64,000 nucleotides of DNA from the NCBI RefSeq assembly GCF_020991375.1, contig NZ_JAJLQZ010000001.1, forward strand, positions 310,001-374,000, written 5' to 3'. Made by a program: the position numbers and the translations under genes. Positions 1 to 64,000 of this stretch are shown here, piece by piece (the first letter of the stretch is position 1; every line of letters begins with the position of its first letter). The notes beneath the pieces were generated by a model. The model saw only the letters and a program-made list of their open reading frames with translations. It made no database searches and had not been told where the DNA came from. The stretch comes from Glycomyces amatae. GTDB taxonomy: Bacteria > Actinomycetota > Actinomycetes > Mycobacteriales > Micromonosporaceae.

Positions 1-605
1 AAGATCTGGCTGTAGAGCACCTCGGTGCCCTGCTCCATGAAGCGGTTCGACCAGCCCCACATGTTGTCCGGCTCCCACGCGGCCTGGCGCATCGAGTTCG
101 CCGCACCCACAGTGGCCACGGACAGGTTGAACTCCATGTTGGCCAGGGCGTTCGCGGTATCGGCGCCGTTCGGGATCGAGACGGAGTCGACGCATTGGCC
201 GCCGATGCTCATCTGCTGCGAGCCGTACATCGGCAGTTGGTAACCGGCGTAGCCGTAGGCGCTGTAGGTGCCGATGCCCTCGCTCTTGTCGAGTCGGCTC
301 GGCTCGGCGAACCAGCCGGCCATGCCCGAGTCCGGTGAGGCCGGTTGGGGTGCGGCCTCGCACGGGAGCTCTTGACCTGTGGGCAGTTCGTCGAGGCAGC
401 CCGACCACTCGGTGTGCCACTCGTAGTCGCTGCACCCCTCGTCGCCCTGCGCCCCGGCCGTACCGGGCGTGAACGCCAGGGCCCCGGCCGCTGTGGCCAG
501 GACGAGGACCATGCGCGCCAGCCGTCCGGCCGCGCGCTTCGCGAAGCCGGGGGATCGCTGTCCGGTCGGGGGAGGGGCGAGGTCGTGCGCGGAGGGGTCG
601 GTCAC
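1..605 (-). CDS. VirB6/TrbL-like conjugation membrane protein, 5' part only
   Basis: Reading on the minus strand from a GTG at 605, the frame stays open to the window edge, so only the first roughly 200 residues are present. The N-terminus has a basic stretch (FAKRAAGRLARM), a hydrophobic signal-like segment and an AGAQGDEGC junction, so the chain is probably exported or membrane-inserted. The GTG overlaps the TGA of the VirB4-like gene upstream (GTGA), which indicates translational coupling. In actinobacterial PrgI-type conjugation clusters, the gene after the VirB4-like ATPase usually encodes a large polytopic VirB6-like channel protein. The assignment rests mostly on that gene order, because the transmembrane part lies outside the window. 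Confidence 0.6.
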   Translation of the reverse strand, partial: MTDPSAHDLAPPPTGQRSPGFAKRAAGRLARMVLVLATAAGALAFTPGTAGAQGDEGCSDYEWHTEWSGCLDELPTGQELPCEAAPQPASPDSGMAGWFAEPSRLDKSEGIGTYSAYGYAGYQLPMYGSQQMSIGGQCVDSVSIPNGADTANALANMEFNLSVATVGAANSMRQAAWEPDNMWGWSNRFMEQGTEVLYSQI

Positions 606-3600
606 TGCTCCTCCCCAGGGGTGGTGTTGAGGTAGTCGAGCAGGCCGCGGACCCAGCTGAAGTCGGCGCGGATGCGCTGGACGCGGCCGTCCACGTCGCG
701 CATCACGAACTCGCGGTAGGGGAGCTTCCGCGTTTCCGCCGCATCCACTTCGGACAGTGAGGCGAGCACGCTCTCGTAGCCGACGCCCGTGGGCACCCGC
801 AGCAGCTTGAGCGCCTCCTCGGCGACCTCGGCGTCCTCGGCGATGCGGCCGACGAACACCGTGGACACCAGGTTCTGCACGTCGAGCCCGAGGATGTCCT
901 TCGGGTTCTGACTCGCCACCAGCGCCGCCAGGTTCCACTTGCGGGAGTCGCGGGCCAGGCGCACCAGGAACGAGCGGCCGGACTTCCAGCCCTCCATGAA
1001 GTGCGCCTCGTCGAGGCCCACCAGCTTGCGCCGGTGCATGTCGCCGCCGTAGGCGCGGCGCACGGCCAGGCGGTGCGCGGTGTGCAGCATCGGCAGCGCC
1101 AGCGCCTCCTCGGCCGACCAGTACTCGCGCTCGATCCCCAGGTCGGGCAGGCGCAGCCCGGACATGGTGATCACCGTGAGCGCCGTGTCGTCCTCCAGGA
1201 CCCCCTTGTCGGGGTTGCCGAAGAACAGCTTCGCGAGCGGCATCTCGGCGGTGTCGAGCAGGAGCGCGGCGAGCTCGGCGCCATCGCCGGTGATGTGGTC
1301 CTCGGCGTCCTGGAGGGTCTCCACGATGTCCTCGAGCGCGGAGTCCTCCTCGGCCGGGACGTGGCGGGCGGCGTGGCGCAGGAGGCGGGCGGTGCTCGCC
1401 TCGCGCTGGACCTGCGGCGGCAGCAGCATCGCGCAGATGTCCTGCACCAGCATGCGCCGCTCGGAGCGGGCGTTGGAGACGGCGATGTCGTACTCGCGCT
1501 GGCCGTCGGCGCTGTCCTCGTAGTGCTCGCGCCGCGGGGACGGGATGAGCGCGTACGGCGCGAGGGTCCCGTACTCGGAGCCGGTCAGGTTGAGCACGCG
1601 CGAGAACGGCTTGAGCTCGGGCATCTCGCACAGCTTCGCGAGCGGGCCCGACGGGTCGAGGAGGGTCACCTGGACGCCGCGCCTGGCGGCGAGGTACCCG
1701 ATGGCGCCCATGAGGGTCGACTTGCCGCCGCCGGGCTCGGCGACGAAGACGCTCAGGCCCGACTTCTCGCGGACCTCCGTGGCGAAGTGCAGGTCGAGGA
1801 AGACCGGGCGGCGGCAGGTGCCCGCGGTGCGGCCGATGAGGTCGCCGCGCTGGTCGCCCACAGTGGACGCCGCCTGGGGCAGGGCCGCGGCGAAGAGCTT
1901 GACGGGCATGCGCCGCACGTACCCGGTCTGCGCGACCGGCTCGCCCGGGATGAACTCGCGGGCCAGCCAGTCCTGGTTCTTCGGGTGCTGGAGGCTGATG
2001 CGCATGTCCCGCTGGTACATCTGCATCAGCGTGCGGGCGCGCTCCAGGCACTCCTCCTTGGTGTCGGCGGTGACGGCGAGGCGGTGCCAGCCGTGGGCGC
2101 GCGCGGCGTCGATGGGCAGGCCGGTGGTCATCTCGTCGCCGACGCCCAGGGCGCGCTCGGCGAGGCGCTGGAGCTCGGGCGGGGCGTCCATCGCGTGCTC
2201 GTCGTAGTCGCGCTGCTGGCTGCGGATGAGCCGCAGGCGGTGGTCGAGGTCGCGGAAGGCCTCGCCGGGGCCGAGGATGTCGATGCGGCTCGACAGCTCG
2301 ACCGGCCACGGGCAGCGCTCGTGGAAGTGCAGCCACGGCTCGTGCCGCTGGGGGATCTCGAGCTCCTCCATGCGCCCGACGGTGAGGACCGCGGTGTGCT
2401 TCTCCTCGCCGGTGAGGCGGTTGACGAGCTTGACGGTGGAGCCGTAGGGGCTGCGGTAGCGCTCGATCGACTCGGTGAGGGCCAGGACGTCCCCGGCCTC
2501 CCAGTCGCTCCCCGAGCCCGAGAGCAGGCGCGGCGGCTCCATGCCGAGGGCGACCGACCGGTAGACGAGCCCTTCGAGCTCGGCGGTGGTCGCGCGGCGC
2601 GCGCGCATCCCGAAGGAGCCGAGGACCTCGTCGAACTGGAGGCTGCGCTTCTCGATCTTCTCGCGCTCGGAGAGCCTGGTGCCGCGGCCGAACATGCGGC
2701 CGACCTTCTCGCCGAGCTGGTCGAACGCGCCGCGCCGCGAGAAGGTGATGCCGAGGTAGGTCTCGCCTTCGGCGTGCGAGAGCTGCTGGAGGTGGCGCTG
2801 GGCGGCGACCAGGTGGTCGGCCCAGCTGGTGCCGCCGGGGACGGTGCGCAGCGGTCGGGCGGTGTAGCGGTCGACGGTGCGGGCCCACTGGTCGGCCGGG
2901 AACGGCCGGGTGGTGCGCCGCAGGTGGACGCGCATCCCGGCGAGGCCGGCGAACTGCTCGGCGATCGCGATGATGAGCGCCTCGCGCTCCAGGTCGGGGC
3001 GGAAGGACCAGCGCACGCCCGGCAGCGCGTACCAGGCGGTGACCGAGGCGGGCGTGAACGTGACGTGCCCGGCGATCTCGGTCAGGCTCAGCTCGCGCAG
3101 CGGCTGGCGCTCCTTGTGGCCGCCGATGGGCTTGACGCGGGTCGGCTTGTCGTCGGCCGTCTCCACATGGACGGCGTCGGTGCGGGTCTTCCTGACCGGG
3201 ACGAGGTCCTGCCCCGGCACCCGCTGACCGGTTTGCGAGGCCGGTTTGCGACCTGTGGAAACACTTCCGCGGCCCTGGTCAACAGCCTGTGGATAACTCG
3301 GGGCCTGCTGTGGATAACTTCCGCTGTTCTGTGGATAACCCTGTGGATTCCCGCTGGTCGGAGCCTGTGGGTAACGCTGTGGATACCCCTGTGGATAACT
3401 CGGCTGATTCTGTGGATAACTCTGGGGATAACCCTGTGGACGAGCGGTGGACGGCGGGGTCGTCGACGCAGGTGGCGTGGCGTGTCGAACGGGATCCGAC
3501 GAGGGGGCGGAGTGGACCGGGGCCGGCGGGGTTGCCGCCCTCGGCGGTGTCGGCGCCTGGGGGGCGGGGGCCGTGTCGGGCCGGCTCTGCCACTGCGCGG

Positions 3601-3796
3601 CCTCGGTCCCGTTCTGCCGCTGCGCGGGCTCCGCCCGGCTCTGCCTCTGTACGGGCTCCGCCCGAAAGACGGCGTCCGCGAGCGCAGTCGCGTCGTCGCC
3701 CAGATCGCCGGCGGACCGCTCCCGGTCCCGCACGGGCGCGGGCGGCCGGGGGGCGGAGAACTTGGCGACGGGCTGTCGGCGATCCTCGCCGCTCAT
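602..3796 (-). CDS. VirB4-like type IV secretion/conjugation ATPase
   Basis: A 1064-residue cytoplasmic ATPase expected to power a type IV secretion-like (conjugation) apparatus. Residues 1-220 are low-complexity Pro/Ala/Gln, including a Y-P-Q repeat near residues 120-170. The body then resembles actinobacterial VirB4/TraC-like proteins. The P-loop is EPGGGKSTL near residue 685, and a Walker B segment (KLVGLDEAHFME) lies near residue 930, followed by a VASQNP sensor-like motif. The ATG overlaps the end of the PrgI-like gene by 4 bp, and its own stop overlaps the next gene, so three genes look translationally coupled. The oddity is the AT-rich codon choice (TAT, CCA) in the Y-P-Q repeat, which creates consensus DnaA boxes in the DNA. 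Confidence 0.85.
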   Translation of the reverse strand: MSGEDRRQPVAKFSAPRPPAPVRDRERSAGDLGDDATALADAVFRAEPVQRQSRAEPAQRQNGTEAAQWQSRPDTAPAPQAPTPPRAATPPAPVHSAPSSDPVRHATPPASTTPPSTARPQGYPQSYPQNQPSYPQGYPQRYPQAPTSGNPQGYPQNSGSYPQQAPSYPQAVDQGRGSVSTGRKPASQTGQRVPGQDLVPVRKTRTDAVHVETADDKPTRVKPIGGHKERQPLRELSLTEIAGHVTFTPASVTAWYALPGVRWSFRPDLEREALIIAIAEQFAGLAGMRVHLRRTTRPFPADQWARTVDRYTARPLRTVPGGTSWADHLVAAQRHLQQLSHAEGETYLGITFSRRGAFDQLGEKVGRMFGRGTRLSEREKIEKRSLQFDEVLGSFGMRARRATTAELEGLVYRSVALGMEPPRLLSGSGSDWEAGDVLALTESIERYRSPYGSTVKLVNRLTGEEKHTAVLTVGRMEELEIPQRHEPWLHFHERCPWPVELSSRIDILGPGEAFRDLDHRLRLIRSQQRDYDEHAMDAPPELQRLAERALGVGDEMTTGLPIDAARAHGWHRLAVTADTKEECLERARTLMQMYQRDMRISLQHPKNQDWLAREFIPGEPVAQTGYVRRMPVKLFAAALPQAASTVGDQRGDLIGRTAGTCRRPVFLDLHFATEVREKSGLSVFVAEPGGGKSTLMGAIGYLAARRGVQVTLLDPSGPLAKLCEMPELKPFSRVLNLTGSEYGTLAPYALIPSPRREHYEDSADGQREYDIAVSNARSERRMLVQDICAMLLPPQVQREASTARLLRHAARHVPAEEDSALEDIVETLQDAEDHITGDGAELAALLLDTAEMPLAKLFFGNPDKGVLEDDTALTVITMSGLRLPDLGIEREYWSAEEALALPMLHTAHRLAVRRAYGGDMHRRKLVGLDEAHFMEGWKSGRSFLVRLARDSRKWNLAALVASQNPKDILGLDVQNLVSTVFVGRIAEDAEVAEEALKLLRVPTGVGYESVLASLSEVDAAETRKLPYREFVMRDVDGRVQRIRADFSWVRGLLDYLNTTPGEEQ
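3288..3431 (-). promoter_or_regulatory. Array of DnaA-box sequences inside the VirB4-like gene
   Basis: Five exact copies of TTATCCACA lie in the same orientation (read on the minus strand) at 3288-3296, 3309-3317, 3330-3338, 3390-3398 and 3411-3419. Three copies with one mismatch lie at 3366-3374, 3378-3386 and 3423-3431. In the reading frame they encode Tyr-Pro-Gln repeats, with seven of eight Tyr codons being TAT in a gene that otherwise uses TAC in the places inspected. DnaA binds this nonamer in most bacteria, so the array could bind or titrate DnaA or act in replication of a mobile element. That function is inference. A simple repeat expansion is the alternative. Confidence 0.6.
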
Positions 3797-4182
3797 AGGC
3801 GCTCCTCAGGTCGGTCGGATTCCACGAGCGCGGGCCGCAGGCGGATCGAACGGGTCGTGAACGTCGGGGTCCGCGTCTCCTGGCCGGCGTCGCGCGTGTG
3901 CTTCCAATCGGTGAGCAGCGTGCGCAGGACCGTGGTCGCGGGGCGGTCGGCGTCGACGTAGCGGAAGATCAGCGAGGTGGCCACGAGGGCGAGGGCGATC
4001 TCGATCGAGGGGAAGAGCTCGACGTCCCCGGTGAAGACCCATCGGAGGAACATGAACAGGGCCAGTATCGCGGCGAAGGCCCCGTACTGCCCGTAAGGGA
4101 GATGGACGGGGAGGGTGTAGCCCGGGGGCCCGAGGTACAGCAGGCGGGCACGGTAGATGTCGTCGTCGGTGCGCAAGCGCAT
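3793..4182 (-). CDS. PrgI-family-like small membrane protein of the secretion cluster
   Basis: A 129-residue protein starting MRLRTDDDIYRARLLYLG, with two adjacent hydrophobic segments at about residues 31-75 (YGAFAAILALFMFLRWVF and IEIALALVATSLIFRYV) and a basic, soluble tail. Size, topology and position directly upstream of the VirB4-like ATPase match the PrgI-type (VirB3-like) inner-membrane component of actinobacterial and Gram-positive conjugation systems. The stop overlaps the start of the ATPase gene. It lies about 45 bp after the pilin-like gene, so all four genes probably share one transcript. Confidence 0.65.
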   Translation of the reverse strand: MRLRTDDDIYRARLLYLGPPGYTLPVHLPYGQYGAFAAILALFMFLRWVFTGDVELFPSIEIALALVATSLIFRYVDADRPATTVLRTLLTDWKHTRDAGQETRTPTFTTRSIRLRPALVESDRPEERL

Positions 4183-4227
4183 GGGCGTCCTCCGTCCGGC
4201 CTTACCTCAGGGGCGATGTGGGGCGTG

Positions 4228-4506
4228 CTAGTCCTCTTGGCTGAAGAGGACGTCGACCAGTCCGCCGCCGACGGCCACGAGGACCACGGCGCCGGCGATG
4301 AAGGCGATGCCGAGGATCGCGATGGTCGAGGAGGTCAGCACGCGGCTGACCTCGCCCTTGTTGGCCCGGGCGATGAAGATGAGGCCGAGGATCGCCAGGA
4401 GGATCGGGGCGATCCGGGACAGGAAGAATCCGATGATCCCCTGCGTGTTGATCTCGGCGCCGGCCTGGGCGTGCGCGGCCACCGTCCAGAGTGTCTCTCT
4501 CATCAT
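4228..4506 (-). CDS. Small VirB2/pilin-like membrane protein
   Basis: About 92 residues with a short N-terminal region ending in an AHA motif (possible signal peptidase site), then two hydrophobic helices (FFLSRIAPILLAILGLIFIA and STIAILGIAFIAGAVVLVAV) separated by a short basic loop. This is the layout of VirB2/TrbC-like pilins and of the first gene of actinobacterial PrgI/VirB4 clusters. ATG codons at 4518, 4506 and 4503 are possible starts. The 4518 codon abuts its GGAAGG directly with no spacer, so 4506 is preferred. It is the first gene of the minus-strand cluster, and the promoter should lie in the divergent region to its right. Confidence 0.6.
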   Translation of the reverse strand: MMRETLWTVAAHAQAGAEINTQGIIGFFLSRIAPILLAILGLIFIARANKGEVSRVLTSSTIAILGIAFIAGAVVLVAVGGGLVDVLFSQED

Positions 4507-4889
4507 CGTCAGTCCCATCCTTCCGTCACAGGAGTCACTCGAGTCTCACGTAACGCAATTTTCACTCATGATTCTTGTCTCCCAACCCATTGCGGGGTCT
4601 GCCCTCATCATATGCCGGGCCCCTGACGGAACGCACCTTCGTCGGCTCGAAGAGCGACCGTTCGGCCCGCCACGGCACAGTGAAACCGATTGACCGCGGA
4701 AAGACAATCCGGTGGGCGCGATCACTCCGTGTCGGTAATCCGACACTAAACTGGAGAGGCCCGGTGTCCTACGCTCGAAACCGGGCCGGCACCGCACAAT
4801 AGACCCCGACGCGCGGCACCGCCCGGTGCCGCACGCTCATGCCCACACCGCCGGCCACCAGGCCGAGCACCGACCTCGCGGAGACCACC
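4507..4889. other. Divergent intergenic region between the secretion cluster and the substrate locus
   Basis: About 380 bp with no convincing gene. It is clearly less GC-rich than its surroundings near 4540-4620, as expected for promoters driving the minus-strand secretion cluster and the plus-strand locus. An inverted repeat at 4729-4746 is listed separately. Short open frames here lack coding character. Confidence 0.5.
4729..4746. promoter_or_regulatory. Inverted repeat, possible operator
   Basis: GTGTCGG (4729-4735), TAAT, CCGACAC (4740-4746) form an uninterrupted 7-4-7 inverted repeat. A TAAACT sequence that could serve as a -10 element follows at once. It lies about 145 bp upstream of the membrane-protein gene that opens the substrate locus, so a regulator-binding site or promoter is plausible. 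No regulator gene is adjacent. Confidence 0.35.
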
Positions 4890-5702
4890 ATGGACTACAT
4901 CGACGACATCGCCGGGCGGCTCACCGTCGCCGCGGTCGCCTTCGCCGTCGCCGGTCTCGCCGTGGCCGCCCTCGCGGCCGCCGCCCTCGGCGGCGTGCGC
5001 GCCGCCGAGAAGTGGCCCTCCGCCCCGCTCCCGAGGCTCGGCCGCCCCGCCGTCATGACCGGCGCCCTCCTCGGCTTGGTCGTCTTCGCCCTCGCCGCCG
5101 GACTGTTCTCCCTGGCGCAGATCGGCACCGGTTTGAACGCCAACCTCCGGGTACTCCTCGCCGTCGGCATGGACCTCCTGGCCCTCGCGATCGGGCTGTG
5201 GCTGGTGAGCTACGTGGCCGGCAAGGTCGAGATGCGCACCCTCATCGCGGTGCCCGACCAGGCGTCGGCCCCGCCGCCGATCCCGGTGTCGGGCGACCCG
5301 ACCCGCTACCAGATGCCGGACTACACGGAGACCCCGATGGAACCCGAGTCGCAGGACTACCCGCCGCCCGCCGCGCCCGAGCCGCGCCACCCCGTGTCGC
5401 CGTACGCGCCCGACACCGCCGCGACCGGGAGCCTGCAGCGCACCAAGGTCCCCACCATCCCCACCGACACCCGGCCCGGCTGGGTCTTCCGCGACCGCGG
5501 CACCGGCGCCTTCTACGCCGCCGTCGCCCAGAGCCGCGGCGGCATCAGCCTCCTGGCCCTCGACGACTTCACCGTCGCCCGCACCGCCTCACTCGTCGGC
5601 CCCCTCGAACTGGTCGGGTCCGTGGAGGCCACCGTCTGGCCCCTCGAGAACGGCAACGGGGACGGCGAGCGGACCGACGCGGAGGCCGCGTCCGACCGGT
5701 GA
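4890..5702 (+). CDS. Membrane protein with cytoplasmic or extracellular C-terminal domain
   Basis: 270 residues from the ATG at 4890 (MDYIDDIAGRL), which has a GGAG about 8 bases upstream. An earlier in-frame ATG at 4839 has no ribosome site. Three hydrophobic segments lie in the first 130 residues, followed by a Pro-rich linker and a compact C-terminal domain beginning near PGWVFRDRGTGAFYAAVAQ. No family was recognised. It opens the plus-strand locus of WXG-type proteins, so a role in that secretion or envelope context is likely but unproven. Confidence 0.7.
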   Translation: MDYIDDIAGRLTVAAVAFAVAGLAVAALAAAALGGVRAAEKWPSAPLPRLGRPAVMTGALLGLVVFALAAGLFSLAQIGTGLNANLRVLLAVGMDLLALAIGLWLVSYVAGKVEMRTLIAVPDQASAPPPIPVSGDPTRYQMPDYTETPMEPESQDYPPPAAPEPRHPVSPYAPDTAATGSLQRTKVPTIPTDTRPGWVFRDRGTGAFYAAVAQSRGGISLLALDDFTVARTASLVGPLELVGSVEATVWPLENGNGDGERTDAEAASDR

Positions 5703-5794
5703 CCCTCCGGGGCGGCGCCGAAACCGGGGCGAACGCTCCGTAAACGGAGGTTCGCTATTGTTCGGGGTGACCTCGACCGAAGCGAGCCGCCACC

Positions 5795-6529
5795 GTGAAC
5801 GACGCCGAGCCGATCTTCACCGACCTCGACGAGTACGTCACCCTGCGCGTCGACGGCGGGAAGATCATCGTCGAGGTCTCCGCGGCCGGCTTCCGGCAGC
5901 CGCCCGGCGTCGTCGCGGGCCTGGTCACCGAACTCGCCGGACGGCTGCCGCGCCCCGGAGCCGACGCGGACGACGCGCTCGCCGCGGGCGCCGACGCGGT
6001 CGGCCGGCTCCAGCAGGCCGCCGCCGGCGGCGGCTACGAGGCCTTCGCCGCCATGATGCGCGGACGCCTCGGCATCGAGGCCCCCGCCGAGACCCTCAGC
6101 CGCGACCCCGAGGTCGACCGCGCCGTCGCCAACCGGCTCGACGGCGTCCTCAAGTCCATGCGCCGGGCCCAGAGCGCCCGCGCCGAACCCGCCCGCGAGG
6201 TGCTCAACGCCGAGGTCCATGCCGACGAGGGCGACCTCAGCGTCACCTCCAGCTCCGAGCGCGCCGTCGCCGGCGTGTGGATCGGACCCGACGCCCGCAA
6301 GCGCGGCGTCGACGGCCTCGGCGAAGCCCTGACCTCCCTCATCGCGCGCGCCCGCGGCGAACTGCGGACCCTCGCCGAAGAGCGCGCCCGCGGCGCCGCC
6401 CCCGCCGAGGTGGCGGAGGCGGTCGACAATGCGCCACAGGACGCGCAGCGCGCCGGCAGCGCCGCCATGCAGATGATCGAGCGCATCCAGCAGCTCAACG
6501 ACACCATCCAGCGAAAGGCAGGGCAGTGA
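5795..6529 (+). CDS. YbaB/EbfC-like protein, extended
   Basis: 244 residues from GTG 5795. The segment from about residue 125 (LNAEVHADEGDLSVTSSS through the helix ending LIARARGELRTLAEE) has the beta-strand then amphipathic-helix pattern of YbaB/EbfC nucleoid-associated proteins. The N-terminal half (FTDLDEYVTLRVDGGKIIVEV) may be a diverged second copy of that fold. YbaB-like proteins recur beside ESX/type VII substrates in actinobacteria, and two more lie 7 kb downstream. The next gene starts 1 base after the stop, so it is co-transcribed and probably coupled with the helical protein that follows. Confidence 0.6.
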   Translation: MNDAEPIFTDLDEYVTLRVDGGKIIVEVSAAGFRQPPGVVAGLVTELAGRLPRPGADADDALAAGADAVGRLQQAAAGGGYEAFAAMMRGRLGIEAPAETLSRDPEVDRAVANRLDGVLKSMRRAQSARAEPAREVLNAEVHADEGDLSVTSSSERAVAGVWIGPDARKRGVDGLGEALTSLIARARGELRTLAEERARGAAPAEVAEAVDNAPQDAQRAGSAAMQMIERIQQLNDTIQRKAGQ

Positions 6530-6530
6530 C

Positions 6531-6833
6531 ATGGGACGAGTCTTCGACGCCGCATTCGTCCGACAGGTCGGGGCGAACATCGACGCCAACGTCGTCCCCG
6601 TCCTGGAGAGCACCGACGCGATCCTCCCCGAGCTGAGCGCCGTCGACCGCGGCCTCCACGCCTCCGTGGCGCTGCCGATGGCCGCCTCCTACACGACGGC
6701 CGTCTCGGCCGCGACCGAGTCGATGGCCGCGGCCGCCGAGTCCTTCCGCCGGATGCGCGAGGCCCTCGACGGGTGCGCGCAGGACATGGAAGACGCCGAC
6801 GAGGCCTGCGCGCGCTCGTTCGGCGGCGAATAA
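6531..6833 (+). CDS. Small all-helical ESX/WXG100-like protein
   Basis: 100 residues, Ala-rich and predicted all helical, with no signal peptide. It has the length and two-helix layout of WXG100/ESAT-6-like secreted partners (helix 1 around residues 5-45, helix 2 around 55-95), but no clear W-x-G at the turn. The start is ATG 6531, preceded by AAGGCAGGG. It sits between a YbaB-like gene and a larger WXG protein with short spacing, so it may be the small partner of the product of 6844-7731. The call is by size, composition and context. Confidence 0.55.
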   Translation: MGRVFDAAFVRQVGANIDANVVPVLESTDAILPELSAVDRGLHASVALPMAASYTTAVSAATESMAAAAESFRRMREALDGCAQDMEDADEACARSFGGE

Positions 6834-6843
6834 GGGGACCGGC

Positions 6844-7731
6844 ATGTCGGCAGGACAGGGCATCTACGACGCGGGCGAGGAGATGGCGCCGTACTACGAC
6901 GGCGTCATCAAGGGCTGCGCGGTCGCCATCGCGCCGCCCGCGGTCGTCTTCGGTCCCGCCGTGCAGTCCCTGGCCGCCGGCGTGTACACGAACCAGTGCA
7001 ACCCCGGCGACGTCATGAAGGCCGGCGGCGCGTGGATCATGCTCGCCGAGAAGAACACCGAGGCCGCCGAAGCCCTCCAGGCCGAGATCGACGCCGTCAC
7101 CCCCGAGCACTGGTCCGGCGACGACGCCGACGCCTTCGCCGAGGCCGCCGGGAACGTCAAGCGCCAGCTCCAGGAGCTCGCCGCCACCGCCCTCCTCATC
7201 GGCGCCCAGCTCGTCGCCTTCGCCGTGACGCTCACCGTCTACTGGCTCTTCCTCACCGCCTGCGCCGCCGCTATGGACGCCCACCTCACCGCCTACCTCG
7301 CCGCCCTCGCCGGAGCCTCCACCGCGTCCGGCGCCCCCGCGATCATGGCCGGCGCCCGGACCGTCGCCGACTCTCTCGCCGCGACCGTGAAGCGCTTCGA
7401 GTCCGCGCTCGCCTCCCTCGCGAGCGACTGCGCCGCCCTCACCGGTGGGTTCACCGCCTTCACGTTCGGATTCCAGAAGGGCGCCGGCGACCCCGTCGAC
7501 ATCGCCGGGGCCGATGTCGCCGACACGCTGGAGGGCTTCGCGGCGTACGGACTCGACGCGCTCATGACGACCTCCGGCGGCCGCCACGCCGCGGTCAGCC
7601 CCGGACTGCACGCCCTCCAGGGCAGCGAACGGGGAAGCGGCTTCGGCGGCCCCGGGCTCGGCGCGGTCGGCGGCCTCCGCGACCTGTGGGAGGGCAACAT
7701 CCCCGATCCCGAAGAGGCGCAAGGGCGGTGA
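6844..7731 (+). CDS. WXG-type helical protein with hydrophobic segment
   Basis: 295 residues, start ATG 6844 after GGGGA. The N-terminal part is helical and has a W-S-G turn in EHWSGDDADAFAEAAG near residue 90, the hallmark of WXG100-type type VII secretion substrates. A hydrophobic stretch (ALLIGAQLVAFAVTLTVYWLF) follows near residue 120, then further amphipathic helices and a flexible C-terminus. Such long WXG proteins may be secreted as heterodimers with a small partner, and the 100-residue gene just upstream is the obvious candidate. The hydrophobic segment could mean membrane insertion after export. Confidence 0.6.
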   Translation: MSAGQGIYDAGEEMAPYYDGVIKGCAVAIAPPAVVFGPAVQSLAAGVYTNQCNPGDVMKAGGAWIMLAEKNTEAAEALQAEIDAVTPEHWSGDDADAFAEAAGNVKRQLQELAATALLIGAQLVAFAVTLTVYWLFLTACAAAMDAHLTAYLAALAGASTASGAPAIMAGARTVADSLAATVKRFESALASLASDCAALTGGFTAFTFGFQKGAGDPVDIAGADVADTLEGFAAYGLDALMTTSGGRHAAVSPGLHALQGSERGSGFGGPGLGAVGGLRDLWEGNIPDPEEAQGR

Positions 7732-7970
7732 GCCCGGGCCCGCGCCGCTCCACGGCCCCGGGCGTGACCGTCGCGCGGTACGCGGAGACCGCGGAGGAGG
7801 GGGGGTACCGGGCCCCGGCGCCGCCGCGGTCGAGGCCGACATCGAAGCCGGCGGACGCCGCACCGAAGGCGAACACGCCCCCGCCGGGCGTTCGAGGGTT
7901 CCGCGCCTGGCGTCCGGTTGCTACCGTGAGGGGCGACACCGACCCCTCTCCCGCCGCGAGGTGCGCACCC

Positions 7971-9524
7971 ATGAGCGACCAACCGCTCGAGTCCTACCAG
8001 GGACTCGACGCCGCCGCCCCGGCCGCCGGGGCCCCCGCGTTCGGAGACGTGCAGCCCGCCCCCGCGACCGCGCAGCCCTCCGCGCCCGGGCCGATCCAGA
8101 CGCTCCCGGACGAGTACGTCCCGCCGCAGCGCCAGGCCTGCTCGAACCCCGGGTGCGCCAACCCCACCGCGCACCCCGCCGAGACCGCCTGGCAGCAGCT
8201 CGTCTCCGCCGTCCCCGTCGAGCGCCAGCTGTACCGGCTGCGCCCCAAGGAAGGCGGGATGGCCTTCCCGACCGAGGCCGACTTCCGGGCCGCCGTCGGC
8301 GCCGTGCGGCCCGAGTACGCCGACGCGCACTCGATCGAGCGCCTGCGCGGCGCCTGGACCGAGGACGTGGCCGGGCGCCTCGCCGACTGGTCGGAGCGGA
8401 TCAGGTCGAACCTCGCCGACCTCGCCGAAGGCTGGTCCGGCACCGACTTCGAGACCTTCGAGGCCGCGTGCGGGAAGACCCGCGAACTGGTCGACGACCT
8501 CATCGACGACATCGACGCCACCGTCGCGGGCCTCCAGTCGACCGAGGAGGCGCTCTACTCCCTCCAGGGCGGCGACTCCGGCGAGATCCCCTACCCCGCA
8601 CCGCAGTTCTGGATCGACGGCGAGTGGCACAGCTGGGTGTCCGTCCACATCAGACCCGCATGGTGGCACGGCGACTGCATCCAGTACACCTGCCGGGACG
8701 CCGAGCACGTGCTCGCCCTCGGCGGCGCCGAACCCGAGCTCGCGACCGAGATCATCGACTACATCGACGAGCGCATCGTGCACTACGTCGACTACTACGC
8801 CAGCCCCGTCAACGTCGAGCGCGAGGGCCTCGACCCCAAGGGCCTCACCGTCGAGGAGGCCAAGGAGCTCGCCGTCGCCGACGCGATGGAGCACTACGGG
8901 ACCCTCGTCGACCAGAGCTGGGGCGCCTACGACGCCCGGCACGGCGAGATCAACGACGACATCGACCAGCGCAGCGCCGACACCGACGGCGAGGAGCGCA
9001 CCGTGCGCACCGTGCGCAGCGACAAGGAGTACCCCGCGGCGGCCGACCCCGCGTACATGGACCTCGAACCCCCGCCGATGGACCAGCCCGCCGGCACCTC
9101 CGCGCCCCTGGCCAGCGAGGACCCGTCCCTGGACCCGCCCTCGGGCGAGGCCCCCGGGAGCGAGGAGCCCCCCGCCGAGGACGACGGCGGCGAGCGGCCC
9201 GGCGGCGGCCTCGCCAGCGGCGATCCCGCCACGGGCGGATCCGGCTACGGCACGGTCGCCGGCCCCGGCGCCGCCGCGGCCGCCCCCGCGGCCACCAGCG
9301 CGACGACGGCCGCCATGGGCCCCGCGACCGCCGGCGCGGCGGCCGCACCCGCGGCCGCCGCCGCGGGCTCCGGCTCCAGGGGCTCGGCCGCGATGATGGG
9401 CGGCGCCGCCGGCGCCGGGGTCGCCAGGCCCGCGGAGGACAAGGAGCGCGAAGCCGACGTCGACCTGGTCGAGAACCAGAACATGTGGGGCTACGTCAAC
9501 GAGGACGACGACCCCTACGCCTAG
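7971..9524 (+). CDS. Large WXG-type protein with Ala-rich linker and D-P-Y-A tail
   Basis: 517 residues from ATG 7971. The longer open frame extending upstream is not coding in character. The N-terminus contains a paired-Cys motif (CSNPGCANP). A helical domain with the W-S-G turn (AEGWSGTDFETFEAACG) lies near residue 155. Further helices follow to about residue 340, then a Pro/Gly/Ala-rich low-complexity linker, and the chain ends with MWGYVNEDDDPYA. The product of 11262-12944 has the same architecture and a related end (VWGIGNEAEDPYA), so the two are paralogues. A role as a type VII secretion substrate is inferred from the WXG domain. The tail may be a secretion or sorting signal. Confidence 0.65.
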   Translation: MSDQPLESYQGLDAAAPAAGAPAFGDVQPAPATAQPSAPGPIQTLPDEYVPPQRQACSNPGCANPTAHPAETAWQQLVSAVPVERQLYRLRPKEGGMAFPTEADFRAAVGAVRPEYADAHSIERLRGAWTEDVAGRLADWSERIRSNLADLAEGWSGTDFETFEAACGKTRELVDDLIDDIDATVAGLQSTEEALYSLQGGDSGEIPYPAPQFWIDGEWHSWVSVHIRPAWWHGDCIQYTCRDAEHVLALGGAEPELATEIIDYIDERIVHYVDYYASPVNVEREGLDPKGLTVEEAKELAVADAMEHYGTLVDQSWGAYDARHGEINDDIDQRSADTDGEERTVRTVRSDKEYPAAADPAYMDLEPPPMDQPAGTSAPLASEDPSLDPPSGEAPGSEEPPAEDDGGERPGGGLASGDPATGGSGYGTVAGPGAAAAAPAATSATTAAMGPATAGAAAAPAAAAAGSGSRGSAAMMGGAAGAGVARPAEDKEREADVDLVENQNMWGYVNEDDDPYA

Positions 9525-9539
9525 AGAAGGAGCCCCCGC

Positions 9540-9878
9540 ATGGACACGCGCGCTTTCGACCCGGCCGCGCTCGAGCGGTACCGCCAGTTCCTCGGCGACC
9601 TGCTCGAGGAGCTGGAGGGCGAGATCATCCCGGTGCTGCGCGACGGCGACCTGCGGAAGGCCCCGGCCTTCGGCACCGCGCCCGGCGCCGCCGAGGTCGC
9701 GGCCGTCGAGTACGCCGACTTCCACGCGACGTCCTGGCGCAACCTCCAGTACCTGCGCGGCACCCTGTACGGCCTGATGGCCGGACTCCAGACCGCGATC
9801 GACAACGGCGGCGTGGTCGACCAGCAGGTCGCCACGGACCTGCTCCGCATGACCGACGGCGACGACCTCTACGCCTGA
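9540..9878 (+). CDS. Small helical partner protein, paralogue A
   Basis: 112 residues, ATG 9540 with a strong GAAGGAG site. It is predicted to be all helical, with a core matching the product of 10148-10471: EIIPVLRDGDLRKAPAFG versus DIIPKLRNGEALGKMPAFG, then FHATSWRNLQYLR versus FHSTTWDNLQALR. Length and topology fit ESAT-6/WXG100-like partners, although the W-x-N-L motif differs from W-x-G. It ends DGDDLYA, resembling the D-P-Y-A ends of the two large WXG proteins. It follows the large WXG gene by 15 bp and is probably its secretion partner. Confidence 0.65.
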   Translation: MDTRAFDPAALERYRQFLGDLLEELEGEIIPVLRDGDLRKAPAFGTAPGAAEVAAVEYADFHATSWRNLQYLRGTLYGLMAGLQTAIDNGGVVDQQVATDLLRMTDGDDLYA

Positions 9879-9994
9879 CCCGTGCCCTCCGGCCGCGACT
9901 GGAGCGCGGACATGTCCGTGAGCTGCGGTCACGCCCCGTATCGGCGCAATCATTCAGGGGGAACACGGTTTGCACACCCCTGCTAACGTGGTCG

Positions 9995-10024
9995 TTGAAC
10001 TTACATCCGAGACCCGCGTAATCC
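9995..10024 (+). promoter_or_regulatory. Possible sigma-70-like promoter
   Basis: TTGAAC (9995-10000) and TAATCC (10019-10024) are separated by 18 bases, within a 269-bp gap ahead of the second substrate operon. The gap has no other gene. The match is modest and unsupported by any other evidence. Confidence 0.25.
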
Positions 10025-10147
10025 CCCCGAGGGCGCAACGCAGCAAGCAGGTTCCGCCCTGAACCGCTCGCGTCCTCGCGCGATGGCGTCGAACCGCACG
10101 TCGGGGGGAACGTACCGCAGGTACTGAACTCACAGACAGGGAACGCG

Positions 10148-10471
10148 ATGGCGACTAGCAAGCAGGTCGATCCCGAAGCGCTGCGTGCCTACCGCACCAA
10201 GGTCCAGGCGCAGCTGGACATCGTCGAGAACGACATCATCCCCAAGCTCCGCAACGGTGAAGCGCTCGGCAAGATGCCCGCGTTCGGCGCCATGGGCGGA
10301 TCGGACGCGGCGCGGGGGACGTACGAGACCTTCCACTCCACGACCTGGGACAACCTCCAGGCACTGCGCGAATCCCTGCACGGCATCATCGACACCCTCG
10401 AAGAGTCCGGCAACCTGCACGAGGAGACCGACGCGCAGAGCGCGGCCGACTTCGACGGCGAATTGTCATAG
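10148..10471 (+). CDS. Small helical partner protein, paralogue B
   Basis: 107 residues, ATG 10148 preceded by CAGGGAACG. It is a clear paralogue of the product of 9540-9878, sharing the I-I-P-x-L-R, P-A-F-G, F-H-x-T-x-W-x-N-L-Q and L-R motifs in the same order. It is all helical with no signal peptide, as in secreted WXG100-like partners. It starts an apparent operon with the lipoprotein at 10516 and the large WXG protein at 11262, whereas paralogue A follows its large partner. The pair duplication was therefore accompanied by rearrangement. Confidence 0.65.
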   Translation: MATSKQVDPEALRAYRTKVQAQLDIVENDIIPKLRNGEALGKMPAFGAMGGSDAARGTYETFHSTTWDNLQALRESLHGIIDTLEESGNLHEETDAQSAADFDGELS

Positions 10472-10515
10472 TGGTCAGCCGGCAACCGGGCGACCGACAG
10501 AGAGGACTTACGGAC

Positions 10516-11259
10516 GTGACCCGAAACCTGACCCTGATCAAGGGCTTCGCCGCACTCGGCGCCGCCGGTCTGCTCCTGGCCGGCTGCGGCGGCAACGAGC
10601 TGCCCGCCCCTGGAGACGGGGACGACAACGGAGGCTCCAGCGAAGGCGGCAGCTCCGAGGTCGGCTCGTACAGCGTGATGATCGACTGGGATGGCTGTGA
10701 GGCCTTCGACGACATCCAGACCCTTCAGGACTTCATGGGCGTCACGGATCTGGGCGGCAGCGGTCTCGTGAGCAGTGCGACCGGCGGTGGTCTCGACGGC
10801 GAGGCGTTCACCTGCGGTGCCTCCGCGACGCTTCCCTCGTACAACCTCAACGGCAAGGACATTCCCGGGGACGCGAGCATCGACGTCGGCGGGGTGCCGT
10901 GGGATTCACCTGAAGAGGCGGCCGAGAACTTCGAGGGCCGCGTCGAGCAGCTCAAAGAGGCCATCGAGATCGACGGCGTCGAAATGTTGAGCCCGCAGGA
11001 GGGTGAGATCGAAGGCGACTGGGATGCGAGCCATTACTTCGCGTCCACCACGTCTACGGGGCATCAACTCAACGCCATCGGTCTCAAGGGCGACCTGATC
11101 GTCTACGTGTTCATCACGCACTTCAACGACCCCGGTGTTTTCAACGATGACGAACCGGTATACCCGTTCACCGATGAGGAACTGGTCGACTGGGTGCTGA
11201 ACGAATACATGCCGCAGACGCATGCCGACCTCCTCGCCAAGAAAGAGAGTGGGCTCTAG
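10516..11259 (+). CDS. Secretion-locus lipoprotein (DUF3558-like pattern)
   Basis: 247 residues from GTG 10516 (AGAGAGGA about 10 bases upstream). The in-frame GTG at 10471 would put a long tail before the signal peptide. The signal sequence ends in lipobox LLAGC, so the chain is a membrane-anchored lipoprotein. A D-x-C-x-x-F motif is followed by LQDFMGV, then an IDVGG strand and the C-terminal motif LVDWVLNEYMPQTHADLLA. This arrangement recalls actinobacterial DUF3558-type lipoproteins and recurs in the two anchored proteins at 61.6-63.3 kb. It lies between a small helical protein and its large WXG partner, so it may chaperone or receive the secreted complex outside the membrane. Confidence 0.75.
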   Translation: MTRNLTLIKGFAALGAAGLLLAGCGGNELPAPGDGDDNGGSSEGGSSEVGSYSVMIDWDGCEAFDDIQTLQDFMGVTDLGGSGLVSSATGGGLDGEAFTCGASATLPSYNLNGKDIPGDASIDVGGVPWDSPEEAAENFEGRVEQLKEAIEIDGVEMLSPQEGEIEGDWDASHYFASTTSTGHQLNAIGLKGDLIVYVFITHFNDPGVFNDDEPVYPFTDEELVDWVLNEYMPQTHADLLAKKESGL

Positions 11260-11261
11260 AC

Positions 11262-12944
11262 ATGGCAGAAGAAGATTTCGAGAAGGAAGACTACGGTGAC
11301 GCCGAGGTCGGGATGGAGAAGTCCGCGATCGAGGCCCGCATCAACGAGTTGCTGAAGACGCCGACTTGCGATCTCGGCGAGGAATGCACCGCCAAGGTCG
11401 TCGAACCCGCCGAGGAGGCCTGGCTCCGGCTCATGTCGGCCGTCCCCAAGAACGGTCAGACCGCCACTGTCTCTCCTGCGCGAGACATCCAGACCTACGC
11501 ACTGCCGGACGGCCAGTCGGTCAACTCGCTTGTCAGGTCCCTTCGTCCAGAACCTGCCGACGATTATTCGATGGAGCAGATCAGTTCTGAGTGGAAGAAC
11601 ATCTACCAGACGCTCAGCGATGTGCCCGAGAACCTCAAGACCGGCCTCTCCACCCTCTCCGAGGATTGGAAGGGCGACGACTACGACGCCTTCGAAGAGC
11701 AGGTCGAGAAGGTCATCAAGAACGCCCGGACCGTCCTCGCCGATATCTGGGGTGAAGAGGGCACTGTCGGCGGCGCCGTCAAGATCCTCGATGAGAAGTC
11801 CGACAGCATCTATGAGCAGCAGGGCCGCGACGAGTGCGTCTACCCCTCGCCGAAGTTCCACCTCGAGGACGCTGCCGCCTGCTCGCACAAGATCCACATC
11901 CGGCCGCCGTACTTCGCGGCCTGCGAAGTCTTCCCGGACGACGAGACCAAGGTCGCGATGGAGTGGGCCGGCTTCGAGCCCACCATCATCGACGAGGTCC
12001 AGGAAGAGCGAGAGCGCATCTATGACATGTACATAGAGCACACGAACCAGTACCCGGACTACGAAGAGGACGGGATGAAGGGCGAGGAACTCGCCCGCAC
12101 CCGTGCGGACGAGTACGCCAAGCGCGAGACCGACAGCCTCGGCACCGACGGCCAGGAGCAGCTGCAAGCGCAGGCCACCCAGGTCAACGAGGACATCACC
12201 GACCGCCACGAGAACACCGATCTGGCGGTCTCGGAGATCAACACCGAGGCCAAGACCTCCGAGCCGACCGCCTTCAACGAGGGCGGCGACGTCGAGAACC
12301 CCGGCAGCGGCGGCCTCGACGGCGGGTCCCCTCCCGGCGGCGGCGCGCCCCCCGGCCTGGGCGACATGAAACCGCCCGGGTCCCCCAAGGGGCTCACGCC
12401 GACATCCCCGAACCTGCCGGACAGCAACGGTCCCGGGGACATCGGCACGCCGACGTCCCCGACCTTCCCCGACACCGACGGACCGGGGGGCCTGGACGAC
12501 AACACGTGGTCGCCCTCGAGTCCCGATCCTGACGACCTCACCGGTGGCCTGGCCTCCGGCGGCGGGCTCGGCAGCGGTTCCGGCCTCGGCGGCGGCTCCC
12601 TGGGCGGCGGCCCCGGCGGTGGCGGCATGGGCGGCGGTCCCGGTGGCGGCATCGGCGCCGGAGCCGGCGCCGGTGGCGGTATCGGCGGCGGCATGGGCGG
12701 CATGATGGGCGCCGGCGGCGGTGCCCGCGGCATGGGCGCCGGGGCCGGTGGCGGTCGCGGTGCCGGTGGCGGCCGAGGCGCCGGCGGCATGGGCCGCGGC
12801 GGCGCCATGGGCGGCATGATGGGCGGCGCCGGCGGCCGCGGCATGGGCGGCCAAGGCGAGGACGGTCAGGAGACCGGTACCTGGCTCACCGAGGACGACG
12901 ACGTCTGGGGTATCGGGAACGAAGCCGAAGACCCCTACGCGTAG
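11262..12944 (+). CDS. Large WXG-type protein with Gly-rich region and D-P-Y-A tail
   Basis: 560 residues starting 2 bases after the lipoprotein stop. The helical N-terminal domain carries the W-K-G turn (SEDWKGDDYDAFEEQVE) near residue 136. Charged helices follow to about residue 320, then Pro-rich repeats (GPGDIGTPTSP, GPGGLDD), a Gly/Met-rich stretch of about 110 residues, and the end VWGIGNEAEDPYA. It is paralogous to the product of 7971-9524 in order of parts and tail. The base composition of the first 900 bp is lower in GC than in its neighbours. It is likely a type VII-type substrate whose flexible Gly-rich part spans or decorates the envelope. Confidence 0.65.
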   Translation: MAEEDFEKEDYGDAEVGMEKSAIEARINELLKTPTCDLGEECTAKVVEPAEEAWLRLMSAVPKNGQTATVSPARDIQTYALPDGQSVNSLVRSLRPEPADDYSMEQISSEWKNIYQTLSDVPENLKTGLSTLSEDWKGDDYDAFEEQVEKVIKNARTVLADIWGEEGTVGGAVKILDEKSDSIYEQQGRDECVYPSPKFHLEDAAACSHKIHIRPPYFAACEVFPDDETKVAMEWAGFEPTIIDEVQEERERIYDMYIEHTNQYPDYEEDGMKGEELARTRADEYAKRETDSLGTDGQEQLQAQATQVNEDITDRHENTDLAVSEINTEAKTSEPTAFNEGGDVENPGSGGLDGGSPPGGGAPPGLGDMKPPGSPKGLTPTSPNLPDSNGPGDIGTPTSPTFPDTDGPGGLDDNTWSPSSPDPDDLTGGLASGGGLGSGSGLGGGSLGGGPGGGGMGGGPGGGIGAGAGAGGGIGGGMGGMMGAGGGARGMGAGAGGGRGAGGGRGAGGMGRGGAMGGMMGGAGGRGMGGQGEDGQETGTWLTEDDDVWGIGNEAEDPYA

Positions 12945-12952
12945 CACCTTCG

Positions 12953-12988
12953 CAACGGCCGGGCCCGCGATCGCGGGCCCGGCCGTTG
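12953..12988. terminator. Perfect palindrome, likely terminator
   Basis: CAACGGCCGGGCCCGCGA and its exact complement form a 36-bp uninterrupted palindrome just after the stop of the large WXG gene. It has no U-tract, as is common for terminators in high-GC actinobacteria. Confidence 0.65.
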
Positions 12989-13171
12989 CCGTTCCCGGAC
13001 GGCGGTACGGCCCGGTCACGCCTCCGGCCGGGCGCGGCGCGGCGCGGTCGCGTTCCCGTTCGCGACGGGGGCGTCGCCCATCGGTCACCCGCCGTCACCG
13101 GCGGCGAGCACCGCCCCATTAGCATCGGGAGTGACCGCGGCCTCCTGCCGCGGCCTGATGAAGGGAGGGCC

Positions 13172-13510
13172 ATGACCGACGATCCGACCGCCGACATGCG
13201 GCAGCGGGCCGCTGAGATCCAGCGCCTCGCCGTCGAGGCAGAGGGCGAGGCGGTGAGCGAGGACGGCGCGGTCAGGGTCGTCGCCGGCGCCGCCGGCAAC
13301 CTCAAGGAACTCGACCTGCGGCTGAACGCGTTCGAGCTGAGCGGCTACGAGCTCGGCGAGCTCATCGTGGAGACCATCCGGGCCGCCGACCGCAAGGTCG
13401 CCGCAGAACTGTCCGCGGCCATGGCCGGCATCATGGGCGCTCCGGCGCCCGCCGACCTCTTCGGCGGGGGCGTCCGCCCCGTCGACCCCGACACGGAGGA
13501 GCAGCCGTGA
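13172..13510 (+). CDS. YbaB/EbfC-family protein
   Basis: 112 residues from ATG 13172 with GGGAGGG upstream. An N-terminal helix is followed by the strand set EAVSEDGAVRVVAGAAGNL and a long C-terminal helix, the YbaB/EbfC fold, whose members are DNA-binding nucleoid-associated dimers. Its GTGA overlap with the next YbaB-like gene indicates coupling, so the two may form a heterodimer. It opens a new operon after the palindromic terminator. Confidence 0.75.
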   Translation: MTDDPTADMRQRAAEIQRLAVEAEGEAVSEDGAVRVVAGAAGNLKELDLRLNAFELSGYELGELIVETIRAADRKVAAELSAAMAGIMGAPAPADLFGGGVRPVDPDTEEQP

Positions 13511-13908
13511 CCGACCGCAGCGAGCGGCCCAGCCCGCAGGAGATGCTCGCCCGCCTCGAGCGGATGCAGGCCGAGGCCGAGGCCACCCTCGAGAAGTACA
13601 ACCGGCTGGCCGAGGAGATGGGCACGACGGAGGTCGAGGCGTTCTCCGAGGACGGCCGCATCCGCGTCAAGCTCGACGCGGACGGCAAGGTCGCCGAGAT
13701 CGGCATCGACGAGTCCGCGATGCGCTTTCGCCAGACCCTCGGCCCGGCGGTCATGGCCGTCATCGAGGAGGCCAAGGCCGCCTACGGCGTCAAGATGACC
13801 GAGATGGCGCAGGCCCTCGTGGGGGACCGGATCGACGTCATGGGCATCGTCCGCCAGAGCCTGCCCGAGCACATGCGCGGCCGCTTCGACCAGGGCACCG
13901 ACCGCTGA
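13507..13908 (+). CDS. YbaB/EbfC-family protein, second copy
   Basis: 133 residues from GTG 13507, overlapping the previous stop by 4 bp. A coiled N-terminal helix (residues 8-40) precedes TTEVEAFSEDGRIRVKLD and a C-terminal helix beginning TLGPAVMAVIEEAKAAYG, a classic YbaB pattern with a longer tail. Adjacent coupled YbaB paralogues before a WXG-type gene are a recurrent arrangement in actinobacterial secretion loci. The role there is not established. Confidence 0.75.
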   Translation: MTDRSERPSPQEMLARLERMQAEAEATLEKYNRLAEEMGTTEVEAFSEDGRIRVKLDADGKVAEIGIDESAMRFRQTLGPAVMAVIEEAKAAYGVKMTEMAQALVGDRIDVMGIVRQSLPEHMRGRFDQGTDR

Positions 13909-14034
13909 CCTCTGGCCCGCAGGAGGCGGCGGCGCGCCCGCCGGCAGTACAATCACGTGAGCGGCGCCACTGACGCATCACTGACGCGCCGCTTCGCCGC
14001 CGCCCGCGGCGCCGCCCTCGATCGGAGCCCGCCC

Positions 14035-15264
14035 ATGGTCGACATCACCAGCGTCACCCTCGCCGAACTGAGCGCCGCCGAAGGCGCGCTGCGCCAGGTC
14101 CAGCCCGACGCCGCCGCCCTGAGCGCCGAGGTCGACAAGGACGGCATGGACCTCATGGGGTGGGGCCTGTGCGGCGCGGCGACCTTCGCCACCGGCTACT
14201 TCTCGATGATCGGCGAGCTGCGCTCGCTGTTCCAGATGATGGCCGACGGCATCGAGGGCCACGCCGGGCGGCTCGAGGCCTGCCGCACCGACTGGGCCAA
14301 CGCCGACGACGAGATGGCGCAGGCCTTCGCCGAGCTCGCCCCCGAAGGCCTCGGCGAGTCCTTCAACGTCGCGGGGAGCACCTTCAACTACTCCGGCGCC
14401 GGGGACGCGATCCGCACCGACTCGTGGAAGAGCGTCACCGGCCCGTCCTTCTACAACAACACCGTGAACGGCGTCGACGCCGTCAAGGAGGTCGTCCGCG
14501 CGCAGGACGGCGTCTCCAGCGTCATGGGCGGCCTCGGCGACCTGACCAACTCGGTGTTCCAGATCGGCGGCGACATCGGGACGTTCTTCGAGAACCCCCT
14601 GAGCCTCCTGCTCCAGAACGGCATGGAGTTCCTGATCAAGCTCATCAAACCGGTCGACGACCTCATCGGCATGGTCACCGGCAACCCCTCCCGCATGGGC
14701 GACGAGATCAAGCGCTGGCAGGAGATCCGCGAGAAGATGCACCCCATCGGCGAGGGCATCGCCGCGATCCCCGAAGGCGCCCTCAAGCAGTGGCACGGCC
14801 AGGACGGCGACGCCGCCCGCGAGAAGATCGGCGAGTTCGCCGAGGGCGTCTTCGAGCTCGCCGACCGCACGATCATCCTGGAGAGCCTGCTGCGGCTGTG
14901 CGAGGCCCTGGCCACGGCCATCCAGAAGTGGCTCATCAGCCTCGTCTCCGACTGGTGCGTCGACGAGATCATGGCCTGGCTCGTCGCGCTCGCCTCCTCG
15001 GTGGTGACCTTCGGGGCCTCGGCCGCCTCGGCGATGATGCGCTCGGTCGTCAACGCCGTGATCACGATCGGCAAGGCCCTCAAGAAGGTCTACGAGGTCA
15101 TGCAGACCTTCGCGACGACCAACAAGATCATGAAGCCGGTCCTGGAGTTCATGGGCAAGGTCTCCGGCCCGTGGGCCGAGGCGGGCGTGAAGACCGTGAG
15201 CACGGTCGGGCGCCTCATGGGCACCGGCGGCTCGACCGACATCACCGAAGCGTTCACCCAGTAG
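14035..15264 (+). CDS. Large helical WXG-type protein with hydrophobic C-terminal region
   Basis: 409 residues from ATG 14035 (GGAG 10 bases upstream), preferred over the upstream GTG at 13957. The first 100 residues are a helical domain of ESX type (LSAAEGALRQVQPDAAALS, then an LEACRTDWANADDEMAQ segment). A W-H-G turn (KQWHGQDGDAAREKIGEF) lies near residue 250, followed by a hydrophobic stretch (IMAWLVALASSVVTFGASAA) and more helices. The arrangement resembles long WXG/LXG-like actinobacterial proteins whose toxin or membrane-active part follows the secretion domain, but no toxin fold was recognised. It is co-oriented with the membrane protein that follows 4 bp later. Confidence 0.6.
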   Translation: MVDITSVTLAELSAAEGALRQVQPDAAALSAEVDKDGMDLMGWGLCGAATFATGYFSMIGELRSLFQMMADGIEGHAGRLEACRTDWANADDEMAQAFAELAPEGLGESFNVAGSTFNYSGAGDAIRTDSWKSVTGPSFYNNTVNGVDAVKEVVRAQDGVSSVMGGLGDLTNSVFQIGGDIGTFFENPLSLLLQNGMEFLIKLIKPVDDLIGMVTGNPSRMGDEIKRWQEIREKMHPIGEGIAAIPEGALKQWHGQDGDAAREKIGEFAEGVFELADRTIILESLLRLCEALATAIQKWLISLVSDWCVDEIMAWLVALASSVVTFGASAASAMMRSVVNAVITIGKALKKVYEVMQTFATTNKIMKPVLEFMGKVSGPWAEAGVKTVSTVGRLMGTGGSTDITEAFTQ

Positions 15265-15268
15265 CGCC

Positions 15269-16537
15269 ATGGGGGAGCGGCGACCGGCCCGGCCCGGCTA
15301 CTTCGACGCCGGCGACGTGCCCGTGCAGACGATGGACGCCTGGGTGCAGCGGCCCGCGAGGGTCGAGACCTTCGGCCCGCTGCCGGTCGCGGCCGCCCCG
15401 ACCGCGGAGTTCACCGCCGGCAGGACGGCCGAGGCCGCCCCGGGCCCGGGCCTCGGCGTGATCGACGTGCTGCTCAGCACCCGCGCGGGCGGCGGCGCGG
15501 CCGGCGTCCTGCTCGTCGACGGCGCCGTGGTCGGCTGCGGCGACGGCCGCCACCAGGTGCAGGTCGAGCCGGGACCGCACCTCGTGGAGGCGCAGGGCCG
15601 CGGCGCGGCGCAGGCGCACGTCGACGTCAGCGCGGGGGAGCGGGTCTGCCTCACCACCGACCAGACCGGGGACCTGGTCTCGACCGACCGGCACGTCTCC
15701 CCGATCGCCCGCGTCGACACCCTGGAACGGCTGCGCCCCCGGGGCTCGGGCTCGAAGACCGCCCGCACGGCGGGCTGGGCGCTCATCGCCGCGGGCCTCC
15801 TGCTGTGCGTCGCCGCGACCGTGTTCACCTACGAGACCGCCGAACGGGTGGGCTCGGGCCCGTTCGCGCGGGTCTATCCGACCGGCACCGGGCAGCTCGT
15901 GTTCTGGTTGTCGTGCCCGGCGGCCCTGGTCGTGCTCTTCCTCGGCGGCCTCGCGCTCAGCTGGGACCGGAGCAGGCTCCAGCGCCGCGTCCGCGACCAC
16001 CTCGACTTCCGCCTGGGACGCGTCGAACCGGTCGAGGGCGGGACCGCGGTGCAGGTGGCCGACGGGTGGCGCCACCGCGACGTGCTCCCGTCCGGCGCCA
16101 CCGGCGTGCTGGTCCGCTTCCAGCTGCGCCAGCACCGGGTCAGCGCCGAGCGGCGCCCCGGCGCGGTGGTCGCGCACGAAGGCGACGTCCCGGACCTGTC
16201 GGCCGCCTACGCCGCTGCGCCGGAGGCCGCCGTGGACGGCACCGCGGTGCCGGTGTCGTGGGGCAGCTGGTTCTACCCGCTCGCGCCCGGCGCCCACCGC
16301 CTCACCGTCGCCGTCGACGGCCGGTTCGCGCCGGTGCGCGGCACCGCCGTCCACACCGGCGAGACCGCCGCCCGGGCCGAGGCCGAGATCGCCGTGGCCC
16401 CCGGCATGGTCGCCGACCTGCGGGTCCGCGCCGACGTCTACCGGGTGTGGCGGCCCGAGAGCGGCCATATCGAGTCCTTCACGCCGCGGCTGGACCTGAA
16501 GGCCAAGAAGCCCTTCCGGACTCGCGCCGCTGGGTGA
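15269..16537 (+). CDS. Two-helix membrane protein with extracytoplasmic domains
   Basis: 422 residues. The N-terminal 160 residues form a beta-rich region (GVLLVDGAVVGCGDGRHQVQ). Two transmembrane helices follow (GWALIAAGLLLCVAATVF near 175 and GQLVFWLSCPAALVVLFLGG near 215), then a C-terminal domain of about 180 residues with repeated beta strands. It contains a PGAHRLTVAVDGR motif like those of PEGA-type or carbohydrate-binding sandwich repeats. The start ATG has only a weak ribosome site. The family was not recognised. Context suggests a membrane component of the WXG locus. Confidence 0.65.
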   Translation: MGERRPARPGYFDAGDVPVQTMDAWVQRPARVETFGPLPVAAAPTAEFTAGRTAEAAPGPGLGVIDVLLSTRAGGGAAGVLLVDGAVVGCGDGRHQVQVEPGPHLVEAQGRGAAQAHVDVSAGERVCLTTDQTGDLVSTDRHVSPIARVDTLERLRPRGSGSKTARTAGWALIAAGLLLCVAATVFTYETAERVGSGPFARVYPTGTGQLVFWLSCPAALVVLFLGGLALSWDRSRLQRRVRDHLDFRLGRVEPVEGGTAVQVADGWRHRDVLPSGATGVLVRFQLRQHRVSAERRPGAVVAHEGDVPDLSAAYAAAPEAAVDGTAVPVSWGSWFYPLAPGAHRLTVAVDGRFAPVRGTAVHTGETAARAEAEIAVAPGMVADLRVRADVYRVWRPESGHIESFTPRLDLKAKKPFRTRAAG

Positions 16538-16571
16538 CCACCCGGTGGCCACAAAGCTGTATCTTGCTCGC

Positions 16572-17453
16572 ATGGGAATGAAAGACCGCCTCGAGCAGAT
16601 CAAGCAGCGCGCGCAGGACGCCGGGAAGATGGTCGTCGACGTCGGCGTCGAGACCGCCCGCGAGAAGCGCGACGCCGCGGCGGGCTTCGCCCGCGGCAAG
16701 GTCGACGCCGCGACCGGCTACGCCGCCGAGCGGCGCGACGCCGCCCAGAACCTCGCCTCCAGCACCAAGTCCGCCTTCAAGGAGGGCGACTTCGAGGAGC
16801 TGCTCGCCCGCCTCCCGCTCCCGGCCTCGCCCGTGACCGAGGAGTGGCAGTGGAGCCTCGGCAAGCTCATCACCGCCGGCAACAAGCCCCCCACCGGCAC
16901 CGGGATGCTCCTGGGGCTGCTCGACAACTTCGGGACCATCGACATCGGCCCCGACGAGGTCGGCTTCGACGGCGGCACCGCCAAGTGGCACAAGGTGAAG
17001 GCCATCCGAACCCGGTCCCTGGACGGGATCATCCAGAAGCTCTCCACCGACACCTTCACCGAGTCCATCGAGAACCTGCTGCCGCCGGTCCCCGGCCGCG
17101 GCTGGGTCTCCGAGCGGGCCACCGCCGCGATCTTCACCCTGTGGGCCATGGTCGGCGACCTCGCCCTCCGCGACCCCGAGGCCGGGCGCCGCCAGGTCGT
17201 GTGCGAGATCGAGTACAAGGGCTGGATCTTCACGAAGGAGGCCGCGACCGGCTTCTTCACCGGCCCCGTCATGGCGCTGCTGCCCGGCCTCGACCAGGTG
17301 TTCCGGGAGGAGGCCGAGCGCCGCGGCGTCGTCGTCGAGCAGGCCGAGGACACCACGATCGAGAACGCCGAGGCGCGCGTCGCCTGGCTGCGGGAGAAGC
17401 AGGCGGCCATCGTCGCGAAACGGGAGGCCGCCCGCAGGGAGATCGAGTACTGA
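16572..17453 (+). CDS. Protein with helical N-terminus and PH-like core, unknown function
   Basis: About 293 residues from ATG 16572 (MGMKDRLEQIKQRA). An upstream GTG at 16545 is possible, and neither has a strong ribosome site. Residues 1-80 are a charged amphipathic helix with repeating AxExRDAA units. The middle has strand-rich text (IDIGPDEVGFDGGTAKWHKV, then KAIRTRSLDGII), suggesting a small PH-like barrel that could bind membrane or protein. The C-terminus is again helical. No signal peptide was seen. It is the last gene of the plus-strand run and meets the oxidoreductase tail-to-tail 4 bp away. Confidence 0.6.
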   Translation: MGMKDRLEQIKQRAQDAGKMVVDVGVETAREKRDAAAGFARGKVDAATGYAAERRDAAQNLASSTKSAFKEGDFEELLARLPLPASPVTEEWQWSLGKLITAGNKPPTGTGMLLGLLDNFGTIDIGPDEVGFDGGTAKWHKVKAIRTRSLDGIIQKLSTDTFTESIENLLPPVPGRGWVSERATAAIFTLWAMVGDLALRDPEAGRRQVVCEIEYKGWIFTKEAATGFFTGPVMALLPGLDQVFREEAERRGVVVEQAEDTTIENAEARVAWLREKQAAIVAKREAARREIEY

Positions 17454-17457
17454 CCCC

Positions 17458-18450
17458 CTACTTCGGGTGGGTCTCGCCGGGGTAGCGCAGCCCGATCTGG
17501 GCGCGCACCTCGTCCATGATCTCCATGACCTCGATGGTGCTCTGCGGGGGCACGAGCGTGGACTCCAGCCGGCCCTGGCGCAGCGCCCGGTGGACCTCCA
17601 GGGCCTCGTGCACGTAGCCGTGGCCCACGTACGGGGCCTCGAACTCGCGCGGCGCCTCGTTGTACCGCGCCAGCGTGTAGCCGCTGGGGCGGTACGCGTA
17701 GTCGCGCAGTTCGATGCGGCCCTCGGTGCCCGCGATGGTGACCTCGCTGCCCGGCCCGCCGCGGTAGGAGCACGACAGCTGCGCGATCGCGTTCGGGTAC
17801 TTGAGGGTGATCGCGGTCTGGGCGTCGACGCCGGTGGTGTCCATGACCGCGGTCGCCGACACCGACTCGGGGGCGCCCAGGGCCAGGTGCGCCAGCGTGA
17901 GCGGGTAGACGCCCAGGTCGAGCAGGGCCCCGCCGGCGAGCTCGATGTTGCGCAGGCGGTGGCTGGGCGGGATGTCGCCCGCGAGGGAGAAGCCGCCGTG
18001 GACGGACACGACCTCGCCGATCATGCCCTCCTGGATGGCCCGGCGCATCTCCCGGATGGCCGGGTTGCAGCGGGTCCACATGGCCTCCATGAGGAACCGC
18101 TGGTGCTCGCGGGCGACGTCGAACATGGTGCGGGCCTGGGCGGCGTTGTAGGCGAACGCCTTCTCGCACAGGACGTGCTTGCCCGCCTCGAGCAGTTGCA
18201 GGGTCGGCAGGTAGTGGTGGGAGTGCGGGGTGGCGACGTAGACGATGTCGACCTCGTCGTCAGCGGCGAGCGCCTGGGCGGAGTCCCAGGCGTGGGGGAT
18301 GTCGTACTTCTTGGCGAACGCGGCGGCGCGCTCCGCCGATCGAGAGGCCACAGCGGTGACGCGGCAATCGTCGAGGAGGGCAAGATCTTCCACAAAGGTC
18401 GATGCGATTCCGCCGGTCGCCAGGATTCCCCATCGGATCGGTTCAACCAT
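17458..18450 (-). CDS. Gfo/Idh/MocA-family oxidoreductase
   Basis: 330 residues from the ATG at 18450 (MVEPIRWGILATGGIA). A longer frame upstream adds an uncharacteristic leader. The N-terminal Rossmann fold has the GxGxxA-like pattern WGILATGGIASTF, then VTAVASRS, YVATPHSHH and the family hallmark GKHVLCEKAF with Glu-Lys. The C-terminal alpha/beta domain includes GGALLDLGVYPL, typical of Gfo/Idh/MocA dehydrogenases. It is a cytoplasmic NAD(P)-dependent sugar or inositol-type oxidoreductase. The substrate cannot be told from the sequence. It stands alone between opposing neighbours. Confidence 0.88.
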   Translation of the reverse strand: MVEPIRWGILATGGIASTFVEDLALLDDCRVTAVASRSAERAAAFAKKYDIPHAWDSAQALAADDEVDIVYVATPHSHHYLPTLQLLEAGKHVLCEKAFAYNAAQARTMFDVAREHQRFLMEAMWTRCNPAIREMRRAIQEGMIGEVVSVHGGFSLAGDIPPSHRLRNIELAGGALLDLGVYPLTLAHLALGAPESVSATAVMDTTGVDAQTAITLKYPNAIAQLSCSYRGGPGSEVTIAGTEGRIELRDYAYRPSGYTLARYNEAPREFEAPYVGHGYVHEALEVHRALRQGRLESTLVPPQSTIEVMEIMDEVRAQIGLRYPGETHPK

Positions 18451-18645
18451 GGACGTAAGCACACCACAACTTCTGGCGATCGTCAACACGAGGGTCAGCG
18501 GTACTATCTCCGCTAAGAGGCCCATTTCCACTGAAGACGCCTACGCAGCGTGACCGGCGGTCCGCGGTCCGGTGGCCGGTGTGACCATTCACCCACCGGG
18601 GCGCCGCGGACCCCATGGCACTATGGCGAAATGCAGAGAACTCCC

Positions 18646-19290
18646 ATGAAACGGACCGCCGCGCTCCTGCTGGCCGCCGCCGCGGGCGGTGCGCTGGCGC
18701 TCGGACTCGCCTCCCCCGCTTCGGCGCACGCCGCGCTCACGGGCACCGACCCTGAGGACGGCGCGGTCCTCGCCGAGGCCCCGGCCTCGGTCTCCGCGAC
18801 CTTCTCCGAGACCCTCGACGGGCCCTCCACCGAGATCGCCGTGACCGACGCGACCGGCGCGACGGTGGACGTGGCCGACCCGACGTTCGACGGCGACACC
18901 TTCACGCAGCCGATGCTGTACACCGCGCCGGGCGAGTACACGGTGGCGTTCCGGGTGATCTCGGAGGACGGGCACCGGGTGGACGGCTCGCTGTCGTTCA
19001 CCGTCGAGGCGATCCCCGAGGACCTGTACGCGCCGGGCTCGGCGCCGACGCAGGCGCCCTCGAGCGACGCGGCGACGTCCGCCGCGCCGACCACCGAGGA
19101 GGCCGCCGAGCCGGAGGCGACGGACGCCGCGGAGCCGGAGGACTCGAACACGGGCGCGACCCTGGCCGCGATCCTGCTGGGCCTGCTGGTGGTCGTGGGC
19201 GGCGGCGTGATCCTGGTGAGGACCGTGGGCCGCAAGCAGTCCGGCGACGAGCCGAAGGACGGCGGGTCCGAGGGCGAGAAGGGTGAATGA
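18646..19290 (+). CDS. CopC-domain secreted, membrane-anchored protein
   Basis: 214 residues from ATG 18646 (an ATG at 18631 is possible). The signal peptide ends ASPASA and the mature chain begins with His (HAALTGTDPEDGAV), the first copper ligand of CopC proteins. A second ligand cluster, SEDGHRVDGSLSF, follows near residue 110. After the beta-barrel comes a Thr/Glu/Ala-rich linker, a C-terminal transmembrane helix (LAAILLGLLVVVGGGVIL) and a short basic tail, so the domain is tethered outside the cell. Family members bind Cu(II) in copper homeostasis. No CopD partner is adjacent or fused. Confidence 0.85.
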   Translation: MKRTAALLLAAAAGGALALGLASPASAHAALTGTDPEDGAVLAEAPASVSATFSETLDGPSTEIAVTDATGATVDVADPTFDGDTFTQPMLYTAPGEYTVAFRVISEDGHRVDGSLSFTVEAIPEDLYAPGSAPTQAPSSDAATSAAPTTEEAAEPEATDAAEPEDSNTGATLAAILLGLLVVVGGGVILVRTVGRKQSGDEPKDGGSEGEKGE

Positions 19291-19614
19291 GGGCTTAAGG
19301 CCTTTACCATCCCAAACCCCCACCCTCCCGAGAGGGGAGGGAAGTCTGCCGCGATCCTGGCAGGCGGGTCTGACAGAAAACGGCCCCGAAGCGGCCCTGC
19401 CGCGCCCGTTCCACCCGAAAGGGTGAACGCGGCGCGGCCGGAGGCGGCGCCTCCCCCGGACCGCGCGGGCGCGCTCCCGGGACTGGCCGGAGCGGTCCTT
19501 GCGTCGGCATCGCGCGAACGCGGTCGGACATGCGAACGCCGATGCCACTCCCCACGCCGGCCCCGCGCGAGCGCGCGGCCGCGGCCCGGCGGAAAGCCGG
19601 ACCGTTGCGCCCGC
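19291..19614. other. Gap between convergent copC-like and moaE genes
   Basis: About 324 bp without a supported gene. A small hairpin (CCCTCCC at 19323-19329 and GGGAGGG at 19335-19341) and several GC-rich short repeats follow the copC-like stop and could end transcription from either side. A structured RNA is not excluded, but no known motif was recognised. Confidence 0.4.
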
Positions 19615-20028
19615 TCAGGGGCAGTTGACCCACTCGTCGGTGCCGTCGTCGAAGAACTGGTGCTTCCAGATCGGCAGCCGCGCCTTCACCTCGTCCACCA
19701 GGTCGGCGCACGCCTCGAACGCCTCCTTGCGATGCTCGGCCGCGACCGCCGCGACCAGCGCCGGGTCCCCGATCGCGAGGTCCCCGACCCGGTGCGAGAC
19801 CACCACGCCGCGCACCCCGGGCCGCGCCGCGATCTCCTCCGCGACCTCGCGCAGCGTCTCGCCCGCCGACGGGTGCCCCTCGTACGACAGCGACAGCACC
19901 CCCCGGCCGTGGTCGTGGTCGCGGACGACGCCCGAGAACGAGACGACCGCCCCGGCCTCGGCGGCGGCGACCGCCCGTTCGTGCTCGGCGGCATCGAGCG
20001 GTGCGTCGAGGACGCGTGCGCGGATCAT
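19615..20028 (-). CDS. moaE: Molybdopterin synthase catalytic subunit MoaE
   Basis: 137 residues, starting at ATG 20028 that overlaps the moeA stop (ATGA). It shows the MoaE landmarks: GAVVSFSGVVRDHDHG near the start, LSYEGHPSAGE, then VSHRVGDLAIGD, HRKEAFEACADLVDEVK and the active-site Lys in LPIWKHQFFDDG. MoaE with MoaD inserts sulfur into precursor Z to make molybdopterin in the cytoplasm. It is the last gene of a four-gene coupled operon. No moaD gene lies alongside, so the sulfur carrier must be encoded elsewhere. Confidence 0.93.
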   Translation of the reverse strand: MIRARVLDAPLDAAEHERAVAAAEAGAVVSFSGVVRDHDHGRGVLSLSYEGHPSAGETLREVAEEIAARPGVRGVVVSHRVGDLAIGDPALVAAVAAEHRKEAFEACADLVDEVKARLPIWKHQFFDDGTDEWVNCP

Positions 20029-21191
20029 GAATCTGCTCCAGGGACGTGTGCGAGTGCGACCGCGGCGCCCGCGGTCGCGTTGTCGTGCGGCCCGACGACC
20101 GCGAAACCGGCGGCGCCCGCCAGGCCCCGCAGCATCGCCGACCCGTGGTGGGCGAGCCGGCGCCCGGCCGGGTCGACCAGGGCCAGGTGCGTGAAGTCGC
20201 CCCGGCCCGGCACGTCCTCGGACAGGAGGATCGACCCGAGCGGCGGCAGCGGCAGCCCGCGCAGGCCCGCGAGCAGCGGCGCGACCACGGTGACCACCGC
20301 GATCACCGCCGACTGCGGATTGCCCGGCAGCCCGGCCACGAACTTCCCGTCCCCGGTGCGCGCCAGCAGCATCGGGAACCCCGGCCGCACTGCGACGGTG
20401 TTGAGCACGTACTCGGCGCCGACCTCGGCGAGCGCGGCGTGCAGGTGGTCGACCGGGCCGACCATGGTGCCGCCGGTGGTGCACACCAGGTCCGCCTCGC
20501 CCAGCGCCGCCCGCAGGGCCGCGACGTGCGCGTCCAGGGTGTCCTCGACCGGCCCGAGGCTCGGCGCCGTCTCGGCGCCCGCGGCCGCCAGCATGTGGGG
20601 GACCATCGGGCCCAGCGAGTCGCGGACCCGGCCCTTCTCGGAGACGCCGGTGGCGAGCAGCTCGTCGCCGAAGACGACGACGCGCGCGCCGGGCCTGCCG
20701 TGCGCGGGCAGCGTCAGGTGCCCGGCCGCGGCGGCGAGCCCGACCACGGGCGGGGTGACGGGCGTGCCCGCGGGCAGCAGCTCCTCGCCGCGCGCGGCCT
20801 CCTCCCCGGCCCCGCGCCATTCGCGCGCGACCGGGCCCTCCACCGCGCCGTCTTCGACCCGGCCGTGCTCCAAGCGGATGAGGCCCTCGGCGCCTTCGGG
20901 GACCTGCGCGCCGGTGGCGATGGTGACGGCCAGGCCCGGCCCGAGCGCCTCGGGGACCTGACCGGCGAGGACCGCGCCGCCGATCCGCCACGGGCCCGGC
21001 CCGGCGACGGCCCAGCCGTCGACGGCGGAGGTGGGGAACGCGGGCAGGTCGGAGACGGCCATGAGCGGCGCGGCGAGCGCCGAGCCCAGGGCCTGGTCGA
21101 ACGGGAGCTCGGCGGCGGCCGGGCGGGCCTCGTAGCCGGCGGCCCAGGCGGTCTCGCGGGCCTCGGCCCAGGGCATGGGGGTGTCGCTCAT
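20025..21191 (-). CDS. moeA: Molybdopterin molybdenumtransferase MoeA
   Basis: 388 residues from ATG 21191 (MSDTPMPWAEAR). MoeA inserts molybdate into adenylylated molybdopterin to complete the cofactor. The N-terminal domain has SDLPAFPTSAVDGWAV, corresponding to the conserved S-x-M-D-G-Y/W-A region. The MogA-like domain has VVVFGDELL, VRDSLGPMV and TTGGTMVGPVDHLH (the usual TSGG-x-S-x-G-x-x-D motif, here altered), then VAGLPGNPQSAVIA. It is at the short end for the family. Start and stop overlap mog and moaE by 4 bp each. Confidence 0.9.
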   Translation of the reverse strand: MSDTPMPWAEARETAWAAGYEARPAAAELPFDQALGSALAAPLMAVSDLPAFPTSAVDGWAVAGPGPWRIGGAVLAGQVPEALGPGLAVTIATGAQVPEGAEGLIRLEHGRVEDGAVEGPVAREWRGAGEEAARGEELLPAGTPVTPPVVGLAAAAGHLTLPAHGRPGARVVVFGDELLATGVSEKGRVRDSLGPMVPHMLAAAGAETAPSLGPVEDTLDAHVAALRAALGEADLVCTTGGTMVGPVDHLHAALAEVGAEYVLNTVAVRPGFPMLLARTGDGKFVAGLPGNPQSAVIAVVTVVAPLLAGLRGLPLPPLGSILLSEDVPGRGDFTHLALVDPAGRRLAHHGSAMLRGLAGAAGFAVVGPHDNATAGAAVALAHVPGADS

Positions 21192-21679
21192 GGGTTCCTC
21201 TCGTGGTCGCCGTCGTGCAGCTGGGCGACCGCGTGCTCGATGAGCGCGGCGGTGAGCACCGCCAGCCCGTCCTTCGCGGCGCCCTTCGATCCGGCCAGGT
21301 TGACGATCAGGGTCGTGCCCGCGCATCCGGCGACGCCGCGCGACAGGGCCGCGTGCGGGGTCTTCGCGAGCCCGGCGGCGCGGATCGCCTCGGCGATGCC
21401 GGGCACCTCCCGGTCGATGACGCGGCGCGTCATCTCCGGGGTGAGGTCCTTCGAGGTGAGGCCGGTGCCGCCGGAGGTGACGACCAGGTCGAAGCCGTCG
21501 TCGACGGCGTCGCGCAGGGCCTGCTCGACCTCGTCGCCGTCGTGGACGACGACCGGGCCGGCCACGCCGAACCCGCAGGCGGCGAACCCCTGGACGAGGA
21601 TCGGCCCGGACTCGTCCTCGTACACGCCGTCGGCCGCCCGGTTCGAGGCGACCACGACGAGCGCGCTCACGGCGGTCAC
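21188..21679 (-). CDS. MogA/MoaB-family molybdopterin adenylyltransferase
   Basis: 163 residues from GTG 21679, which overlaps the moaC stop as GTGA. The MogA/MoaB fold is shown by ALVVVASNRAADGVYEDESG near the N-terminus, VVTSGGTGLTSKDLTPE (the family TSGGTG-x-x-x-x-D-x-T-P-E signature) and NLAGSKGAAKDGLAV. Members adenylylate molybdopterin before molybdate insertion by MoeA. MogA and MoaB cannot be told apart reliably here, so no symbol is given. Confidence 0.92.
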   Translation of the reverse strand: MTAVSALVVVASNRAADGVYEDESGPILVQGFAACGFGVAGPVVVHDGDEVEQALRDAVDDGFDLVVTSGGTGLTSKDLTPEMTRRVIDREVPGIAEAIRAAGLAKTPHAALSRGVAGCAGTTLIVNLAGSKGAAKDGLAVLTAALIEHAVAQLHDGDHERNP

Positions 21680-22164
21680 CGGGCCGCCCCCGGCGCTTCG
21701 CGCCGCCACGCGCCCGTCTTCCCGCCGAGCTTCTCCTCGACCTTGACGTCGGTGATCGCGGCGGCCGGGTCGACGGCCTTCACCATGTCCACGAGCGTCA
21801 GGGCCGCCACCGTGACGGCGGTCAGGGCCTCCATCTCGACGCCGGTGCGGTCGGCGGTCTTCACGCGCGCGGCGATGTCGACGCCCTCGTCGGTGACCGT
21901 GAGCTCCACCTTCACGCCGCTGATCGCGATGGGGTGGCACAGCGGCACCAGGTCGGGCGTCCGCTTCGCCGCCATGATCCCCGCGATCCGGGCGGTGGCG
22001 AGCGCGTCGCCCTTGGCCAGGGAGTTGTCCCGCAGGGCCGCGACCACCTCCGGGGTCGTCGCGAGCCGTCCCGTGGCCAGCGCCGAGCGCTGCGAGACGT
22101 CCTTGCCGGAGACGTCGACCATCCGGGCGGCGCCGGTCGAGTCGACGTGCGTGAGGTCAGCCAT
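21676..22164 (-). CDS. moaC: Cyclic pyranopterin monophosphate synthase MoaC
   Basis: 162 residues, ATG 22164. It starts with THVDSTGAARMVDVSGKDVS, as MoaC proteins do, and has the conserved KRTPDLVPLCHPI (catalytic region), KTADRTGVEMEALTAVTVA and MVKAVDP segments. MoaC works after MoaA to form cyclic pyranopterin monophosphate, the first committed intermediate of the molybdenum cofactor. It is the first gene of the moaC-mog-moeA-moaE operon, divergent from a small membrane-protein gene. MoaA is not encoded in this window. Confidence 0.95.
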   Translation of the reverse strand: MADLTHVDSTGAARMVDVSGKDVSQRSALATGRLATTPEVVAALRDNSLAKGDALATARIAGIMAAKRTPDLVPLCHPIAISGVKVELTVTDEGVDIAARVKTADRTGVEMEALTAVTVAALTLVDMVKAVDPAAAITDVKVEEKLGGKTGAWRREAPGAAR

Positions 22165-22276
22165 GCCGCGAAGTCTAGTCGCGGGGGCCGACGCCGCCGA
22201 GCCTTCGGCGCCGCGGCGGCCACTTCGCGGTGCGGCCTCGGATTCGCCGCGGGGGGCCTGTATTAGCGTCAGGTGC

Positions 22277-22642
22277 GTGATCGAATGGCTCTACCTCGCC
22301 GTCCAGGCCGCCGCGCTGGCGATGAGCGCGTGGTTCTTCGTCGACACGGCCCGCTCGCAGCGGGTGGGCCGCCGCCACCTCGTCGGAGTCGCGGTACTGG
22401 AGGCGCTCCTGCTGGCGCAGCTCGCGGCGTCGATCGCGATCGTGCCCGGGGAGGCGGGCGGCGGGAAGGCGCTGTTCTTCTCCTACCTGGTGACCACGCT
22501 GCTGGTGCCGGTCGCGGCGACCTTCTGGGGCTCGATCGACCGCAGCCGCTGGGGGATCGGGACGGTGGCCGCCTCGGGGCTCGTCGTCGCGGCGCTGATG
22601 CTGCGCGTCCACCAGATCTGGGAGTTCCAGATCCATGGCTGA
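22277..22642 (+). CDS. Small polytopic membrane protein
   Basis: 121 residues from GTG 22277 (VIEWLYLAVQAAALAMSAWFF). Four hydrophobic segments cover nearly the whole chain, with a short basic loop after the first (DTARSQRVGRRH). No family was recognised. The stop lies inside the next membrane-protein gene (8-bp overlap), so the two are translationally coupled and probably act together. The gene is divergent from moaC with about 110 bp between them. Confidence 0.7.
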   Translation: MIEWLYLAVQAAALAMSAWFFVDTARSQRVGRRHLVGVAVLEALLLAQLAASIAIVPGEAGGGKALFFSYLVTTLLVPVAATFWGSIDRSRWGIGTVAASGLVVAALMLRVHQIWEFQIHG

Positions 22643-23033
22643 CCGCACCGCCGACCCGCGTTCGCTCGCGGCGGGCTTCGGGCGGCTCATCGTGCTCGTC
22701 TACGTCGTGTTCGCGGTGTCGGCGGGGGCGCGGGCGCTGTTCCAGGTGGCGACGAAGTTCGGCGAGGCGCCGGTGAGCTTCGCGCTGAGCGCGATCGCCG
22801 CGGCGATCTACCTGGTGGCCGCGGTCGCGATCATCCGGGGGGCGGCCGGGCTCGCGCTGGCGGCCGTGGGCGTCGAGCTGGCCGGCGTGGTCGCGGTGGG
22901 GGCGTTGAGCTTCGCGGTGCCGGACTGGTTCCCGGAGCCGTCGGTGTGGTCGCATTTCGGTTCGGGCTACGGGTACGTGCCGCTGGTGCTGCCGGTCGCG
23001 GGCCTGGTGTACCTGCTGAAGCGCCGCAGGTGA
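22635..23033 (+). CDS. Small polytopic membrane protein
   Basis: 132 residues, ATG 22635, overlapping the previous gene. It has four predicted transmembrane segments (LIVLVYVVFAVSAGARALF, LSAIAAAIYLVAAVAII, LALAAVGVELAGVVAVGAL and VPLVLPVAGLVYLL) and a basic C-terminal KRRR, consistent with an inside C-terminus. Function unknown. It is followed at once by a strong hairpin. Confidence 0.72.
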   Translation: MADRTADPRSLAAGFGRLIVLVYVVFAVSAGARALFQVATKFGEAPVSFALSAIAAAIYLVAAVAIIRGAAGLALAAVGVELAGVVAVGALSFAVPDWFPEPSVWSHFGSGYGYVPLVLPVAGLVYLLKRRR

Positions 23034-23070
23034 GACGGCGCGGTCCCCGAGTGGGGAACCGCGCCGTCTC
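23032..23070. terminator. Bidirectional hairpin terminator
   Basis: GAGACGGCGCGGT-CCCC pairs with GGGG-AACCGCGCCGTCTC around a GAGT loop, a stem of about 17 bp with one bulge. It overlaps the stop codon of the membrane-protein gene and separates it from the converging minus-strand gene. Confidence 0.8.
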
Positions 23071-23083
23071 CATCGATCGAAGC

Positions 23084-23401
23084 TCAGCCGGTCTGGTCGC
23101 GCACACGGTCGACGACGGCATCGAATTCGGTCATCAGCGGTCCCCACTGCTCCCAGTCGGTACACGAATCTATGCGCACCCGCAATTCGTCTGGGATCGA
23201 GACACCGAGTTGATCGGCTCGGAGGTGCACGCCCGGTCGCAGTGCCGCGACCAACTCCGCGGACAGTTCTTCGGCGCCGGCCAATCCGAGGGAGCGTGTG
23301 TATCCCGCCAAATAGGCCAGGTTGAAAAGACTGCCCGGCCAATAAGGCGAATGCGCCGGGTCTGATTCGATCAGTTTCCGGTAGGTCTGCGCGTCGATCA
23401 T
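23084..23401 (-). CDS. Small protein of unknown function
   Basis: 105 residues, ATG 23401. The chain is soluble and mainly helical with several aromatic residues (SDPAHSPYWPGSLFNLAYL, DWEQWGPLMTEFDAV). No family was recognised. It follows the PD-(D/E)XK-like gene by 9 bp and shares its lower GC content, so the two form one transferred unit. Confidence 0.6.
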   Translation of the reverse strand: MIDAQTYRKLIESDPAHSPYWPGSLFNLAYLAGYTRSLGLAGAEELSAELVAALRPGVHLRADQLGVSIPDELRVRIDSCTDWEQWGPLMTEFDAVVDRVRDQTG

Positions 23402-23410
23402 GATCGTGCT

Positions 23411-24295
23411 TCAGACGAAGAGTTCTTCGATGTGCTCGATGGACAGTGCATGGTCGGCCCAGCGCTCCAACTGTTCGCTGTCGCCGCATTCCAGGATGCG
23501 ACCGCGGGCGGCCTCATTGATGACGACTCCGCGCGATTCGAGGATCCGCAGGAGCATGATCGCCTCGCCTTCGGCCTTTCCGTCGGCCCTGCCTCTGTCG
23601 TACCGCTCGCCGAAGAGACCCACCCTGTAGCTCTTGGGCAGATTGCCGTCGTTCACGATCATCTCCTGAAGGCTCATGATCAAGTCTTCCTCTCCCAGCG
23701 CATTCAGCGCCAATTCAGCGTATCTCGTCCAGTCCTCCTGGTCGAGGTGACGAATCGATTCGTAGTAGGACCGCATGACCGCCGGTCCCCGCGCACCTCG
23801 ACAGTGCGCGATCAGCGAGAGCAGGGAGACCGCCAGATTCTCGCGCCCTTCTCTCGGATCGGTGATGGCCGGGATCTGACAGGGACCGATCACCAGCGGG
23901 TAGAGGATCAGACTCGGGTGGCCTGTGTCGATCGGCTCGCCCGCCCACTTCGCGGTCACCTCGTCGAAAGTGATGACGACCAGTGCCACCGGGCACTTGA
24001 GCCGGCTTCGTGCCGAGGCGATGTAGTCGAGCCAGCTGTAGTGCTTGCGCTTGTCCTCACTTCGCTGCACTTCGAAGAGCAGCGCGAAGACCGCCTCGCC
24101 GTCCCTGTAGAAGACGGTGACGTTGTCGCAGTTGCGGACCACCGCTTCATGCTCGCGGGTCATCGCCTCCGACCCTGTCTCGACGCCGGTGTAGTCCGGG
24201 AGGCGGCGACCCAGCAGCCCGCAGTACAGCTCTTCGGCCAGCTTCGGATTGTCTTGCAGAAGCCGCAGGGGCGCTTCATGTTCGTACGTGGTCAC
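23411..24295 (-). CDS. PD-(D/E)XK/Rpn-like protein
   Basis: 294 residues, probable start GTG 24295. The N-terminal half shows a nuclease-like core: TVFYRDGEAVFALLFEVQRSED has the strand carrying E-x-Q typical of the PD-(D/E)XK superfamily branch that includes Rpn/YhgA-type proteins. It continues with CPVALVVITFDEVTAKW. The C-terminus (GEAIMLLRILESRGVVINEAA, then GRILECGDSEQLERWADHAL) matches the helical tail common on many actinobacterial copies of this family. Function is uncertain, possibly DNA cleavage or a domesticated transposase-like role. The lower GC of the pair suggests horizontal acquisition. Confidence 0.6.
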   Translation of the reverse strand: MTTYEHEAPLRLLQDNPKLAEELYCGLLGRRLPDYTGVETGSEAMTREHEAVVRNCDNVTVFYRDGEAVFALLFEVQRSEDKRKHYSWLDYIASARSRLKCPVALVVITFDEVTAKWAGEPIDTGHPSLILYPLVIGPCQIPAITDPREGRENLAVSLLSLIAHCRGARGPAVMRSYYESIRHLDQEDWTRYAELALNALGEEDLIMSLQEMIVNDGNLPKSYRVGLFGERYDRGRADGKAEGEAIMLLRILESRGVVINEAARGRILECGDSEQLERWADHALSIEHIEELFV

Positions 24296-24389
24296 GGAGC
24301 AGACGCTATGGGGGCCTGTTCGAACACCGGGCGAATGACGCGCCGGGGTGCCGATCAGCAGCTGTCGGGTTTGCGACAGTGCTTGCGGC

Positions 24390-25016
24390 TCAGCTGAAGA
24401 AGCCCATGCAGGCGACCAGCAGCGTCGAGCCGCACAGGACCAGGCCGAGGCGGAAGTTGCGTTCGAGTCTCGCCGACTCGTCGCCGATCCTCGGGCGCGC
24501 GGCCACGCCGATGGTCAACCAGCCCAGGCAGAACGCCGCGAGCGGTGCGGCGATCAGGAGGGCGCCCAGCATGATCGCGGCCCCGATGTCATCGGCCCTG
24601 AACGTGCGCAGCACCAGCAGCTGCGCCACCACGCACACCGCCGCGAACGCCCCGTAGATCAGGCCGTTGCGCTCGTCCGAGCGCCACCGCGGCAGCCACG
24701 GCGGCCGGTGCGCGAGGAACCGCGCCTCCTCCAGTTGCGTCGCGGCTGAACGCAGTTCGGTTTCGGCGGCGTCGATCTCGGCCACCGGGTCGCCCAGCGG
24801 CGGCGGGGCCGGCGCCCGATGCGGGGGCGCCGTGCGCGCGGCGCCCGCCAGCTCGTCCACGGCCGCCCGCTGCGCGGCCGCCTGCTCGGCGAGGCGCGCG
24901 GCCCGCTGGCCGAGCGACTCGGTCGCGGTCGCGGTGCGCGCGGCGGCCTCGTCGGCGCTGCGCCGCGCCTCGTCGAGGCGCCGCAGCTGCGCGAGGTAGT
25001 CGTCGAAGGCGGTCAC
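24390..25016 (-). CDS. Coiled-coil membrane protein coupled to FtsK-like ATPase
   Basis: 208 residues from GTG 25016, which overlaps the stop of the FtsK-like gene (GTGA). Residues 5-65 form a charged coiled coil, a Pro-rich spacer follows, and a second helix (residues 80-105) leads into three hydrophobic segments (IYGAFAAVCVVAQLLVL, IMLGALLIAAPLAAFCLGWL and LGLVLCGSTLLVACMGFFS). It resembles a membrane anchor or sensor for the ATPase upstream. No family was recognised. Confidence 0.7.
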   Translation of the reverse strand: MTAFDDYLAQLRRLDEARRSADEAAARTATATESLGQRAARLAEQAAAQRAAVDELAGAARTAPPHRAPAPPPLGDPVAEIDAAETELRSAATQLEEARFLAHRPPWLPRWRSDERNGLIYGAFAAVCVVAQLLVLRTFRADDIGAAIMLGALLIAAPLAAFCLGWLTIGVAARPRIGDESARLERNFRLGLVLCGSTLLVACMGFFS

Positions 25017-27433
25017 GGGCGGGTCCTCTCCATCGGCGTCGTCTCGCCGCTGCGCTGCGGTCCCGGCCCCGGGCCGTCGGGCCGCGAGAACGGGACGACG
25101 AGCCGCCCGCTCCCGGTGTCGGCGTGCCGGTCGACCAGGAGCGCCCGCCCGGACCGGGGGTTCCAGTGCTGGAACTGGGTGCCGAAGTGCGACATGATCT
25201 CCCCGCCGGGCAGGTTGAGGACGAGCGCGCACGCGACGTCCTCGCGTCCGGCGCTGCCGCCGATGTCGTCGGTGAAGCGCCGGAAGTTCCGCCACCAGGC
25301 GAGCAGGTGCACGCCCCGGGCCGGGCCGGTGCGCAGCAGGGCGCGCAGGGCCTGCTGCGCCTTCGTGTCGAACGCGGCCGCGTCGAGCCCCCATGCGGCC
25401 ACGATCGTGTCGTCGGGGACCTCGGCGAGCGCCGCGACGAACGATTCGGGCGCGATCCGCTCGGCCGCACCGAGGGCGGCGGTGCCGGTGAAGTCGACGG
25501 CCCGGACCCGCGCGCCGTTCCCGGCGAGGGACGCCACGGCCGCTTCGAGGGCCTCGCCGCCCACGGGGTCGGAGCCGAGCACCGCGAGGTGCCTGCCGGG
25601 CCTGCGGTCGAGGTCGACGCCGGCGGCGTCGAGCCGCAGCGAGACCTCCCGGCCCACCAGGGCCCGGCCCGGGCGCCGCTCGCCCGGCAGGGTCTCGTCC
25701 AGGTGCACCGGCCGGTACCCGTAGAAGACGCGCGGCGCGCCGACCCCGGCGTGGGCCGCGCCGAGCTGCTCGCGCAGCCGCAGCATGACCCCGGGGTCGG
25801 TGTCGGGGAAGCGCGCGATCCGGTCGGCCCCGGCGGTGCCGCCCTCGGGGTTGACCACGACCTGGCCGAGGGAGATCCGGGTCGCCGCGTCATTGTTGTG
25901 GTCGAGCACGGTCCGGGCGCCGGGGAGGGCGACGCGCATCGGGAACTGCCCGAAGATCGAGTCCTTCTTGGCCCACAGCGCCTCGATGCCGGAGATCGTC
26001 TGCGACGCGAGCACCAGGTGCACCCCGTACGAGCGGCCCTTGCGGGCCAGGTTCTCCAGGAGCGCGACGGCCTCGGAGGCGACCCGGTCGTTCCCGGCCA
26101 GGAGCACCTGGAACTCGTCGGCCACGCACACGATCCGCGGGTACGCCTCGTGCTCGCGCAGCCCCGAGAAGGAGGCCACGCCGTGGCGCTTCATCACCGT
26201 GGAGCGGCGCGTCATCTCCTCGTTCAAGCTGGTGAGGACCGCGAGGCCGTACTCGCGGTCGGACTCGACGCCGACGGCCCGCGCGTGGGGGATGAACGTG
26301 CGGTCCCGTTCGGTGGGGATGAACTCGGTGAACGACACGCCCTCTTTGAAGTCGAGCAGGAACAGCGCCAGGTCCGAAGGAGCGTAACGGGATGCGAGGC
26401 CGTAGAGGACGTCGAGGAGGAACACGGTCTTGCCGCCGCCGGTGCGCCCGCCGACGAGCCAGTGCGGGGTCGCGTCGTCGAACCGCAGCCGCACCTCCCC
26501 GGCCGCGTCGCGTCCGATGAGGACCTCGAGGCCCCTGGCGGGGTCGCCGGACTCGGGCCGGTCGGGGATGAGGTCGTCGAAGGTGAGCGTCGCGGCGGCC
26601 TTGGCGCGCTCCGCGAGCCGCAGCGCCTCACCGGCCATGTAGGACGCTTCGGGGGCCTGGGGCCAGGCGACGGGGGCCGCGAGGCGCTCGCCGCGACCGA
26701 GCGGGGCCGCGGGCGGGTGCGCGAGCTCCACGCGGTCGCCGACCGCGTGCATCACGGCGGCCTGCGGCAGCTGCGGGAGGCCGCAGCCGAGCACCGTGAC
26801 CCCGTGGGCCAGGCCCGACCGCGCCAGCGCGTCGATGCGCTCGACCAGGGGCCGCGGCGCCTCGCCGAGGGAGGCGACGACCAGGAGCATTCGGTCGCGG
26901 CGCCTGCCCGCGATGTGCTCGGACACTTGGGCCTCGGCCATGGCGACGGCGTCGGCGGCGGCGCGGGCGTCGGTGGCGACCGCCTCGATCACGCCCGCGT
27001 CCGCGAGCGGCCGCAGCGGCGCGAAGCTCGCGCCGAGCGTCGCGGTGTCGATGCCGACCACCCGCAGCCCGCCGGGTTCGCGGGTCGCCACGGCGTGGAG
27101 GACCGCGGTCCGCACCAGGGCCGCGACGCCGTCGACGCGTGCGTCCACGCTCGTGGCGAGGTGCCCGCGCTCGCCGAACGGCACCATGAGCGGGACGGTG
27201 CGTCCTTCATGGAGGATCACGTGCCCTGCTTGCAGGAGTTCGGGGTCGGTGCGCAGCTGCTGGGCGGAGGCGGCGGCCGCGTCGGCGATCTGCCGCTCGG
27301 CCGCGAGGAGCCCGGGGTCGACGGGGGTCTGGAACGCGGCGTCGCCGAGGCGGTGCGCCGCCGCGGCGAGCCGGGCGGCGGCGGCGTCGCAGCCGGCGGC
27401 CGCGTTCGCCAGCGCAGTCTGGAAACCGGGCAC
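25013..27433 (-). CDS. FtsK/SpoIIIE-type ATPase with degenerate second ATPase domain
   Basis: 806 residues from GTG 27433 (GGGGAGGA just upstream). A longer frame to 27913 lacks coding character. Residues 1-90 are helical with coiled-coil periodicity. The first RecA-like motor has P-loop GGRTGGGKT near residue 332, Walker B IVCVADEF near residue 435 and an LASQTISG sensor, as in FtsK/SpoIIIE and EccC proteins. A second domain begins near residue 610 with GSDPVGGEALEAAVASL, where the P-loop Lys is missing, so it likely does not hydrolyse ATP. No DNA-steering gamma domain or transmembrane anchor is present. The coupled membrane protein may supply the anchor. EccC is an alternative, but no other ESX core genes are nearby. 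Confidence 0.78.
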   Translation of the reverse strand: MPGFQTALANAAAGCDAAAARLAAAAHRLGDAAFQTPVDPGLLAAERQIADAAAASAQQLRTDPELLQAGHVILHEGRTVPLMVPFGERGHLATSVDARVDGVAALVRTAVLHAVATREPGGLRVVGIDTATLGASFAPLRPLADAGVIEAVATDARAAADAVAMAEAQVSEHIAGRRRDRMLLVVASLGEAPRPLVERIDALARSGLAHGVTVLGCGLPQLPQAAVMHAVGDRVELAHPPAAPLGRGERLAAPVAWPQAPEASYMAGEALRLAERAKAAATLTFDDLIPDRPESGDPARGLEVLIGRDAAGEVRLRFDDATPHWLVGGRTGGGKTVFLLDVLYGLASRYAPSDLALFLLDFKEGVSFTEFIPTERDRTFIPHARAVGVESDREYGLAVLTSLNEEMTRRSTVMKRHGVASFSGLREHEAYPRIVCVADEFQVLLAGNDRVASEAVALLENLARKGRSYGVHLVLASQTISGIEALWAKKDSIFGQFPMRVALPGARTVLDHNNDAATRISLGQVVVNPEGGTAGADRIARFPDTDPGVMLRLREQLGAAHAGVGAPRVFYGYRPVHLDETLPGERRPGRALVGREVSLRLDAAGVDLDRRPGRHLAVLGSDPVGGEALEAAVASLAGNGARVRAVDFTGTAALGAAERIAPESFVAALAEVPDDTIVAAWGLDAAAFDTKAQQALRALLRTGPARGVHLLAWWRNFRRFTDDIGGSAGREDVACALVLNLPGGEIMSHFGTQFQHWNPRSGRALLVDRHADTGSGRLVVPFSRPDGPGPGPQRSGETTPMERTRP

Positions 27434-27876
27434 CGGTCCTCCCCTTCTCGACGGGTCCGCGGGCCGCGCCCGCCCCGCGCGACGGCGGTCCCGGGCGGCG
27501 GCTGTCCGACCGGTCACACCATATCGCGACGCGGCGCCCCGCGCCTGGGCCGCATGTGGAGGAATCGGTGGGGCAGCGGGCCCATCGGCCGAACGGCACC
27601 GGAACCGGGGAGTGCGGCCGCGCGGCCCGGGCGCCGCGGCCCGCCGCCGCGCCCGGCGAAGCCGCCGGGATAGTCCGCTTTGCACCACCTTCCCCGCATG
27701 GGCCGCGTGCATTACGCTAGAAGGAGGCCCGATTCGCTGACCCTTGTGCCCCCACAACCGCAGAACCGCCCGTGCGACGCTCGCGCGCGGACGGCCGACA
27801 GCACCGAGCGCCGCCCGCGACCGCCCGACCCGGCGTCCGCGGGGCCGCCGGATTCGCCGAGAAGGACCCGTGCCCC
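27434..27876. other. Divergent promoter region between FtsK-like and YqiJ-like genes
   Basis: About 440 bp of GC-rich sequence without a supported gene. It must hold the promoters of both divergent units. A TATGGT on the minus strand near 27522 could be a -10 element for the FtsK-like gene, and a purine-rich AGAAGGAGG lies near 27719 but is not followed by a credible start. Shared control of the two units is possible, but no operator was identified. Confidence 0.4.
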
Positions 27877-28545
27877 ATGAGTGAGTTCCTGGATATCGCC
27901 CTATCCTTTCCACCGGTCGTCTTCACCTTCGGTCTGCTGCTCGTGGTCCTGTACTGGGTCACCGTGATCATCGGGGCGCTCGACGTCGACATCGTCGGCT
28001 TCGGCACCGACGCGGACGCCGAGGTCGAGGCGGGCGGCGGCTTCTGGTCGGCCTTCGGATTCGGCGCCGTCCCCTTCACCGTCGTGGTGTCCCTGTGGAT
28101 CACCCTGGGCTGGATCGTGACCGTGCTGGGCACGACCTGGATCCGCAGCGCCGACGGCATGTCCATCCCGCCGGCCGTCGCCGGCATCGCCGTGCTCGTC
28201 GCCGGGATCGGCGTCGGGATGCTCGGCGCGAACCTCCTCACCCGGCCCCTCGCGAAGCTCTTCGAGGAGGCCCCCGCGACCGCCCACGCCGACCTGGTCG
28301 GCAAGGTGTGCGTCGTGCGCTCGGGCACCGTCACGCTCGACTCGGGCCAGGCCGAGATCGCCGACGAGGAGGGCCACGTCCTCCTCATCAACGTGCGCCG
28401 CTCGCCGCACGAGCCCGAGGGCGTCGAGGACGCCCTGTTCGCCCGCCACTCCAAGGTCGTCGTCTTCGACTACGACGAGGTCGACCAGGTGTTCCTGGTC
28501 GTGCCCGTGGCCCTGCCGCCGGACATCGCCGTCCTCGAGGCGTGA
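27877..28545 (+). CDS. YqiJ-like OB-fold (NfeD-related) membrane protein
   Basis: 222 residues from ATG 27877. The chain opens FLDIALSFPPVVFTFGLLLV with a second transmembrane helix after a loop (ALDVDIVGFGTDADAEVEAG), then two more helices. A soluble C-terminal domain follows (DLVGKVCVVRSGTVTLDSGQ), characteristic of the OB fold in YqiJ/NfeD proteins. In E. coli YqiJ pairs with the flotillin YqiK, and a flotillin-like gene lies directly downstream here. It is probably a membrane partner that assembles with the flotillin in membrane microdomains. Confidence 0.82.
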   Translation: MSEFLDIALSFPPVVFTFGLLLVVLYWVTVIIGALDVDIVGFGTDADAEVEAGGGFWSAFGFGAVPFTVVVSLWITLGWIVTVLGTTWIRSADGMSIPPAVAGIAVLVAGIGVGMLGANLLTRPLAKLFEEAPATAHADLVGKVCVVRSGTVTLDSGQAEIADEEGHVLLINVRRSPHEPEGVEDALFARHSKVVVFDYDEVDQVFLVVPVALPPDIAVLEA

Positions 28546-28712
28546 GACCCACCCGCCACTGCAACCCCACCGGCCCCAGGCGCGTGTCATCCCTGATTCG
28601 TGCCGCGCCGCAGCTCGCGTACCCCGCGGGCGGCGAGGCCCGGTTATGGTGGGCTCACGCCCGAAACTCCCGCCCCAACCGTTCCCCCCGAAGCCCCGTT
28701 AGGAACCACCAT

Positions 28713-30776
28713 ATGGATGCCTCCAACACGGCGACGCTGATCACGCTGCTGGTCTGCGCGCTGATCTTCCTGGGCCTGCTGCTCATGATCATCCGGCTGT
28801 ACCGCAAGGTCGCCCCCGGGCAGGCCCTGGTCGTCACCAAGCTGCGCACGCGCAGAGTGTCCTTCACCTCGGCGCTGGTCCTCCCGATCATCCACCGCGC
28901 CGAGTACATGGACATCTCGGTCAAGACCATCGAGATCAACCGCGCGGGCAAGGACGGCCTGATCTGCCAGGACAACATCCGCGCCGACATCTCGATCACG
29001 TTCTTCGTCCGGGTCAACGCCACCGCCGACGACGTCCTCAACGTCTCCGGCGCGATCGGCACCAAGCGCGCCTCCGACCAGGACACGCTCCAGGAGCTGT
29101 TCAACGCCAAGTTCGCCGAGGCGCTCAAGACCGTCGGCAAGCAGCTCGACTTCACCGACCTGTACACCAACCGCGACGAGTTCCGCGACCGCATCCTCAA
29201 CGTCATCGGCACCGACCTCAACGGCTACTCGCTCGAGGACGCCGCGATCGACTACCTCGAGCAGACCCCGATGGAGCAGCTCGACCCCAAGAACATCCTC
29301 GACGCGCAGGGCATCCGCAAGATCACCGAGCTCACCGCGCGGGAGGCCGTGACCACCAACGAGCACCGCCGCAACGAGGAGAAGGAGATCAAGCGCCAGG
29401 ACGTCGAGGCCAAGGAGGCCGTGCTCGAGCTCGAGCGCCGCCAGACCGAGGCCGAGATCCGCCAGCAGCGCGAGATCGAGACCCTCCGCGCCCGCGAGGG
29501 CGCCGAGGTCCAGAAGGTCCAGGCCGAGGAGCGCCTCAAGTCCGAGACGGCCCGCATCAGGACCGAGGAGGCCACCGGCATCCAGCACGAGAACCGCCTG
29601 CGCGAGATCGCCGTCGCCGAGAAGAACCGCGAGCGCGTCATCGCCGTCGAGACCGAGCGCATCGAGAAGGACCGCATCCTCGAGGTCGTCGCCCGCGAAC
29701 GCGAGGAAGAACTCGCCCGCATCGCCGCGAACAAGGAGCTCGAGGGCCAGAAGCGCGAGATCGCCGACGTCGTCCGCGAGCGCATCGCCGTCGAGAAGAC
29801 CGTCGCCGAGCAGGAAGAGGGCATCAAGCGCCTGCGCGCCACCGAGGAGGCCGAGCGCGAACGCCAGCGCGTCATCATCCTCGCCGAGGCCGAGGCACAG
29901 GAGAGCCTGGTCAAGGACATCAAGGCCGCCGAGGCCGCCGAGGCCGCGTCCAAGCACCTCGCCCGCCAGCGCCTCACCGAGGCCGAGGCCGCCCAGCAGG
30001 CCGCCGAGCTCGAGGCCCGCGCGAAGATCCGCCAGGCCGAGGGCGACCAGGCGCTCGCCGCCGCCCCGGGCCTCGCCGAGGTCCAGGTCCGCGAGGCCGA
30101 GGCCGACGCGATCGAGAAGGGCGGGCTCGCCGAGGCGAAGGCCGCCGAGGCGAAGGGCCTGGCCGAGGCCGAGGCGTACGCCGCGATCGGCAAGGCCGAG
30201 GCGACCGCGACCGCCGCGAAGGGCACCGCCGAGGCGGACGCCCTGCGCGAGAAGCTCGTCGCCGAGTCCGCCGGCCTCACCGAGAAGGCCGCCGCCATGG
30301 ACGCGCTCTCCAGCGCCTCCCGCGAGCACGAGGAGTACCGCCTCCGCCTGGAGATGGAGAAGGAGCTGCGCGGCGCCGAGATCGAGGCCCGGCGCTCCAT
30401 CGCCGAGCAGCAGGCGAACGTCATCGCCACGGGCCTGTCGAACGCCGACATCTCCCTGGTCGGCGGCGACGCCCAGTTCTTCGACCGGGTGGTCGGCGCG
30501 ATCGGCTACGGCAAGGCCGTCGACGGCTTCGTCGCCCACTCCGAGGTCGCCCAGTCCGTCGCCGCCTCCTGGGGCAACGGCTCGACCTCGTTCGCCGAGG
30601 ACCTCAAGGGCGTCCTGTCGGGGATCGGCACCGAGGACGTGAAGAACCTGACCGTCTCGGCCGCGATCGCCAAGCTCATGCAGGGCGGCGGCGACCACGA
30701 CGTCCTCTCGGGCCTCCTCGGCAAGGCCAAGGAGCTCGGCGTCGCCGAGAAGCCCGCGATGGAGATCGCCCGATAG
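28713..30776 (+). CDS. Flotillin/SPFH-family protein (YqiK-like)
   Basis: 687 residues from ATG 28713 with AGGAA upstream. A single N-terminal transmembrane helix (LITLLVCALIFLGLLLMII) is followed by an SPFH domain (VAPGQALVVTKL, ALVLPIIHRAEYMDISVKT, DNIRADISITFFVRV). A very long coiled coil then covers about residues 195-580, dense in AEA and EAK repeats. The C-terminal part is Gly-containing. Flotillins scaffold membrane domains. The layout matches YqiK rather than FloT. It lies between the YqiJ-like gene and the giant ATPase, though a strong hairpin separates it from the latter and may tune the ratio. Confidence 0.88.
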   Translation: MDASNTATLITLLVCALIFLGLLLMIIRLYRKVAPGQALVVTKLRTRRVSFTSALVLPIIHRAEYMDISVKTIEINRAGKDGLICQDNIRADISITFFVRVNATADDVLNVSGAIGTKRASDQDTLQELFNAKFAEALKTVGKQLDFTDLYTNRDEFRDRILNVIGTDLNGYSLEDAAIDYLEQTPMEQLDPKNILDAQGIRKITELTAREAVTTNEHRRNEEKEIKRQDVEAKEAVLELERRQTEAEIRQQREIETLRAREGAEVQKVQAEERLKSETARIRTEEATGIQHENRLREIAVAEKNRERVIAVETERIEKDRILEVVAREREEELARIAANKELEGQKREIADVVRERIAVEKTVAEQEEGIKRLRATEEAERERQRVIILAEAEAQESLVKDIKAAEAAEAASKHLARQRLTEAEAAQQAAELEARAKIRQAEGDQALAAAPGLAEVQVREAEADAIEKGGLAEAKAAEAKGLAEAEAYAAIGKAEATATAAKGTAEADALREKLVAESAGLTEKAAAMDALSSASREHEEYRLRLEMEKELRGAEIEARRSIAEQQANVIATGLSNADISLVGGDAQFFDRVVGAIGYGKAVDGFVAHSEVAQSVAASWGNGSTSFAEDLKGVLSGIGTEDVKNLTVSAAIAKLMQGGGDHDVLSGLLGKAKELGVAEKPAMEIAR

Positions 30777-30791
30777 TCCCGCACCGGCCGC

Positions 30792-30828
30792 GGGCCGCCG
30801 ACCCCCCCCCCCCTGGGGTCGGCGGCCC
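30792..30828 (+). terminator. Hairpin with 12-C loop tract
   Basis: GGGCCGCCGACCCC (30792-30805) pairs exactly with GGGGTCGGCGGCCC (30815-30828). The loop is part of a run of twelve C residues (30802-30813). It lies between the flotillin and giant-ATPase genes and looks like an intrinsic terminator or attenuator without a U-tract. Confidence 0.6.
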
Positions 30829-30917
30829 GACCGCCGCCCCGCACCACCGCCCCGGCCGCGGCCCCGACCAGCGGCCGTCGATCCCCGAACCGCCCGCGAA
30901 CGCCCCCGAGGGAACCC

Positions 30918-33900
30918 ATGGCTGAAGAGAAGACCACCACCGACGAGGCCGCGCCGGCCTCCGCCCTCGACGCCGGCACCTACGAGGTCCTCTCGTCCCG
31001 CCTCGCCGACTACGCCGACGCGCTCGCCGACCGCGCCGAGTCCCTCAACGCCGCCCGCACCGGCGCCTTCGGCTCCTCCGAGCTGGCCCTCCTGGGCACC
31101 ACGCGCATCCGCACCGCCAACAACTGCGTGCCCCGCGACATGGCCCGCGTCGGCGACCGGCTCCTGTTCGGCTACAACGTCCACATGGGCCTCAAGGCCC
31201 GCACCGACGTCGCCGACGTCTTCGCCCTCCACGACTTCTCCCGCGAGGACCTCGCGTTCACCGAGGTCGCCGAGCCCGGGCACCTCCTCGACGACGCGAA
31301 GTTCACCGCCGACTTCACCGAGATGTACCGGTACTACCGCTCCACCGAGCTCCTCCAGGTCCGCGAGGTCGACACGCGGCTCCTCGCCGTCTTCAAGATC
31401 GGCGACCAGCTCACCGACCAGCGGGTCCTGCGCTGGCAGACCGCCCCCGACGGCACCGCCGCGTACATCGACGCGCGCGGCGAGGCCGACGCGGTCTGGC
31501 CCGACCCGTACGACTTCGAGTGGACCGAGACCACCCGCGACGACCACGTCACCGGCCGCCACCCGCACGTGTCCATCGAGGACGAGATCTTCGTGGAGTG
31601 CCTCGGCGGCGACCTCACGATCAAGATCGAGGACAACACCGAGACCGGCGAGGGCGTCTACTCCGAGCCCGTGACCGAGCGGCTCCAGTCGCTCGCCGAC
31701 GCCGAGATCGCCTACGCGCGCATCGGGCCGCTCATCCTCCTGCGGATCCTCCCGTACAAGGAGACCGTCACCCGCTACCTGGTCTACAACACGCGCACCG
31801 CCACGATCGTGCGCGCTGACGGGATCGGCGCCGCCTGCCGGCGCCTGCCCGAGGACCACGGCATCATCTTCCCCGGCGGCTTCTACCTCAACGAGGGGAA
31901 GCTCAAGACCTTCGACCAGGACACGACGGGCCTGCGCTTCAAGCGCGTCGTGCGCTCCCCCAACGGCGAGGACGTCCTCTACGTCTTCTACAACGAACCC
32001 GAGGGCCGCTCGCTCCTGCTGCCGTACAACGTCATCCGCAAAGAGGTCGCGGCGCCGATGAGCGTCCACGGCTACGCGGTCTTCGACGACGGCACCATGG
32101 CCGCCTTCCGCTTCACCGGCGATGAGGCCACCCGCGTCCACCCCGTCCAGGTCTGGTCGACCCCGTTCGTGTCCGAGGCGCACGCCGCCGCGGCCGAGAC
32201 CGGCGACACGCCCATCCACCGGATCGGCAACGCCGAGGCCGTCCGCGCCGTCTCCGACGCCCTGTCGGTGGCCCGCATGGTCCGCGAGATGCAGCCCGCG
32301 CAGGCGGTCTTCGAGGCGCTCATCGCCGCCGCGACCCGCTGCCTGGACGACTACCCGTGGCTCGGCGACGAGGGCCTGTTCGCGCTCGACGAGACGCTGC
32401 GCCAGGTCAGGGACACCGCCGAGGCGGTCCTGGACGAGTACGCCACCGTGGCCGAGCTGACTGCCGAGGCCCGCAAGTCCCTGGAGCAGGCCCAGGCCGA
32501 CACCGTCCGGCTGCTGCGCCGCGCCCGCGGCGAGGCCCCCAAGTCCGCCGAGGAGTGGGTCGGGCTGCTCACCGACCTGCGCGGCGCCGGCGGCCACCTC
32601 GTCACCCTGCGCGAGACCCGCTACATCGACCTGGAGGGCATCGACCGGCTCGCCGCCGACGTCACCGAGTCGCTCGACGCGACCGGCCGCCGCGCCGTCG
32701 CGTTCCTCGAGCGCGAGGACGCCTTCACCGCCTACTTCGAGCAGATCGCCGGCCTCGAGGGCAAGGCCGGGACCGTCGCCACGGTAGCGGAGTCGACCCC
32801 CATCCTCGAGGAGCTCGACGTCCGCCAGCGGGGCCTGGAGACCCTCACCGAGGTCGTCGCGTCCCTCGAGATCGGCGACGCCGTGGTCCGCACCCAGATC
32901 CTCGGGCGCGTCTCCGAGGTCCTCGCCGCCGTCAACCGCGCCCGCGCCACCCTCGCCGCGCGCCGCCGCGAACTCGCCGTCGGCGAAGGCAAGGCCGAGT
33001 TCGCGGCCGAGTTCGCGCTCCTCGGCCAGTCCGTGACCGCCGCGATCAGCGCCGCCGACACGCCCGCCGCGTGCGACGAGCAGCTCGGGCGGCTCCTGCT
33101 CACCGTCGAGAACCTCGAGACCCGCTTCGCCGACTTCGACCAGTTCCTGACCCGGCTGGCGGACAAGCGCACCGACGTCTACGAGGCGTTCTCCTCGCGC
33201 AAGCAGCACCTGCTCGACGAGGCCGCGCGCCGCGCCGAGCAGCTGGTGTCGTCCGCCGACCGCATCCTCCAGGCCGTCGCCCGCCGCACCGCCACGCTGT
33301 CCTCACTGGACGAGGTCAACACCTACTTCGCGACCGACCCGATGGTCGAGCGGCTGCGCAAAGTGGTCGCCGAGCTCCGCGGCCTGGACGACACCGTCCG
33401 CGCCGAGGAGATCGAGGGCCGCATCGCCGCCGCCCGCGCCGAGGCCGGGCGGGCCCTGACCGACCGGCTCGACCTCTTCGACGGCGACGCCGTCAAGTTC
33501 GGCGAGCACCGCATCCCCGTCAACACCCAGCCGCTCGACCTCACCCTCGTGCCCTCGGGCGAGGGGCTCGCGTTCTCGCTCACCGGCACCGACTACCGGC
33601 ACGTCGTCGACGACCCCGCCTTCGCGAGCACCGAACCGTACTGGGCGCAGTTCCTGCCCTCGGAGAACCCCGAGGTCTACCGGTCCGAGCACCTGGCCGC
33701 CTCGCTCCTGGCCGAGCACGGGCCCGCGAAGCTCCTCGCCGCCGACCTGCCCGGGTTCGTCTCGGCGGCCGCCGCCGAACGCTACGACGAGGGGTACGAG
33801 CGCGGCGTCCACGACGCCGACGCCGCCGCGATCCTCGCCGAGGTCCTGCGCCTGCACACCGCCGCAGGGAACCTGCGCTTCACGCCCGCGTGCCGCGCCG

Positions 33901-35855
33901 CCGCCCGCCTGTACTGGGTCCACGGCGTCCCCAAGGAGGACCAGGCGCGCCTCGCCGCGCAGGCCCGGTCCCTCGCCCGGGTGCGCGAGACCTTCGGCCG
34001 CCCCGACGCCATGGCCGGCCTGGTCGCCGAGCTCGAGAACGGGCTCTCGCCGTTCCTCGAGGGCACCCGGCTGTCCCTCCACCACGGCTACCGGTTGGAG
34101 GCGCCCACCGAGCTCGCCGCCGCGTACCTCGCCGAGGAGCTCGCGGGCACCGGCGCGTTCGCCGCGTCCGGCCGCGCCCGCGACCTGCTGGCGGCCTTCG
34201 AACGCCGGATCGGGCCCGCGGCGAAGGCCGCGTTCGAGCAGGACCTGGGGGCCCTCGACGGCGACCTGCACTCGCAGTGGGGCCTGGCCTGGAACTGGCT
34301 CGACGCGTTCCTGCACGGCGACGAGGGCGACGGGCACGACAGCACCGCCTTCGACAGCACCGACCTGCCCGAGGCCCTCGCGATCCTCCTGGCCGACGCC
34401 GACTCGTACGACGTCACCGCCGAACTCGTCGGCCAGGTGACCGGCCTCCTCGGCACCCACCCGCGCATCGACGACCGGGTCCTGCCGCTGCGCCTGGACG
34501 AGTTCCTCACCCGCACCTCGCGCTTCCGCACCGGGACCCTCCCGGGCTACCGCGCCTACCAGCGCCGCCGCGCCGAGATCATCGAGGCGCACCGCTCCAC
34601 CCTGCGCGTCGAGGAGTTCAAGCCCAAGACGATGGCCGGGTTCGTCCGCAACCAGCTCATCGACGACGTCTACCTGCCGCTCATCGGCTCGAACCTCGCC
34701 AAGCAGATCGGCGCCGGCTCGGGCGAGGGCCGCCGCACCGACCAGTCGGGCATGCTCATGCTCATCTCCCCGCCCGGCTACGGCAAGACCACCCTCATGG
34801 AGTACGTCGCCGACCGGCTCGGGATGCTCCTGGTCAAGGTGAACGGCCCGGCCCTGGGGCACGGCACCGTCTCGGTCGACCCGGCCGACGCGCCGAACGC
34901 GACCGCCCGCGCCGAGGTCGAGAAGATCAACTTCGCGCTCGAGGCCGGCAACAACGTCCTGCTGTACCTCGACGACATCCAGCACACCAACCCCGAGCTG
35001 CTCCAGAAGTTCATCTCGCTGTGCGACGCGCAGCGCAAGATGGAGGGCGTCTGGAACGGCCGCACCCGCACGTACGACCTGCGCGGGAAGCGCTTCGCGG
35101 TGTGCATGGCGGGGAACCCGTACACCGAGGCGGGCCAGAAGTTCCGCATCCCCGACATGCTCGCCAACCGCGCCGACGTGTGGAACCTCGGCGACGTCCT
35201 CTCCGGACGCGACCAGGTCTTCGCCCAGTCCTACATCGAGAACGCGCTCACCTCGAACAAGGTGACCGCGCCGCTGGCCTCGCGCGAGCGGGCCGACACG
35301 CAGCTGCTCATCCGCCTCGCGAACGACGACCCGACCGCCGACGCCGCGGCCCTGCGCCACCCGTACTCGGCCGGGGAGCTCGACCAGGTCCTGTCGGTGC
35401 TGCGCAAACTCGTCCACCTCCAGCGGACGGTGCTGGCCAACAACCTGGCCTACATCGCCTCGGCGGCGACCGACGACGCCTCGCGCACCGAGCCGCCGTT
35501 CCTCCTCCAGGGGTCCTACCGGAACATGAACCGGCTGACCGAGCGGGTCGTCCCGGTCATGAACGAGGAGGAGCTCGAGGCGGTCGTCGACGACCACTAC
35601 GCGGGCGAGGCGCAGACGCTCGCGTCCGGCGCGGAGGCGAACCTGCTCAAACTCGCCGAGCTCCGCGGGCGCCTGAGCGAGGAGGAGGCGGCGCGCTGGG
35701 AGGCCGTGAAGGAGGGCTTCCGGCGCGAGCAGACCCTCGGCGGGTCGAGCGACGATCCAATGTCGAGAGCCGTCGGCGCCATCACCCTGCTCTCCGACCG
35801 CGTCGCCGGCATCGAGGCCGCCCTCCGGCAAAAGAGCGGCGTTCAGCCGAGTTAG
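30918..35855 (+). CDS. Giant AAA+ ATPase of the DNA-repair-ATPase type
   Basis: 1645 residues from ATG 30918 (GAGGGA upstream). The first 430 residues are a beta-rich domain of the kind found in long bacterial proteins annotated as DNA repair ATPases (DUF3686-like, from memory). A long helical and coiled-coil region spans about 440-850. The C-terminal AAA+ domain has Walker A SPPGYGKTTLMEY near residue 1280, Walker B NNVLLYLDDIQHT near 1348 and a sensor-like CMAGNPYTEAG near 1396. No signal or membrane segment was seen, so it is cytoplasmic and perhaps recruited by the flotillin. The stop codon TAG is formed with the first base of a MITE, so the native C-terminus may have been slightly different. 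Confidence 0.75.
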   Translation: MAEEKTTTDEAAPASALDAGTYEVLSSRLADYADALADRAESLNAARTGAFGSSELALLGTTRIRTANNCVPRDMARVGDRLLFGYNVHMGLKARTDVADVFALHDFSREDLAFTEVAEPGHLLDDAKFTADFTEMYRYYRSTELLQVREVDTRLLAVFKIGDQLTDQRVLRWQTAPDGTAAYIDARGEADAVWPDPYDFEWTETTRDDHVTGRHPHVSIEDEIFVECLGGDLTIKIEDNTETGEGVYSEPVTERLQSLADAEIAYARIGPLILLRILPYKETVTRYLVYNTRTATIVRADGIGAACRRLPEDHGIIFPGGFYLNEGKLKTFDQDTTGLRFKRVVRSPNGEDVLYVFYNEPEGRSLLLPYNVIRKEVAAPMSVHGYAVFDDGTMAAFRFTGDEATRVHPVQVWSTPFVSEAHAAAAETGDTPIHRIGNAEAVRAVSDALSVARMVREMQPAQAVFEALIAAATRCLDDYPWLGDEGLFALDETLRQVRDTAEAVLDEYATVAELTAEARKSLEQAQADTVRLLRRARGEAPKSAEEWVGLLTDLRGAGGHLVTLRETRYIDLEGIDRLAADVTESLDATGRRAVAFLEREDAFTAYFEQIAGLEGKAGTVATVAESTPILEELDVRQRGLETLTEVVASLEIGDAVVRTQILGRVSEVLAAVNRARATLAARRRELAVGEGKAEFAAEFALLGQSVTAAISAADTPAACDEQLGRLLLTVENLETRFADFDQFLTRLADKRTDVYEAFSSRKQHLLDEAARRAEQLVSSADRILQAVARRTATLSSLDEVNTYFATDPMVERLRKVVAELRGLDDTVRAEEIEGRIAAARAEAGRALTDRLDLFDGDAVKFGEHRIPVNTQPLDLTLVPSGEGLAFSLTGTDYRHVVDDPAFASTEPYWAQFLPSENPEVYRSEHLAASLLAEHGPAKLLAADLPGFVSAAAAERYDEGYERGVHDADAAAILAEVLRLHTAAGNLRFTPACRAAARLYWVHGVPKEDQARLAAQARSLARVRETFGRPDAMAGLVAELENGLSPFLEGTRLSLHHGYRLEAPTELAAAYLAEELAGTGAFAASGRARDLLAAFERRIGPAAKAAFEQDLGALDGDLHSQWGLAWNWLDAFLHGDEGDGHDSTAFDSTDLPEALAILLADADSYDVTAELVGQVTGLLGTHPRIDDRVLPLRLDEFLTRTSRFRTGTLPGYRAYQRRRAEIIEAHRSTLRVEEFKPKTMAGFVRNQLIDDVYLPLIGSNLAKQIGAGSGEGRRTDQSGMLMLISPPGYGKTTLMEYVADRLGMLLVKVNGPALGHGTVSVDPADAPNATARAEVEKINFALEAGNNVLLYLDDIQHTNPELLQKFISLCDAQRKMEGVWNGRTRTYDLRGKRFAVCMAGNPYTEAGQKFRIPDMLANRADVWNLGDVLSGRDQVFAQSYIENALTSNKVTAPLASRERADTQLLIRLANDDPTADAAALRHPYSAGELDQVLSVLRKLVHLQRTVLANNLAYIASAATDDASRTEPPFLLQGSYRNMNRLTERVVPVMNEEELEAVVDDHYAGEAQTLASGAEANLLKLAELRGRLSEEEAARWEAVKEGFRREQTLGGSSDDPMSRAVGAITLLSDRVAGIEAALRQKSGVQPS

Positions 35856-36016
35856 GGCCTGTTGCCGAACTCCGCGGGGCGGAATCCGGCCCCTTGCCCC
35901 GCTCACTGCGTTGTCGGCGCTCCAGATACAACACCGGTATCTGGAGCGCCTTCCGCCTTGCGAGCGAACCAAGGGACTCGGATTCCACCACCCCGGGAGT
36001 TCGGCAACAGGCCCTA
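35853..36016. mobile_element. 160-bp MITE with 19-bp terminal inverted repeats and TA target duplication
   Basis: GGGCCTGTTGCCGAACTCC at 35855-35873 is matched exactly in inverse by 35996-36014, and both ends are flanked by TA (35853-35854 and 36015-36016). Inside lies a perfect 14-bp hairpin (arms 35916-35929 and 35937-35950) and further partial symmetry (GGAATCC at 35881, GGATTCC at 35981). The 160-bp length leaves no room for a transposase. TA duplications are typical of Tc1/mariner-IS630 and some IS5-type elements, so it would be mobilised in trans. The left end supplies the last base of the TAG stop of the giant ATPase gene, and the hairpins may also end its transcription. Confidence 0.75.
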
Positions 36017-36132
36017 AAGCCTCTCCGCTCGACCGTCCCGACCTGATCACCCGGTACGCTTTTCAACAAAAGCTCGGCGCGTAGCCCGTAGTTGCCCCTA
36101 CAGCCGCTAACCATCGAATAAGGGAGGTCCCC

Positions 36133-36843
36133 GTGCCGACGAAGACGGGAGACAAGATCAGGATCATCGTCTTGGGCACCGGCCCCGACGCCGAGACTGC
36201 TCGCGCGATCGCCGAGTCCGACGCCGATGTCGCGCTCGCCAAACAGTTCACCAAGACCGTGACCCACCTGGTCGTCGACGACACCGTCAAGCCCGCCGAG
36301 GCGCGCCTGAAGAAGGCCGAGGAGGCCGGCGTCCCGGTCCTCACCGTCGCCGAGTTCCGCGCCCTCCTCGTCGCCGGCGCCGAGGACGAGGTGGACCAGG
36401 CCGTCGAGGCGGAGCTCGAGGAGGCCCCGGCCGAGACCCCGGTCGCCGTGGTGGAGACCGACGTCGTCGACGAGACGCCCGACGCCGGACCGGCGGCGGT
36501 CGAGGAGACGGCGGCCGCGACGGAGCCGGTCCAGGAGCCCGACCCGATCGCCGACCCCGAGCCCCACGACTCCGAGGAGCCCGTGTCGCACGAGAAGCCG
36601 GCCCCCGCCGAGCCGGTCTCGGCGAGCGAGCCCACGCCCGCCGAGGAGCCCGAGCCGGCGAAGGACGACGCGCCGGTCGCCGAGGCGATCGACGAGCCCG
36701 AGGCGGCGGCCGCCGACCCCGACAAGGCGGTCCCGTCGCAGGCCGACGCGCCCGCGATCGAGAACGAGGCGAAGTCCGGCGCGAAGCCGGGCCTGTTCGC
36801 GAAGATCAAGTCGATCTTCAACGTGAGCGGCAGCCGCAAGTAA
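36133..36843 (+). CDS. BRCT-like domain protein with acidic tail
   Basis: 236 residues from GTG 36133 with GGGAGG upstream. Residues 8-80 resemble a BRCT domain: KIRIIVLGTGP, then VTHLVVDDTVK, KKAEEAGVPVLTVAEFRALL, as in the phosphopeptide or DNA-end-binding domains of NAD-dependent DNA ligase. Residues 85-215 are a low-complexity Glu/Pro/Ala-rich acidic linker, and the C-terminus (LFAKIKSIFNVSG) is a basic amphipathic helix that could touch membrane or DNA. It follows the giant DNA-repair-type ATPase and the MITE, and a strong terminator ends the unit. A functional link to the ATPase is inference. Confidence 0.65.
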   Translation: MPTKTGDKIRIIVLGTGPDAETARAIAESDADVALAKQFTKTVTHLVVDDTVKPAEARLKKAEEAGVPVLTVAEFRALLVAGAEDEVDQAVEAELEEAPAETPVAVVETDVVDETPDAGPAAVEETAAATEPVQEPDPIADPEPHDSEEPVSHEKPAPAEPVSASEPTPAEEPEPAKDDAPVAEAIDEPEAAAADPDKAVPSQADAPAIENEAKSGAKPGLFAKIKSIFNVSGSRK

Positions 36844-36860
36844 CCGCGAGCGGCAAGGCG

Positions 36861-36891
36861 AAAGCCCCGAGCCCTGCGGGCTCGGGGCTTT
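36861..36891 (+). terminator. Intrinsic terminator
   Basis: AAAGCCCCGAGCCC and GGGCTCGGGGCTTT form a 14-bp perfect stem with a 3-base loop, 17 bp after the stop of the BRCT-like gene. The stem ends in TTTA. Confidence 0.88.
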
Positions 36892-36944
36892 ACGCTGCCT
36901 GTAGAACGGCCGCTCGAATCCCGAACCCGCTGATTAAGAGTCGG

Positions 36945-36966
36945 CTGGACTGAGAGTTGAGTCCAG
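36945..36966. promoter_or_regulatory. Inverted repeat upstream of clpB, possible second operator
   Basis: CTGGACT and AGTCCAG flank eight bases that include TTG, so that TTGAGT, half of the HspR site, is present. It lies 60 bp upstream of the perfect-spacing HAIR element and may be a weaker HspR or other regulator site. Confidence 0.35.
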
Positions 36967-37026
36967 GGCCGGCGACCGCGGGGCCGGGTTCGCTCAGGGC
37001 GAACGCTTATAAATTCGTCGTAAAAA

Positions 37027-37047
37027 CTTGAGTCGTCTAGACTCAAC
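37027..37047 (+). promoter_or_regulatory. HAIR element (HspR operator)
   Basis: CTTGAGT, seven bases, then ACTCAAC matches the HspR-associated inverted repeat (CTTGAGT-N7-ACTCAAG) at 13 of 14 positions with exact spacing. A TATAAA that could be a -10 element lies just upstream at 37008-37013. HspR with DnaK represses clpB and dnaK operons in actinobacteria, so clpB here should be induced by heat. The leader between operator and start is about 120 bp and GC-rich. Confidence 0.85.
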
Positions 37048-37168
37048 TTGGCGGTCCGGACCGGGGCCGCCGCCGCGCGGACCGCCGCGACCGACCGCCG
37101 GCGGCGCACCGGACCGGGCACCGAGCCGACACCGAGCAGACTTCGACGAGATGAAGGGCACCACGTCC

Positions 37169-39772
37169 ATGGACGTCAACCGCTTGACCACCAAGAGCCG
37201 TGAGGTCATCTCCCAGGCCGCGCGCACCGCCGCGGCGGGCGGCAACCCCGCGGTCGAACCCTGGCACCTGCTCGACGCGCTCCTCACCGTCGACGGCTCC
37301 ACCGCGCCCGGCCTGCTCCAGCTCGTCGGCGTCACCCCCGGCACCGTCTCGGCCGAGACCGAGCGCCGCATCGAGGAGCTCCCGTCCGCGTCCGGGCCCT
37401 CGGTCTCCGAGCCGTCCATGGCCCGGGAGTCCCTGCGCGCCATCAACGCCGCCGACAAGGTCGCCACCGACTACGGCGACGAGTACGTCTCCACCGAGCA
37501 CCTCCTCACCGGCCTCGCCCAGGCGGGCGGCGACGTCGGCGCCCACCTCGCCGGGCTCGGCGCCACCGACAAGAAGCTCATCAGCGCCTTCCCGACCCTC
37601 CGCGGCGGCGACCGCAAGATCTCCTCCGCCGACCCCGAGGAGGGGTACAAGGCCCTGGAGAAGTACGGCGTCGACCTCACCGAGACCGCCCGCTCGGGCA
37701 AAGTGGACCCCGTCATCGGCCGCGACACCGAGATCCGCCGGGTCGTCCAGGTCCTGTCGCGCCGCACCAAGAACAACCCGGTGCTCATCGGCGAGCCGGG
37801 CGTCGGCAAGACCGCGATCGTCGAGGGCCTCGCGCAGCGCATCGTCGCCGGGGACGTCCCCGAGTCCCTGCGCGACCGCCGCGTCATCCTCCTCGACCTC
37901 GCCAGCATGATCGCCGGGGCCCAGTACCGCGGCCAGTTCGAGGAGCGCTTCAAGTCCGTCATGGAGGAGATCAAGTCCTCCGACGGCGAGATCATCCCGT
38001 TCATCGACGAGCTGCACACCATGGTCGGCGCGGGCAAGTCCGAGGGCTCGCTCGACGCGTCCAACATGCTCAAGCCGGCGCTCGCGCGCGGCGAGCTCCA
38101 CATGATCGGCGCGACCACGCTCAACGAGTACCGCGAGCACATCGAGAAGGACGCCGCGCTGGAGCGCCGCTTCCAGCAGGTCTACGTCGGCGAGCCCACC
38201 ATCGAGGACACCGTCGCGATCCTGCGCGGCCTCAAGGAGCGCTACGAGGTGCACCACGGCGTGCGCATCACCGACTCCGCGCTGGTCGCCGCCGCGCAGC
38301 TGTCGGCCCGGTACATCCAGGACCGCCAGCTCCCCGACAAGGCCATCGACCTCGTCGACGAGGCCGCCAGCCGCCTGCGCATCGAGATCGACTCGCGCCC
38401 CGAGGAGATCGACCAGGTCGAGCGGGCCGTGCGCCGCCTGGAGATCGAGGAGACCGCGCTCCAGAACGAGACCGACGACCCGGCCTCCGCCGAGCGCCTG
38501 GCGTCCCTCCAGCGGGAGCTCGCCGACCAGCGCGAGCGCCTGGCCGCGCTGTCGCGCCAGTGGGAGTCGGAGAAGGGCCGCATCTCGAAGGTCTCCGACA
38601 TCAAGGAGGAGCTGGACGACCTCAAGACCCAGGCCGAGCGCGCCGAGCGCGAGTACGACCTCGAGAAGGCCGCGCAGCTGCGCTACGGGCGCATCCCCGA
38701 GCTCGAGCAGCAGCTCGCCGAGGCCGAGACCGAGCTCGAGAGCGCCGACACCGACCCGGCCCACCAGCCGATGCTGAAGGAGGAGATCGACGCCGACGAG
38801 ATCGCGGACGTCGTCTCGGCCTGGACCGGCATCCCGGCCGGGCGGCTCCAGGAGTCCGAGACGCACAAGCTGCTCCACGCCGAGGAGGTCCTGGGCGACC
38901 GCGTCGTGGGCCAGCTCGAGGCGGTCACGGTCGTCGCCGACGCGCTCCGCCGCGCGAGGGCCGGGCTCTCCGACCCCAACCGGCCCACCGGGTCGTTCAT
39001 CTTCGCGGGCCCCACGGGCGTCGGCAAGACCGAGCTCGCCAAGGCCCTGGCCGAGTTCATGTTCGACGACGACCGGGCGATGATCCGCATCGACATGGGG
39101 GAGTACACCGAGCAGCACTCCACGGCGCGCCTCATCGGCGCCCCGCCCGGATACGTGGGGTACGAGGAGGGCGGCCAGCTCACCGAGCCGGTCCGCCGCC
39201 GCCCGTACTCGGTGGTCCTCCTCGACGAGGTCGAGAAGGCGCACCCGAGGGTCTTCGACACGCTCCTCCAGGTGCTGGACGACGGCCGCCTCACGGACGG
39301 GCAGGGCCGCACGGTCGACTTCCGCAACGTCATCCTGATCATGACCTCGAACCTCGGCTCCTCGGCCCTGGTCGACCCGCTCCTGGAGGACACGGCGAAG
39401 CGCGACCAGGTGCTGGCGGCGATCCGCAGCCACTTCAAGCCGGAGTTCCTCAACCGCCTGGACGACATCGTCATCTTCCACGCGCTGGAGCACGAGCACC
39501 TGAAGTCGATCGTGGACGTGCAGCTGCGCCACCTCGAGCGCCGGATGGAGACCCGCCGCCTGCGGCTGGACGTGAACGACTCGGCGAAGTCGTGGCTGGC
39601 CGACCGGGGCTTCGACCCGGTCTACGGCGCGCGGCCGCTGCGCCGCCTGATCCAGTCCTCGATCGGCGACCCGCTCTCCAGGGAGATCCTGGAAGGCAAG
39701 ATCGTCGACGGCGACACGGTGGAAGTGGGCACCAGCGACCAGGGCGACAAGCTCACCGTCACCAAGGGCTGA
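37169..39772 (+). CDS. clpB: ATP-dependent disaggregase ClpB
   Basis: 867 residues from ATG 37169 ([10 protein letters not shown]), with GAAGGG about 10 bases upstream. The longer frame to 37028 would run through the operator. ClpB resolves protein aggregates with DnaK. Domains: Clp N domain (1-145), first AAA+ module with [13 protein letters not shown] near 207 and [12 protein letters not shown] near 280, middle coiled-coil arm (about 395-515), second AAA+ module with [12 protein letters not shown] near 613 and [11 protein letters not shown] near 686, and a C-terminal domain. Length is normal and no key residue is missing. A HAIR element upstream indicates HspR control. Confidence 0.97.
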
Positions 39773-39793
39773 ACCCGGCCGCGGGACGCGAGA

Positions 39794-39818
39794 GGGACGG
39801 CGGCGATGCCGCCGTCCC
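39794..39818. terminator. Hairpin terminator between convergent genes
   Basis: GGGACGGCGGC and GCCGCCGTCCC form a perfect 11-bp stem with loop GAT between the ends of clpB and the converging acetyltransferase gene, so it can serve both. Confidence 0.75.
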
Positions 39819-39844
39819 GCCGCGATGTGCTCCGCCCCAGCGGG

Positions 39845-40396
39845 TCACGAGCGCGGTTCCGGCGGCTGGAGCTCGCGGCGCATCTGCACGCAGGTCGTCT
39901 CGTAGCGCCTGATCCGGCCGTCGGGGAGCTGCTGGTCCCAGCCGTCGGGGACCGTGCCGTAGGCGGTGTAGCCGAGCCGTTCGTAGAAGGCGCGGTTCCC
40001 CGCCTCGTGCTGCTCGTAGCGCAGTTCGGCGCGGAAGCGGCCGCGTCCGCGGGCGCGATCCTCGAGCGCGGCGACCAAGAGCGTGCCGATGCCGCAGCGT
40101 TGCAGCAGCGGGTGCACGGCCAGCTGCCACAGGTAGCCGGCGTCGGTGAAGAGGGTGAAGTCGACCCCGCCGATCGCGACCGGAGGGCCCGAGGGCGTGC
40201 AGAGGGCCAGATAGTCGATATCGCCGATCTCGGCCCGGACCAGTTCACCGGCCACGGCCGCCAGGTGGAGCGGTCCGCCCGACCACTCGCAGTCGGCCAG
40301 GTCGTCACGGGTCAGGTCGCGGACGGTGAGCGGCACCGTCACCGCGCCGTGCGCGACCCCGGGGCCGCCGGACGGGTGCCGTCGCTGTTGGTTCAT
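39845..40396 (-). CDS. GNAT-family N-acetyltransferase
   Basis: 183 residues from ATG 40396 (MNQQRRHP). A later GTG within the first 20 codons (VTVPLTVRDL) is also possible. The GNAT core is shown by LWQLAVHPLLQRCGIGTLLV, with the acetyl-CoA pyrophosphate-binding R/Q-x-x-G-x-G/A pattern, and ELRYEQHEAGNRAFYERLGY, typical of the family C-terminal half. It transfers an acetyl group from acetyl-CoA to an unknown amine substrate. It is a stand-alone gene on the minus strand between clpB and a permease gene. Confidence 0.88.
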   Translation of the reverse strand: MNQQRRHPSGGPGVAHGAVTVPLTVRDLTRDDLADCEWSGGPLHLAAVAGELVRAEIGDIDYLALCTPSGPPVAIGGVDFTLFTDAGYLWQLAVHPLLQRCGIGTLLVAALEDRARGRGRFRAELRYEQHEAGNRAFYERLGYTAYGTVPDGWDQQLPDGRIRRYETTCVQMRRELQPPEPRS

Positions 40397-40517
40397 ACAG
40401 TGAGCCTGCCGGTGCCAGGGACGGCAGCGCAACCTCTTCTTCCCGCTCGCCTCGCCCGCGTCGTGATCTGATCGCTCATCGTGGCCGCGGCCCCCGCCCG
40501 TCCCTACCATTGGGCCG

Positions 40518-41747
40518 GTGACAAGAACCGCGCCCGCCACCAGGGCCTTCCGCCTCGACTGGGCGGACCTCACCGGGCTCGGCATCCTCGCCGCCGGGCT
40601 CCTCTGCTGGGCCGCCGGCGCCCTCCCCACCGGCGAAGCCCTCGCCGGCCTCGCCCGCGTCGCCCCGCTCGTGCTCTTCCTCGGCACGGTCATGGTCATG
40701 GTCGCGATCGTCCAGGCCTCCCAGCTCTTCGACGCCGCCGCGCTCGCCCTCGCCCGCCTCGGCCGCGGCAGCCACGCCGCCCTCTTCGCCTGCTGCTTCC
40801 TCCTCGCCGCCGCCACCACGATCCTCCTCAACCTCGACACCACGATCGTCCTGCTCACCCCCGTCATGCTCGCCCTCGCCGCCGCCACCCGCGCCCCCGC
40901 GCTCGCCCTCGCGACGACCACCGTCTGGCTCGCCAACACCGCCAGCCTCCTCCTGCCCGTCTCGAACCTGACGAACCTCCTCGCCGCCGACCGCATCGGT
41001 CTCGACGTCCCCGGCTTCGCCGCGCGCATGTGGGCACCCCAGCTGGCGGTCCTCGCCGCGACCGCCCTGTGCCTGTGGCTCGCCTTCTGGCGGCGCCGCC
41101 ACCGCGAACTCGACCGCTACCTGGTCCCCGCCGCGCCACCGCGGATCGCCGACCGCCGCCTCTTCTGGACCGCCGCGGCCGTCTGCGCCGGGTTCGTCGC
41201 CGCCGTCGTCGCCGAGGTCCCCCTCCAGATCGCCTCGACCGCCGCCGCGGCCGTCCTCATCGCCCACTGCCTGCGCCGCCGCCGCGACCTCCTGTCCTGG
41301 GAGCTCATTCCCTGGCGCCTCCTCGTGCTCACCGCCGGACTGTTCCTCCTGGTCCCGACCCTCATGCGCCACGGCGGCGACGCGGCCGTCGCGCTCCTCA
41401 CCGGCCCCGCGGACGGCGACGCGGGCGTCTTCCGCGCCGGCCTCGCGGGCGCGGCCCTGTCGAACCTCGTCAACAACCTGCCCGCCTACGCCGCGGTCGA
41501 GTCGGTCGTCCCGCCCGGCAGGCCCGATGTGCTCCTCGGCCTCCTCATCGGCACCAACGTCGGCCCGCTCGTCACGCCGTGGGCGTCGATGGCGACGCTG
41601 CTGTGGTTCGACCTCGTCTCCGGGCGCAGGCCCGGCGTCCCCGGCGAGCAGCGCCTCCGCGTGCCGCTCGGCAGGTTCGCCGCCACCGGCGCGGTCCTCG
41701 CCGCGGTCGCGACCGCCGCCGGCCTCGCGGCCCTCGTGTGGCTCTGA
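40518..41747 (+). CDS. ArsB/NhaD-like ion transporter permease
   Basis: 409 residues from GTG 40518. About eleven hydrophobic helices span the chain. The repeated hairpin motifs characteristic of the ion-transporter superfamily are visible: TTILLNLDTTIVLLTPVM, with TASLLLPVSNLTNLL in the first half, and AALSNLVNNLPAYAAV, with LIGTNVGPLVTPWASMATLL in the second. These correspond to the substrate-binding regions of ArsB, SLC13-like and NhaD-type antiporters. The transported ion (arsenite, dicarboxylate or sodium) cannot be assigned, and no ars genes are adjacent. Confidence 0.82.
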   Translation: MTRTAPATRAFRLDWADLTGLGILAAGLLCWAAGALPTGEALAGLARVAPLVLFLGTVMVMVAIVQASQLFDAAALALARLGRGSHAALFACCFLLAAATTILLNLDTTIVLLTPVMLALAAATRAPALALATTTVWLANTASLLLPVSNLTNLLAADRIGLDVPGFAARMWAPQLAVLAATALCLWLAFWRRRHRELDRYLVPAAPPRIADRRLFWTAAAVCAGFVAAVVAEVPLQIASTAAAAVLIAHCLRRRRDLLSWELIPWRLLVLTAGLFLLVPTLMRHGGDAAVALLTGPADGDAGVFRAGLAGAALSNLVNNLPAYAAVESVVPPGRPDVLLGLLIGTNVGPLVTPWASMATLLWFDLVSGRRPGVPGEQRLRVPLGRFAATGAVLAAVATAAGLAALVWL

Positions 41748-41828
41748 CAGACGGGCGCCGCGTACCACTATGGAATGAATATTCGCGGTTCCGGAGCACG
41801 GACCGGCACCATTGGTCATAGTCCTCAC

Positions 41829-42800
41829 ATGGCCGATTCAGCGACTCCGGGCCTCACCCGCCGCACCCTCCTCACCGGTGCGGCCGCCCTCCTCGCCGCC
41901 GCGGCGGCGGGCACCGCCGCGCCGCGCCCGGCCCGCGCGGCGGCCCTCCCGCAGATCCGCGCGGCCGCCTCCGGCTGGACCGGCCGCGACGGCGAGCTGC
42001 TCGTCCTCACCGCCGACCCCGTGACCGAGACCGACTACGCGCTCCACCTCCTCGAAGCGGCCGGACCGGACGCGCCCGCCGAACTCGGCCCGCCGCTCCC
42101 GATCCCCCTCCCCGCCGCGTTCCACCCGCACTCGATGGCCGCCCGCGGCGCCGCCCTGTGGGTCACCGGGACGGCCGAGCTCGACCACGACCGCGCCCGG
42201 CCCGCCCTCGTCCGCATCGAGGACGGCGCGGCCGCCTACACGACCCTCCCCGTCCCGCAGGAGATCCGGTCGGGCATCGCCACCGGCGTCGCGACCTTCG
42301 GCGCCACCGGCCTCGCCGTCGTCCTCGAAGGCTGCTCCGACCCGCACTCGGCGGTCGTCACCCGCAGCCACCTGGCGGTCAGCCCCGACGGCGGCCGCAC
42401 CTGGACGCAGCAGCGCCTCGCCTCGGGGCTCGGCGAAGGCTTCGGCACCGTCCTGACCGGGACCGACCGCGGCCTGTTCGCGGCCACCGCCGACCGGGAC
42501 GGCGCGCAGACCGTCCACACCGGCGCACCCGGCGCCCGCCTCGGGGCCGTCCCCGCGGTCGCCGGCGCCGGCCGGCCCATGGCCGCGGTCACCGAGGCCG
42601 ACGGCGTCAGCGTCTTCAGCGACCGCGACGGCACCGTCGCCCGCGCCCGCTACACCGCCGACGGCGCGCCGCTCGGCGCCGCGGACGAGGAGCGCGCCGC
42701 CGAGTGCGCCTGCGCCGGCGAGGTCTTCGCGGTGCCCGGCAGCCCCGGCCGGTGGCTGGAGACCGACGGCACCACCATCCACATCAGAGGAAACCGGTGA
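41829..42800 (+). CDS. Tat-exported protein, sialidase/BNR-like propeller
   Basis: 323 residues from ATG 41829 (MADSATPGLTRRTLLTGAAA). The N-terminus is a twin-arginine signal with cleavage after ARA near residue 38. The mature chain is beta-rich with repeats including SPDGGRTWTQQR, a BNR/Asp-box type motif, suggesting a propeller that binds sugar or another ligand outside the cell. Three Cys residues (one at EGCSD, two at ECACAG) could form a disulfide. It is 18 bp upstream of a secreted-peptidase-like gene and may share its transcript. Confidence 0.65.
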   Translation: MADSATPGLTRRTLLTGAAALLAAAAAGTAAPRPARAAALPQIRAAASGWTGRDGELLVLTADPVTETDYALHLLEAAGPDAPAELGPPLPIPLPAAFHPHSMAARGAALWVTGTAELDHDRARPALVRIEDGAAAYTTLPVPQEIRSGIATGVATFGATGLAVVLEGCSDPHSAVVTRSHLAVSPDGGRTWTQQRLASGLGEGFGTVLTGTDRGLFAATADRDGAQTVHTGAPGARLGAVPAVAGAGRPMAAVTEADGVSVFSDRDGTVARARYTADGAPLGAADEERAAECACAGEVFAVPGSPGRWLETDGTTIHIRGNR

Positions 42801-42818
42801 CGCGAGACAGGAGGAGCG

Positions 42819-43622
42819 ATGGCATTCCCCAGCAGCAGCAAGGCGTTCGCGAGCTCGGCCTGCGGCTACCCCGACATCACCCGCGACTGGCTCCACCAGC
42901 GCGAGCTGAAGATGCGCTACCGCACCGCGTTCAACGGCGAGGGCTACGGCGTCCACCCGTCCACCACCTCCTTCACCATGCACGAGGAGACGCACACCCA
43001 GGCCGGGAAGGTCATCCGCGACCTGCACGCCCTCGGCCGGGACTACGCCCGCAGCGACGGCCCGTGGACCTACCGGTGGACCGGCATCGCCGGGACGAAG
43101 GTCTGCAAGCCCGGCTACCACCGCTACGGCGCCGCCATCGACTTCACCAGGTTCGACTGGGGCTCGGGCCGCTACATGGACACGGCCGTCCACGGCGAGG
43201 AGCGCCGCCGCTACCTGCGCCGCCGCTACCTCGCGGTGATCGCCACCTGCCGCAAGCACTTCGGGACGGTCCTGCACTGCCACAACGACCCCGACGGCTC
43301 CCACTGGAACCACATCCACGCCGACCGGGGCCGCCAGGCCGTCGCCATGAACTGGGGCTACCAGACCGACACGACCATCATTCAATGGGCCGCAAGGGAT
43401 CTGGCCGGGATGGAGGACATGGCGATCGACGGCGACTTCGGCCCGCAGACCACCAAGGGCTACAAGCTGCTGCGCGAGCGCTTCGGCGCCGAGGACGTCG
43501 ACCCCACCTCCTCGCCCACCGCGAGCAGGCTCTGGCTCGACCTCATCGGCCGCCACGGCATGGCCGACGAGGACGCCGGGGCCTTCCGCGCCGGCGAGAG
43601 CGCCGCGGCCGCGGCGCGGTAG
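42819..43622 (+). CDS. M15/extensin-like peptidase-fold protein with peptidoglycan-binding-like tail
   Basis: 267 residues from ATG 42819 with AGGAG upstream. HRYGAAIDFTRFDWG and HWNHIHADRG carry the His, Asp and His ligands of the zinc-dependent M15/VanY and extensin-C-like fold, which cleaves peptide cross-links in the cell wall. The C-terminus (MEDMAIDGDFGPQTTKGYKLL) resembles a peptidoglycan-binding domain of type 1 (DGDFGPQT). No signal peptide is visible, which is unusual for a wall enzyme. Export by another route or a phage-like endolysin origin are possible. Confidence 0.72.
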   Translation: MAFPSSSKAFASSACGYPDITRDWLHQRELKMRYRTAFNGEGYGVHPSTTSFTMHEETHTQAGKVIRDLHALGRDYARSDGPWTYRWTGIAGTKVCKPGYHRYGAAIDFTRFDWGSGRYMDTAVHGEERRRYLRRRYLAVIATCRKHFGTVLHCHNDPDGSHWNHIHADRGRQAVAMNWGYQTDTTIIQWAARDLAGMEDMAIDGDFGPQTTKGYKLLRERFGAEDVDPTSSPTASRLWLDLIGRHGMADEDAGAFRAGESAAAAAR

Positions 43623-43644
43623 CCGCGATCAGAAGGAGGACGAC

Positions 43645-44679
43645 ATGGCCGAGTACGAGCACCGCCGACGCTGGATCGCCGCCGCGACGGCGGTCGTGAT
43701 CGCGGGCGCCTCGGCCGCGTGCGACCTCGACGGCGCCTCGAGCAGCAGCGCCGACGCCGAGGCGGGCGTGTTCTACGGCCTCGGCGACGACCACCGGCTC
43801 TACCGCTGGGACCCCGGCGCCGAGGGCGGCGGCCCCGAGGCCGTCCTCGACCTCGGCGGCGTCTGGGAGCAGGAGGGCGACGTCGGCACGGTCCTGCGCG
43901 CCTCGCTGAGCGTCGACCCCCGGCAGCGGTACGCCGCCTGGATCGCGGGCGGGAGCACCGACGCGGTCCTGAACTTCGGCGACCTGGAGACCGGCGAGGT
44001 CACGACCGCCGTCGAGTACCCCGTCGACCACGTCTGCATCGACCCGGCCTGGCTCGGCGACGGCTCCGCGCTCCTGGTCCACCGGGCCGCCGTCTGGGGC
44101 GAGGCCCCGGAGGGCGGCGACGCGACGCCGCTGCCGGTCGAGTCCTGGGGCGACACGGAGTGGTACTCGCCCGGGACCGGAGCACTGCCGGCCACGGTGG
44201 ACCTGGACACCCGCGGGTGCCGCGTGCGCTGGTACACCGCCGAGGACGGCACCGCCCAGGCGCTCTACCACAACCCCGAGGTCACCGAGCTGTACCGCGT
44301 CGACGCCTCCGGGGAGATCCTGGAGACCATCCCGGCGTCGAGCCTCCAGGGCACCGAACCGCATCTCATCGGCATGGTCGGCGTCGACCCCACGGGCCGG
44401 TACGCGTGCCTGGTCGACGACTACGGCCCCTACGGGGCCGCCAAGGGCGGCTTCACGATGCGCGCCGAGTCCGGGACCCGCGTCGTCGACCTCGAGAACG
44501 GCGAGGCCGTCGGCGCGGGGGACGACGGGTGCGTTTCGGTCCACGAGGCGGGCTACCTCTCCCGGGACGGCGCGTCGGTCGCGTTCACCGGGTACGGGGG
44601 CGAGCGGCAGTGGTCGACCGAGCTGCCGGGGACGATCGCCGAGTCGCCCGTCCTGTTCTACATGCCGAACGACTCGTAG
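43645..44679 (+). CDS. Secreted or lipid-anchored protein, propeller-like
   Basis: 344 residues, ATG 43645 after AAGGAGGA. The N-terminal helix (RRRWIAAATAVVIAGASAAC) ends in a Cys that could be a weak lipobox (S-A-A-C). The mature protein is beta-rich with recurring aromatic and Gly-Asp motifs (FYGLGDDHRLYRWDPG, VDPTGRYACLVDDYG), suggesting a beta-propeller. No enzyme motif was recognised. It lies in a short run of exported proteins and is followed by the MOSC gene 29 bp later. Confidence 0.6.
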   Translation: MAEYEHRRRWIAAATAVVIAGASAACDLDGASSSSADAEAGVFYGLGDDHRLYRWDPGAEGGGPEAVLDLGGVWEQEGDVGTVLRASLSVDPRQRYAAWIAGGSTDAVLNFGDLETGEVTTAVEYPVDHVCIDPAWLGDGSALLVHRAAVWGEAPEGGDATPLPVESWGDTEWYSPGTGALPATVDLDTRGCRVRWYTAEDGTAQALYHNPEVTELYRVDASGEILETIPASSLQGTEPHLIGMVGVDPTGRYACLVDDYGPYGAAKGGFTMRAESGTRVVDLENGEAVGAGDDGCVSVHEAGYLSRDGASVAFTGYGGERQWSTELPGTIAESPVLFYMPNDS

Positions 44680-44708
44680 CAGGCGACGGTCCGCCCCGGC
44701 GGCATAGG

Positions 44709-45551
44709 ATGGCTGCCGTGAACCGCGTCCTGGGCCTGCGCCGCTACCCGCTCAAATCCGCCGCCGCCGAGCACCCCGCCGAAGCCGTGCTCGGCAGGCA
44801 CGGCCTCGACGGCGACCGCACCTGGGTGTGCCTCGACGCCGACGGCACCATCGGCAGCGCCAAGCAGCCCCGCCTGTGGGGCCGCCTCCTCGACGTCGCC
44901 GTCGAATACGAACCGGCCCAAGGAGGCTCGGGAGAGCGCACCACCCTCACCGTCCCCGGAGGCGCACCCGCCGAAGCGGGCACCCCGGAAGCGGACGCGG
45001 CCGTCTCGGACTGGCTCGGCCGCCCGGTCCGGGTCGCCCGCACCGCTCCCGGGCGGCTGCAACGACACCACTGGTGGCCCGACGAGCCGGGCATGATCCC
45101 CGAATGGTCCGCCGGGGTCGAACCCGGCGGCGACGACCTGGTCGACGCCCGCCCCAGCGACGACGGGCGCTTCTTCGACTTCGGCCCGCTCCACCTCGTC
45201 ACCGCCGGCGCCCTCGAGCGCCTCGGCGCCGAGCACGGCGAAGCGGTCGACCCGATCCGCTTCCGCCCCAACCTGATCCTCGACCTGCCCGCCGATCCCG
45301 AACCGGGGCAGCAGATCACGGTGGGGCCCGACGTCGTCCTCCAGGCGGTCGTCCCCACGCCGCGCTGCGTCATCCCGTCCCTCGCCCACGGCGGGGCCCG
45401 CGCGGACCGCGGCCTCCTCAAGACCCTCGCCGGGCACCACCGCATCGACGTCCCGGGCTTCGGGCGCGCCACCTGCTTCGGCTTCTACGCCGACGTCGTC
45501 GAGACCGGCACGGTCAAGGCCGGCGACGAGATCCGGGTCCGCGCGGCCTGA
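44709..45551 (+). CDS. MOSC-domain protein
   Basis: 280 residues from ATG 44709. A GTG at 44718 with AGGATGG in front is an equally good start. It opens VLGLRRYPLKS, the N-terminal MOSC barrel start, followed by LGRHGLDGDRTWVCLD and the MOSC core FRPNLILDLPADP, then TPRCVIPSLAHG with the Cys expected to bind the molybdenum-cofactor sulfur. MOSC proteins handle sulfurated molybdenum cofactor or reduce N-hydroxylated compounds. The moaC-moaE operon is 22 kb away. Confidence 0.85.
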   Translation: MAAVNRVLGLRRYPLKSAAAEHPAEAVLGRHGLDGDRTWVCLDADGTIGSAKQPRLWGRLLDVAVEYEPAQGGSGERTTLTVPGGAPAEAGTPEADAAVSDWLGRPVRVARTAPGRLQRHHWWPDEPGMIPEWSAGVEPGGDDLVDARPSDDGRFFDFGPLHLVTAGALERLGAEHGEAVDPIRFRPNLILDLPADPEPGQQITVGPDVVLQAVVPTPRCVIPSLAHGGARADRGLLKTLAGHHRIDVPGFGRATCFGFYADVVETGTVKAGDEIRVRAA

Positions 45552-45552
45552 T

Positions 45553-45575
45553 CGGCCCGGGCGGTGCCCGGGCCG
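45553..45575. terminator. Hairpin terminator between convergent genes
   Basis: CGGCCCGGGC and GCCCGGGCCG form a perfect 10-bp stem around GGT just after the MOSC gene stop and before the converging propeller gene ends. Confidence 0.7.
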
Positions 45576-45584
45576 GCGGCTCGT

Positions 45585-46547
45585 CTAGTTGTAAGCGGTC
45601 GTGTAGTAGCGGGCCTTGTAGAACTCGGCGCCCGAGCGCGTTCGGTCCGCCGACTGCGAGAACACCAGGGTGGGGGTGCCCCAGTCGCGCGAGCCGGCGT
45701 TGTCGCCGCGCAGGTAGAAGTACTCGCCCGTGCGCATCTTCACGTACGACTTGATGCGGGTCGTGGTGTGCATCGTGGTCTTCGCCAGTGTCGACTTGTC
45801 GATCGAGTACACGCCGTACGAGTCGGAGACCAGGAGCCGCGACGAGTTCGAGTAGTCCGCCTGGAGGTCGTGGCCGAGGCCCGACAGGGCCACCTTCTTG
45901 CCAGTGGCCTTGAGCCGCGTGTTCCGGTAGGTGCCCGAGACCGAGTAGGCCTGCACGACCTTGTTCCCGCAGGCCCACAGCAGCTGGTTGTTCGGGTCCC
46001 AGACGACGCCGTGGGCGCCCGCGAGCGAGACCGTCTGGACCGCCTTCAGCGTCGAGGGGTCCGAGATCCTGGTGGGCCCGTAGACCGTCAGGTAGCCGCC
46101 CGACGAGGCCGAGACGAACGCGCCGATGTTCGGGATGCGCTCCAGCGCATGCGGGTTCCCGCCGGGGGAGGCGCTCCACAGCACGTCGTTGAGCTCCTGG
46201 TCGAGCTCGGTGGTGATGTTCCAGATCCCGACCTTCCCGCCCGAGGCCGCGGCCAGGCCGATCGCGCCGAACTGGGCGGTGTCGCGGATGCGGCAGTCGG
46301 ACAGGTTGTACCAGCCGCCGGTGCCGGGGCTCCACGTCTTGTACGCGTTCGCGTTCGAGAACGACTTGTCCTTGTCGAACACGAACACCTTGTTGGCGAC
46401 CTGCTCGGTGACCATCACCCTGAAATTGGCCGTGTCGGCCGAGGCGACACCGGCCCCGACGGCCCCGGCGGCGGCCAGGGGCGCACCGATGGCGACGGCG
46501 CGGAGGAGGTTGCGCCGGTTCATGCTCGACTGCTTGCGCTCGTTCAA
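45585..46547 (-). CDS. Tat-exported beta-propeller protein (DUF6528-like)
   Basis: 320 residues if started at TTG 46547, which has AGAGGAG six bases upstream. An ATG at 46523 also lies at the signal peptide. The signal (MNRRNLLRAVAIGAPLAAAG) has twin arginines and ends ASA. The mature protein begins with FRVMVTEQVANKVFVFD and repeats strand sets with DPNNQLLWACG and LSGLGHDLQADY, the pattern of secreted propellers of DUF6528 type in Streptomyces. It is probably a surface or secreted sugar-related protein. No catalytic residues are certain. Confidence 0.7.
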   Translation of the reverse strand: MNERKQSSMNRRNLLRAVAIGAPLAAAGAVGAGVASADTANFRVMVTEQVANKVFVFDKDKSFSNANAYKTWSPGTGGWYNLSDCRIRDTAQFGAIGLAAASGGKVGIWNITTELDQELNDVLWSASPGGNPHALERIPNIGAFVSASSGGYLTVYGPTRISDPSTLKAVQTVSLAGAHGVVWDPNNQLLWACGNKVVQAYSVSGTYRNTRLKATGKKVALSGLGHDLQADYSNSSRLLVSDSYGVYSIDKSTLAKTTMHTTTRIKSYVKMRTGEYFYLRGDNAGSRDWGTPTLVFSQSADRTRSGAEFYKARYYTTAYN

Positions 46548-46773
46548 GGAAGACTCCTCTTGGGGGTAGGGAGCGTCCGGGCCCGGTCCGGGCCGCGAAC
46601 CACTCCCAGTGTGCCGCAACCCGACCAATCCCGAAAGACCGCCACAACCCGCCCACCCGCAGGCGTCGCCCCGCCACGTTCCGGAGGGGGCCGGTCGCGT
46701 GACAGATGCCGCCCCAGTCGATCCCTCCGTAGCGTGAGGTGCGGAAACACCGCTACGAGACGGAGGAACCCGC

Positions 46774-47922
46774 ATGAGCACCGCACACGACTGGATCCGC
46801 GACCACGCGCGGCCCTGGGACGACCTCCAGCCGGTCGTCGCCGCCGCGAAGACCGCCACGGTGGTCGCCATCGGCGAGAACACCCGCGAGTCCGCCGAGA
46901 TCGACCGCCACCGCGTCGCCGTGGTCAAGGCCCTCGTCGAGGAGGCCGGCTACCGGGTGATCGTGTTCCCCGACAGCGCGAACGTCGCCGAGCGCATGGA
47001 CGACTACGTCCACGGCCGCCGCGACGACCTCCACGACGTCGTCCGCACCGCCTGGCGTCCGAACCGCACCGAGGCCAACGCCGACCTGCTCGCATGGGTC
47101 CGCGCCTTCAACGAGCGGCACGCCGAGACCGTCCGCGTCGTCGGCAACGGCCCCCGGGCGGCCGAACCGGCCGACTACGACCGCGTCCTCGAGTCCGCCG
47201 CCCAGGACCCCGACGCCGTCGCCGCCCTCCGTGAACGCTACGACGTCATCCGCACCGCGCACGAGGTCAACGAGCACATTCAGATCCACCACGGCACCCA
47301 CCCGGGCCGCCCGTTCGCCGAACTCGCGCAGGAAGCCCTCGACATCGTCCGCGCCCTCCCCGAGCCCGACCCGGAGGCCGTCGGTCTCGCCGAGGACATC
47401 CACGGCTTCCACGCCAACGCGATCGCCGCCCGGCCCGACTTCGCCGCGGTGGGCAGGGGCATCGCCGACCGGATCGTCGCCGCTCACGAAGCGGCCGGGA
47501 GGAAGGTCGTCTACTTCGACGGGTTCGCCCTCACCGGCGTCCTCTCAGGAGCGGAGGTCGCGGTCAGTCCCGGCAAGCGCTTCGCGACCGCCGGTTGGCT
47601 GCTGCGCGAGCGGTTCGGCGACGCCTATGTCTCGGTGCTCCTGGCCTTCGGCCACGGCACCATCCGCGGCGGCCTCGTCATCCCCGAAGCGGCCGAAGGC
47701 CATCTGGAGCGGGACCTCCTCGACAGCGGTGTCGACGCGGCGCTGCTCCCGCTCGAGGACGGCAGCTGGCCGAACGGCGCCCGCAAACTGCGGATCGTCG
47801 CCGGGGTCTACGACCCGGCCGAGGACGGCAGGCACGCCCTCGACCTCCCCTCGCTCCGGGATGCCGCGGACTTCCTCGGCTTCACCAGGGCGATCACCGA
47901 GACTCGGATGCTCGAGTCCTGA
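46774..47922 (+). CDS. Erythromycin-esterase-superfamily protein, key His replaced
   Basis: 382 residues, ATG 46774 after GGAGGAA. The fold is that of the erythromycin esterase/Ere-like superfamily: TVVAIGENTRESAEIDRHR corresponds to the conserved GE-x-x-H-x-x-x-E segment near the N-terminus, and VVYFDGFALTG to the second active-site region. The His expected after GE is Arg here, and the second region lacks the usual His. Classical ester hydrolysis of macrolides is therefore unlikely. It may act on another substrate. It stands alone and is divergent from the propeller gene. Confidence 0.75.
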   Translation: MSTAHDWIRDHARPWDDLQPVVAAAKTATVVAIGENTRESAEIDRHRVAVVKALVEEAGYRVIVFPDSANVAERMDDYVHGRRDDLHDVVRTAWRPNRTEANADLLAWVRAFNERHAETVRVVGNGPRAAEPADYDRVLESAAQDPDAVAALRERYDVIRTAHEVNEHIQIHHGTHPGRPFAELAQEALDIVRALPEPDPEAVGLAEDIHGFHANAIAARPDFAAVGRGIADRIVAAHEAAGRKVVYFDGFALTGVLSGAEVAVSPGKRFATAGWLLRERFGDAYVSVLLAFGHGTIRGGLVIPEAAEGHLERDLLDSGVDAALLPLEDGSWPNGARKLRIVAGVYDPAEDGRHALDLPSLRDAADFLGFTRAITETRMLES

Positions 47923-47989
47923 ACCCCCCCGGCCGGACTCGCCGAAATAGCGTTTGCGTCGGCCGCCGCGAGCTGTCAGCATCCGGGGC

Positions 47990-48604
47990 ATGGAAACCCC
48001 TCAGACGCCGATGCGGCAGATCCGGGCCCGCTTCGACGCCGACACGATCACCGTCTACCAGGCGTACGACCCCGCCGTCGCCGAGCCGGCGCTCGCCGCC
48101 CAGACCTTCGTCCCGCCGTTCAAGCGCGGACGCATGACCTGGATCAAGCCCTCGTTCCTGTGGATGATGCACCGCTGCGGCTGGGCCGCCAAGCCCGGCC
48201 AGACCAGGGTCCTCGCCGTCGACATCACCCGCGAGGGCTTCGCATGGGCGCTGGCGCACTCGTGCGGCAGCACACCGGCCTCCGGTGAAGCGTACGAGGC
48301 CTGGCAGGCGCGGATGGCCGCGTCCCCGGTCCGCGTCCAATGGGACCCCGAACGCGACCTGCGCCTGAACCGACTCGACCACCGCTCGATCCAGATCGGC
48401 CTCTCCGGCGAAGCGGTCGGCCGCTACACGGGCGAATGGATCACCGGCATCGCCGACGCCACCGATCGGGCCCGGACGATCGAAACCCACCTTGCGAACG
48501 GCGACATCGCGGCAGCCCGGGAACTGCTGCCGGACGAAGCGCCGTACCCGTTGGAAGCGGCCCTCGCGGTTCGCATAGGCGCTGCGCAACCGTCCGAAAA
48601 GTGA
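47990..48604 (+). CDS. DUF4291-family protein
   Basis: 204 residues from ATG 47990 (METPQTPMRQIRARFD). It carries the family features: ITVYQAYDPAVAEPAL, KRGRMTWIKPSFLWMMHRCGW, and the C-terminal QWDPERDLRLNRLDHRSIQIGL. DUF4291 proteins are small soluble proteins of unknown function found widely in actinobacteria and fungi. Nothing in the neighbourhood explains its role. The 265-bp gap after it contains a relatively AT-rich patch (near 48655-48715), which may be the promoter of the next gene. Confidence 0.85.
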   Translation: METPQTPMRQIRARFDADTITVYQAYDPAVAEPALAAQTFVPPFKRGRMTWIKPSFLWMMHRCGWAAKPGQTRVLAVDITREGFAWALAHSCGSTPASGEAYEAWQARMAASPVRVQWDPERDLRLNRLDHRSIQIGLSGEAVGRYTGEWITGIADATDRARTIETHLANGDIAAARELLPDEAPYPLEAALAVRIGAAQPSEK

Positions 48605-48869
48605 GGCCGCGATCCGTCCTGGCCCGTGACACGCCATGGGCGACATGCCAAGTCGATTTTCCTGATTTTTGTAGGGTTCCGCCGTTTGGGAATCTTACTG
48701 CTGTGCTCATGTCGCTTACGAGGGCGAATCCTGCGGGCGGCACTCGTCGGGAGTCCACAATCATCACACTCCGCACCCCCCATGATCACTTTCGGTGCCG
48801 TTGACTTCACCGAACGTCGCCAATAGATTCCTCCTCGAACCGAGCCCACATCGGTTAAAGGAGGAACTC

Positions 48870-49229
48870 ATGAACTGCCGCAAGGACATCACCGCCCGCA
48901 TCTCGCCCCGGCAAGCCGTCTCCTACTCCGCCTTCTTCCTGAACGTCCTGACCGGGCGCAAGCCCGCCGCCGACGCCCGCCTGCTGGCCACCGACAACGG
49001 CTGGGCGGCCTTCACCAGAGTCCGCCGCCGCGTACCGACCCGCTTCAGGCAGGTCCGCGTGGCCCGGGCCTTCTGCCCCAACCCGGACACCGCCGAGATC
49101 GTCGCCATGGTCGAGAACGGCACCGGCCACCAGGCCATGACCCTGACCTTCCGCACCACGCCCCACGGCTGGCGCCTCGACCACTGCGACCTCATCCACG
49201 CCAACACCCGCCCACGGCACCGCCTGTAA
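48870..49229 (+). CDS. Rv3235-like small protein
   Basis: 119 residues from ATG 48870 with a near-perfect AAAGGAGGA site. It is a soluble alpha/beta chain: helix (SPRQAVSYSAFFLNVLTG), then strands with VRVARAFCPNPDTAEIVAMV and MTLTFRTTPHGWRLDHCDL. This resembles the small Rv3235-type proteins often found near secA/hpf in actinobacteria. Function is unknown, and the usual neighbours are absent here. A strong hairpin follows. Confidence 0.6.
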   Translation: MNCRKDITARISPRQAVSYSAFFLNVLTGRKPAADARLLATDNGWAAFTRVRRRVPTRFRQVRVARAFCPNPDTAEIVAMVENGTGHQAMTLTFRTTPHGWRLDHCDLIHANTRPRHRL

Positions 49230-49247
49230 GGCGCCCGACCGCACGGT

Positions 49248-49280
49248 GAGGGCCGCCGAGCACTGAGCTCGGCGGCCCTC
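49248..49280 (+). terminator. Intrinsic terminator
   Basis: GAGGGCCGCCGAGC and GCTCGGCGGCCCTC form a perfect 14-bp stem with a 5-base loop (ACTGA) 18 bp after the Rv3235-like stop. Confidence 0.85.
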
Positions 49281-49387
49281 GCCTGCGCGCGTCCTCGGCC
49301 CCTTGCGATCCCGAGCGGGTGAGTCGGCTCCGAACAAGGCCGCGACACGGCATATCCTGCGTAAGCAATCGTCAGAAGGTGACCGAG

Positions 49388-52093
49388 GTGAGAGACGCCG
49401 AAGACCGTCGGACGCAAGTCGAAGCAGCGTTCACGCCGTCGGACCCGCCCCGAGGCGGGCTCGTCGCGCTCTACCGCCTCGACGGCGGTCCGCTCCCCGA
49501 AGCTCCAGGCGATCCGGGGCTCGTCGGCGTCGTCGCCGATGCCACCGGGACGGTCCGCGAGGTGCCCGCGGTCCTGCTCCGACCCGAGCGCGCCTGCGAA
49601 CACCTGCTCACCGCACCCGCGCACACCGGCTCCGCCCGCGTATGGGGGCTCGCCGCCCGCAAGGCCCTCGAACTCGTCGCGGCCGGACGCATCGCACCCG
49701 GCCTGGACGCCGAAGGCGCCGGCGCCTGGCGGATCGCCGGCATCGACGGCGAGGACGCCGACTGGCTCCACCGCCTCGCCGACGCCATGCCCCAGGCCGC
49801 TTACGCGGCGACCGTCGACGGACGCCTGCCCGACCCGCACCGCCTCTTGCGCGCCTTCCTCGACGCCGTCGCCGACTCGTGGTCCCGAAGCCCCGCCGTC
49901 ACCGCGCTCCTCGGCGAACACGCGCTCACCGCGGAGCGACCGATCGAAGCGCCCGAGTTCGCCCGAGCCGCCGCCCGCCTGGCCCGAAGCCGCGACCGCG
50001 GACACGGTCCCGCGCTCGTCGTCGAGCCGCGCAAGCAGGATGTGCGGATGCGCGCGCTCGTGTTCGACCGGTCCGATCCGGCGCGGCTCCTCGCCGCAGC
50101 CGAGGCCGGTGTTCCCGAAGCCGATCTGCGCCTGGGGCTCTCGCGTCTCGCCGGGGCCTCCGGGTGGCGCCGCCTCCTGCACTTCGGCCGGAGCGAGGAC
50201 GGCCTGACCGCCGTCCTCGACCACGACGACCTCGCCTACCTGTTCCTGCGCGACGGCATCGGCGAACTCCGCGAACTCGGCATCGAGGTCCGGGTGGACG
50301 CGCGGGTCGAACCCGGGCCGAGCCTGTCGCTCGCCATCGAAGGCCCCGAGACCGAGGGAAGCCTGTTCTCCCTCGACCGGCTCCTGGGCTTCCGGTGGCA
50401 GGCCGCCCTCGCGGGCCGTGAGCTCACCGCCGCCGAACTCGACCGCATCGCCGACTCGCACGGCCCGCTCGTCCGGGTCGGCGACCGGTGGGTGCTCGTC
50501 GACGACGCCATGCGCGCGAAACTCGCCCGCCGCCTCGACGCCCCAGCCCCGCTCGAAGCGCTCCGCGCGGCCCTCACCGGGACGGTCGAGGTCGACGGCG
50601 ACCAGGTCCCGGTGGCCTCGGCCGGGCCGCTGAACGCACTGCGCGGACGCCTGCGCTCCGACGCCGCCACTGTCCCTCAACCCGAAGCGCTCCAAGGGAA
50701 CCTGCGGGACTACCAGCTGCGCGGCCTGAACTGGCTCACCGGCCTGGCCGAGCTCGGGCTCGGCGCCTGCCTCGCCGACGACATGGGCCTGGGCAAGACC
50801 ATCACGCTCCTCGCCCACCATCTGCACCGCCAGACCGACCCGGCCACCGCCGGGCCCGCGCTGGTCGTCTGCCCCGCCTCCCTCATGGCGAACTGGGCCG
50901 CCGAGGCCGCCCGCTTCGCGCCGGGACTGACCGTCCGCCGCTTCCACGGCCCAGGCCGCACCATCGACGCCCTCGGTCCCGCCGAGATGGTCCTCACCAC
51001 CTACGCGACCATGCGGCTCGACGCCGAAACGCTCGCGGCCGCCCCCTGGAGCCTGGTGTGCGCCGACGAGGCCCAGCACGTCAAGAACCCCGCCTCGGCC
51101 ACCGCGAAGGCCTTGCGCGGCATCAAATCCGGTGCCCGCGTCGCCCTCACCGGCACACCGGTGGAGAACAACCTCACCGACCTGTGGTCCATTCTCGACT
51201 GGACCACGCCGGGCCTGCTCGGCAGCCGCGAGGCCTTCCGCGCCGCCTACGGCCGGGCCGCGGAGCAGGGCGACCCCGAGACCGCCGCCCGCCTCGGCGA
51301 GCTCGTGCGCCCGTTCATGCTGCGCCGCCTCAAGACCGACCCCGGCATCGCCCCCGAGCTGCCCGCCAAGACCCTCACCGACCAGCACGTGCGGCTCAGC
51401 AAAGACCAAGTGGCCCTGTACAAGCGGGTGGTGGACGAGACCATGGCCGAGATCCGCGCGGCCACCGGGATCGAACGCCGCGGCCTCGTGCTGGCCCTGC
51501 TCACCCGCCTCAAACAGGTCTGCAACCACCCCGCCCACTACTCCGGCGCCGCCGACCCCGCCAAAGGGAAGTCCGGGAAGCTCGAACTCGTCGACGAACT
51601 GCTCGACACGATCCTCGCCGAAGACGAGCGCACCCTCGTCTTCACCCAGTACACCGCGATGGGCGACCTCCTCCTGAAGCACCTCGCCAGACGCGGCGTC
51701 CAAGCCGCATTCCTCAACGGCAAGACCCCCGTCAAGAAGCGCGAGACGATGGTGAACGCCTTCCAGGACGGCGAGACCCCGGTCCTCCTCCTCTCCCTCA
51801 AGGCCGCGGGGGTCGGCCTCAACCTCACCCGCGCCACTCACGTGATCCACTACGACCGCTGGTGGAACCCCGCCGCCGAGGACCAGGCCACCGACCGCGC
51901 CTACCGCATCGGCCAGACCCGCCCCGTCCAGGTCCACCGCCTCGTCTGCGAAGGGACCCTCGAGGAGCGCATCGCCGAACTCCTCGAACGCAAACGGGAC
52001 CTGGCCGACGCCGTCGTCGGCTCCGGCGAGGCCGCCCTCACCGAGCTGAGCGACGACCAGCTCCTCGAACTGGTGCGCCTGGAGGAACGATGA
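49388..52093 (+). CDS. SNF2/HepA-family helicase
   Basis: 901 residues from GTG 49388 (AAGG about 8 bases upstream). A GTG at 49379 and the upstream frame are less likely. The N-terminal 440 residues are a helical, actinobacterial-type SNF2 extension. Helicase motifs follow: I, CLADDMGLGKTITLLAHH near 462; Ia, VVCPASLMANW; II, VCADEAQHVKN near 559; III, ALTGTPVENN; IV, RTLVFTQYTAMGD; V, LSLKAAGVGLNLT; VI, QATDRAYRIGQTR. It translocates on duplex DNA to remodel protein-DNA complexes. The stop overlaps the SWIM gene (ATGA), so the two act together. Confidence 0.9.
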   Translation: MRDAEDRRTQVEAAFTPSDPPRGGLVALYRLDGGPLPEAPGDPGLVGVVADATGTVREVPAVLLRPERACEHLLTAPAHTGSARVWGLAARKALELVAAGRIAPGLDAEGAGAWRIAGIDGEDADWLHRLADAMPQAAYAATVDGRLPDPHRLLRAFLDAVADSWSRSPAVTALLGEHALTAERPIEAPEFARAAARLARSRDRGHGPALVVEPRKQDVRMRALVFDRSDPARLLAAAEAGVPEADLRLGLSRLAGASGWRRLLHFGRSEDGLTAVLDHDDLAYLFLRDGIGELRELGIEVRVDARVEPGPSLSLAIEGPETEGSLFSLDRLLGFRWQAALAGRELTAAELDRIADSHGPLVRVGDRWVLVDDAMRAKLARRLDAPAPLEALRAALTGTVEVDGDQVPVASAGPLNALRGRLRSDAATVPQPEALQGNLRDYQLRGLNWLTGLAELGLGACLADDMGLGKTITLLAHHLHRQTDPATAGPALVVCPASLMANWAAEAARFAPGLTVRRFHGPGRTIDALGPAEMVLTTYATMRLDAETLAAAPWSLVCADEAQHVKNPASATAKALRGIKSGARVALTGTPVENNLTDLWSILDWTTPGLLGSREAFRAAYGRAAEQGDPETAARLGELVRPFMLRRLKTDPGIAPELPAKTLTDQHVRLSKDQVALYKRVVDETMAEIRAATGIERRGLVLALLTRLKQVCNHPAHYSGAADPAKGKSGKLELVDELLDTILAEDERTLVFTQYTAMGDLLLKHLARRGVQAAFLNGKTPVKKRETMVNAFQDGETPVLLLSLKAAGVGLNLTRATHVIHYDRWWNPAAEDQATDRAYRIGQTRPVQVHRLVCEGTLEERIAELLERKRDLADAVVGSGEAALTELSDDQLLELVRLEER

Positions 52094-53295
52094 GACGCGA
52101 GACCCTCGCCGGCCCCGGCCGGACCGCACTGGCGAACCTGCTCGCGAAGGCCCTCGACCCGATCATGCGCGAGGCCGACGCCGGCCGCATCCAGCGCGGT
52201 CTCGGCATGGCGCGCAGCCCCGGCTGGATCGGCGGCCTCGACATCGGACCCGGCGCCGTCCGGGCGTCCGTGGCGGGCTCCCGATCCGGCCGGTACGCGG
52301 TGGAGGTCCGCCTCCCCGAGTTCGATCGCTCCGAAAGGGCCGCATGGGATCTGATGATCGGCCCGCTGGGCTACGGCCCCGATGTCGAAGAGGGCCGCTT
52401 CAGCCGCGACCTGCTCGAATGCGCCGCCGAGACCGGGTGCCCGGTCGTCCCCGAGACCGGCGAGGTCGAGGCCGACTGCGACTGCCCCGATCCCCAGCGG
52501 ACGTGCAAGCACATCATCGCCGTCCTGGCGGTGCTCGTCGAAGAGGCCGACCGCTCCGGTGCGGTCCTGCTGCGGCTCAGAGGCGTCGAAGCCGCCGACG
52601 CGACGAGCGCCCCCGACGACCCCGAAGCGGGCCGGACCCTGTGGGCCTCACACGTCTACGAGCACGGCCCCACCGCCGCCGAGGCGTTCGCGCGCGAATG
52701 CGGCCCGCTCCCCGAACCGCCCCCGCTCCCCGCCGAGCCCGTCCTCCCGTGCTTCCACGAGAACGACTACGACCCGGGCCGCTTCACGACCGACCTCGAC
52801 GCCGACTCCCTCGACCTCCAAGCCGCGGTGGCGGCGAACCTCGCGTGGGCCGCCCTCGACGGCGCCGAGCAGGGCCGCGTCCATCCCCGGCCCGACAACC
52901 TGCCCGCGGACGCCGCACGCGTCGCCTTCGGGGTGCCCGAGGAGGAGATCCCGCTCCTCGCCCGGATCGCCGGATGCACGCCGGTCGAGCTCGACGACCG
53001 CGCCCTCGCCTGGCTCTACGGCGGCGAACCGGGCATCAGCGCCCTCGATGACCAGTTCCAACCCGACCCGGAGACCCGCCAGGCCGCCGACGAGGCGCTC
53101 AAGGCCCGCTTCGGGAACGTCACCCGCCGCCGGAACCGCTGGACCATAACCGCCGAAGCCCGCCAACTCCGCCTCGGCCGCGACGGCCGGTGGTACCCCT
53201 ACACGAAAGAGGAAGGCCACTGGCTCCCCGACGGCCCGCCCGTCGAAGACCCCGTCGCCGCCGCCACGGCACCCGGCCTCTCGGCTCCCGACTGA
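52090..53295 (+). CDS. SWIM zinc-finger protein, partner of SNF2 helicase
   Basis: 401 residues from ATG 52090, overlapping the helicase stop by 4 bp. The SWIM finger is DCDCPDPQRTCKHIIAV near residues 127-142, with the C-x-C-x(n)-C-x-H ligands. Such fingers bind DNA or protein and are found in genes next to SNF2 helicases throughout actinobacteria. The N-terminus includes RSPGWIGGLDIGPGAVRASV, typical of these partners. A small C-terminal domain (NRWTITAEARQLRLGRDGRW) may bind DNA. It ends 71 bp before the Wadjet operon. Confidence 0.85.
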   Translation: MRRETLAGPGRTALANLLAKALDPIMREADAGRIQRGLGMARSPGWIGGLDIGPGAVRASVAGSRSGRYAVEVRLPEFDRSERAAWDLMIGPLGYGPDVEEGRFSRDLLECAAETGCPVVPETGEVEADCDCPDPQRTCKHIIAVLAVLVEEADRSGAVLLRLRGVEAADATSAPDDPEAGRTLWASHVYEHGPTAAEAFARECGPLPEPPPLPAEPVLPCFHENDYDPGRFTTDLDADSLDLQAAVAANLAWAALDGAEQGRVHPRPDNLPADAARVAFGVPEEEIPLLARIAGCTPVELDDRALAWLYGGEPGISALDDQFQPDPETRQAADEALKARFGNVTRRRNRWTITAEARQLRLGRDGRWYPYTKEEGHWLPDGPPVEDPVAAATAPGLSAPD

Positions 53296-53365
53296 GGGTC
53301 CCGCGGCGCCGTCCGGTCGCGCTACCGTCGATGACTGAACGACCACCACCCGACCGGAGTGCCTC

Positions 53366-54871
53366 TTGCGTCTTCGCCTCCCCCGAACCCTCTTCGCTCT
53401 CGCGGTCTTCGAGCCGCACACCGAGCTCCATCTCGCGCTGCTCCAGGTCTTCGGCCGCGCCGCGGCGGCTCTGGAGTCCGGGCTGAACCGGGACGCGATC
53501 CGCAGCCGCCTGCCCGAGGCCGGCTGGCACGACCCCGTCGGCGACGCGGAGCTGGCGGCGAGGCTGGAGCAGTTCGAGAAGACCTGGGGTCTGATCGAGT
53601 CGGTCCAGGACCGGACGGGCCCGTACACCAGCGCCGCCGACTACGAGCGGAACCACCTCACGTACTCCCTCACCCGGGAGGGCGAAGCGGCCCTGGCCGG
53701 GATCGAGGCGGCGTGGGAGGCGCTGCACGCGGTCGGCGCGCTCCAGACCTCCGTCCTCGACGCCATCGCGGACAAGCTCGACGAGCTGCACCGCCTCGCC
53801 GAGGCGCCCTCCACCGCCGACTCGGCCGTGCACACCACCGTCGAAGAGCTCGAACGCCACCTCAAGTCCTTGGCCGACAACGTCTCCAGCTTCAACGGAA
53901 ACCTTCAGCGACTCGTGGGCCCGACCCAGGTCGACGTCGCGGTCTTCACCGAGGTCAAGCTCGCCACCATCGCCTATCTGGAGGAGTTCTGCGCCGACCT
54001 GCCCCAGCGGGCGCGCCGGATCGCCGCGGCCGTCGACCGCGTCGAGGACGACGGTGTGGCGGTGCTGCGCAAACGCGCGCTCATCGGGGCGAACCTCCCG
54101 CCCGGCACGAGCGAGGAACGCCGCGAGCAGTGGCTGGAGCAGCGCCGCCTCCGCTGGACCGGACTCCGGTCCTGGTTCTCAGGACCCGAGGCCCGCGTGG
54201 AGCGGCTCGACCTCCTGGCCCGCGAGGCGATCCGGTCGCTCCTGCGCGCCCTGGAGCGGATCGACCGGGAGCGGCGCCGCTCGGCCTCCGCCGCGGGAGA
54301 CTTCGTCGCGCTGGCGCGCTGGTTCAACGGCCTCGACTCCGAGGCCGAGGCGCACCGGCTCGCGCACGCCGCGTTCGGGCTGGGCTCGGCCCGGCACGCC
54401 CACCTGGCCCTGGAGGACCCCGAGACGGCAGGGCCGGGCAGGTCCTGGTCCGACGCGCCCGTGGCGGTCTCGCCGCTGCTGCGCACCTCGGGCCGCGAGG
54501 CGTCGACGGGCCGCACCGGGAAGGTCCCCGACACGGCCGAGCGGCGAGCCGCCGCTAGGGCGGCGGCCCGGGAGCAGGCCGCGCAGCTCGCGAACGCCTG
54601 GTCCCTCCTGCACACCGAAGGGACGGTGCGGCTCTCCCGCCTCGCAACGCTGCCGCCCGAGCGGTTCGACCGGCTGCTCGAACTCCTCGCCGCCGCCTGG
54701 CAGGCGCCCCCGGGCGGCGACGGTCTGCGGCGCGCCGCCTCCGCCGACGGCGCGACGCTGATCGAGCTGCGGCCGGTCGACGGGACGTGCGCGCTCCGCT
54801 GCGACCGAGGGACGCTCACCGGCCCCGACTGCAAGGTCCGCATGCTCCCCTCCGGAGGCGGCCGTGGCTGA
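53366..54871 (+). CDS. jetA: Wadjet JetA-like (TIGR02677/DUF2397) kleisin-type subunit
   Basis: 501 residues, probable TTG start at 53366 (GGAG six bases upstream). The chain is helical throughout. The N-terminus (FEPHTELHLALLQVFGRAAAA) looks like the small winged domain of kleisin-like subunits, and the body has VDVAVFTEVKLATIAYLEEF, a conserved region of TIGR02677. In Wadjet systems JetA acts as the kleisin-like (MukF-like) subunit that bridges the JetC ATPase heads while plasmid DNA is extruded. The gene overlaps jetB by 8 bp. Confidence 0.85.
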   Translation: MRLRLPRTLFALAVFEPHTELHLALLQVFGRAAAALESGLNRDAIRSRLPEAGWHDPVGDAELAARLEQFEKTWGLIESVQDRTGPYTSAADYERNHLTYSLTREGEAALAGIEAAWEALHAVGALQTSVLDAIADKLDELHRLAEAPSTADSAVHTTVEELERHLKSLADNVSSFNGNLQRLVGPTQVDVAVFTEVKLATIAYLEEFCADLPQRARRIAAAVDRVEDDGVAVLRKRALIGANLPPGTSEERREQWLEQRRLRWTGLRSWFSGPEARVERLDLLAREAIRSLLRALERIDRERRRSASAAGDFVALARWFNGLDSEAEAHRLAHAAFGLGSARHAHLALEDPETAGPGRSWSDAPVAVSPLLRTSGREASTGRTGKVPDTAERRAAARAAAREQAAQLANAWSLLHTEGTVRLSRLATLPPERFDRLLELLAAAWQAPPGGDGLRRAASADGATLIELRPVDGTCALRCDRGTLTGPDCKVRMLPSGGGRG

Positions 54872-56060
54872 CGTGAAGAACCTGGTGGCCGCCGAGGAGG
54901 CCCGGGGCGTGGGCCGGGCGATCCGGACCATGCTGGCCTCCCCTCTCGTCACCTACACGGCCGACCCGGAGGCGTTCGAGCTCGTGCTCCGCCACCGCGC
55001 CCAGGTCGAGCAGTGGTGCTCCTACTTCTGCGGGTGGAACCTCGACGTCGACGCCCGATCGGGTTCGATCCGCCTGTACAAGCTCGTCGAGGCGGACGAC
55101 CGGCACCCGCTGCGGCGCCCGCGCGGCGGCAACGCCCCGTTCGACCGGCGCCGCTACGCGGTGCTCTGCCTGGCCGCGGCCGAACTCCTCGGCAGCCCCG
55201 TCGTGCTGCTCACCGAGCTCGCCGAAGCGGTCGCCGACCGGTGCGCCGAGGACCCCGAACTCCCCGAGTTCCGCCTGGGGCACGGGCCGCACCGCTCCGA
55301 ACTGGTCGACGCGGTCCTGTACCTGCGGGGGCTCGGGGCGGCCGACGTGGTCGACGGGTCCGCCGAGTCCTGGGGCTCCGACCAGCATCACGCGGTCCTC
55401 CTGCGGGCCCGCCCGGCAGTGCTCATGAGCCTCCTGTCGTCGCCGCAGCCGCCTTCGCGCGCGGAGCGGCGCGACATCGCCGAGCTCACGGCCGACCCGA
55501 GGCACCAGGTCGACCGCGAGGAGGTGGGCGAGGCCGGGCGCGGCCGGTACAGCGTGATCCTGCGCCAGCGGATCGTCCGCCGCCTCGCGGACACCGCCGT
55601 CGTCCACTTCGACGAGATGGGCCCCGACGAGGTCGAGTACGCGCGCACGCTCACCGGAGGCCGCCAGATCGTGCAGGCCGCCTCCCAGGCCGGGATGGTC
55701 TGCGAATGGCGCGCGGAAGGGGTCATGTGGATCGATCCGGACCGGATCGCCACCGACGCGACCTTCCCCGATTCGGGCGGCAACGCCAAGCAGGCGGCGC
55801 TGCTCCTCCTCGACTTCCTCCAGGAGCGGGGCGACGCCACCGACATCGAACTCGAAGGCGAGGTCCACCGGCTGCTCGACCTGCACGCCAAGTGGGCCAA
55901 GGACTACCGCGCGGTCGGCGGCGCCGCCCGCATGGCCGCCGAGGCCGTGCTCGTCCTCTGCGACTTCGGCCTGGCCCGCCGGGACGGCGCCGTGGTCGAA
56001 CTGCGGCCCGCGGCGCGCCGCTACCGCGTCGTCGAACCCCTCGGAAAGGACCGACCGTGA
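54864..56060 (+). CDS. jetB: Wadjet JetB-like (TIGR02678/DUF2398) KITE-type subunit
   Basis: 398 residues from GTG 54864. It has the TIGR02678 pattern: an N-terminal ARGVGRAIRTMLASPLVTY, a strand-helix repeat of tandem winged helices, and FDRRRYAVLCLAAAELL. JetB corresponds to the MukE-like KITE subunit that binds the kleisin. The overlap with jetA upstream and with jetC downstream (GTGA) ties the stoichiometry of the complex. No catalytic site is expected. Confidence 0.87.
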   Translation: MADVKNLVAAEEARGVGRAIRTMLASPLVTYTADPEAFELVLRHRAQVEQWCSYFCGWNLDVDARSGSIRLYKLVEADDRHPLRRPRGGNAPFDRRRYAVLCLAAAELLGSPVVLLTELAEAVADRCAEDPELPEFRLGHGPHRSELVDAVLYLRGLGAADVVDGSAESWGSDQHHAVLLRARPAVLMSLLSSPQPPSRAERRDIAELTADPRHQVDREEVGEAGRGRYSVILRQRIVRRLADTAVVHFDEMGPDEVEYARTLTGGRQIVQAASQAGMVCEWRAEGVMWIDPDRIATDATFPDSGGNAKQAALLLLDFLQERGDATDIELEGEVHRLLDLHAKWAKDYRAVGGAARMAAEAVLVLCDFGLARRDGAVVELRPAARRYRVVEPLGKDRP

Positions 56061-59000
56061 ACGCTCCCCGCACCGGCCGCTGGGTTCCCGCCAGGGCCGG
56101 GATCCTCAACCTCTGGCGCTACTACGAGGAGACGTTCGCCTTCCACAACGGACGCCTGCTGCTGCGCGGCCCGAACGGCTCCGGCAAGTCCAAGGCCCTG
56201 GAACTGCTGCTGCCGTTCCTGATCGACGCCGACATGCGGGCGCACCGCCTCTCGACGTTCGGGACCGGCTCGCACCGCACGATGCACTGGAACCTGATGG
56301 GGGAGGGCGCGACCGGCGCCACCCGCGTCGGCTACCTGTGGCTCGAGTTCGCCCTTGAAGGCACCGACGAGACCTTCACCTGCGGGGTGCGCCTCCAGGC
56401 GTCGAAGCACAGCACGGAGGTCAAGCCCCGGTACTTCACGACGACCGCCCGCGTCGGCGTGGACCTCTCGCTCGTCAACGACGCGAACCAGCCGCTGACG
56501 CCGCGCGAGCTCGCGGCGGCCCTGGAAGGGCGCGGCGGCATTTTCGACCGCGCCGAGTACCGGGACCGGATCCGCCGGCGCCTCTATCCGGGGTTGAACC
56601 CGCAGCGCTACGAGGCGCTCATCCGGGCCATGCTGCAACTGCGCACTCCGAAGCTCTCGGAGCTGCTGGACCCGAAGACGCTCTCGGACATGCTCTCGAA
56701 CGCCCTGCCGCCCATGGACGAGACCGAACTCGAGGGCATCGCCGACGGCTTCGAACGCCTCGACCGCCGCCGCGCCCACCTCGAAGGGCTCGCCGCGCAG
56801 CGGGAGGCGGCCACGGACCTGGACGGCTACCAGCGCCGGTACGCCCGGGTGCTGCTGCGCACGGCCGCCGACCGCGCGACCGCCGCCGAGGCCGCCCGCG
56901 ACCGCGCCGGGTCGAAGGCCGCCGAACTCCAGCGCGGCATCGAGGAGTGCGCCGAGGCGGTGGCGGGCGCCGAACGGCTCGAAGCCGAGGCCGAGCGCGG
57001 CATCAGGTCGGCGACGGCCGAACGCGACCAGCTCGCCCGCAACCCGCTCTTCGACACCGGACGCCAGCTCAAGACCGAGAACGAGAAGCTGCGGCAGCTC
57101 GAGAAGGCCCAGGCCAAGGCCGTCAAACGCGCCGCGAAGGCGAACGAGGCCGCCGCGCGACTGGCGGGCGAGGCCGACCGGGCCGCCGTGAACGCCCGCG
57201 ACCGGACCGCGGCGGCCCGCGAGTCCCGTGCGACCGCGATCGCCGCCGCGGAGACCGTCGGCCTGACCGGTGCCGTGCACGCAGCGGCGGCGGCCGACCC
57301 CGGGGAGGAGCTTCGTACGCTGCGGTCGGCGATCCGCGACCAGCGCGATGCCGTGACCCAGGTCCGCGACGCCGCGACCGCGCTCGAAGGGGCCGAGGAC
57401 AAGCGCGAGGAGGCGGAGCAGCGCCGCGAGCGGCTGCGCGAGCGGCACCGGTCCCAAGAGTCCACTGTGAGCGAATCCAAGGCCGTGCTCCGGCGAGCCG
57501 TCGAGCACTGGGCCGACGCGGTCGACGACTGGGCCGCCGCGGCGACCGAACTCGGACTCGCCGACGCCGACCGCGAAGCCCTCCTCGCCGATCCCGAGGA
57601 TCCTGCCGCGGCGAACCCGATCCTGGACCGCGCCTACCGGGCCCGCGCCGAATCGCTCCTCGGCGAGCAGGCCCGCCTCGACGCGGCCCTCGGCAGCCTC
57701 GAAACCGAACGCGAGGACGCCGCCGGACTCCTCGCCGAACTGGAACGCACCGAGCAGGTCGAGCCCGCGCCCGCCCGCACCCGCGCCGCCGACCGCACCG
57801 GCAGGCCCGGCGCGCCGCTGTGGCGGCTGGTCGACTTCACGGGTGAGCCGGACGCGGGACTCGAAGCGGCCCTGGAAGCCTCGGGGATGCTCGACGCCTG
57901 GGTACTCCCGGACGGCACCCTCGAACACGAAACCCAGGACACGTTCCTCAGCGCCGCAAGCGAATCCGTTCGGACACCGCTGTCGGCCGTGCTGCGGCCC
58001 GAACCCGATGCGCCCGTGCCGCATCACGTGGTCGCCGACCTCCTCGACCGCATCGGCCACACCCCCGCGAACGCGACCGGCACCGCGGCGGTCGCCTCGG
58101 ACGGGTCCTGGCGCCTGTCCGGACTGGCCGGGCGGTGGTCCAAGCCCGCGGCCGAGTTCATCGGCGCGGCCTCCCGTCGCAGGCTCCGCGAGCGCCGGAT
58201 CGCCGACGCCCGCGAGCGCCTCGCCGAATGCGAACGGGCCCTTGCCGAAACCGTCCGCCGCCGAGACGGGGTCGCCTCGCGACTCAACCGGCTGCGCGAT
58301 GAACGCGACGCCTTCCCCGGCCGAGGCGCCGTCGACGCCGCCCAGCGGTCGCTCGCCGCCGCGGAGCAGACGCTCGGCCTCGTCGCCGACGAGATCGCCG
58401 CCGCCGAAATCGCGCTCCACGAGGCCGAGACCCGCGTCCGGGCCGCGCGCTTGGAAGTCGACCGCCTCGCCGACCGCCACCGGCTGCCCCGCACCCTGGC
58501 CGACCTCGACCGGCGCCTACGGCAGCTCGACGAGTTCGACACCGCCGCCGCCGCGTGGTCCCGCGACCGTCTCGATCAGCACCGCGCCGAAATGACCCTC
58601 GGCGAGCTCGAGGAGCGCTCGGGAGAAGCTCGAACGGACGCGTTCGAGGCCGCCGAGGAGCAGGCCGAGGCCGAGGGCGAAGCCGCCGCGCAACGATCGA
58701 GCGTCGACGCGCTCGAGAGGACCGTCGGCGCCGACCTGCGGCAACTCCAAGCGGAGCTCGACGCCTGCGACGAGAGACTGCGATCCCTTGAGCGGCAACG
58801 CAAGAACGCCGAGCTCGAACTCCGCGACCTCGCAGGCCGCAAGTCTGAACTCGACAACGGACTCACTACCGCCCAACGCGACCACGAGACCGCCGCCGCC
58901 GTCCGCGACCGCGAGTTCGACGCGATCCGCACGCTCCTCGCCGGACAGGTCCTGTCCGACGCCCGCATCGAGTTCCCTTACGAACGCAGCGAGAACATCA

Positions 59001-60031
59001 AGGCCACCTTGGAGGCCGCCCGCCGCCTCGCCCAGGTGCTGGAGACCACGCGCGGGGGCGACCAGGCCGCCGCATCGGCCCGAAACCGCCTGCGCGACAA
59101 GTACCACCAGCACAAGACCGTCCTCGCCGACTACGCCGAACTCGCCTTCGAAGGCGAGGGCGAGTCCGAGCTGCTGATCGCGGTCATCGCAGGCGAGCGC
59201 ATCGGCCCCCGCGCGCTCGCCGACCGGCTCGCGTTCGAGCACGACCGGGCCCGCACCGAGCTCACCGACGCCGAGCAGGAGCTGTTCGGCGAGATCCTCA
59301 CCGGCCAGATCCGCGCGTCGCTCGCCCGCCGCATCCGCGAGGCCCGGGAGCTCGTCGAGGGCATGAACACCCGCCTGGAGCGCGTCCGGACCTCCTCGGG
59401 CATGCGGGTCCGCCTGCGCTGGGCCGTCCGCGACGAACTCGACGTCCACGCCAAGGCCGCCCGCGAACTGCTCCTCAAGGCCCCGGACAAGCTCGACGCC
59501 GAGGAGCGGGCCCTCCTGCGCGCGTTCCTGTCCGACCGGGTGAACGCCCTGCGGGAGTCCGACGACCCCAGGCCCTGGTCCGAGCAGCTCAAGGACGTCT
59601 TCGACTACACCGCTTGGCACGAGTTCCACGTCCAGTTCGACAAGGGCGCGGGCTGGAGCCGCCTCACCCGCCGCCTCCACTCCAACCTCTCCGGCGGCGA
59701 GAAGGCCGTCTCGCTGCACCTGCCGCTGTTCGCCGCGCTCGCCTCCCACTACGAGACGTCCCCGACCTCCCCGCGGCTGCTGCTCCTCGACGAGGTCCTC
59801 GTCGGCGTCGACCGCGCCAACCGCGGCCAGGTCTTCGAGCTCGTCTCGGCGCTCGACTTGGACGCGGTGCTCACCAGCGAGCACGAGTGGGGCGACTACG
59901 CCGAGCTCGACGGCATCGCCATTCACCAGGTGATCGCCTCCCGCCCGGGCGACGACCTCGTCACCACGGTCCGGTACGTCTGGGACGGCGCGGCCCGCTA
60001 CGCCGAGGACCCGGAGGAGGCGCACGCGTGA
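56057..60031 (+). CDS. jetC: Wadjet JetC-like (TIGR02680) SMC-type ATPase
   Basis: 1324 residues from GTG 56057, with GGAAAGGA upstream. The N-terminal half-ATPase has P-loop RGPNGSGKSKALELLLPFL near residue 38. Long coiled-coil arms cover about 270-560 and 700-1050, with a hinge-like region between (VDDWAAAATELGLADAD and after). The C-terminal half-ATPase has signature SNLSGGEKAVSLHLPLF near 1213 and Walker B RLLLLDEVLVGVDRANRG near 1240. It is the loop-extruding SMC-like motor that recognises small circular DNA. All essential motifs are intact. Confidence 0.93.
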   Translation: MNAPRTGRWVPARAGILNLWRYYEETFAFHNGRLLLRGPNGSGKSKALELLLPFLIDADMRAHRLSTFGTGSHRTMHWNLMGEGATGATRVGYLWLEFALEGTDETFTCGVRLQASKHSTEVKPRYFTTTARVGVDLSLVNDANQPLTPRELAAALEGRGGIFDRAEYRDRIRRRLYPGLNPQRYEALIRAMLQLRTPKLSELLDPKTLSDMLSNALPPMDETELEGIADGFERLDRRRAHLEGLAAQREAATDLDGYQRRYARVLLRTAADRATAAEAARDRAGSKAAELQRGIEECAEAVAGAERLEAEAERGIRSATAERDQLARNPLFDTGRQLKTENEKLRQLEKAQAKAVKRAAKANEAAARLAGEADRAAVNARDRTAAARESRATAIAAAETVGLTGAVHAAAAADPGEELRTLRSAIRDQRDAVTQVRDAATALEGAEDKREEAEQRRERLRERHRSQESTVSESKAVLRRAVEHWADAVDDWAAAATELGLADADREALLADPEDPAAANPILDRAYRARAESLLGEQARLDAALGSLETEREDAAGLLAELERTEQVEPAPARTRAADRTGRPGAPLWRLVDFTGEPDAGLEAALEASGMLDAWVLPDGTLEHETQDTFLSAASESVRTPLSAVLRPEPDAPVPHHVVADLLDRIGHTPANATGTAAVASDGSWRLSGLAGRWSKPAAEFIGAASRRRLRERRIADARERLAECERALAETVRRRDGVASRLNRLRDERDAFPGRGAVDAAQRSLAAAEQTLGLVADEIAAAEIALHEAETRVRAARLEVDRLADRHRLPRTLADLDRRLRQLDEFDTAAAAWSRDRLDQHRAEMTLGELEERSGEARTDAFEAAEEQAEAEGEAAAQRSSVDALERTVGADLRQLQAELDACDERLRSLERQRKNAELELRDLAGRKSELDNGLTTAQRDHETAAAVRDREFDAIRTLLAGQVLSDARIEFPYERSENIKATLEAARRLAQVLETTRGGDQAAASARNRLRDKYHQHKTVLADYAELAFEGEGESELLIAVIAGERIGPRALADRLAFEHDRARTELTDAEQELFGEILTGQIRASLARRIREARELVEGMNTRLERVRTSSGMRVRLRWAVRDELDVHAKAARELLLKAPDKLDAEERALLRAFLSDRVNALRESDDPRPWSEQLKDVFDYTAWHEFHVQFDKGAGWSRLTRRLHSNLSGGEKAVSLHLPLFAALASHYETSPTSPRLLLLDEVLVGVDRANRGQVFELVSALDLDAVLTSEHEWGDYAELDGIAIHQVIASRPGDDLVTTVRYVWDGAARYAEDPEEAHA

Positions 60032-61236
60032 TCCCGCCTTACCTCCGCTCTCCGCACCTGGCCGCGCTCTGGAAGGAGGCCCACCGCAGGCTCTCCACCG
60101 GCGCCGCGGTCACCGCGATCCGCCTGCGCGGCCTCCACGACGACGAACGCCACGCCCTGGCAGAGCTCCTCGCCACCGACCGCCTCCCCGATGCGGATCC
60201 ACGCATCACCATTGCGGCACTGCGGGAATCACTCGATCCCATCCCGCTCGAAACGGTCCTCACCGAACTCGTCGGCCCCGTGGACGACCAGACTGCCCGC
60301 CGCCGCGAAGCCGCCGCCGAACGCGAGGGCCTCTGGACCTGGCTCGCATCGCACCCGCTCCTGAGCGCCCGCCCGGCCCTCCAGGCCTGGGCCGCCCGCC
60401 TCAGGGCCGAACCGCTCATCACCACCGTCACCGAGACCCGCGACCTCATCGGCCGCGCCCTCGCCGTCATCGAAGCCCTTCCCGCCGAACTCCTCCCGCT
60501 GCCGGTCCTCGCGCAGCGCACCCTGGGCGGCCCGCACGCGCTCGACACCGGCCGCCTCCCGGCCCTCGTCCTCCGCGCGATCGCCGTCGAGACCGGCCGC
60601 CCCGATCCGCTCGACGCCGAGCAGCGCCGAGAGGTCTGGGAAGCGGCCGGGGTGGTCTGCGACGAACTCTCCTCGACGGTCCTGGTCGCCGGCCTCGCCC
60701 CGGAGGGCGACTCGTTCCTGGCGTCGACACTGCGCGCCGCGAAGGCCGAGGGCGAAGCGGTCGCGGTCACGCTGGGGCAACTGCGCCGGTCACCGATCAC
60801 GTTCGCGCCCAGCACGACCGTTGTCTCAGTCGTGGAGAACCCCTCGGTCGTGCAAGCGGCCCTGGACCGCTTCGGCGCGGCCGTCCCGCCGCTGATCTGC
60901 GTCTCCGGCCGCCTCCACGTCGCGGCCCGGAGACTCCTGCGCGCCCTCACCACCGCAGGTCTCGATGTGCGTTACCACGGCGACTTCGACCCCGCAGGCA
61001 TCAGCATCGCTACCGACGTGATCACGAATCTCGGCGCCCGCCCCTGGCGCATGGGAGCCGCCGACTACCTGGACGCCCTCGCCCCGGGCCCCGGCTTCGA
61101 TCCCGACATGGTCCCCGCGACGCCGTGGGATGCGACGCTTCGCGAGGCGATGCGCCGTGAAGCGACCACCGTCTACGAAGAAGCCGTGGTCGACGGCCTC
61201 TTGGACGATCTCGCCATTGAGAACCGAGCAAACTGA
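60028..61236 (+). CDS. jetD: Wadjet JetD-like (TIGR02679/DUF2399) Toprim nuclease
   Basis: 402 residues from GTG 60028 (overlaps the jetC stop). The N-terminal half is helical (DUF3323-like). The C-terminal half has the Toprim/topoisomerase VI A-like core: VSVVENPSVVQAAL (the conserved Glu), ICVSGRLHVAARRLLRAL and the metal-binding DxD in YHGDFDPAGISIA near residue 319. JetD cleaves DNA captured by the JetABC motor. It closes a complete four-gene Wadjet operon, which by domain family looks like type III. No terminator hairpin was seen after it. Confidence 0.9.
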   Translation: MIPPYLRSPHLAALWKEAHRRLSTGAAVTAIRLRGLHDDERHALAELLATDRLPDADPRITIAALRESLDPIPLETVLTELVGPVDDQTARRREAAAEREGLWTWLASHPLLSARPALQAWAARLRAEPLITTVTETRDLIGRALAVIEALPAELLPLPVLAQRTLGGPHALDTGRLPALVLRAIAVETGRPDPLDAEQRREVWEAAGVVCDELSSTVLVAGLAPEGDSFLASTLRAAKAEGEAVAVTLGQLRRSPITFAPSTTVVSVVENPSVVQAALDRFGAAVPPLICVSGRLHVAARRLLRALTTAGLDVRYHGDFDPAGISIATDVITNLGARPWRMGAADYLDALAPGPGFDPDMVPATPWDATLREAMRREATTVYEEAVVDGLLDDLAIENRAN

Positions 61237-61356
61237 GGTTCCGGGGCTCGCATGCGCCCCACCCGATACGAAAGACGCTCCTCTCGATCACGAACCGGTG
61301 GATGTGCTCGTGCAGGATCGATGTCGGACGAGGCTCCTCATCTCGCCCCGAGCGCC

Positions 61357-61560
61357 TCAAACCGAACGTCGCGCGATAGCGAGGCCCCGAATCTCCAGGT
61401 AAACGCGGAGATTGTGTTCGAGGACCGACAGATCGCTGCGCATAGAGCCCGCCGCGTGCTCGATCTTGTGCACGGCTTCTTCGCGCGCGATCCTGGTGAG
61501 ATCGGAGTTCCAGTGGTCTTCGCCGAGATCATCGAGGACGGCCTTCCTCAGTAGCCGCAA
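61357..61560 (-). CDS. Possible small helical protein
   Basis: About 67 residues if started at TTG 61560. The frame has good third-position GC and reads as a clean amphipathic helical protein (LDDLGEDHWNSDLTRIAREE, then LSVLEHNLRVYLEIRG). It could also continue upstream in the same frame. No family was recognised. It lies opposite the end of jetD, in a 405-bp stretch (61237-61641) that has no other supported gene and a lower GC content than the Wadjet operon. Confidence 0.4.
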   Translation of the reverse strand: MRLLRKAVLDDLGEDHWNSDLTRIAREEAVHKIEHAAGSMRSDLSVLEHNLRVYLEIRGLAIARRSV

Positions 61561-61641
61561 CGATCGTGACGCTTTCCACGGTTGACGGCCAGGCCCGGTG
61601 ACGTGATGCCGGAGCGGTTCGCGATCCCTGGATGGGGCCTG

Positions 61642-62322
61642 TCATCGCTCGGCCAAGTCGGCCACGTTCGCACCGACAGCGGGAAGGTACTCGTCGTGCA
61701 GCCACGCGACGAGATCGGACGAGGGTACGCAGCCTTCGGCGTCGCACCGCTCCTCGTCCGGTACACGGTAGACCTCGAAGTCCACGAAGAGCACCACGTT
61801 CGCGATCCGTGCGGCGACCTCGGTCGGCCCGGCGCGGTTCGAATCCGGCCTGCTCCAGATGAAGCCGTCCTCCCAGGGGTCGGGGGCCTCTGAGAGGATG
61901 TCCGCAGAGCCGCGGAGCTCCGTGTCGGACAACTGCACGCGCTCGGGGATCTCGATCGTCTCCTCGGCCTCCGATGCGGAGTCGTAGACCTCTATCCCGA
62001 ATCGGAGCCACGAGTTGTAGTACTCCGTCTCGGATTCGTCCTCGGGAGCCGCCCAGGTCATGGAGACGGAGCAGAACGCCTCCTGCTCCACCTGCAGGTC
62101 CTCGGCTTGGATCTCGATGCCGTTCTCCGTGAAGAACCCGCTCAGCTCCTCGTAGCCGGCGGCGCTGCACTCCTCGGGGCCCGTGAGGTCGAGTTCGAGC
62201 ACCTCCACCTCGGGCGCCGGCGATTCGGCGCCGACGTCGTCGGTCTCGCAGGCTGCGATGGCGAAGGCCAAAGCCATCAGCGATGTCAGTGCTGGGAATC
62301 GATGCAGGGAGCGGTCGGCCAT
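61642..62322 (-). CDS. Lipoprotein of the second secretion-substrate locus
   Basis: 226 residues from ATG 62322 (MADRSLHRFPALTSLMALAF). The signal sequence ends in lipobox I-A-A-C, giving a lipid-anchored extracytoplasmic protein. The mature part has paired Cys (EECSAAGYEE and EAFCSVSM; later ERCDAEGC) and ends VAWLHDEYLPAVGANVADL. This C-terminal motif is shared with the lipoprotein at 10516-11259 and the anchored protein at 62578-63294. It is the last gene of a minus-strand run that begins with a WXG-type gene, so it probably serves the exported WXG complex. Confidence 0.72.
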   Translation of the reverse strand: MADRSLHRFPALTSLMALAFAIAACETDDVGAESPAPEVEVLELDLTGPEECSAAGYEELSGFFTENGIEIQAEDLQVEQEAFCSVSMTWAAPEDESETEYYNSWLRFGIEVYDSASEAEETIEIPERVQLSDTELRGSADILSEAPDPWEDGFIWSRPDSNRAGPTEVAARIANVVLFVDFEVYRVPDEERCDAEGCVPSSDLVAWLHDEYLPAVGANVADLAER

Positions 62323-62324
62323 TG

Positions 62325-62581
62325 ATGTACCCCGGAATGATCTGGTAGACGAGCGGGTTCGAGAAGTATCCGTCCCAGACGAGCGCCTCCGATTCGAAGC
62401 ACCCTCCGGAGCGGCCCTCACGGGACTTCTCCTCGGCCCAGGCGGCCGAGCGAGGGGGCACTATGAGCGGAGCGCGGTGCTCGACGGCGTGAGCGTCGGT
62501 GTCTTGGAGGTCGATGGTGAGCGGCTTCCGATCTCCAGCGACTATCTGGCCGCGGCTTGAGAATGCGGTGGCGGCCTTCAA
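62325..62581 (-). pseudogene. Coding-like remnant between two anchored proteins
   Basis: The frame beginning at a TTG (62581) that overlaps the upstream stop as TTGA reads sensibly for about 85 codons (KPLTIDLQDTDAHAVEHRAP, then FESEALVWDGYFSNPLVYQ) with high third-position GC. From about 62310 it becomes Arg-rich out-of-frame text within the lipoprotein gene. It therefore looks like a truncated or frameshifted gene whose 3' part was replaced. No family was recognised. A short functional peptide is an alternative. Confidence 0.4.
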
Positions 62582-63294
62582 CCAGGGGCTGCAAGCTCCT
62601 CGATCGCCGCATGCAGTGACGGCAGGTATTCGTCGCTCAGGAGTGCGGCGATGTCCTGTTCCGATGGTGCGCACGTTGCACCGTCGGCTTCGATTCCGAC
62701 CTCGATCCGATAGAAATCCGCCAGCGCGATCGCGGCGATCTTTCGCCCCGGGAGAAATTCGGAAATGAAGACTTCGCCTTCGCGCCAAGGGGCGCCGAAT
62801 GTCGAGTAGTGCGTGTCGAACATATCCCCCTCGCTGCCGTAGTTGTTCTTGAAGGTTTCGTAGCCCTCGATGACGAACGCTTCGCTCGGGTTGGGGTAGA
62901 CGTCGATGTAGATGCGAGACTGCGGTTCAGCGACTTCGGCTTCTTCTGGCGGGCAACCGGCCTGAGCGTATGTCAGACTGCAGCTCGCCCTCTGGATTGT
63001 TTGAAGCTCCTCGACGTATGTGGTGGGAGAGGAGTCGTTCGTCATTGACGGGTCGGCATCGATTCCCATGAGGGCGGCAAGTTCTTGCAAGCGAAATGAG
63101 TTGCAGGGGTCCTCCAAGCTGAGCACTGAGTTCGTCTGTTCGAGGAAAGCCCCTGGCTCGTTGCCATCGCTCTGCCTGAAGTACTCGAACGCCTGTGGAA
63201 GCAAGAGCAGTGCGATAGCAGTGATGAGTGCGATGGGAACGATTATAGAGAATACGATGTACATCGGGCTGCGCCGTTGCAAGCGCCTACTCAT
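62578..63294 (-). CDS. Membrane-anchored protein of the secretion-locus lipoprotein family
   Basis: 238 residues from ATG 63294 (GAGGGG six bases upstream, overlapping the WXG gene end by 8 bp); a GTG at 63309 is possible. An uncleaved N-terminal helix (YIVFSIIVPIALITAIALLL) anchors an extracytoplasmic domain with LEDPCNSFRLQELAALMGI, a DPC motif reminiscent of DUF3558, then IYIDVYPNPSEAF and the C-terminal ALLSDEYLPSLHAAIEEL. This matches the product of 10516-11259 in order of motifs, but with a transmembrane anchor instead of a lipobox. It is coupled to the WXG-type gene upstream. Confidence 0.7.
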   Translation of the reverse strand: MSRRLQRRSPMYIVFSIIVPIALITAIALLLLPQAFEYFRQSDGNEPGAFLEQTNSVLSLEDPCNSFRLQELAALMGIDADPSMTNDSSPTTYVEELQTIQRASCSLTYAQAGCPPEEAEVAEPQSRIYIDVYPNPSEAFVIEGYETFKNNYGSEGDMFDTHYSTFGAPWREGEVFISEFLPGRKIAAIALADFYRIEVGIEADGATCAPSEQDIAALLSDEYLPSLHAAIEELAAPG

Positions 63295-64000
63295 CCTGAT
63301 ACCCCTCACCTGGAATATAGGTGACGCTCCCGATGTTGGTGCCAGCCGTGAACCCTTGAAGTTGGGCTCCGAGGGCTTCCCGTTGTGCTTTGATTCCGGA
63401 TTCCGAGGTGTCGACTGCGCCGAGCAGGTCCGCGGTCCACTTCTGAATATCGTCGCTTGTGGCGACGTTCTCCCAAGTGACGGTGATCTTGAAGTCGCCC
63501 TGTTTAGTGGTCATGCTGGAGAGCCAGCCGGTCGCGTTGGCGAGACCGGGCACCTTGTCCAGTAGTCCGATGGTACCAATAACGTCTGCAATGGACTGTA
63601 GTACTCCGATGTCCAGTGAGAGGTGAGTCTTCTCGGCCATCGCCTTGTAGCTGTCGTACACGGCCTGCCCCAGCGTGGCATGGACGACGACCTGTGCGCG
63701 CAATTCGTCGATCGCGTAGTTCAACAGGATGGCCGCCAGGTTGGTCTGCTGCTGTGAAGCACCCGCCATGACATCGGCGCCGAAGTACCGATGTCCTTTG
63801 TCGCTGGCGAGGTCGCCGGTCCAATGGGTCTCGAAGAGTTCCCGGATGGATCCGAAGAGTCCGAGTTCATCCTGCGAGAAGGTTCGCAGCGCGGCCTCGA
63901 CGCCGACCATTCGCTGTGCAGTCAGAAGCGAATTGTCGTATCTGGTGTCGTCGAAGATCGTCTCGTATCGTTGCACGATCTGGTCGACGGCGGCGTTCGC
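63287..64000 (-). CDS. WXG-type secretion substrate, 3' part only
   Basis: The frame is open to the right edge of the window, so the 5' end is missing. About 237 residues are visible. The GTG at 63976 is probably internal, because the codons before it (ANAAVDQI) read as coding. A W-T-G turn (FETHWTGDLASDKGHRYFG) marks a WXG-type helical domain, followed by helices with AILLNYAIDELRAQVVVHA and a strand-rich C-terminus (KITVTWENVATSDDIQKW). It lacks the D-P-Y-A end of the first locus. It is followed at once by two anchored proteins, mirroring the small-protein/lipoprotein/WXG set at 10.1-12.9 kb. Lower GC suggests acquisition. Confidence 0.6.
   Translation of the reverse strand, partial: ANAAVDQIVQRYETIFDDTRYDNSLLTAQRMVGVEAALRTFSQDELGLFGSIRELFETHWTGDLASDKGHRYFGADVMAGASQQQTNLAAILLNYAIDELRAQVVVHATLGQAVYDSYKAMAEKTHLSLDIGVLQSIADVIGTIGLLDKVPGLANATGWLSSMTTKQGDFKITVTWENVATSDDIQKWTADLLGAVDTSESGIKAQREALGAQLQGFTAGTNIGSVTYIPGEGYQDE

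Follow-up and report, generated by a model that had tools for sequence, protein, structure and literature searches.

The variable N-terminal tail of a VirB4-like protein of Glycomyces is encoded, ahead of its conserved domain, by an array of DnaA boxes that has been preserved at the level of individual codons. Comparison of orthologous sequences supports selection acting on the DNA here, with the Y-P-Q repeat of the protein being largely its by-product. On balance, residues 104-190 probably carry a DnaA-binding control locus of the datA or DnaA-box-cluster type written into the reading frame, to which DnaA is predicted to bind. The boxes of the proposed locus, five of them exact and about six weaker, all point the same way, and most follow one another at a pitch of 12 or 21 bp.

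The window analyzed here is a 64-kb stretch of DNA (G000:C1:310001-374000) from a 6.17-Mb genome. The exact nonamer TTATCCACA is present in the window five times, all on the minus strand and all within the array, where shuffling predicts 0.03 occurrences. Together with three one-mismatch copies, these nonamers lie in a single orientation within 144 bp (positions 3288-3431), in agreement with the count, orientation and span given in the earlier note, and they read in the coding sense of the VirB4-like gene. Additional features are weaker copies of the box, one of them in another reading frame, and a second motif, CGACACGC-N4-CCACCTGCG (Table 1). When two-mismatch copies are counted, box starts follow one another at steps of 12, 21 or 24 bp. 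The GC content of the array, profiled per 100 bp, is 0.56-0.65, and no AT-rich stretch appears in this profile. Across the whole genome, TTATCCACAG was counted 30 times, as against once for the reversed pattern, and 5 of the 30 are in the array; of the four same-strand TTATCCACA pairs in this genome that are separated by 2-32 bp, the array holds three. A chance origin of the array was rejected on the shuffling expectation and on 20,000 synonymous recodings of residues 104-190, drawn from the codon frequencies found elsewhere in the gene, none of which contained TTATCCACA.

Table 1. Features of the VirB4-like locus, in positions of the window.
Feature	Position	Strand	Remark
VirB4-like ATPase, 1064 aa, host gene	602..3796	-	PF12846 at residues 784-1044
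DNA element inside reading frame (box array and upstream motif)	3235..3489	-	31/32 conserved A/T-third columns at residues 104-188
Weak box GTTTCCACA, other frame (V-S-T)	3254..3262	-	GTT TCC ACA kept 17/20
Exact DnaA box TTATCCACA	3288..3296	-	
Exact DnaA box TTATCCACA	3309..3317	-	
Exact DnaA box TTATCCACA	3330..3338	-	
Weak box GAATCCACA	3342..3350	-	AAT codon kept 20/20
One-mismatch box TTACCCACA	3366..3374	-	
One-mismatch box GTATCCACA	3378..3386	-	
Exact DnaA box TTATCCACA	3390..3398	-	
Exact DnaA box TTATCCACA	3411..3419	-	
One-mismatch box TTATCCCCA	3423..3431	-	
Weak box TCGTCCACA	3435..3443	-	two mismatches
Second conserved motif CGACACGC-N4-YCACCTGCG, possible partner-protein site	3467..3487	-	conserved in genus and Stackebrandtia
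Small membrane protein, upstream, same cluster	3793..4182	-	no Pfam match; homologue adjoins VirB4 in G022, G024
Small membrane protein, upstream	4228..4518	-	no Pfam match; homologue in G001

Seven of the eight Tyr codons in the Y-P-Q repeat are TAT, whereas Tyr is TAC at 19/19 positions in the rest of the gene, and CCA for Pro is absent from the gene outside the array. The earlier note had remarked on this TAT bias and had suggested that the repeat may be a by-product of selection on the DNA, an idea that orthologues with TAC-CCG codons and no nonamers would contradict. The orthologues gave the opposite result, in 20/20 cases in the genus and in 5/5 Stackebrandtia genomes, and the idea is supported. 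The genus set comprised 22 genomes, 20 of them with a readable orthologue, and in all 20 the 1064-aa frame is open. One further genome (G017) was left out, as it has only the C-terminal part of the gene followed by a run of N; the other (G012) gave no match for the VirB4-like gene or its VirB6-like neighbor, and its stretch C1:90001-170000 contains a single N and no VirB4 or VirB6 genes, with masking elsewhere being possible.

Exact boxes are present in every readable orthologue (five in 15 genomes, four in 4 and six in 1). At invariant Tyr columns the codon is TAT in 80/80 cases within the array, compared to 2/180 outside it. Pro at the eight box columns is encoded by CCA in 146/148 cases as opposed to 19/1255 elsewhere, and only 5/45 invariant-Pro columns outside the array keep a single codon. 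At 32 of 1016 codon columns, at least 85% of genomes agree in having A, or agree in having T, as the third base, and 31 of these 32 fall at residues 104-188 (hypergeometric p = 5.6e-35, a value that ignores shared ancestry and serves as a yardstick only). Each box begins with a T that is supplied by the last position of the codon before it. The codon preceding TAT-CCA-CAR runs ends in T in 97/107 cases, whether it encodes Ser, Gly, Ala or Arg; elsewhere, codons for these four residues end in T in 1.7-2.4% of cases. The weak box in the other frame is likewise retained in 17 of the 20 orthologues. Averaged over 19 comparisons with the window's genome, identity at fourfold sites over the whole region is about 0.79 inside and 0.73 outside (G011 being lower inside). 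This is only a mild increase, and the constraint is confined to the box positions. Codons between the boxes vary freely while the boxes are held.

The array is also found in all five Stackebrandtia genomes (G041, G042, G046, G047 and G048). In four of them boxes are located 56, 122, 143, 164 and 209 bp from the upstream motif, although the peptide between the boxes differs, and in G046 they are located at 56, 77, 110, 131, 152 and 197 bp; in this last genome the array and the conserved domain are on separate contigs, and their assignment to one gene is based on the shared N-terminal pattern. The Stackebrandtia N-terminal tail is otherwise scrambled, and the conserved columns of the alignment are mainly the boxes and the motif. 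In G048, the boxes at 122 and 164 bp, plus one at 32 bp, read TTCTCCACA and encode Ser-Pro-Gln. The dnaA-dnaN gap of the same genome contains four TTCTCCACA, as compared to 0-2 in the other 12 gaps read, a match between array and gap that is only suggestive because it involves one species. A double box, TTCTCCACA-N3-TTCTCCACA, is also present in G048 within the dnaA frame, in the linker region (L360:591-611).

The second motif, CGACACGC-N4-YCACCTGCG, is present at 18/20 genus loci and differs by one base at the other two. It is spelled with the rare codons CGA, CCA and CCT, whose third bases are kept in 20/20 orthologues. Its distance to the first full box is either 56 bp (five loci) or 68 bp (13 loci, in which a 12-bp module is inserted). 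All five Stackebrandtia genomes have the motif, with one base changed in G042 and in G046. In the window's genome the exact motif occurs once, and the motif search did not find it at the oriC locus; with one mismatch allowed, 10 matches including the exact site were obtained genome-wide versus 9 for a reversed control, and inexact matches are therefore at chance level. Taken over both genera, the aligned loci demonstrate conservation at the DNA level with conserved spacing.

In the outgroup, four orthologues could be read at the N-terminus (G022, G024, G034 and G036). They contain no box there, and their similarity to the VirB4-like protein begins at residues 167-228. G023 was left out as an outgroup, its contig starting inside the gene. 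Distant, weak orthologues (G028, G030, G032, G038 and a second match in G034) showed no exact box in the stretch examined, which covers only some of their N-termini, and they were excluded from the counts. In the array-less outgroups G022 and G024, two TTATCCACA flank an GTTTCCACA about 8-9 kb from dnaA (L314 and L315).

In the window's genome the dnaA-dnaN gap, which is likely to be its oriC, contains eight copies of TTTTCCACA, three of TTGTCCACA and one of TTATCCACA. Many of these boxes follow one another at 11-12 bp, and two further TTATCCACA are found just upstream of the likely dnaA start. Each of the 13 dnaA-dnaN gaps examined across the family has TTNTCCACA boxes, and the array variants TTATCCACA, TTCTCCACA and TCATCCACA were found in such gaps too. 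The array thus places several nonamers of the same class as the likely oriC in a short stretch. The DNA-binding domain of DnaA aligns closely with those of M. tuberculosis (3pvp) and E. coli (1j1v). E. coli DnaA is reported to favor box pairs with 2-3 bp gaps (PMC11317965), and the 12-bp pitch of the array leaves a 3-bp gap between boxes. Steps of 12 and 21 bp may approximate one and two turns of the helix while keeping to the reading frame.

To place the array relative to oriC, we used the seven genomes with array and dnaA on one contig. The distance to dnaA is about 242 kb in G000 (the array being about 243 kb from the dnaA-dnaN gap), 234 kb in G008, 214 kb in G010, 230 kb in G018, 207 kb in G041, 258 kb in G047 and 502 kb in G048, such that six of seven genomes fall at 207-258 kb. 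In G047 and G048 the array is on the opposite side of dnaA from the other five genomes. The array-less gene of outgroups G022 and G024 is 453 and 498 kb from dnaA, and proximity to oriC may therefore be partly a property of the gene itself.

A DnaA-titrating role is plausible from the oriC class of the nonamers and their oriC-proximal location. DnaA bound to the boxes would make the array an oriC-proximal sink that limits the active DnaA reaching oriC after a round of replication. The copy number of the array would double soon after oriC is replicated, a property that a titration site needs. In the manner of datA or DARS, the array may perhaps also help to change the nucleotide state of DnaA, a partner protein possibly taking part, and expression of the operon could modulate the array by opening or closing the site. 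The Y-P-Q peptide would then be the incidental translation of boxes that lie in a tolerant N-terminal region. Several observations count against this explanation: the array is presumably transcribed, its exact boxes share one frame, as an old tandem duplication would also give, its oriC proximity may follow the gene, the gene gave no match in G012, and fourfold-site identity rises only mildly.

Other box clusters were noticed in these genomes. A second cluster in the window's genome is intergenic (L014:7127-7202, G000:C34:22127-22202); its four TTGTCCACA and its two TTATCCACA follow one another mostly at steps of 11-12 bp. A six-box cluster in G010 (L319) resembles it, and its 11-bp TTATCCACA pair recurs in G008, G009, G021 and G042. 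In the genomes that have it on the dnaA contig (G008, G009, G010 and G042), this cluster or pair is about 75-127 kb from dnaA, and in G008 and G010 it is on the opposite side of dnaA from the coding array. Pairs of TTATCCACA spaced at 21 bp occur between high-GC3 open frames in other Glycomyces (L048, L050, L055 and L059).

It is possible, if rather unlikely, that the DnaA-bound array acts locally, regulating or road-blocking transcription of the secretion-type operon and thereby coupling it to the replication cycle, and plays no part in the timing of replication. DnaA acts as a transcription factor elsewhere (PMC4447404), two small same-strand genes precede the first long gene, in which the array begins at 365 bp and ends at 508 bp, and several other 21-bp TTATCCACA pairs in Glycomyces sit in gaps between open frames. 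However, the array exceeds those intergenic pairs in size, a site at the promoter would do this more simply than boxes of conserved spacing inside a gene, and the four outgroup genes manage without an array.

The host gene matches Pfam AAA_10 (PF12846), a VirB4-type domain, with 80 bits against a cut-off of 27.5, and the NCBIfam models score under their cut-offs on it. We take the small membrane protein adjoining it to be PrgI/VirB3-like by position and look, and the next one upstream to be pilin-like by look. The cluster of VirB4-like, VirB6-like, M23 peptidase and small membrane protein genes is recognizable in two complete outgroup genomes, and clpB is about 35 kb away. WXG100/PPE-like genes at positions 6531-15264 of the window diverge from the VirB4-like operon, with the PPE match at 6844-7731 being the only one above cut-off; this run suggests that type VII-like substrates are encoded next to a type IV-like machine.

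This neighborhood bears on an improbable alternative, in which the array is the oriV or oriT of an integrative element and the DnaA boxes are part of that origin. The origin of phage lambda lies inside its gene O. The VirB4-like and M23 peptidase genes of the neighborhood would fit such an element, as would a VirB6-like protein whose mobilome match stays under the cut-off, and among the matches listed from 120 viral contigs, 16 of 137 TTATCCACA pairs are in open frames of at least 150 codons. A gene for a DUF6291 protein in an uncultured Oscillospiraceae also bears a similar Y-P-Q array. Against it stand the presence of a recognizable locus in the two complete outgroups, the variable linkers between boxes, unlike those of plasmid iterons, and a non-systematic look at neighborhood proteins that found no mobility gene, neither relaxase nor integrase, among those scanned. 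The conjugation element envisaged in the earlier note is so far unsupported, given the outgroup loci and the position of clpB. A replication origin, its other suggestion, is unlikely because the array has no AT-rich stretch and because oriC is likely to be located between dnaA and dnaN. Identity of the array with oriC was rejected on its distance from that gap and its GC content, and plasmid iterons were rejected, as only the box is conserved while the linkers vary.

Coding-embedded boxes were also seen in other genes. The Oscillospiraceae array, an unrelated one, is in the C-terminal tail of the DUF6291 protein (L132:2647-3348), with Y-P-Q boxes at 21-24 bp pitch; no DUF6291 homologues of it were found in viral contigs. 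In G047, three TTATCCACA at 18-bp pitch encode Y-P-Q in a 240-codon open frame (L391:9582-9626, G047:C1:2724582-2724626). Two viral contigs contain TTATCCACA pairs in long open frames with antisense V-D-N or V-D-K repeats (L231:6661-6711 and L232:10409-10438), and these frames are possibly replication genes carrying origin sites.

A DNA-binding protein other than DnaA could read the TTATCCACAG repeats, although we regard this as more improbable still. The second motif indicates that something besides DnaA boxes is conserved. In a survey of 84,980 genomes, a triple of TTATCCACA at 21-bp pitch was found in 78 stretches, 17 of which are this VirB4-like gene (16 assigned by similarity and L146 by its N-terminal pattern). 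In 29 of the 78, neither this gene nor a DnaA or DnaN homologue was detected in the examined DNA, which favors another reader and counts against the preferred explanation. However, of the 61 triple stretches outside this gene, 32 do include a homologue of DnaA or DnaN within the examined DNA, and the three array variants recur in dnaA-dnaN gaps. Four stretches of Competibacteraceae type (L091, L098, L099 and L134) have two opposed 21-bp triples within about 122 bp and a DnaA homologue in the same stretch.

Selection on the protein repeat, with codons frozen by recent tandem duplication or chance, is barely credible: every exact box does share one frame and Y-P-Q is conserved as a peptide too, but this rival is already contradicted, and was rejected, on the codon evidence (TAT, CCA, the A/T-third columns and the T before the box), and moreover G048 swaps Tyr for Ser yet retains a box variant, the other-frame box is kept, and box spacing is retained where the peptide is scrambled.

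The DnaA-binding control locus that we favor can be set beside known clusters. In actinobacteria, the Streptomyces clusters H24 and H69 are DnaA-box clusters outside oriC that are said to affect replication. The datA and DARS2 loci of E. coli are described as binding IHF, and DARS2 also Fis, while the array has a conserved second motif as a putative partner site. Like datA, DARS1 and DARS2, which are DnaA-box clusters off oriC at conserved relative distance (PMC5010248), the array is a cluster located off oriC. The cited passages call datA and DARS non-coding (PMC12371093, PMC5010248), whereas the array is inside a 1064-aa frame. In B. subtilis, joint deletion of six oriC-proximal clusters leads to early initiation, and the array is likewise oriC-proximal; the importance of these clusters is disputed (PMC5295017, PMC13220808), and by one account over-initiation was not observed without them (PMC13220808). 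No codon-level embedding is described for them in the cited passages (PMC5295017, PMC13220808), while the array is embedded at codon level. DnaA sites inside B. subtilis genes (rplB, codV and others), bound in vitro, are intragenic as the array is; they have 2-4 boxes where numbers are given, with no codon conservation described in the passages cited (PMC4447404).

Since the site is inside a gene, it would probably be disturbed whenever the secretion-type operon is transcribed. Transcription through datA or DARS harms them (PMC5010248), and it was suggested as a reason that B. subtilis DnaA was not detected in vivo on the intragenic rplB site (PMC4447404). For these reasons, operon activity could switch the array. 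In its most specific form, which we put forward only tentatively, the array would be an actinobacterial functional counterpart of datA/DARS in a coding gene, at which DnaA and a dedicated partner on CGACACGC-N4-YCACCTGCG assemble into a complex that controls the state of DnaA and is itself switched as the surrounding secretion operon is transcribed, the protein tail being a shadow of the DNA site.

Among the titles and abstracts searched, a scope that mostly excludes subscription papers, none concerned a codon-conserved DnaA array. Here a DnaA-box cluster is preserved at codon level in a chromosomal gene, and the protein sequence bends to the DNA. Synonymous changes could remove the boxes without altering the protein, making DnaA titration or switching in actinobacteria directly testable, as well as whether DnaA clusters work in transcribed genes. 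Conserved rare codons that spell DnaA boxes also provide a search rule for similar hidden sites. Compared to datA, DARS and the B. subtilis clusters, what is new in the array is its embedding in a reading frame, its codon-level conservation in two genera and its second motif.
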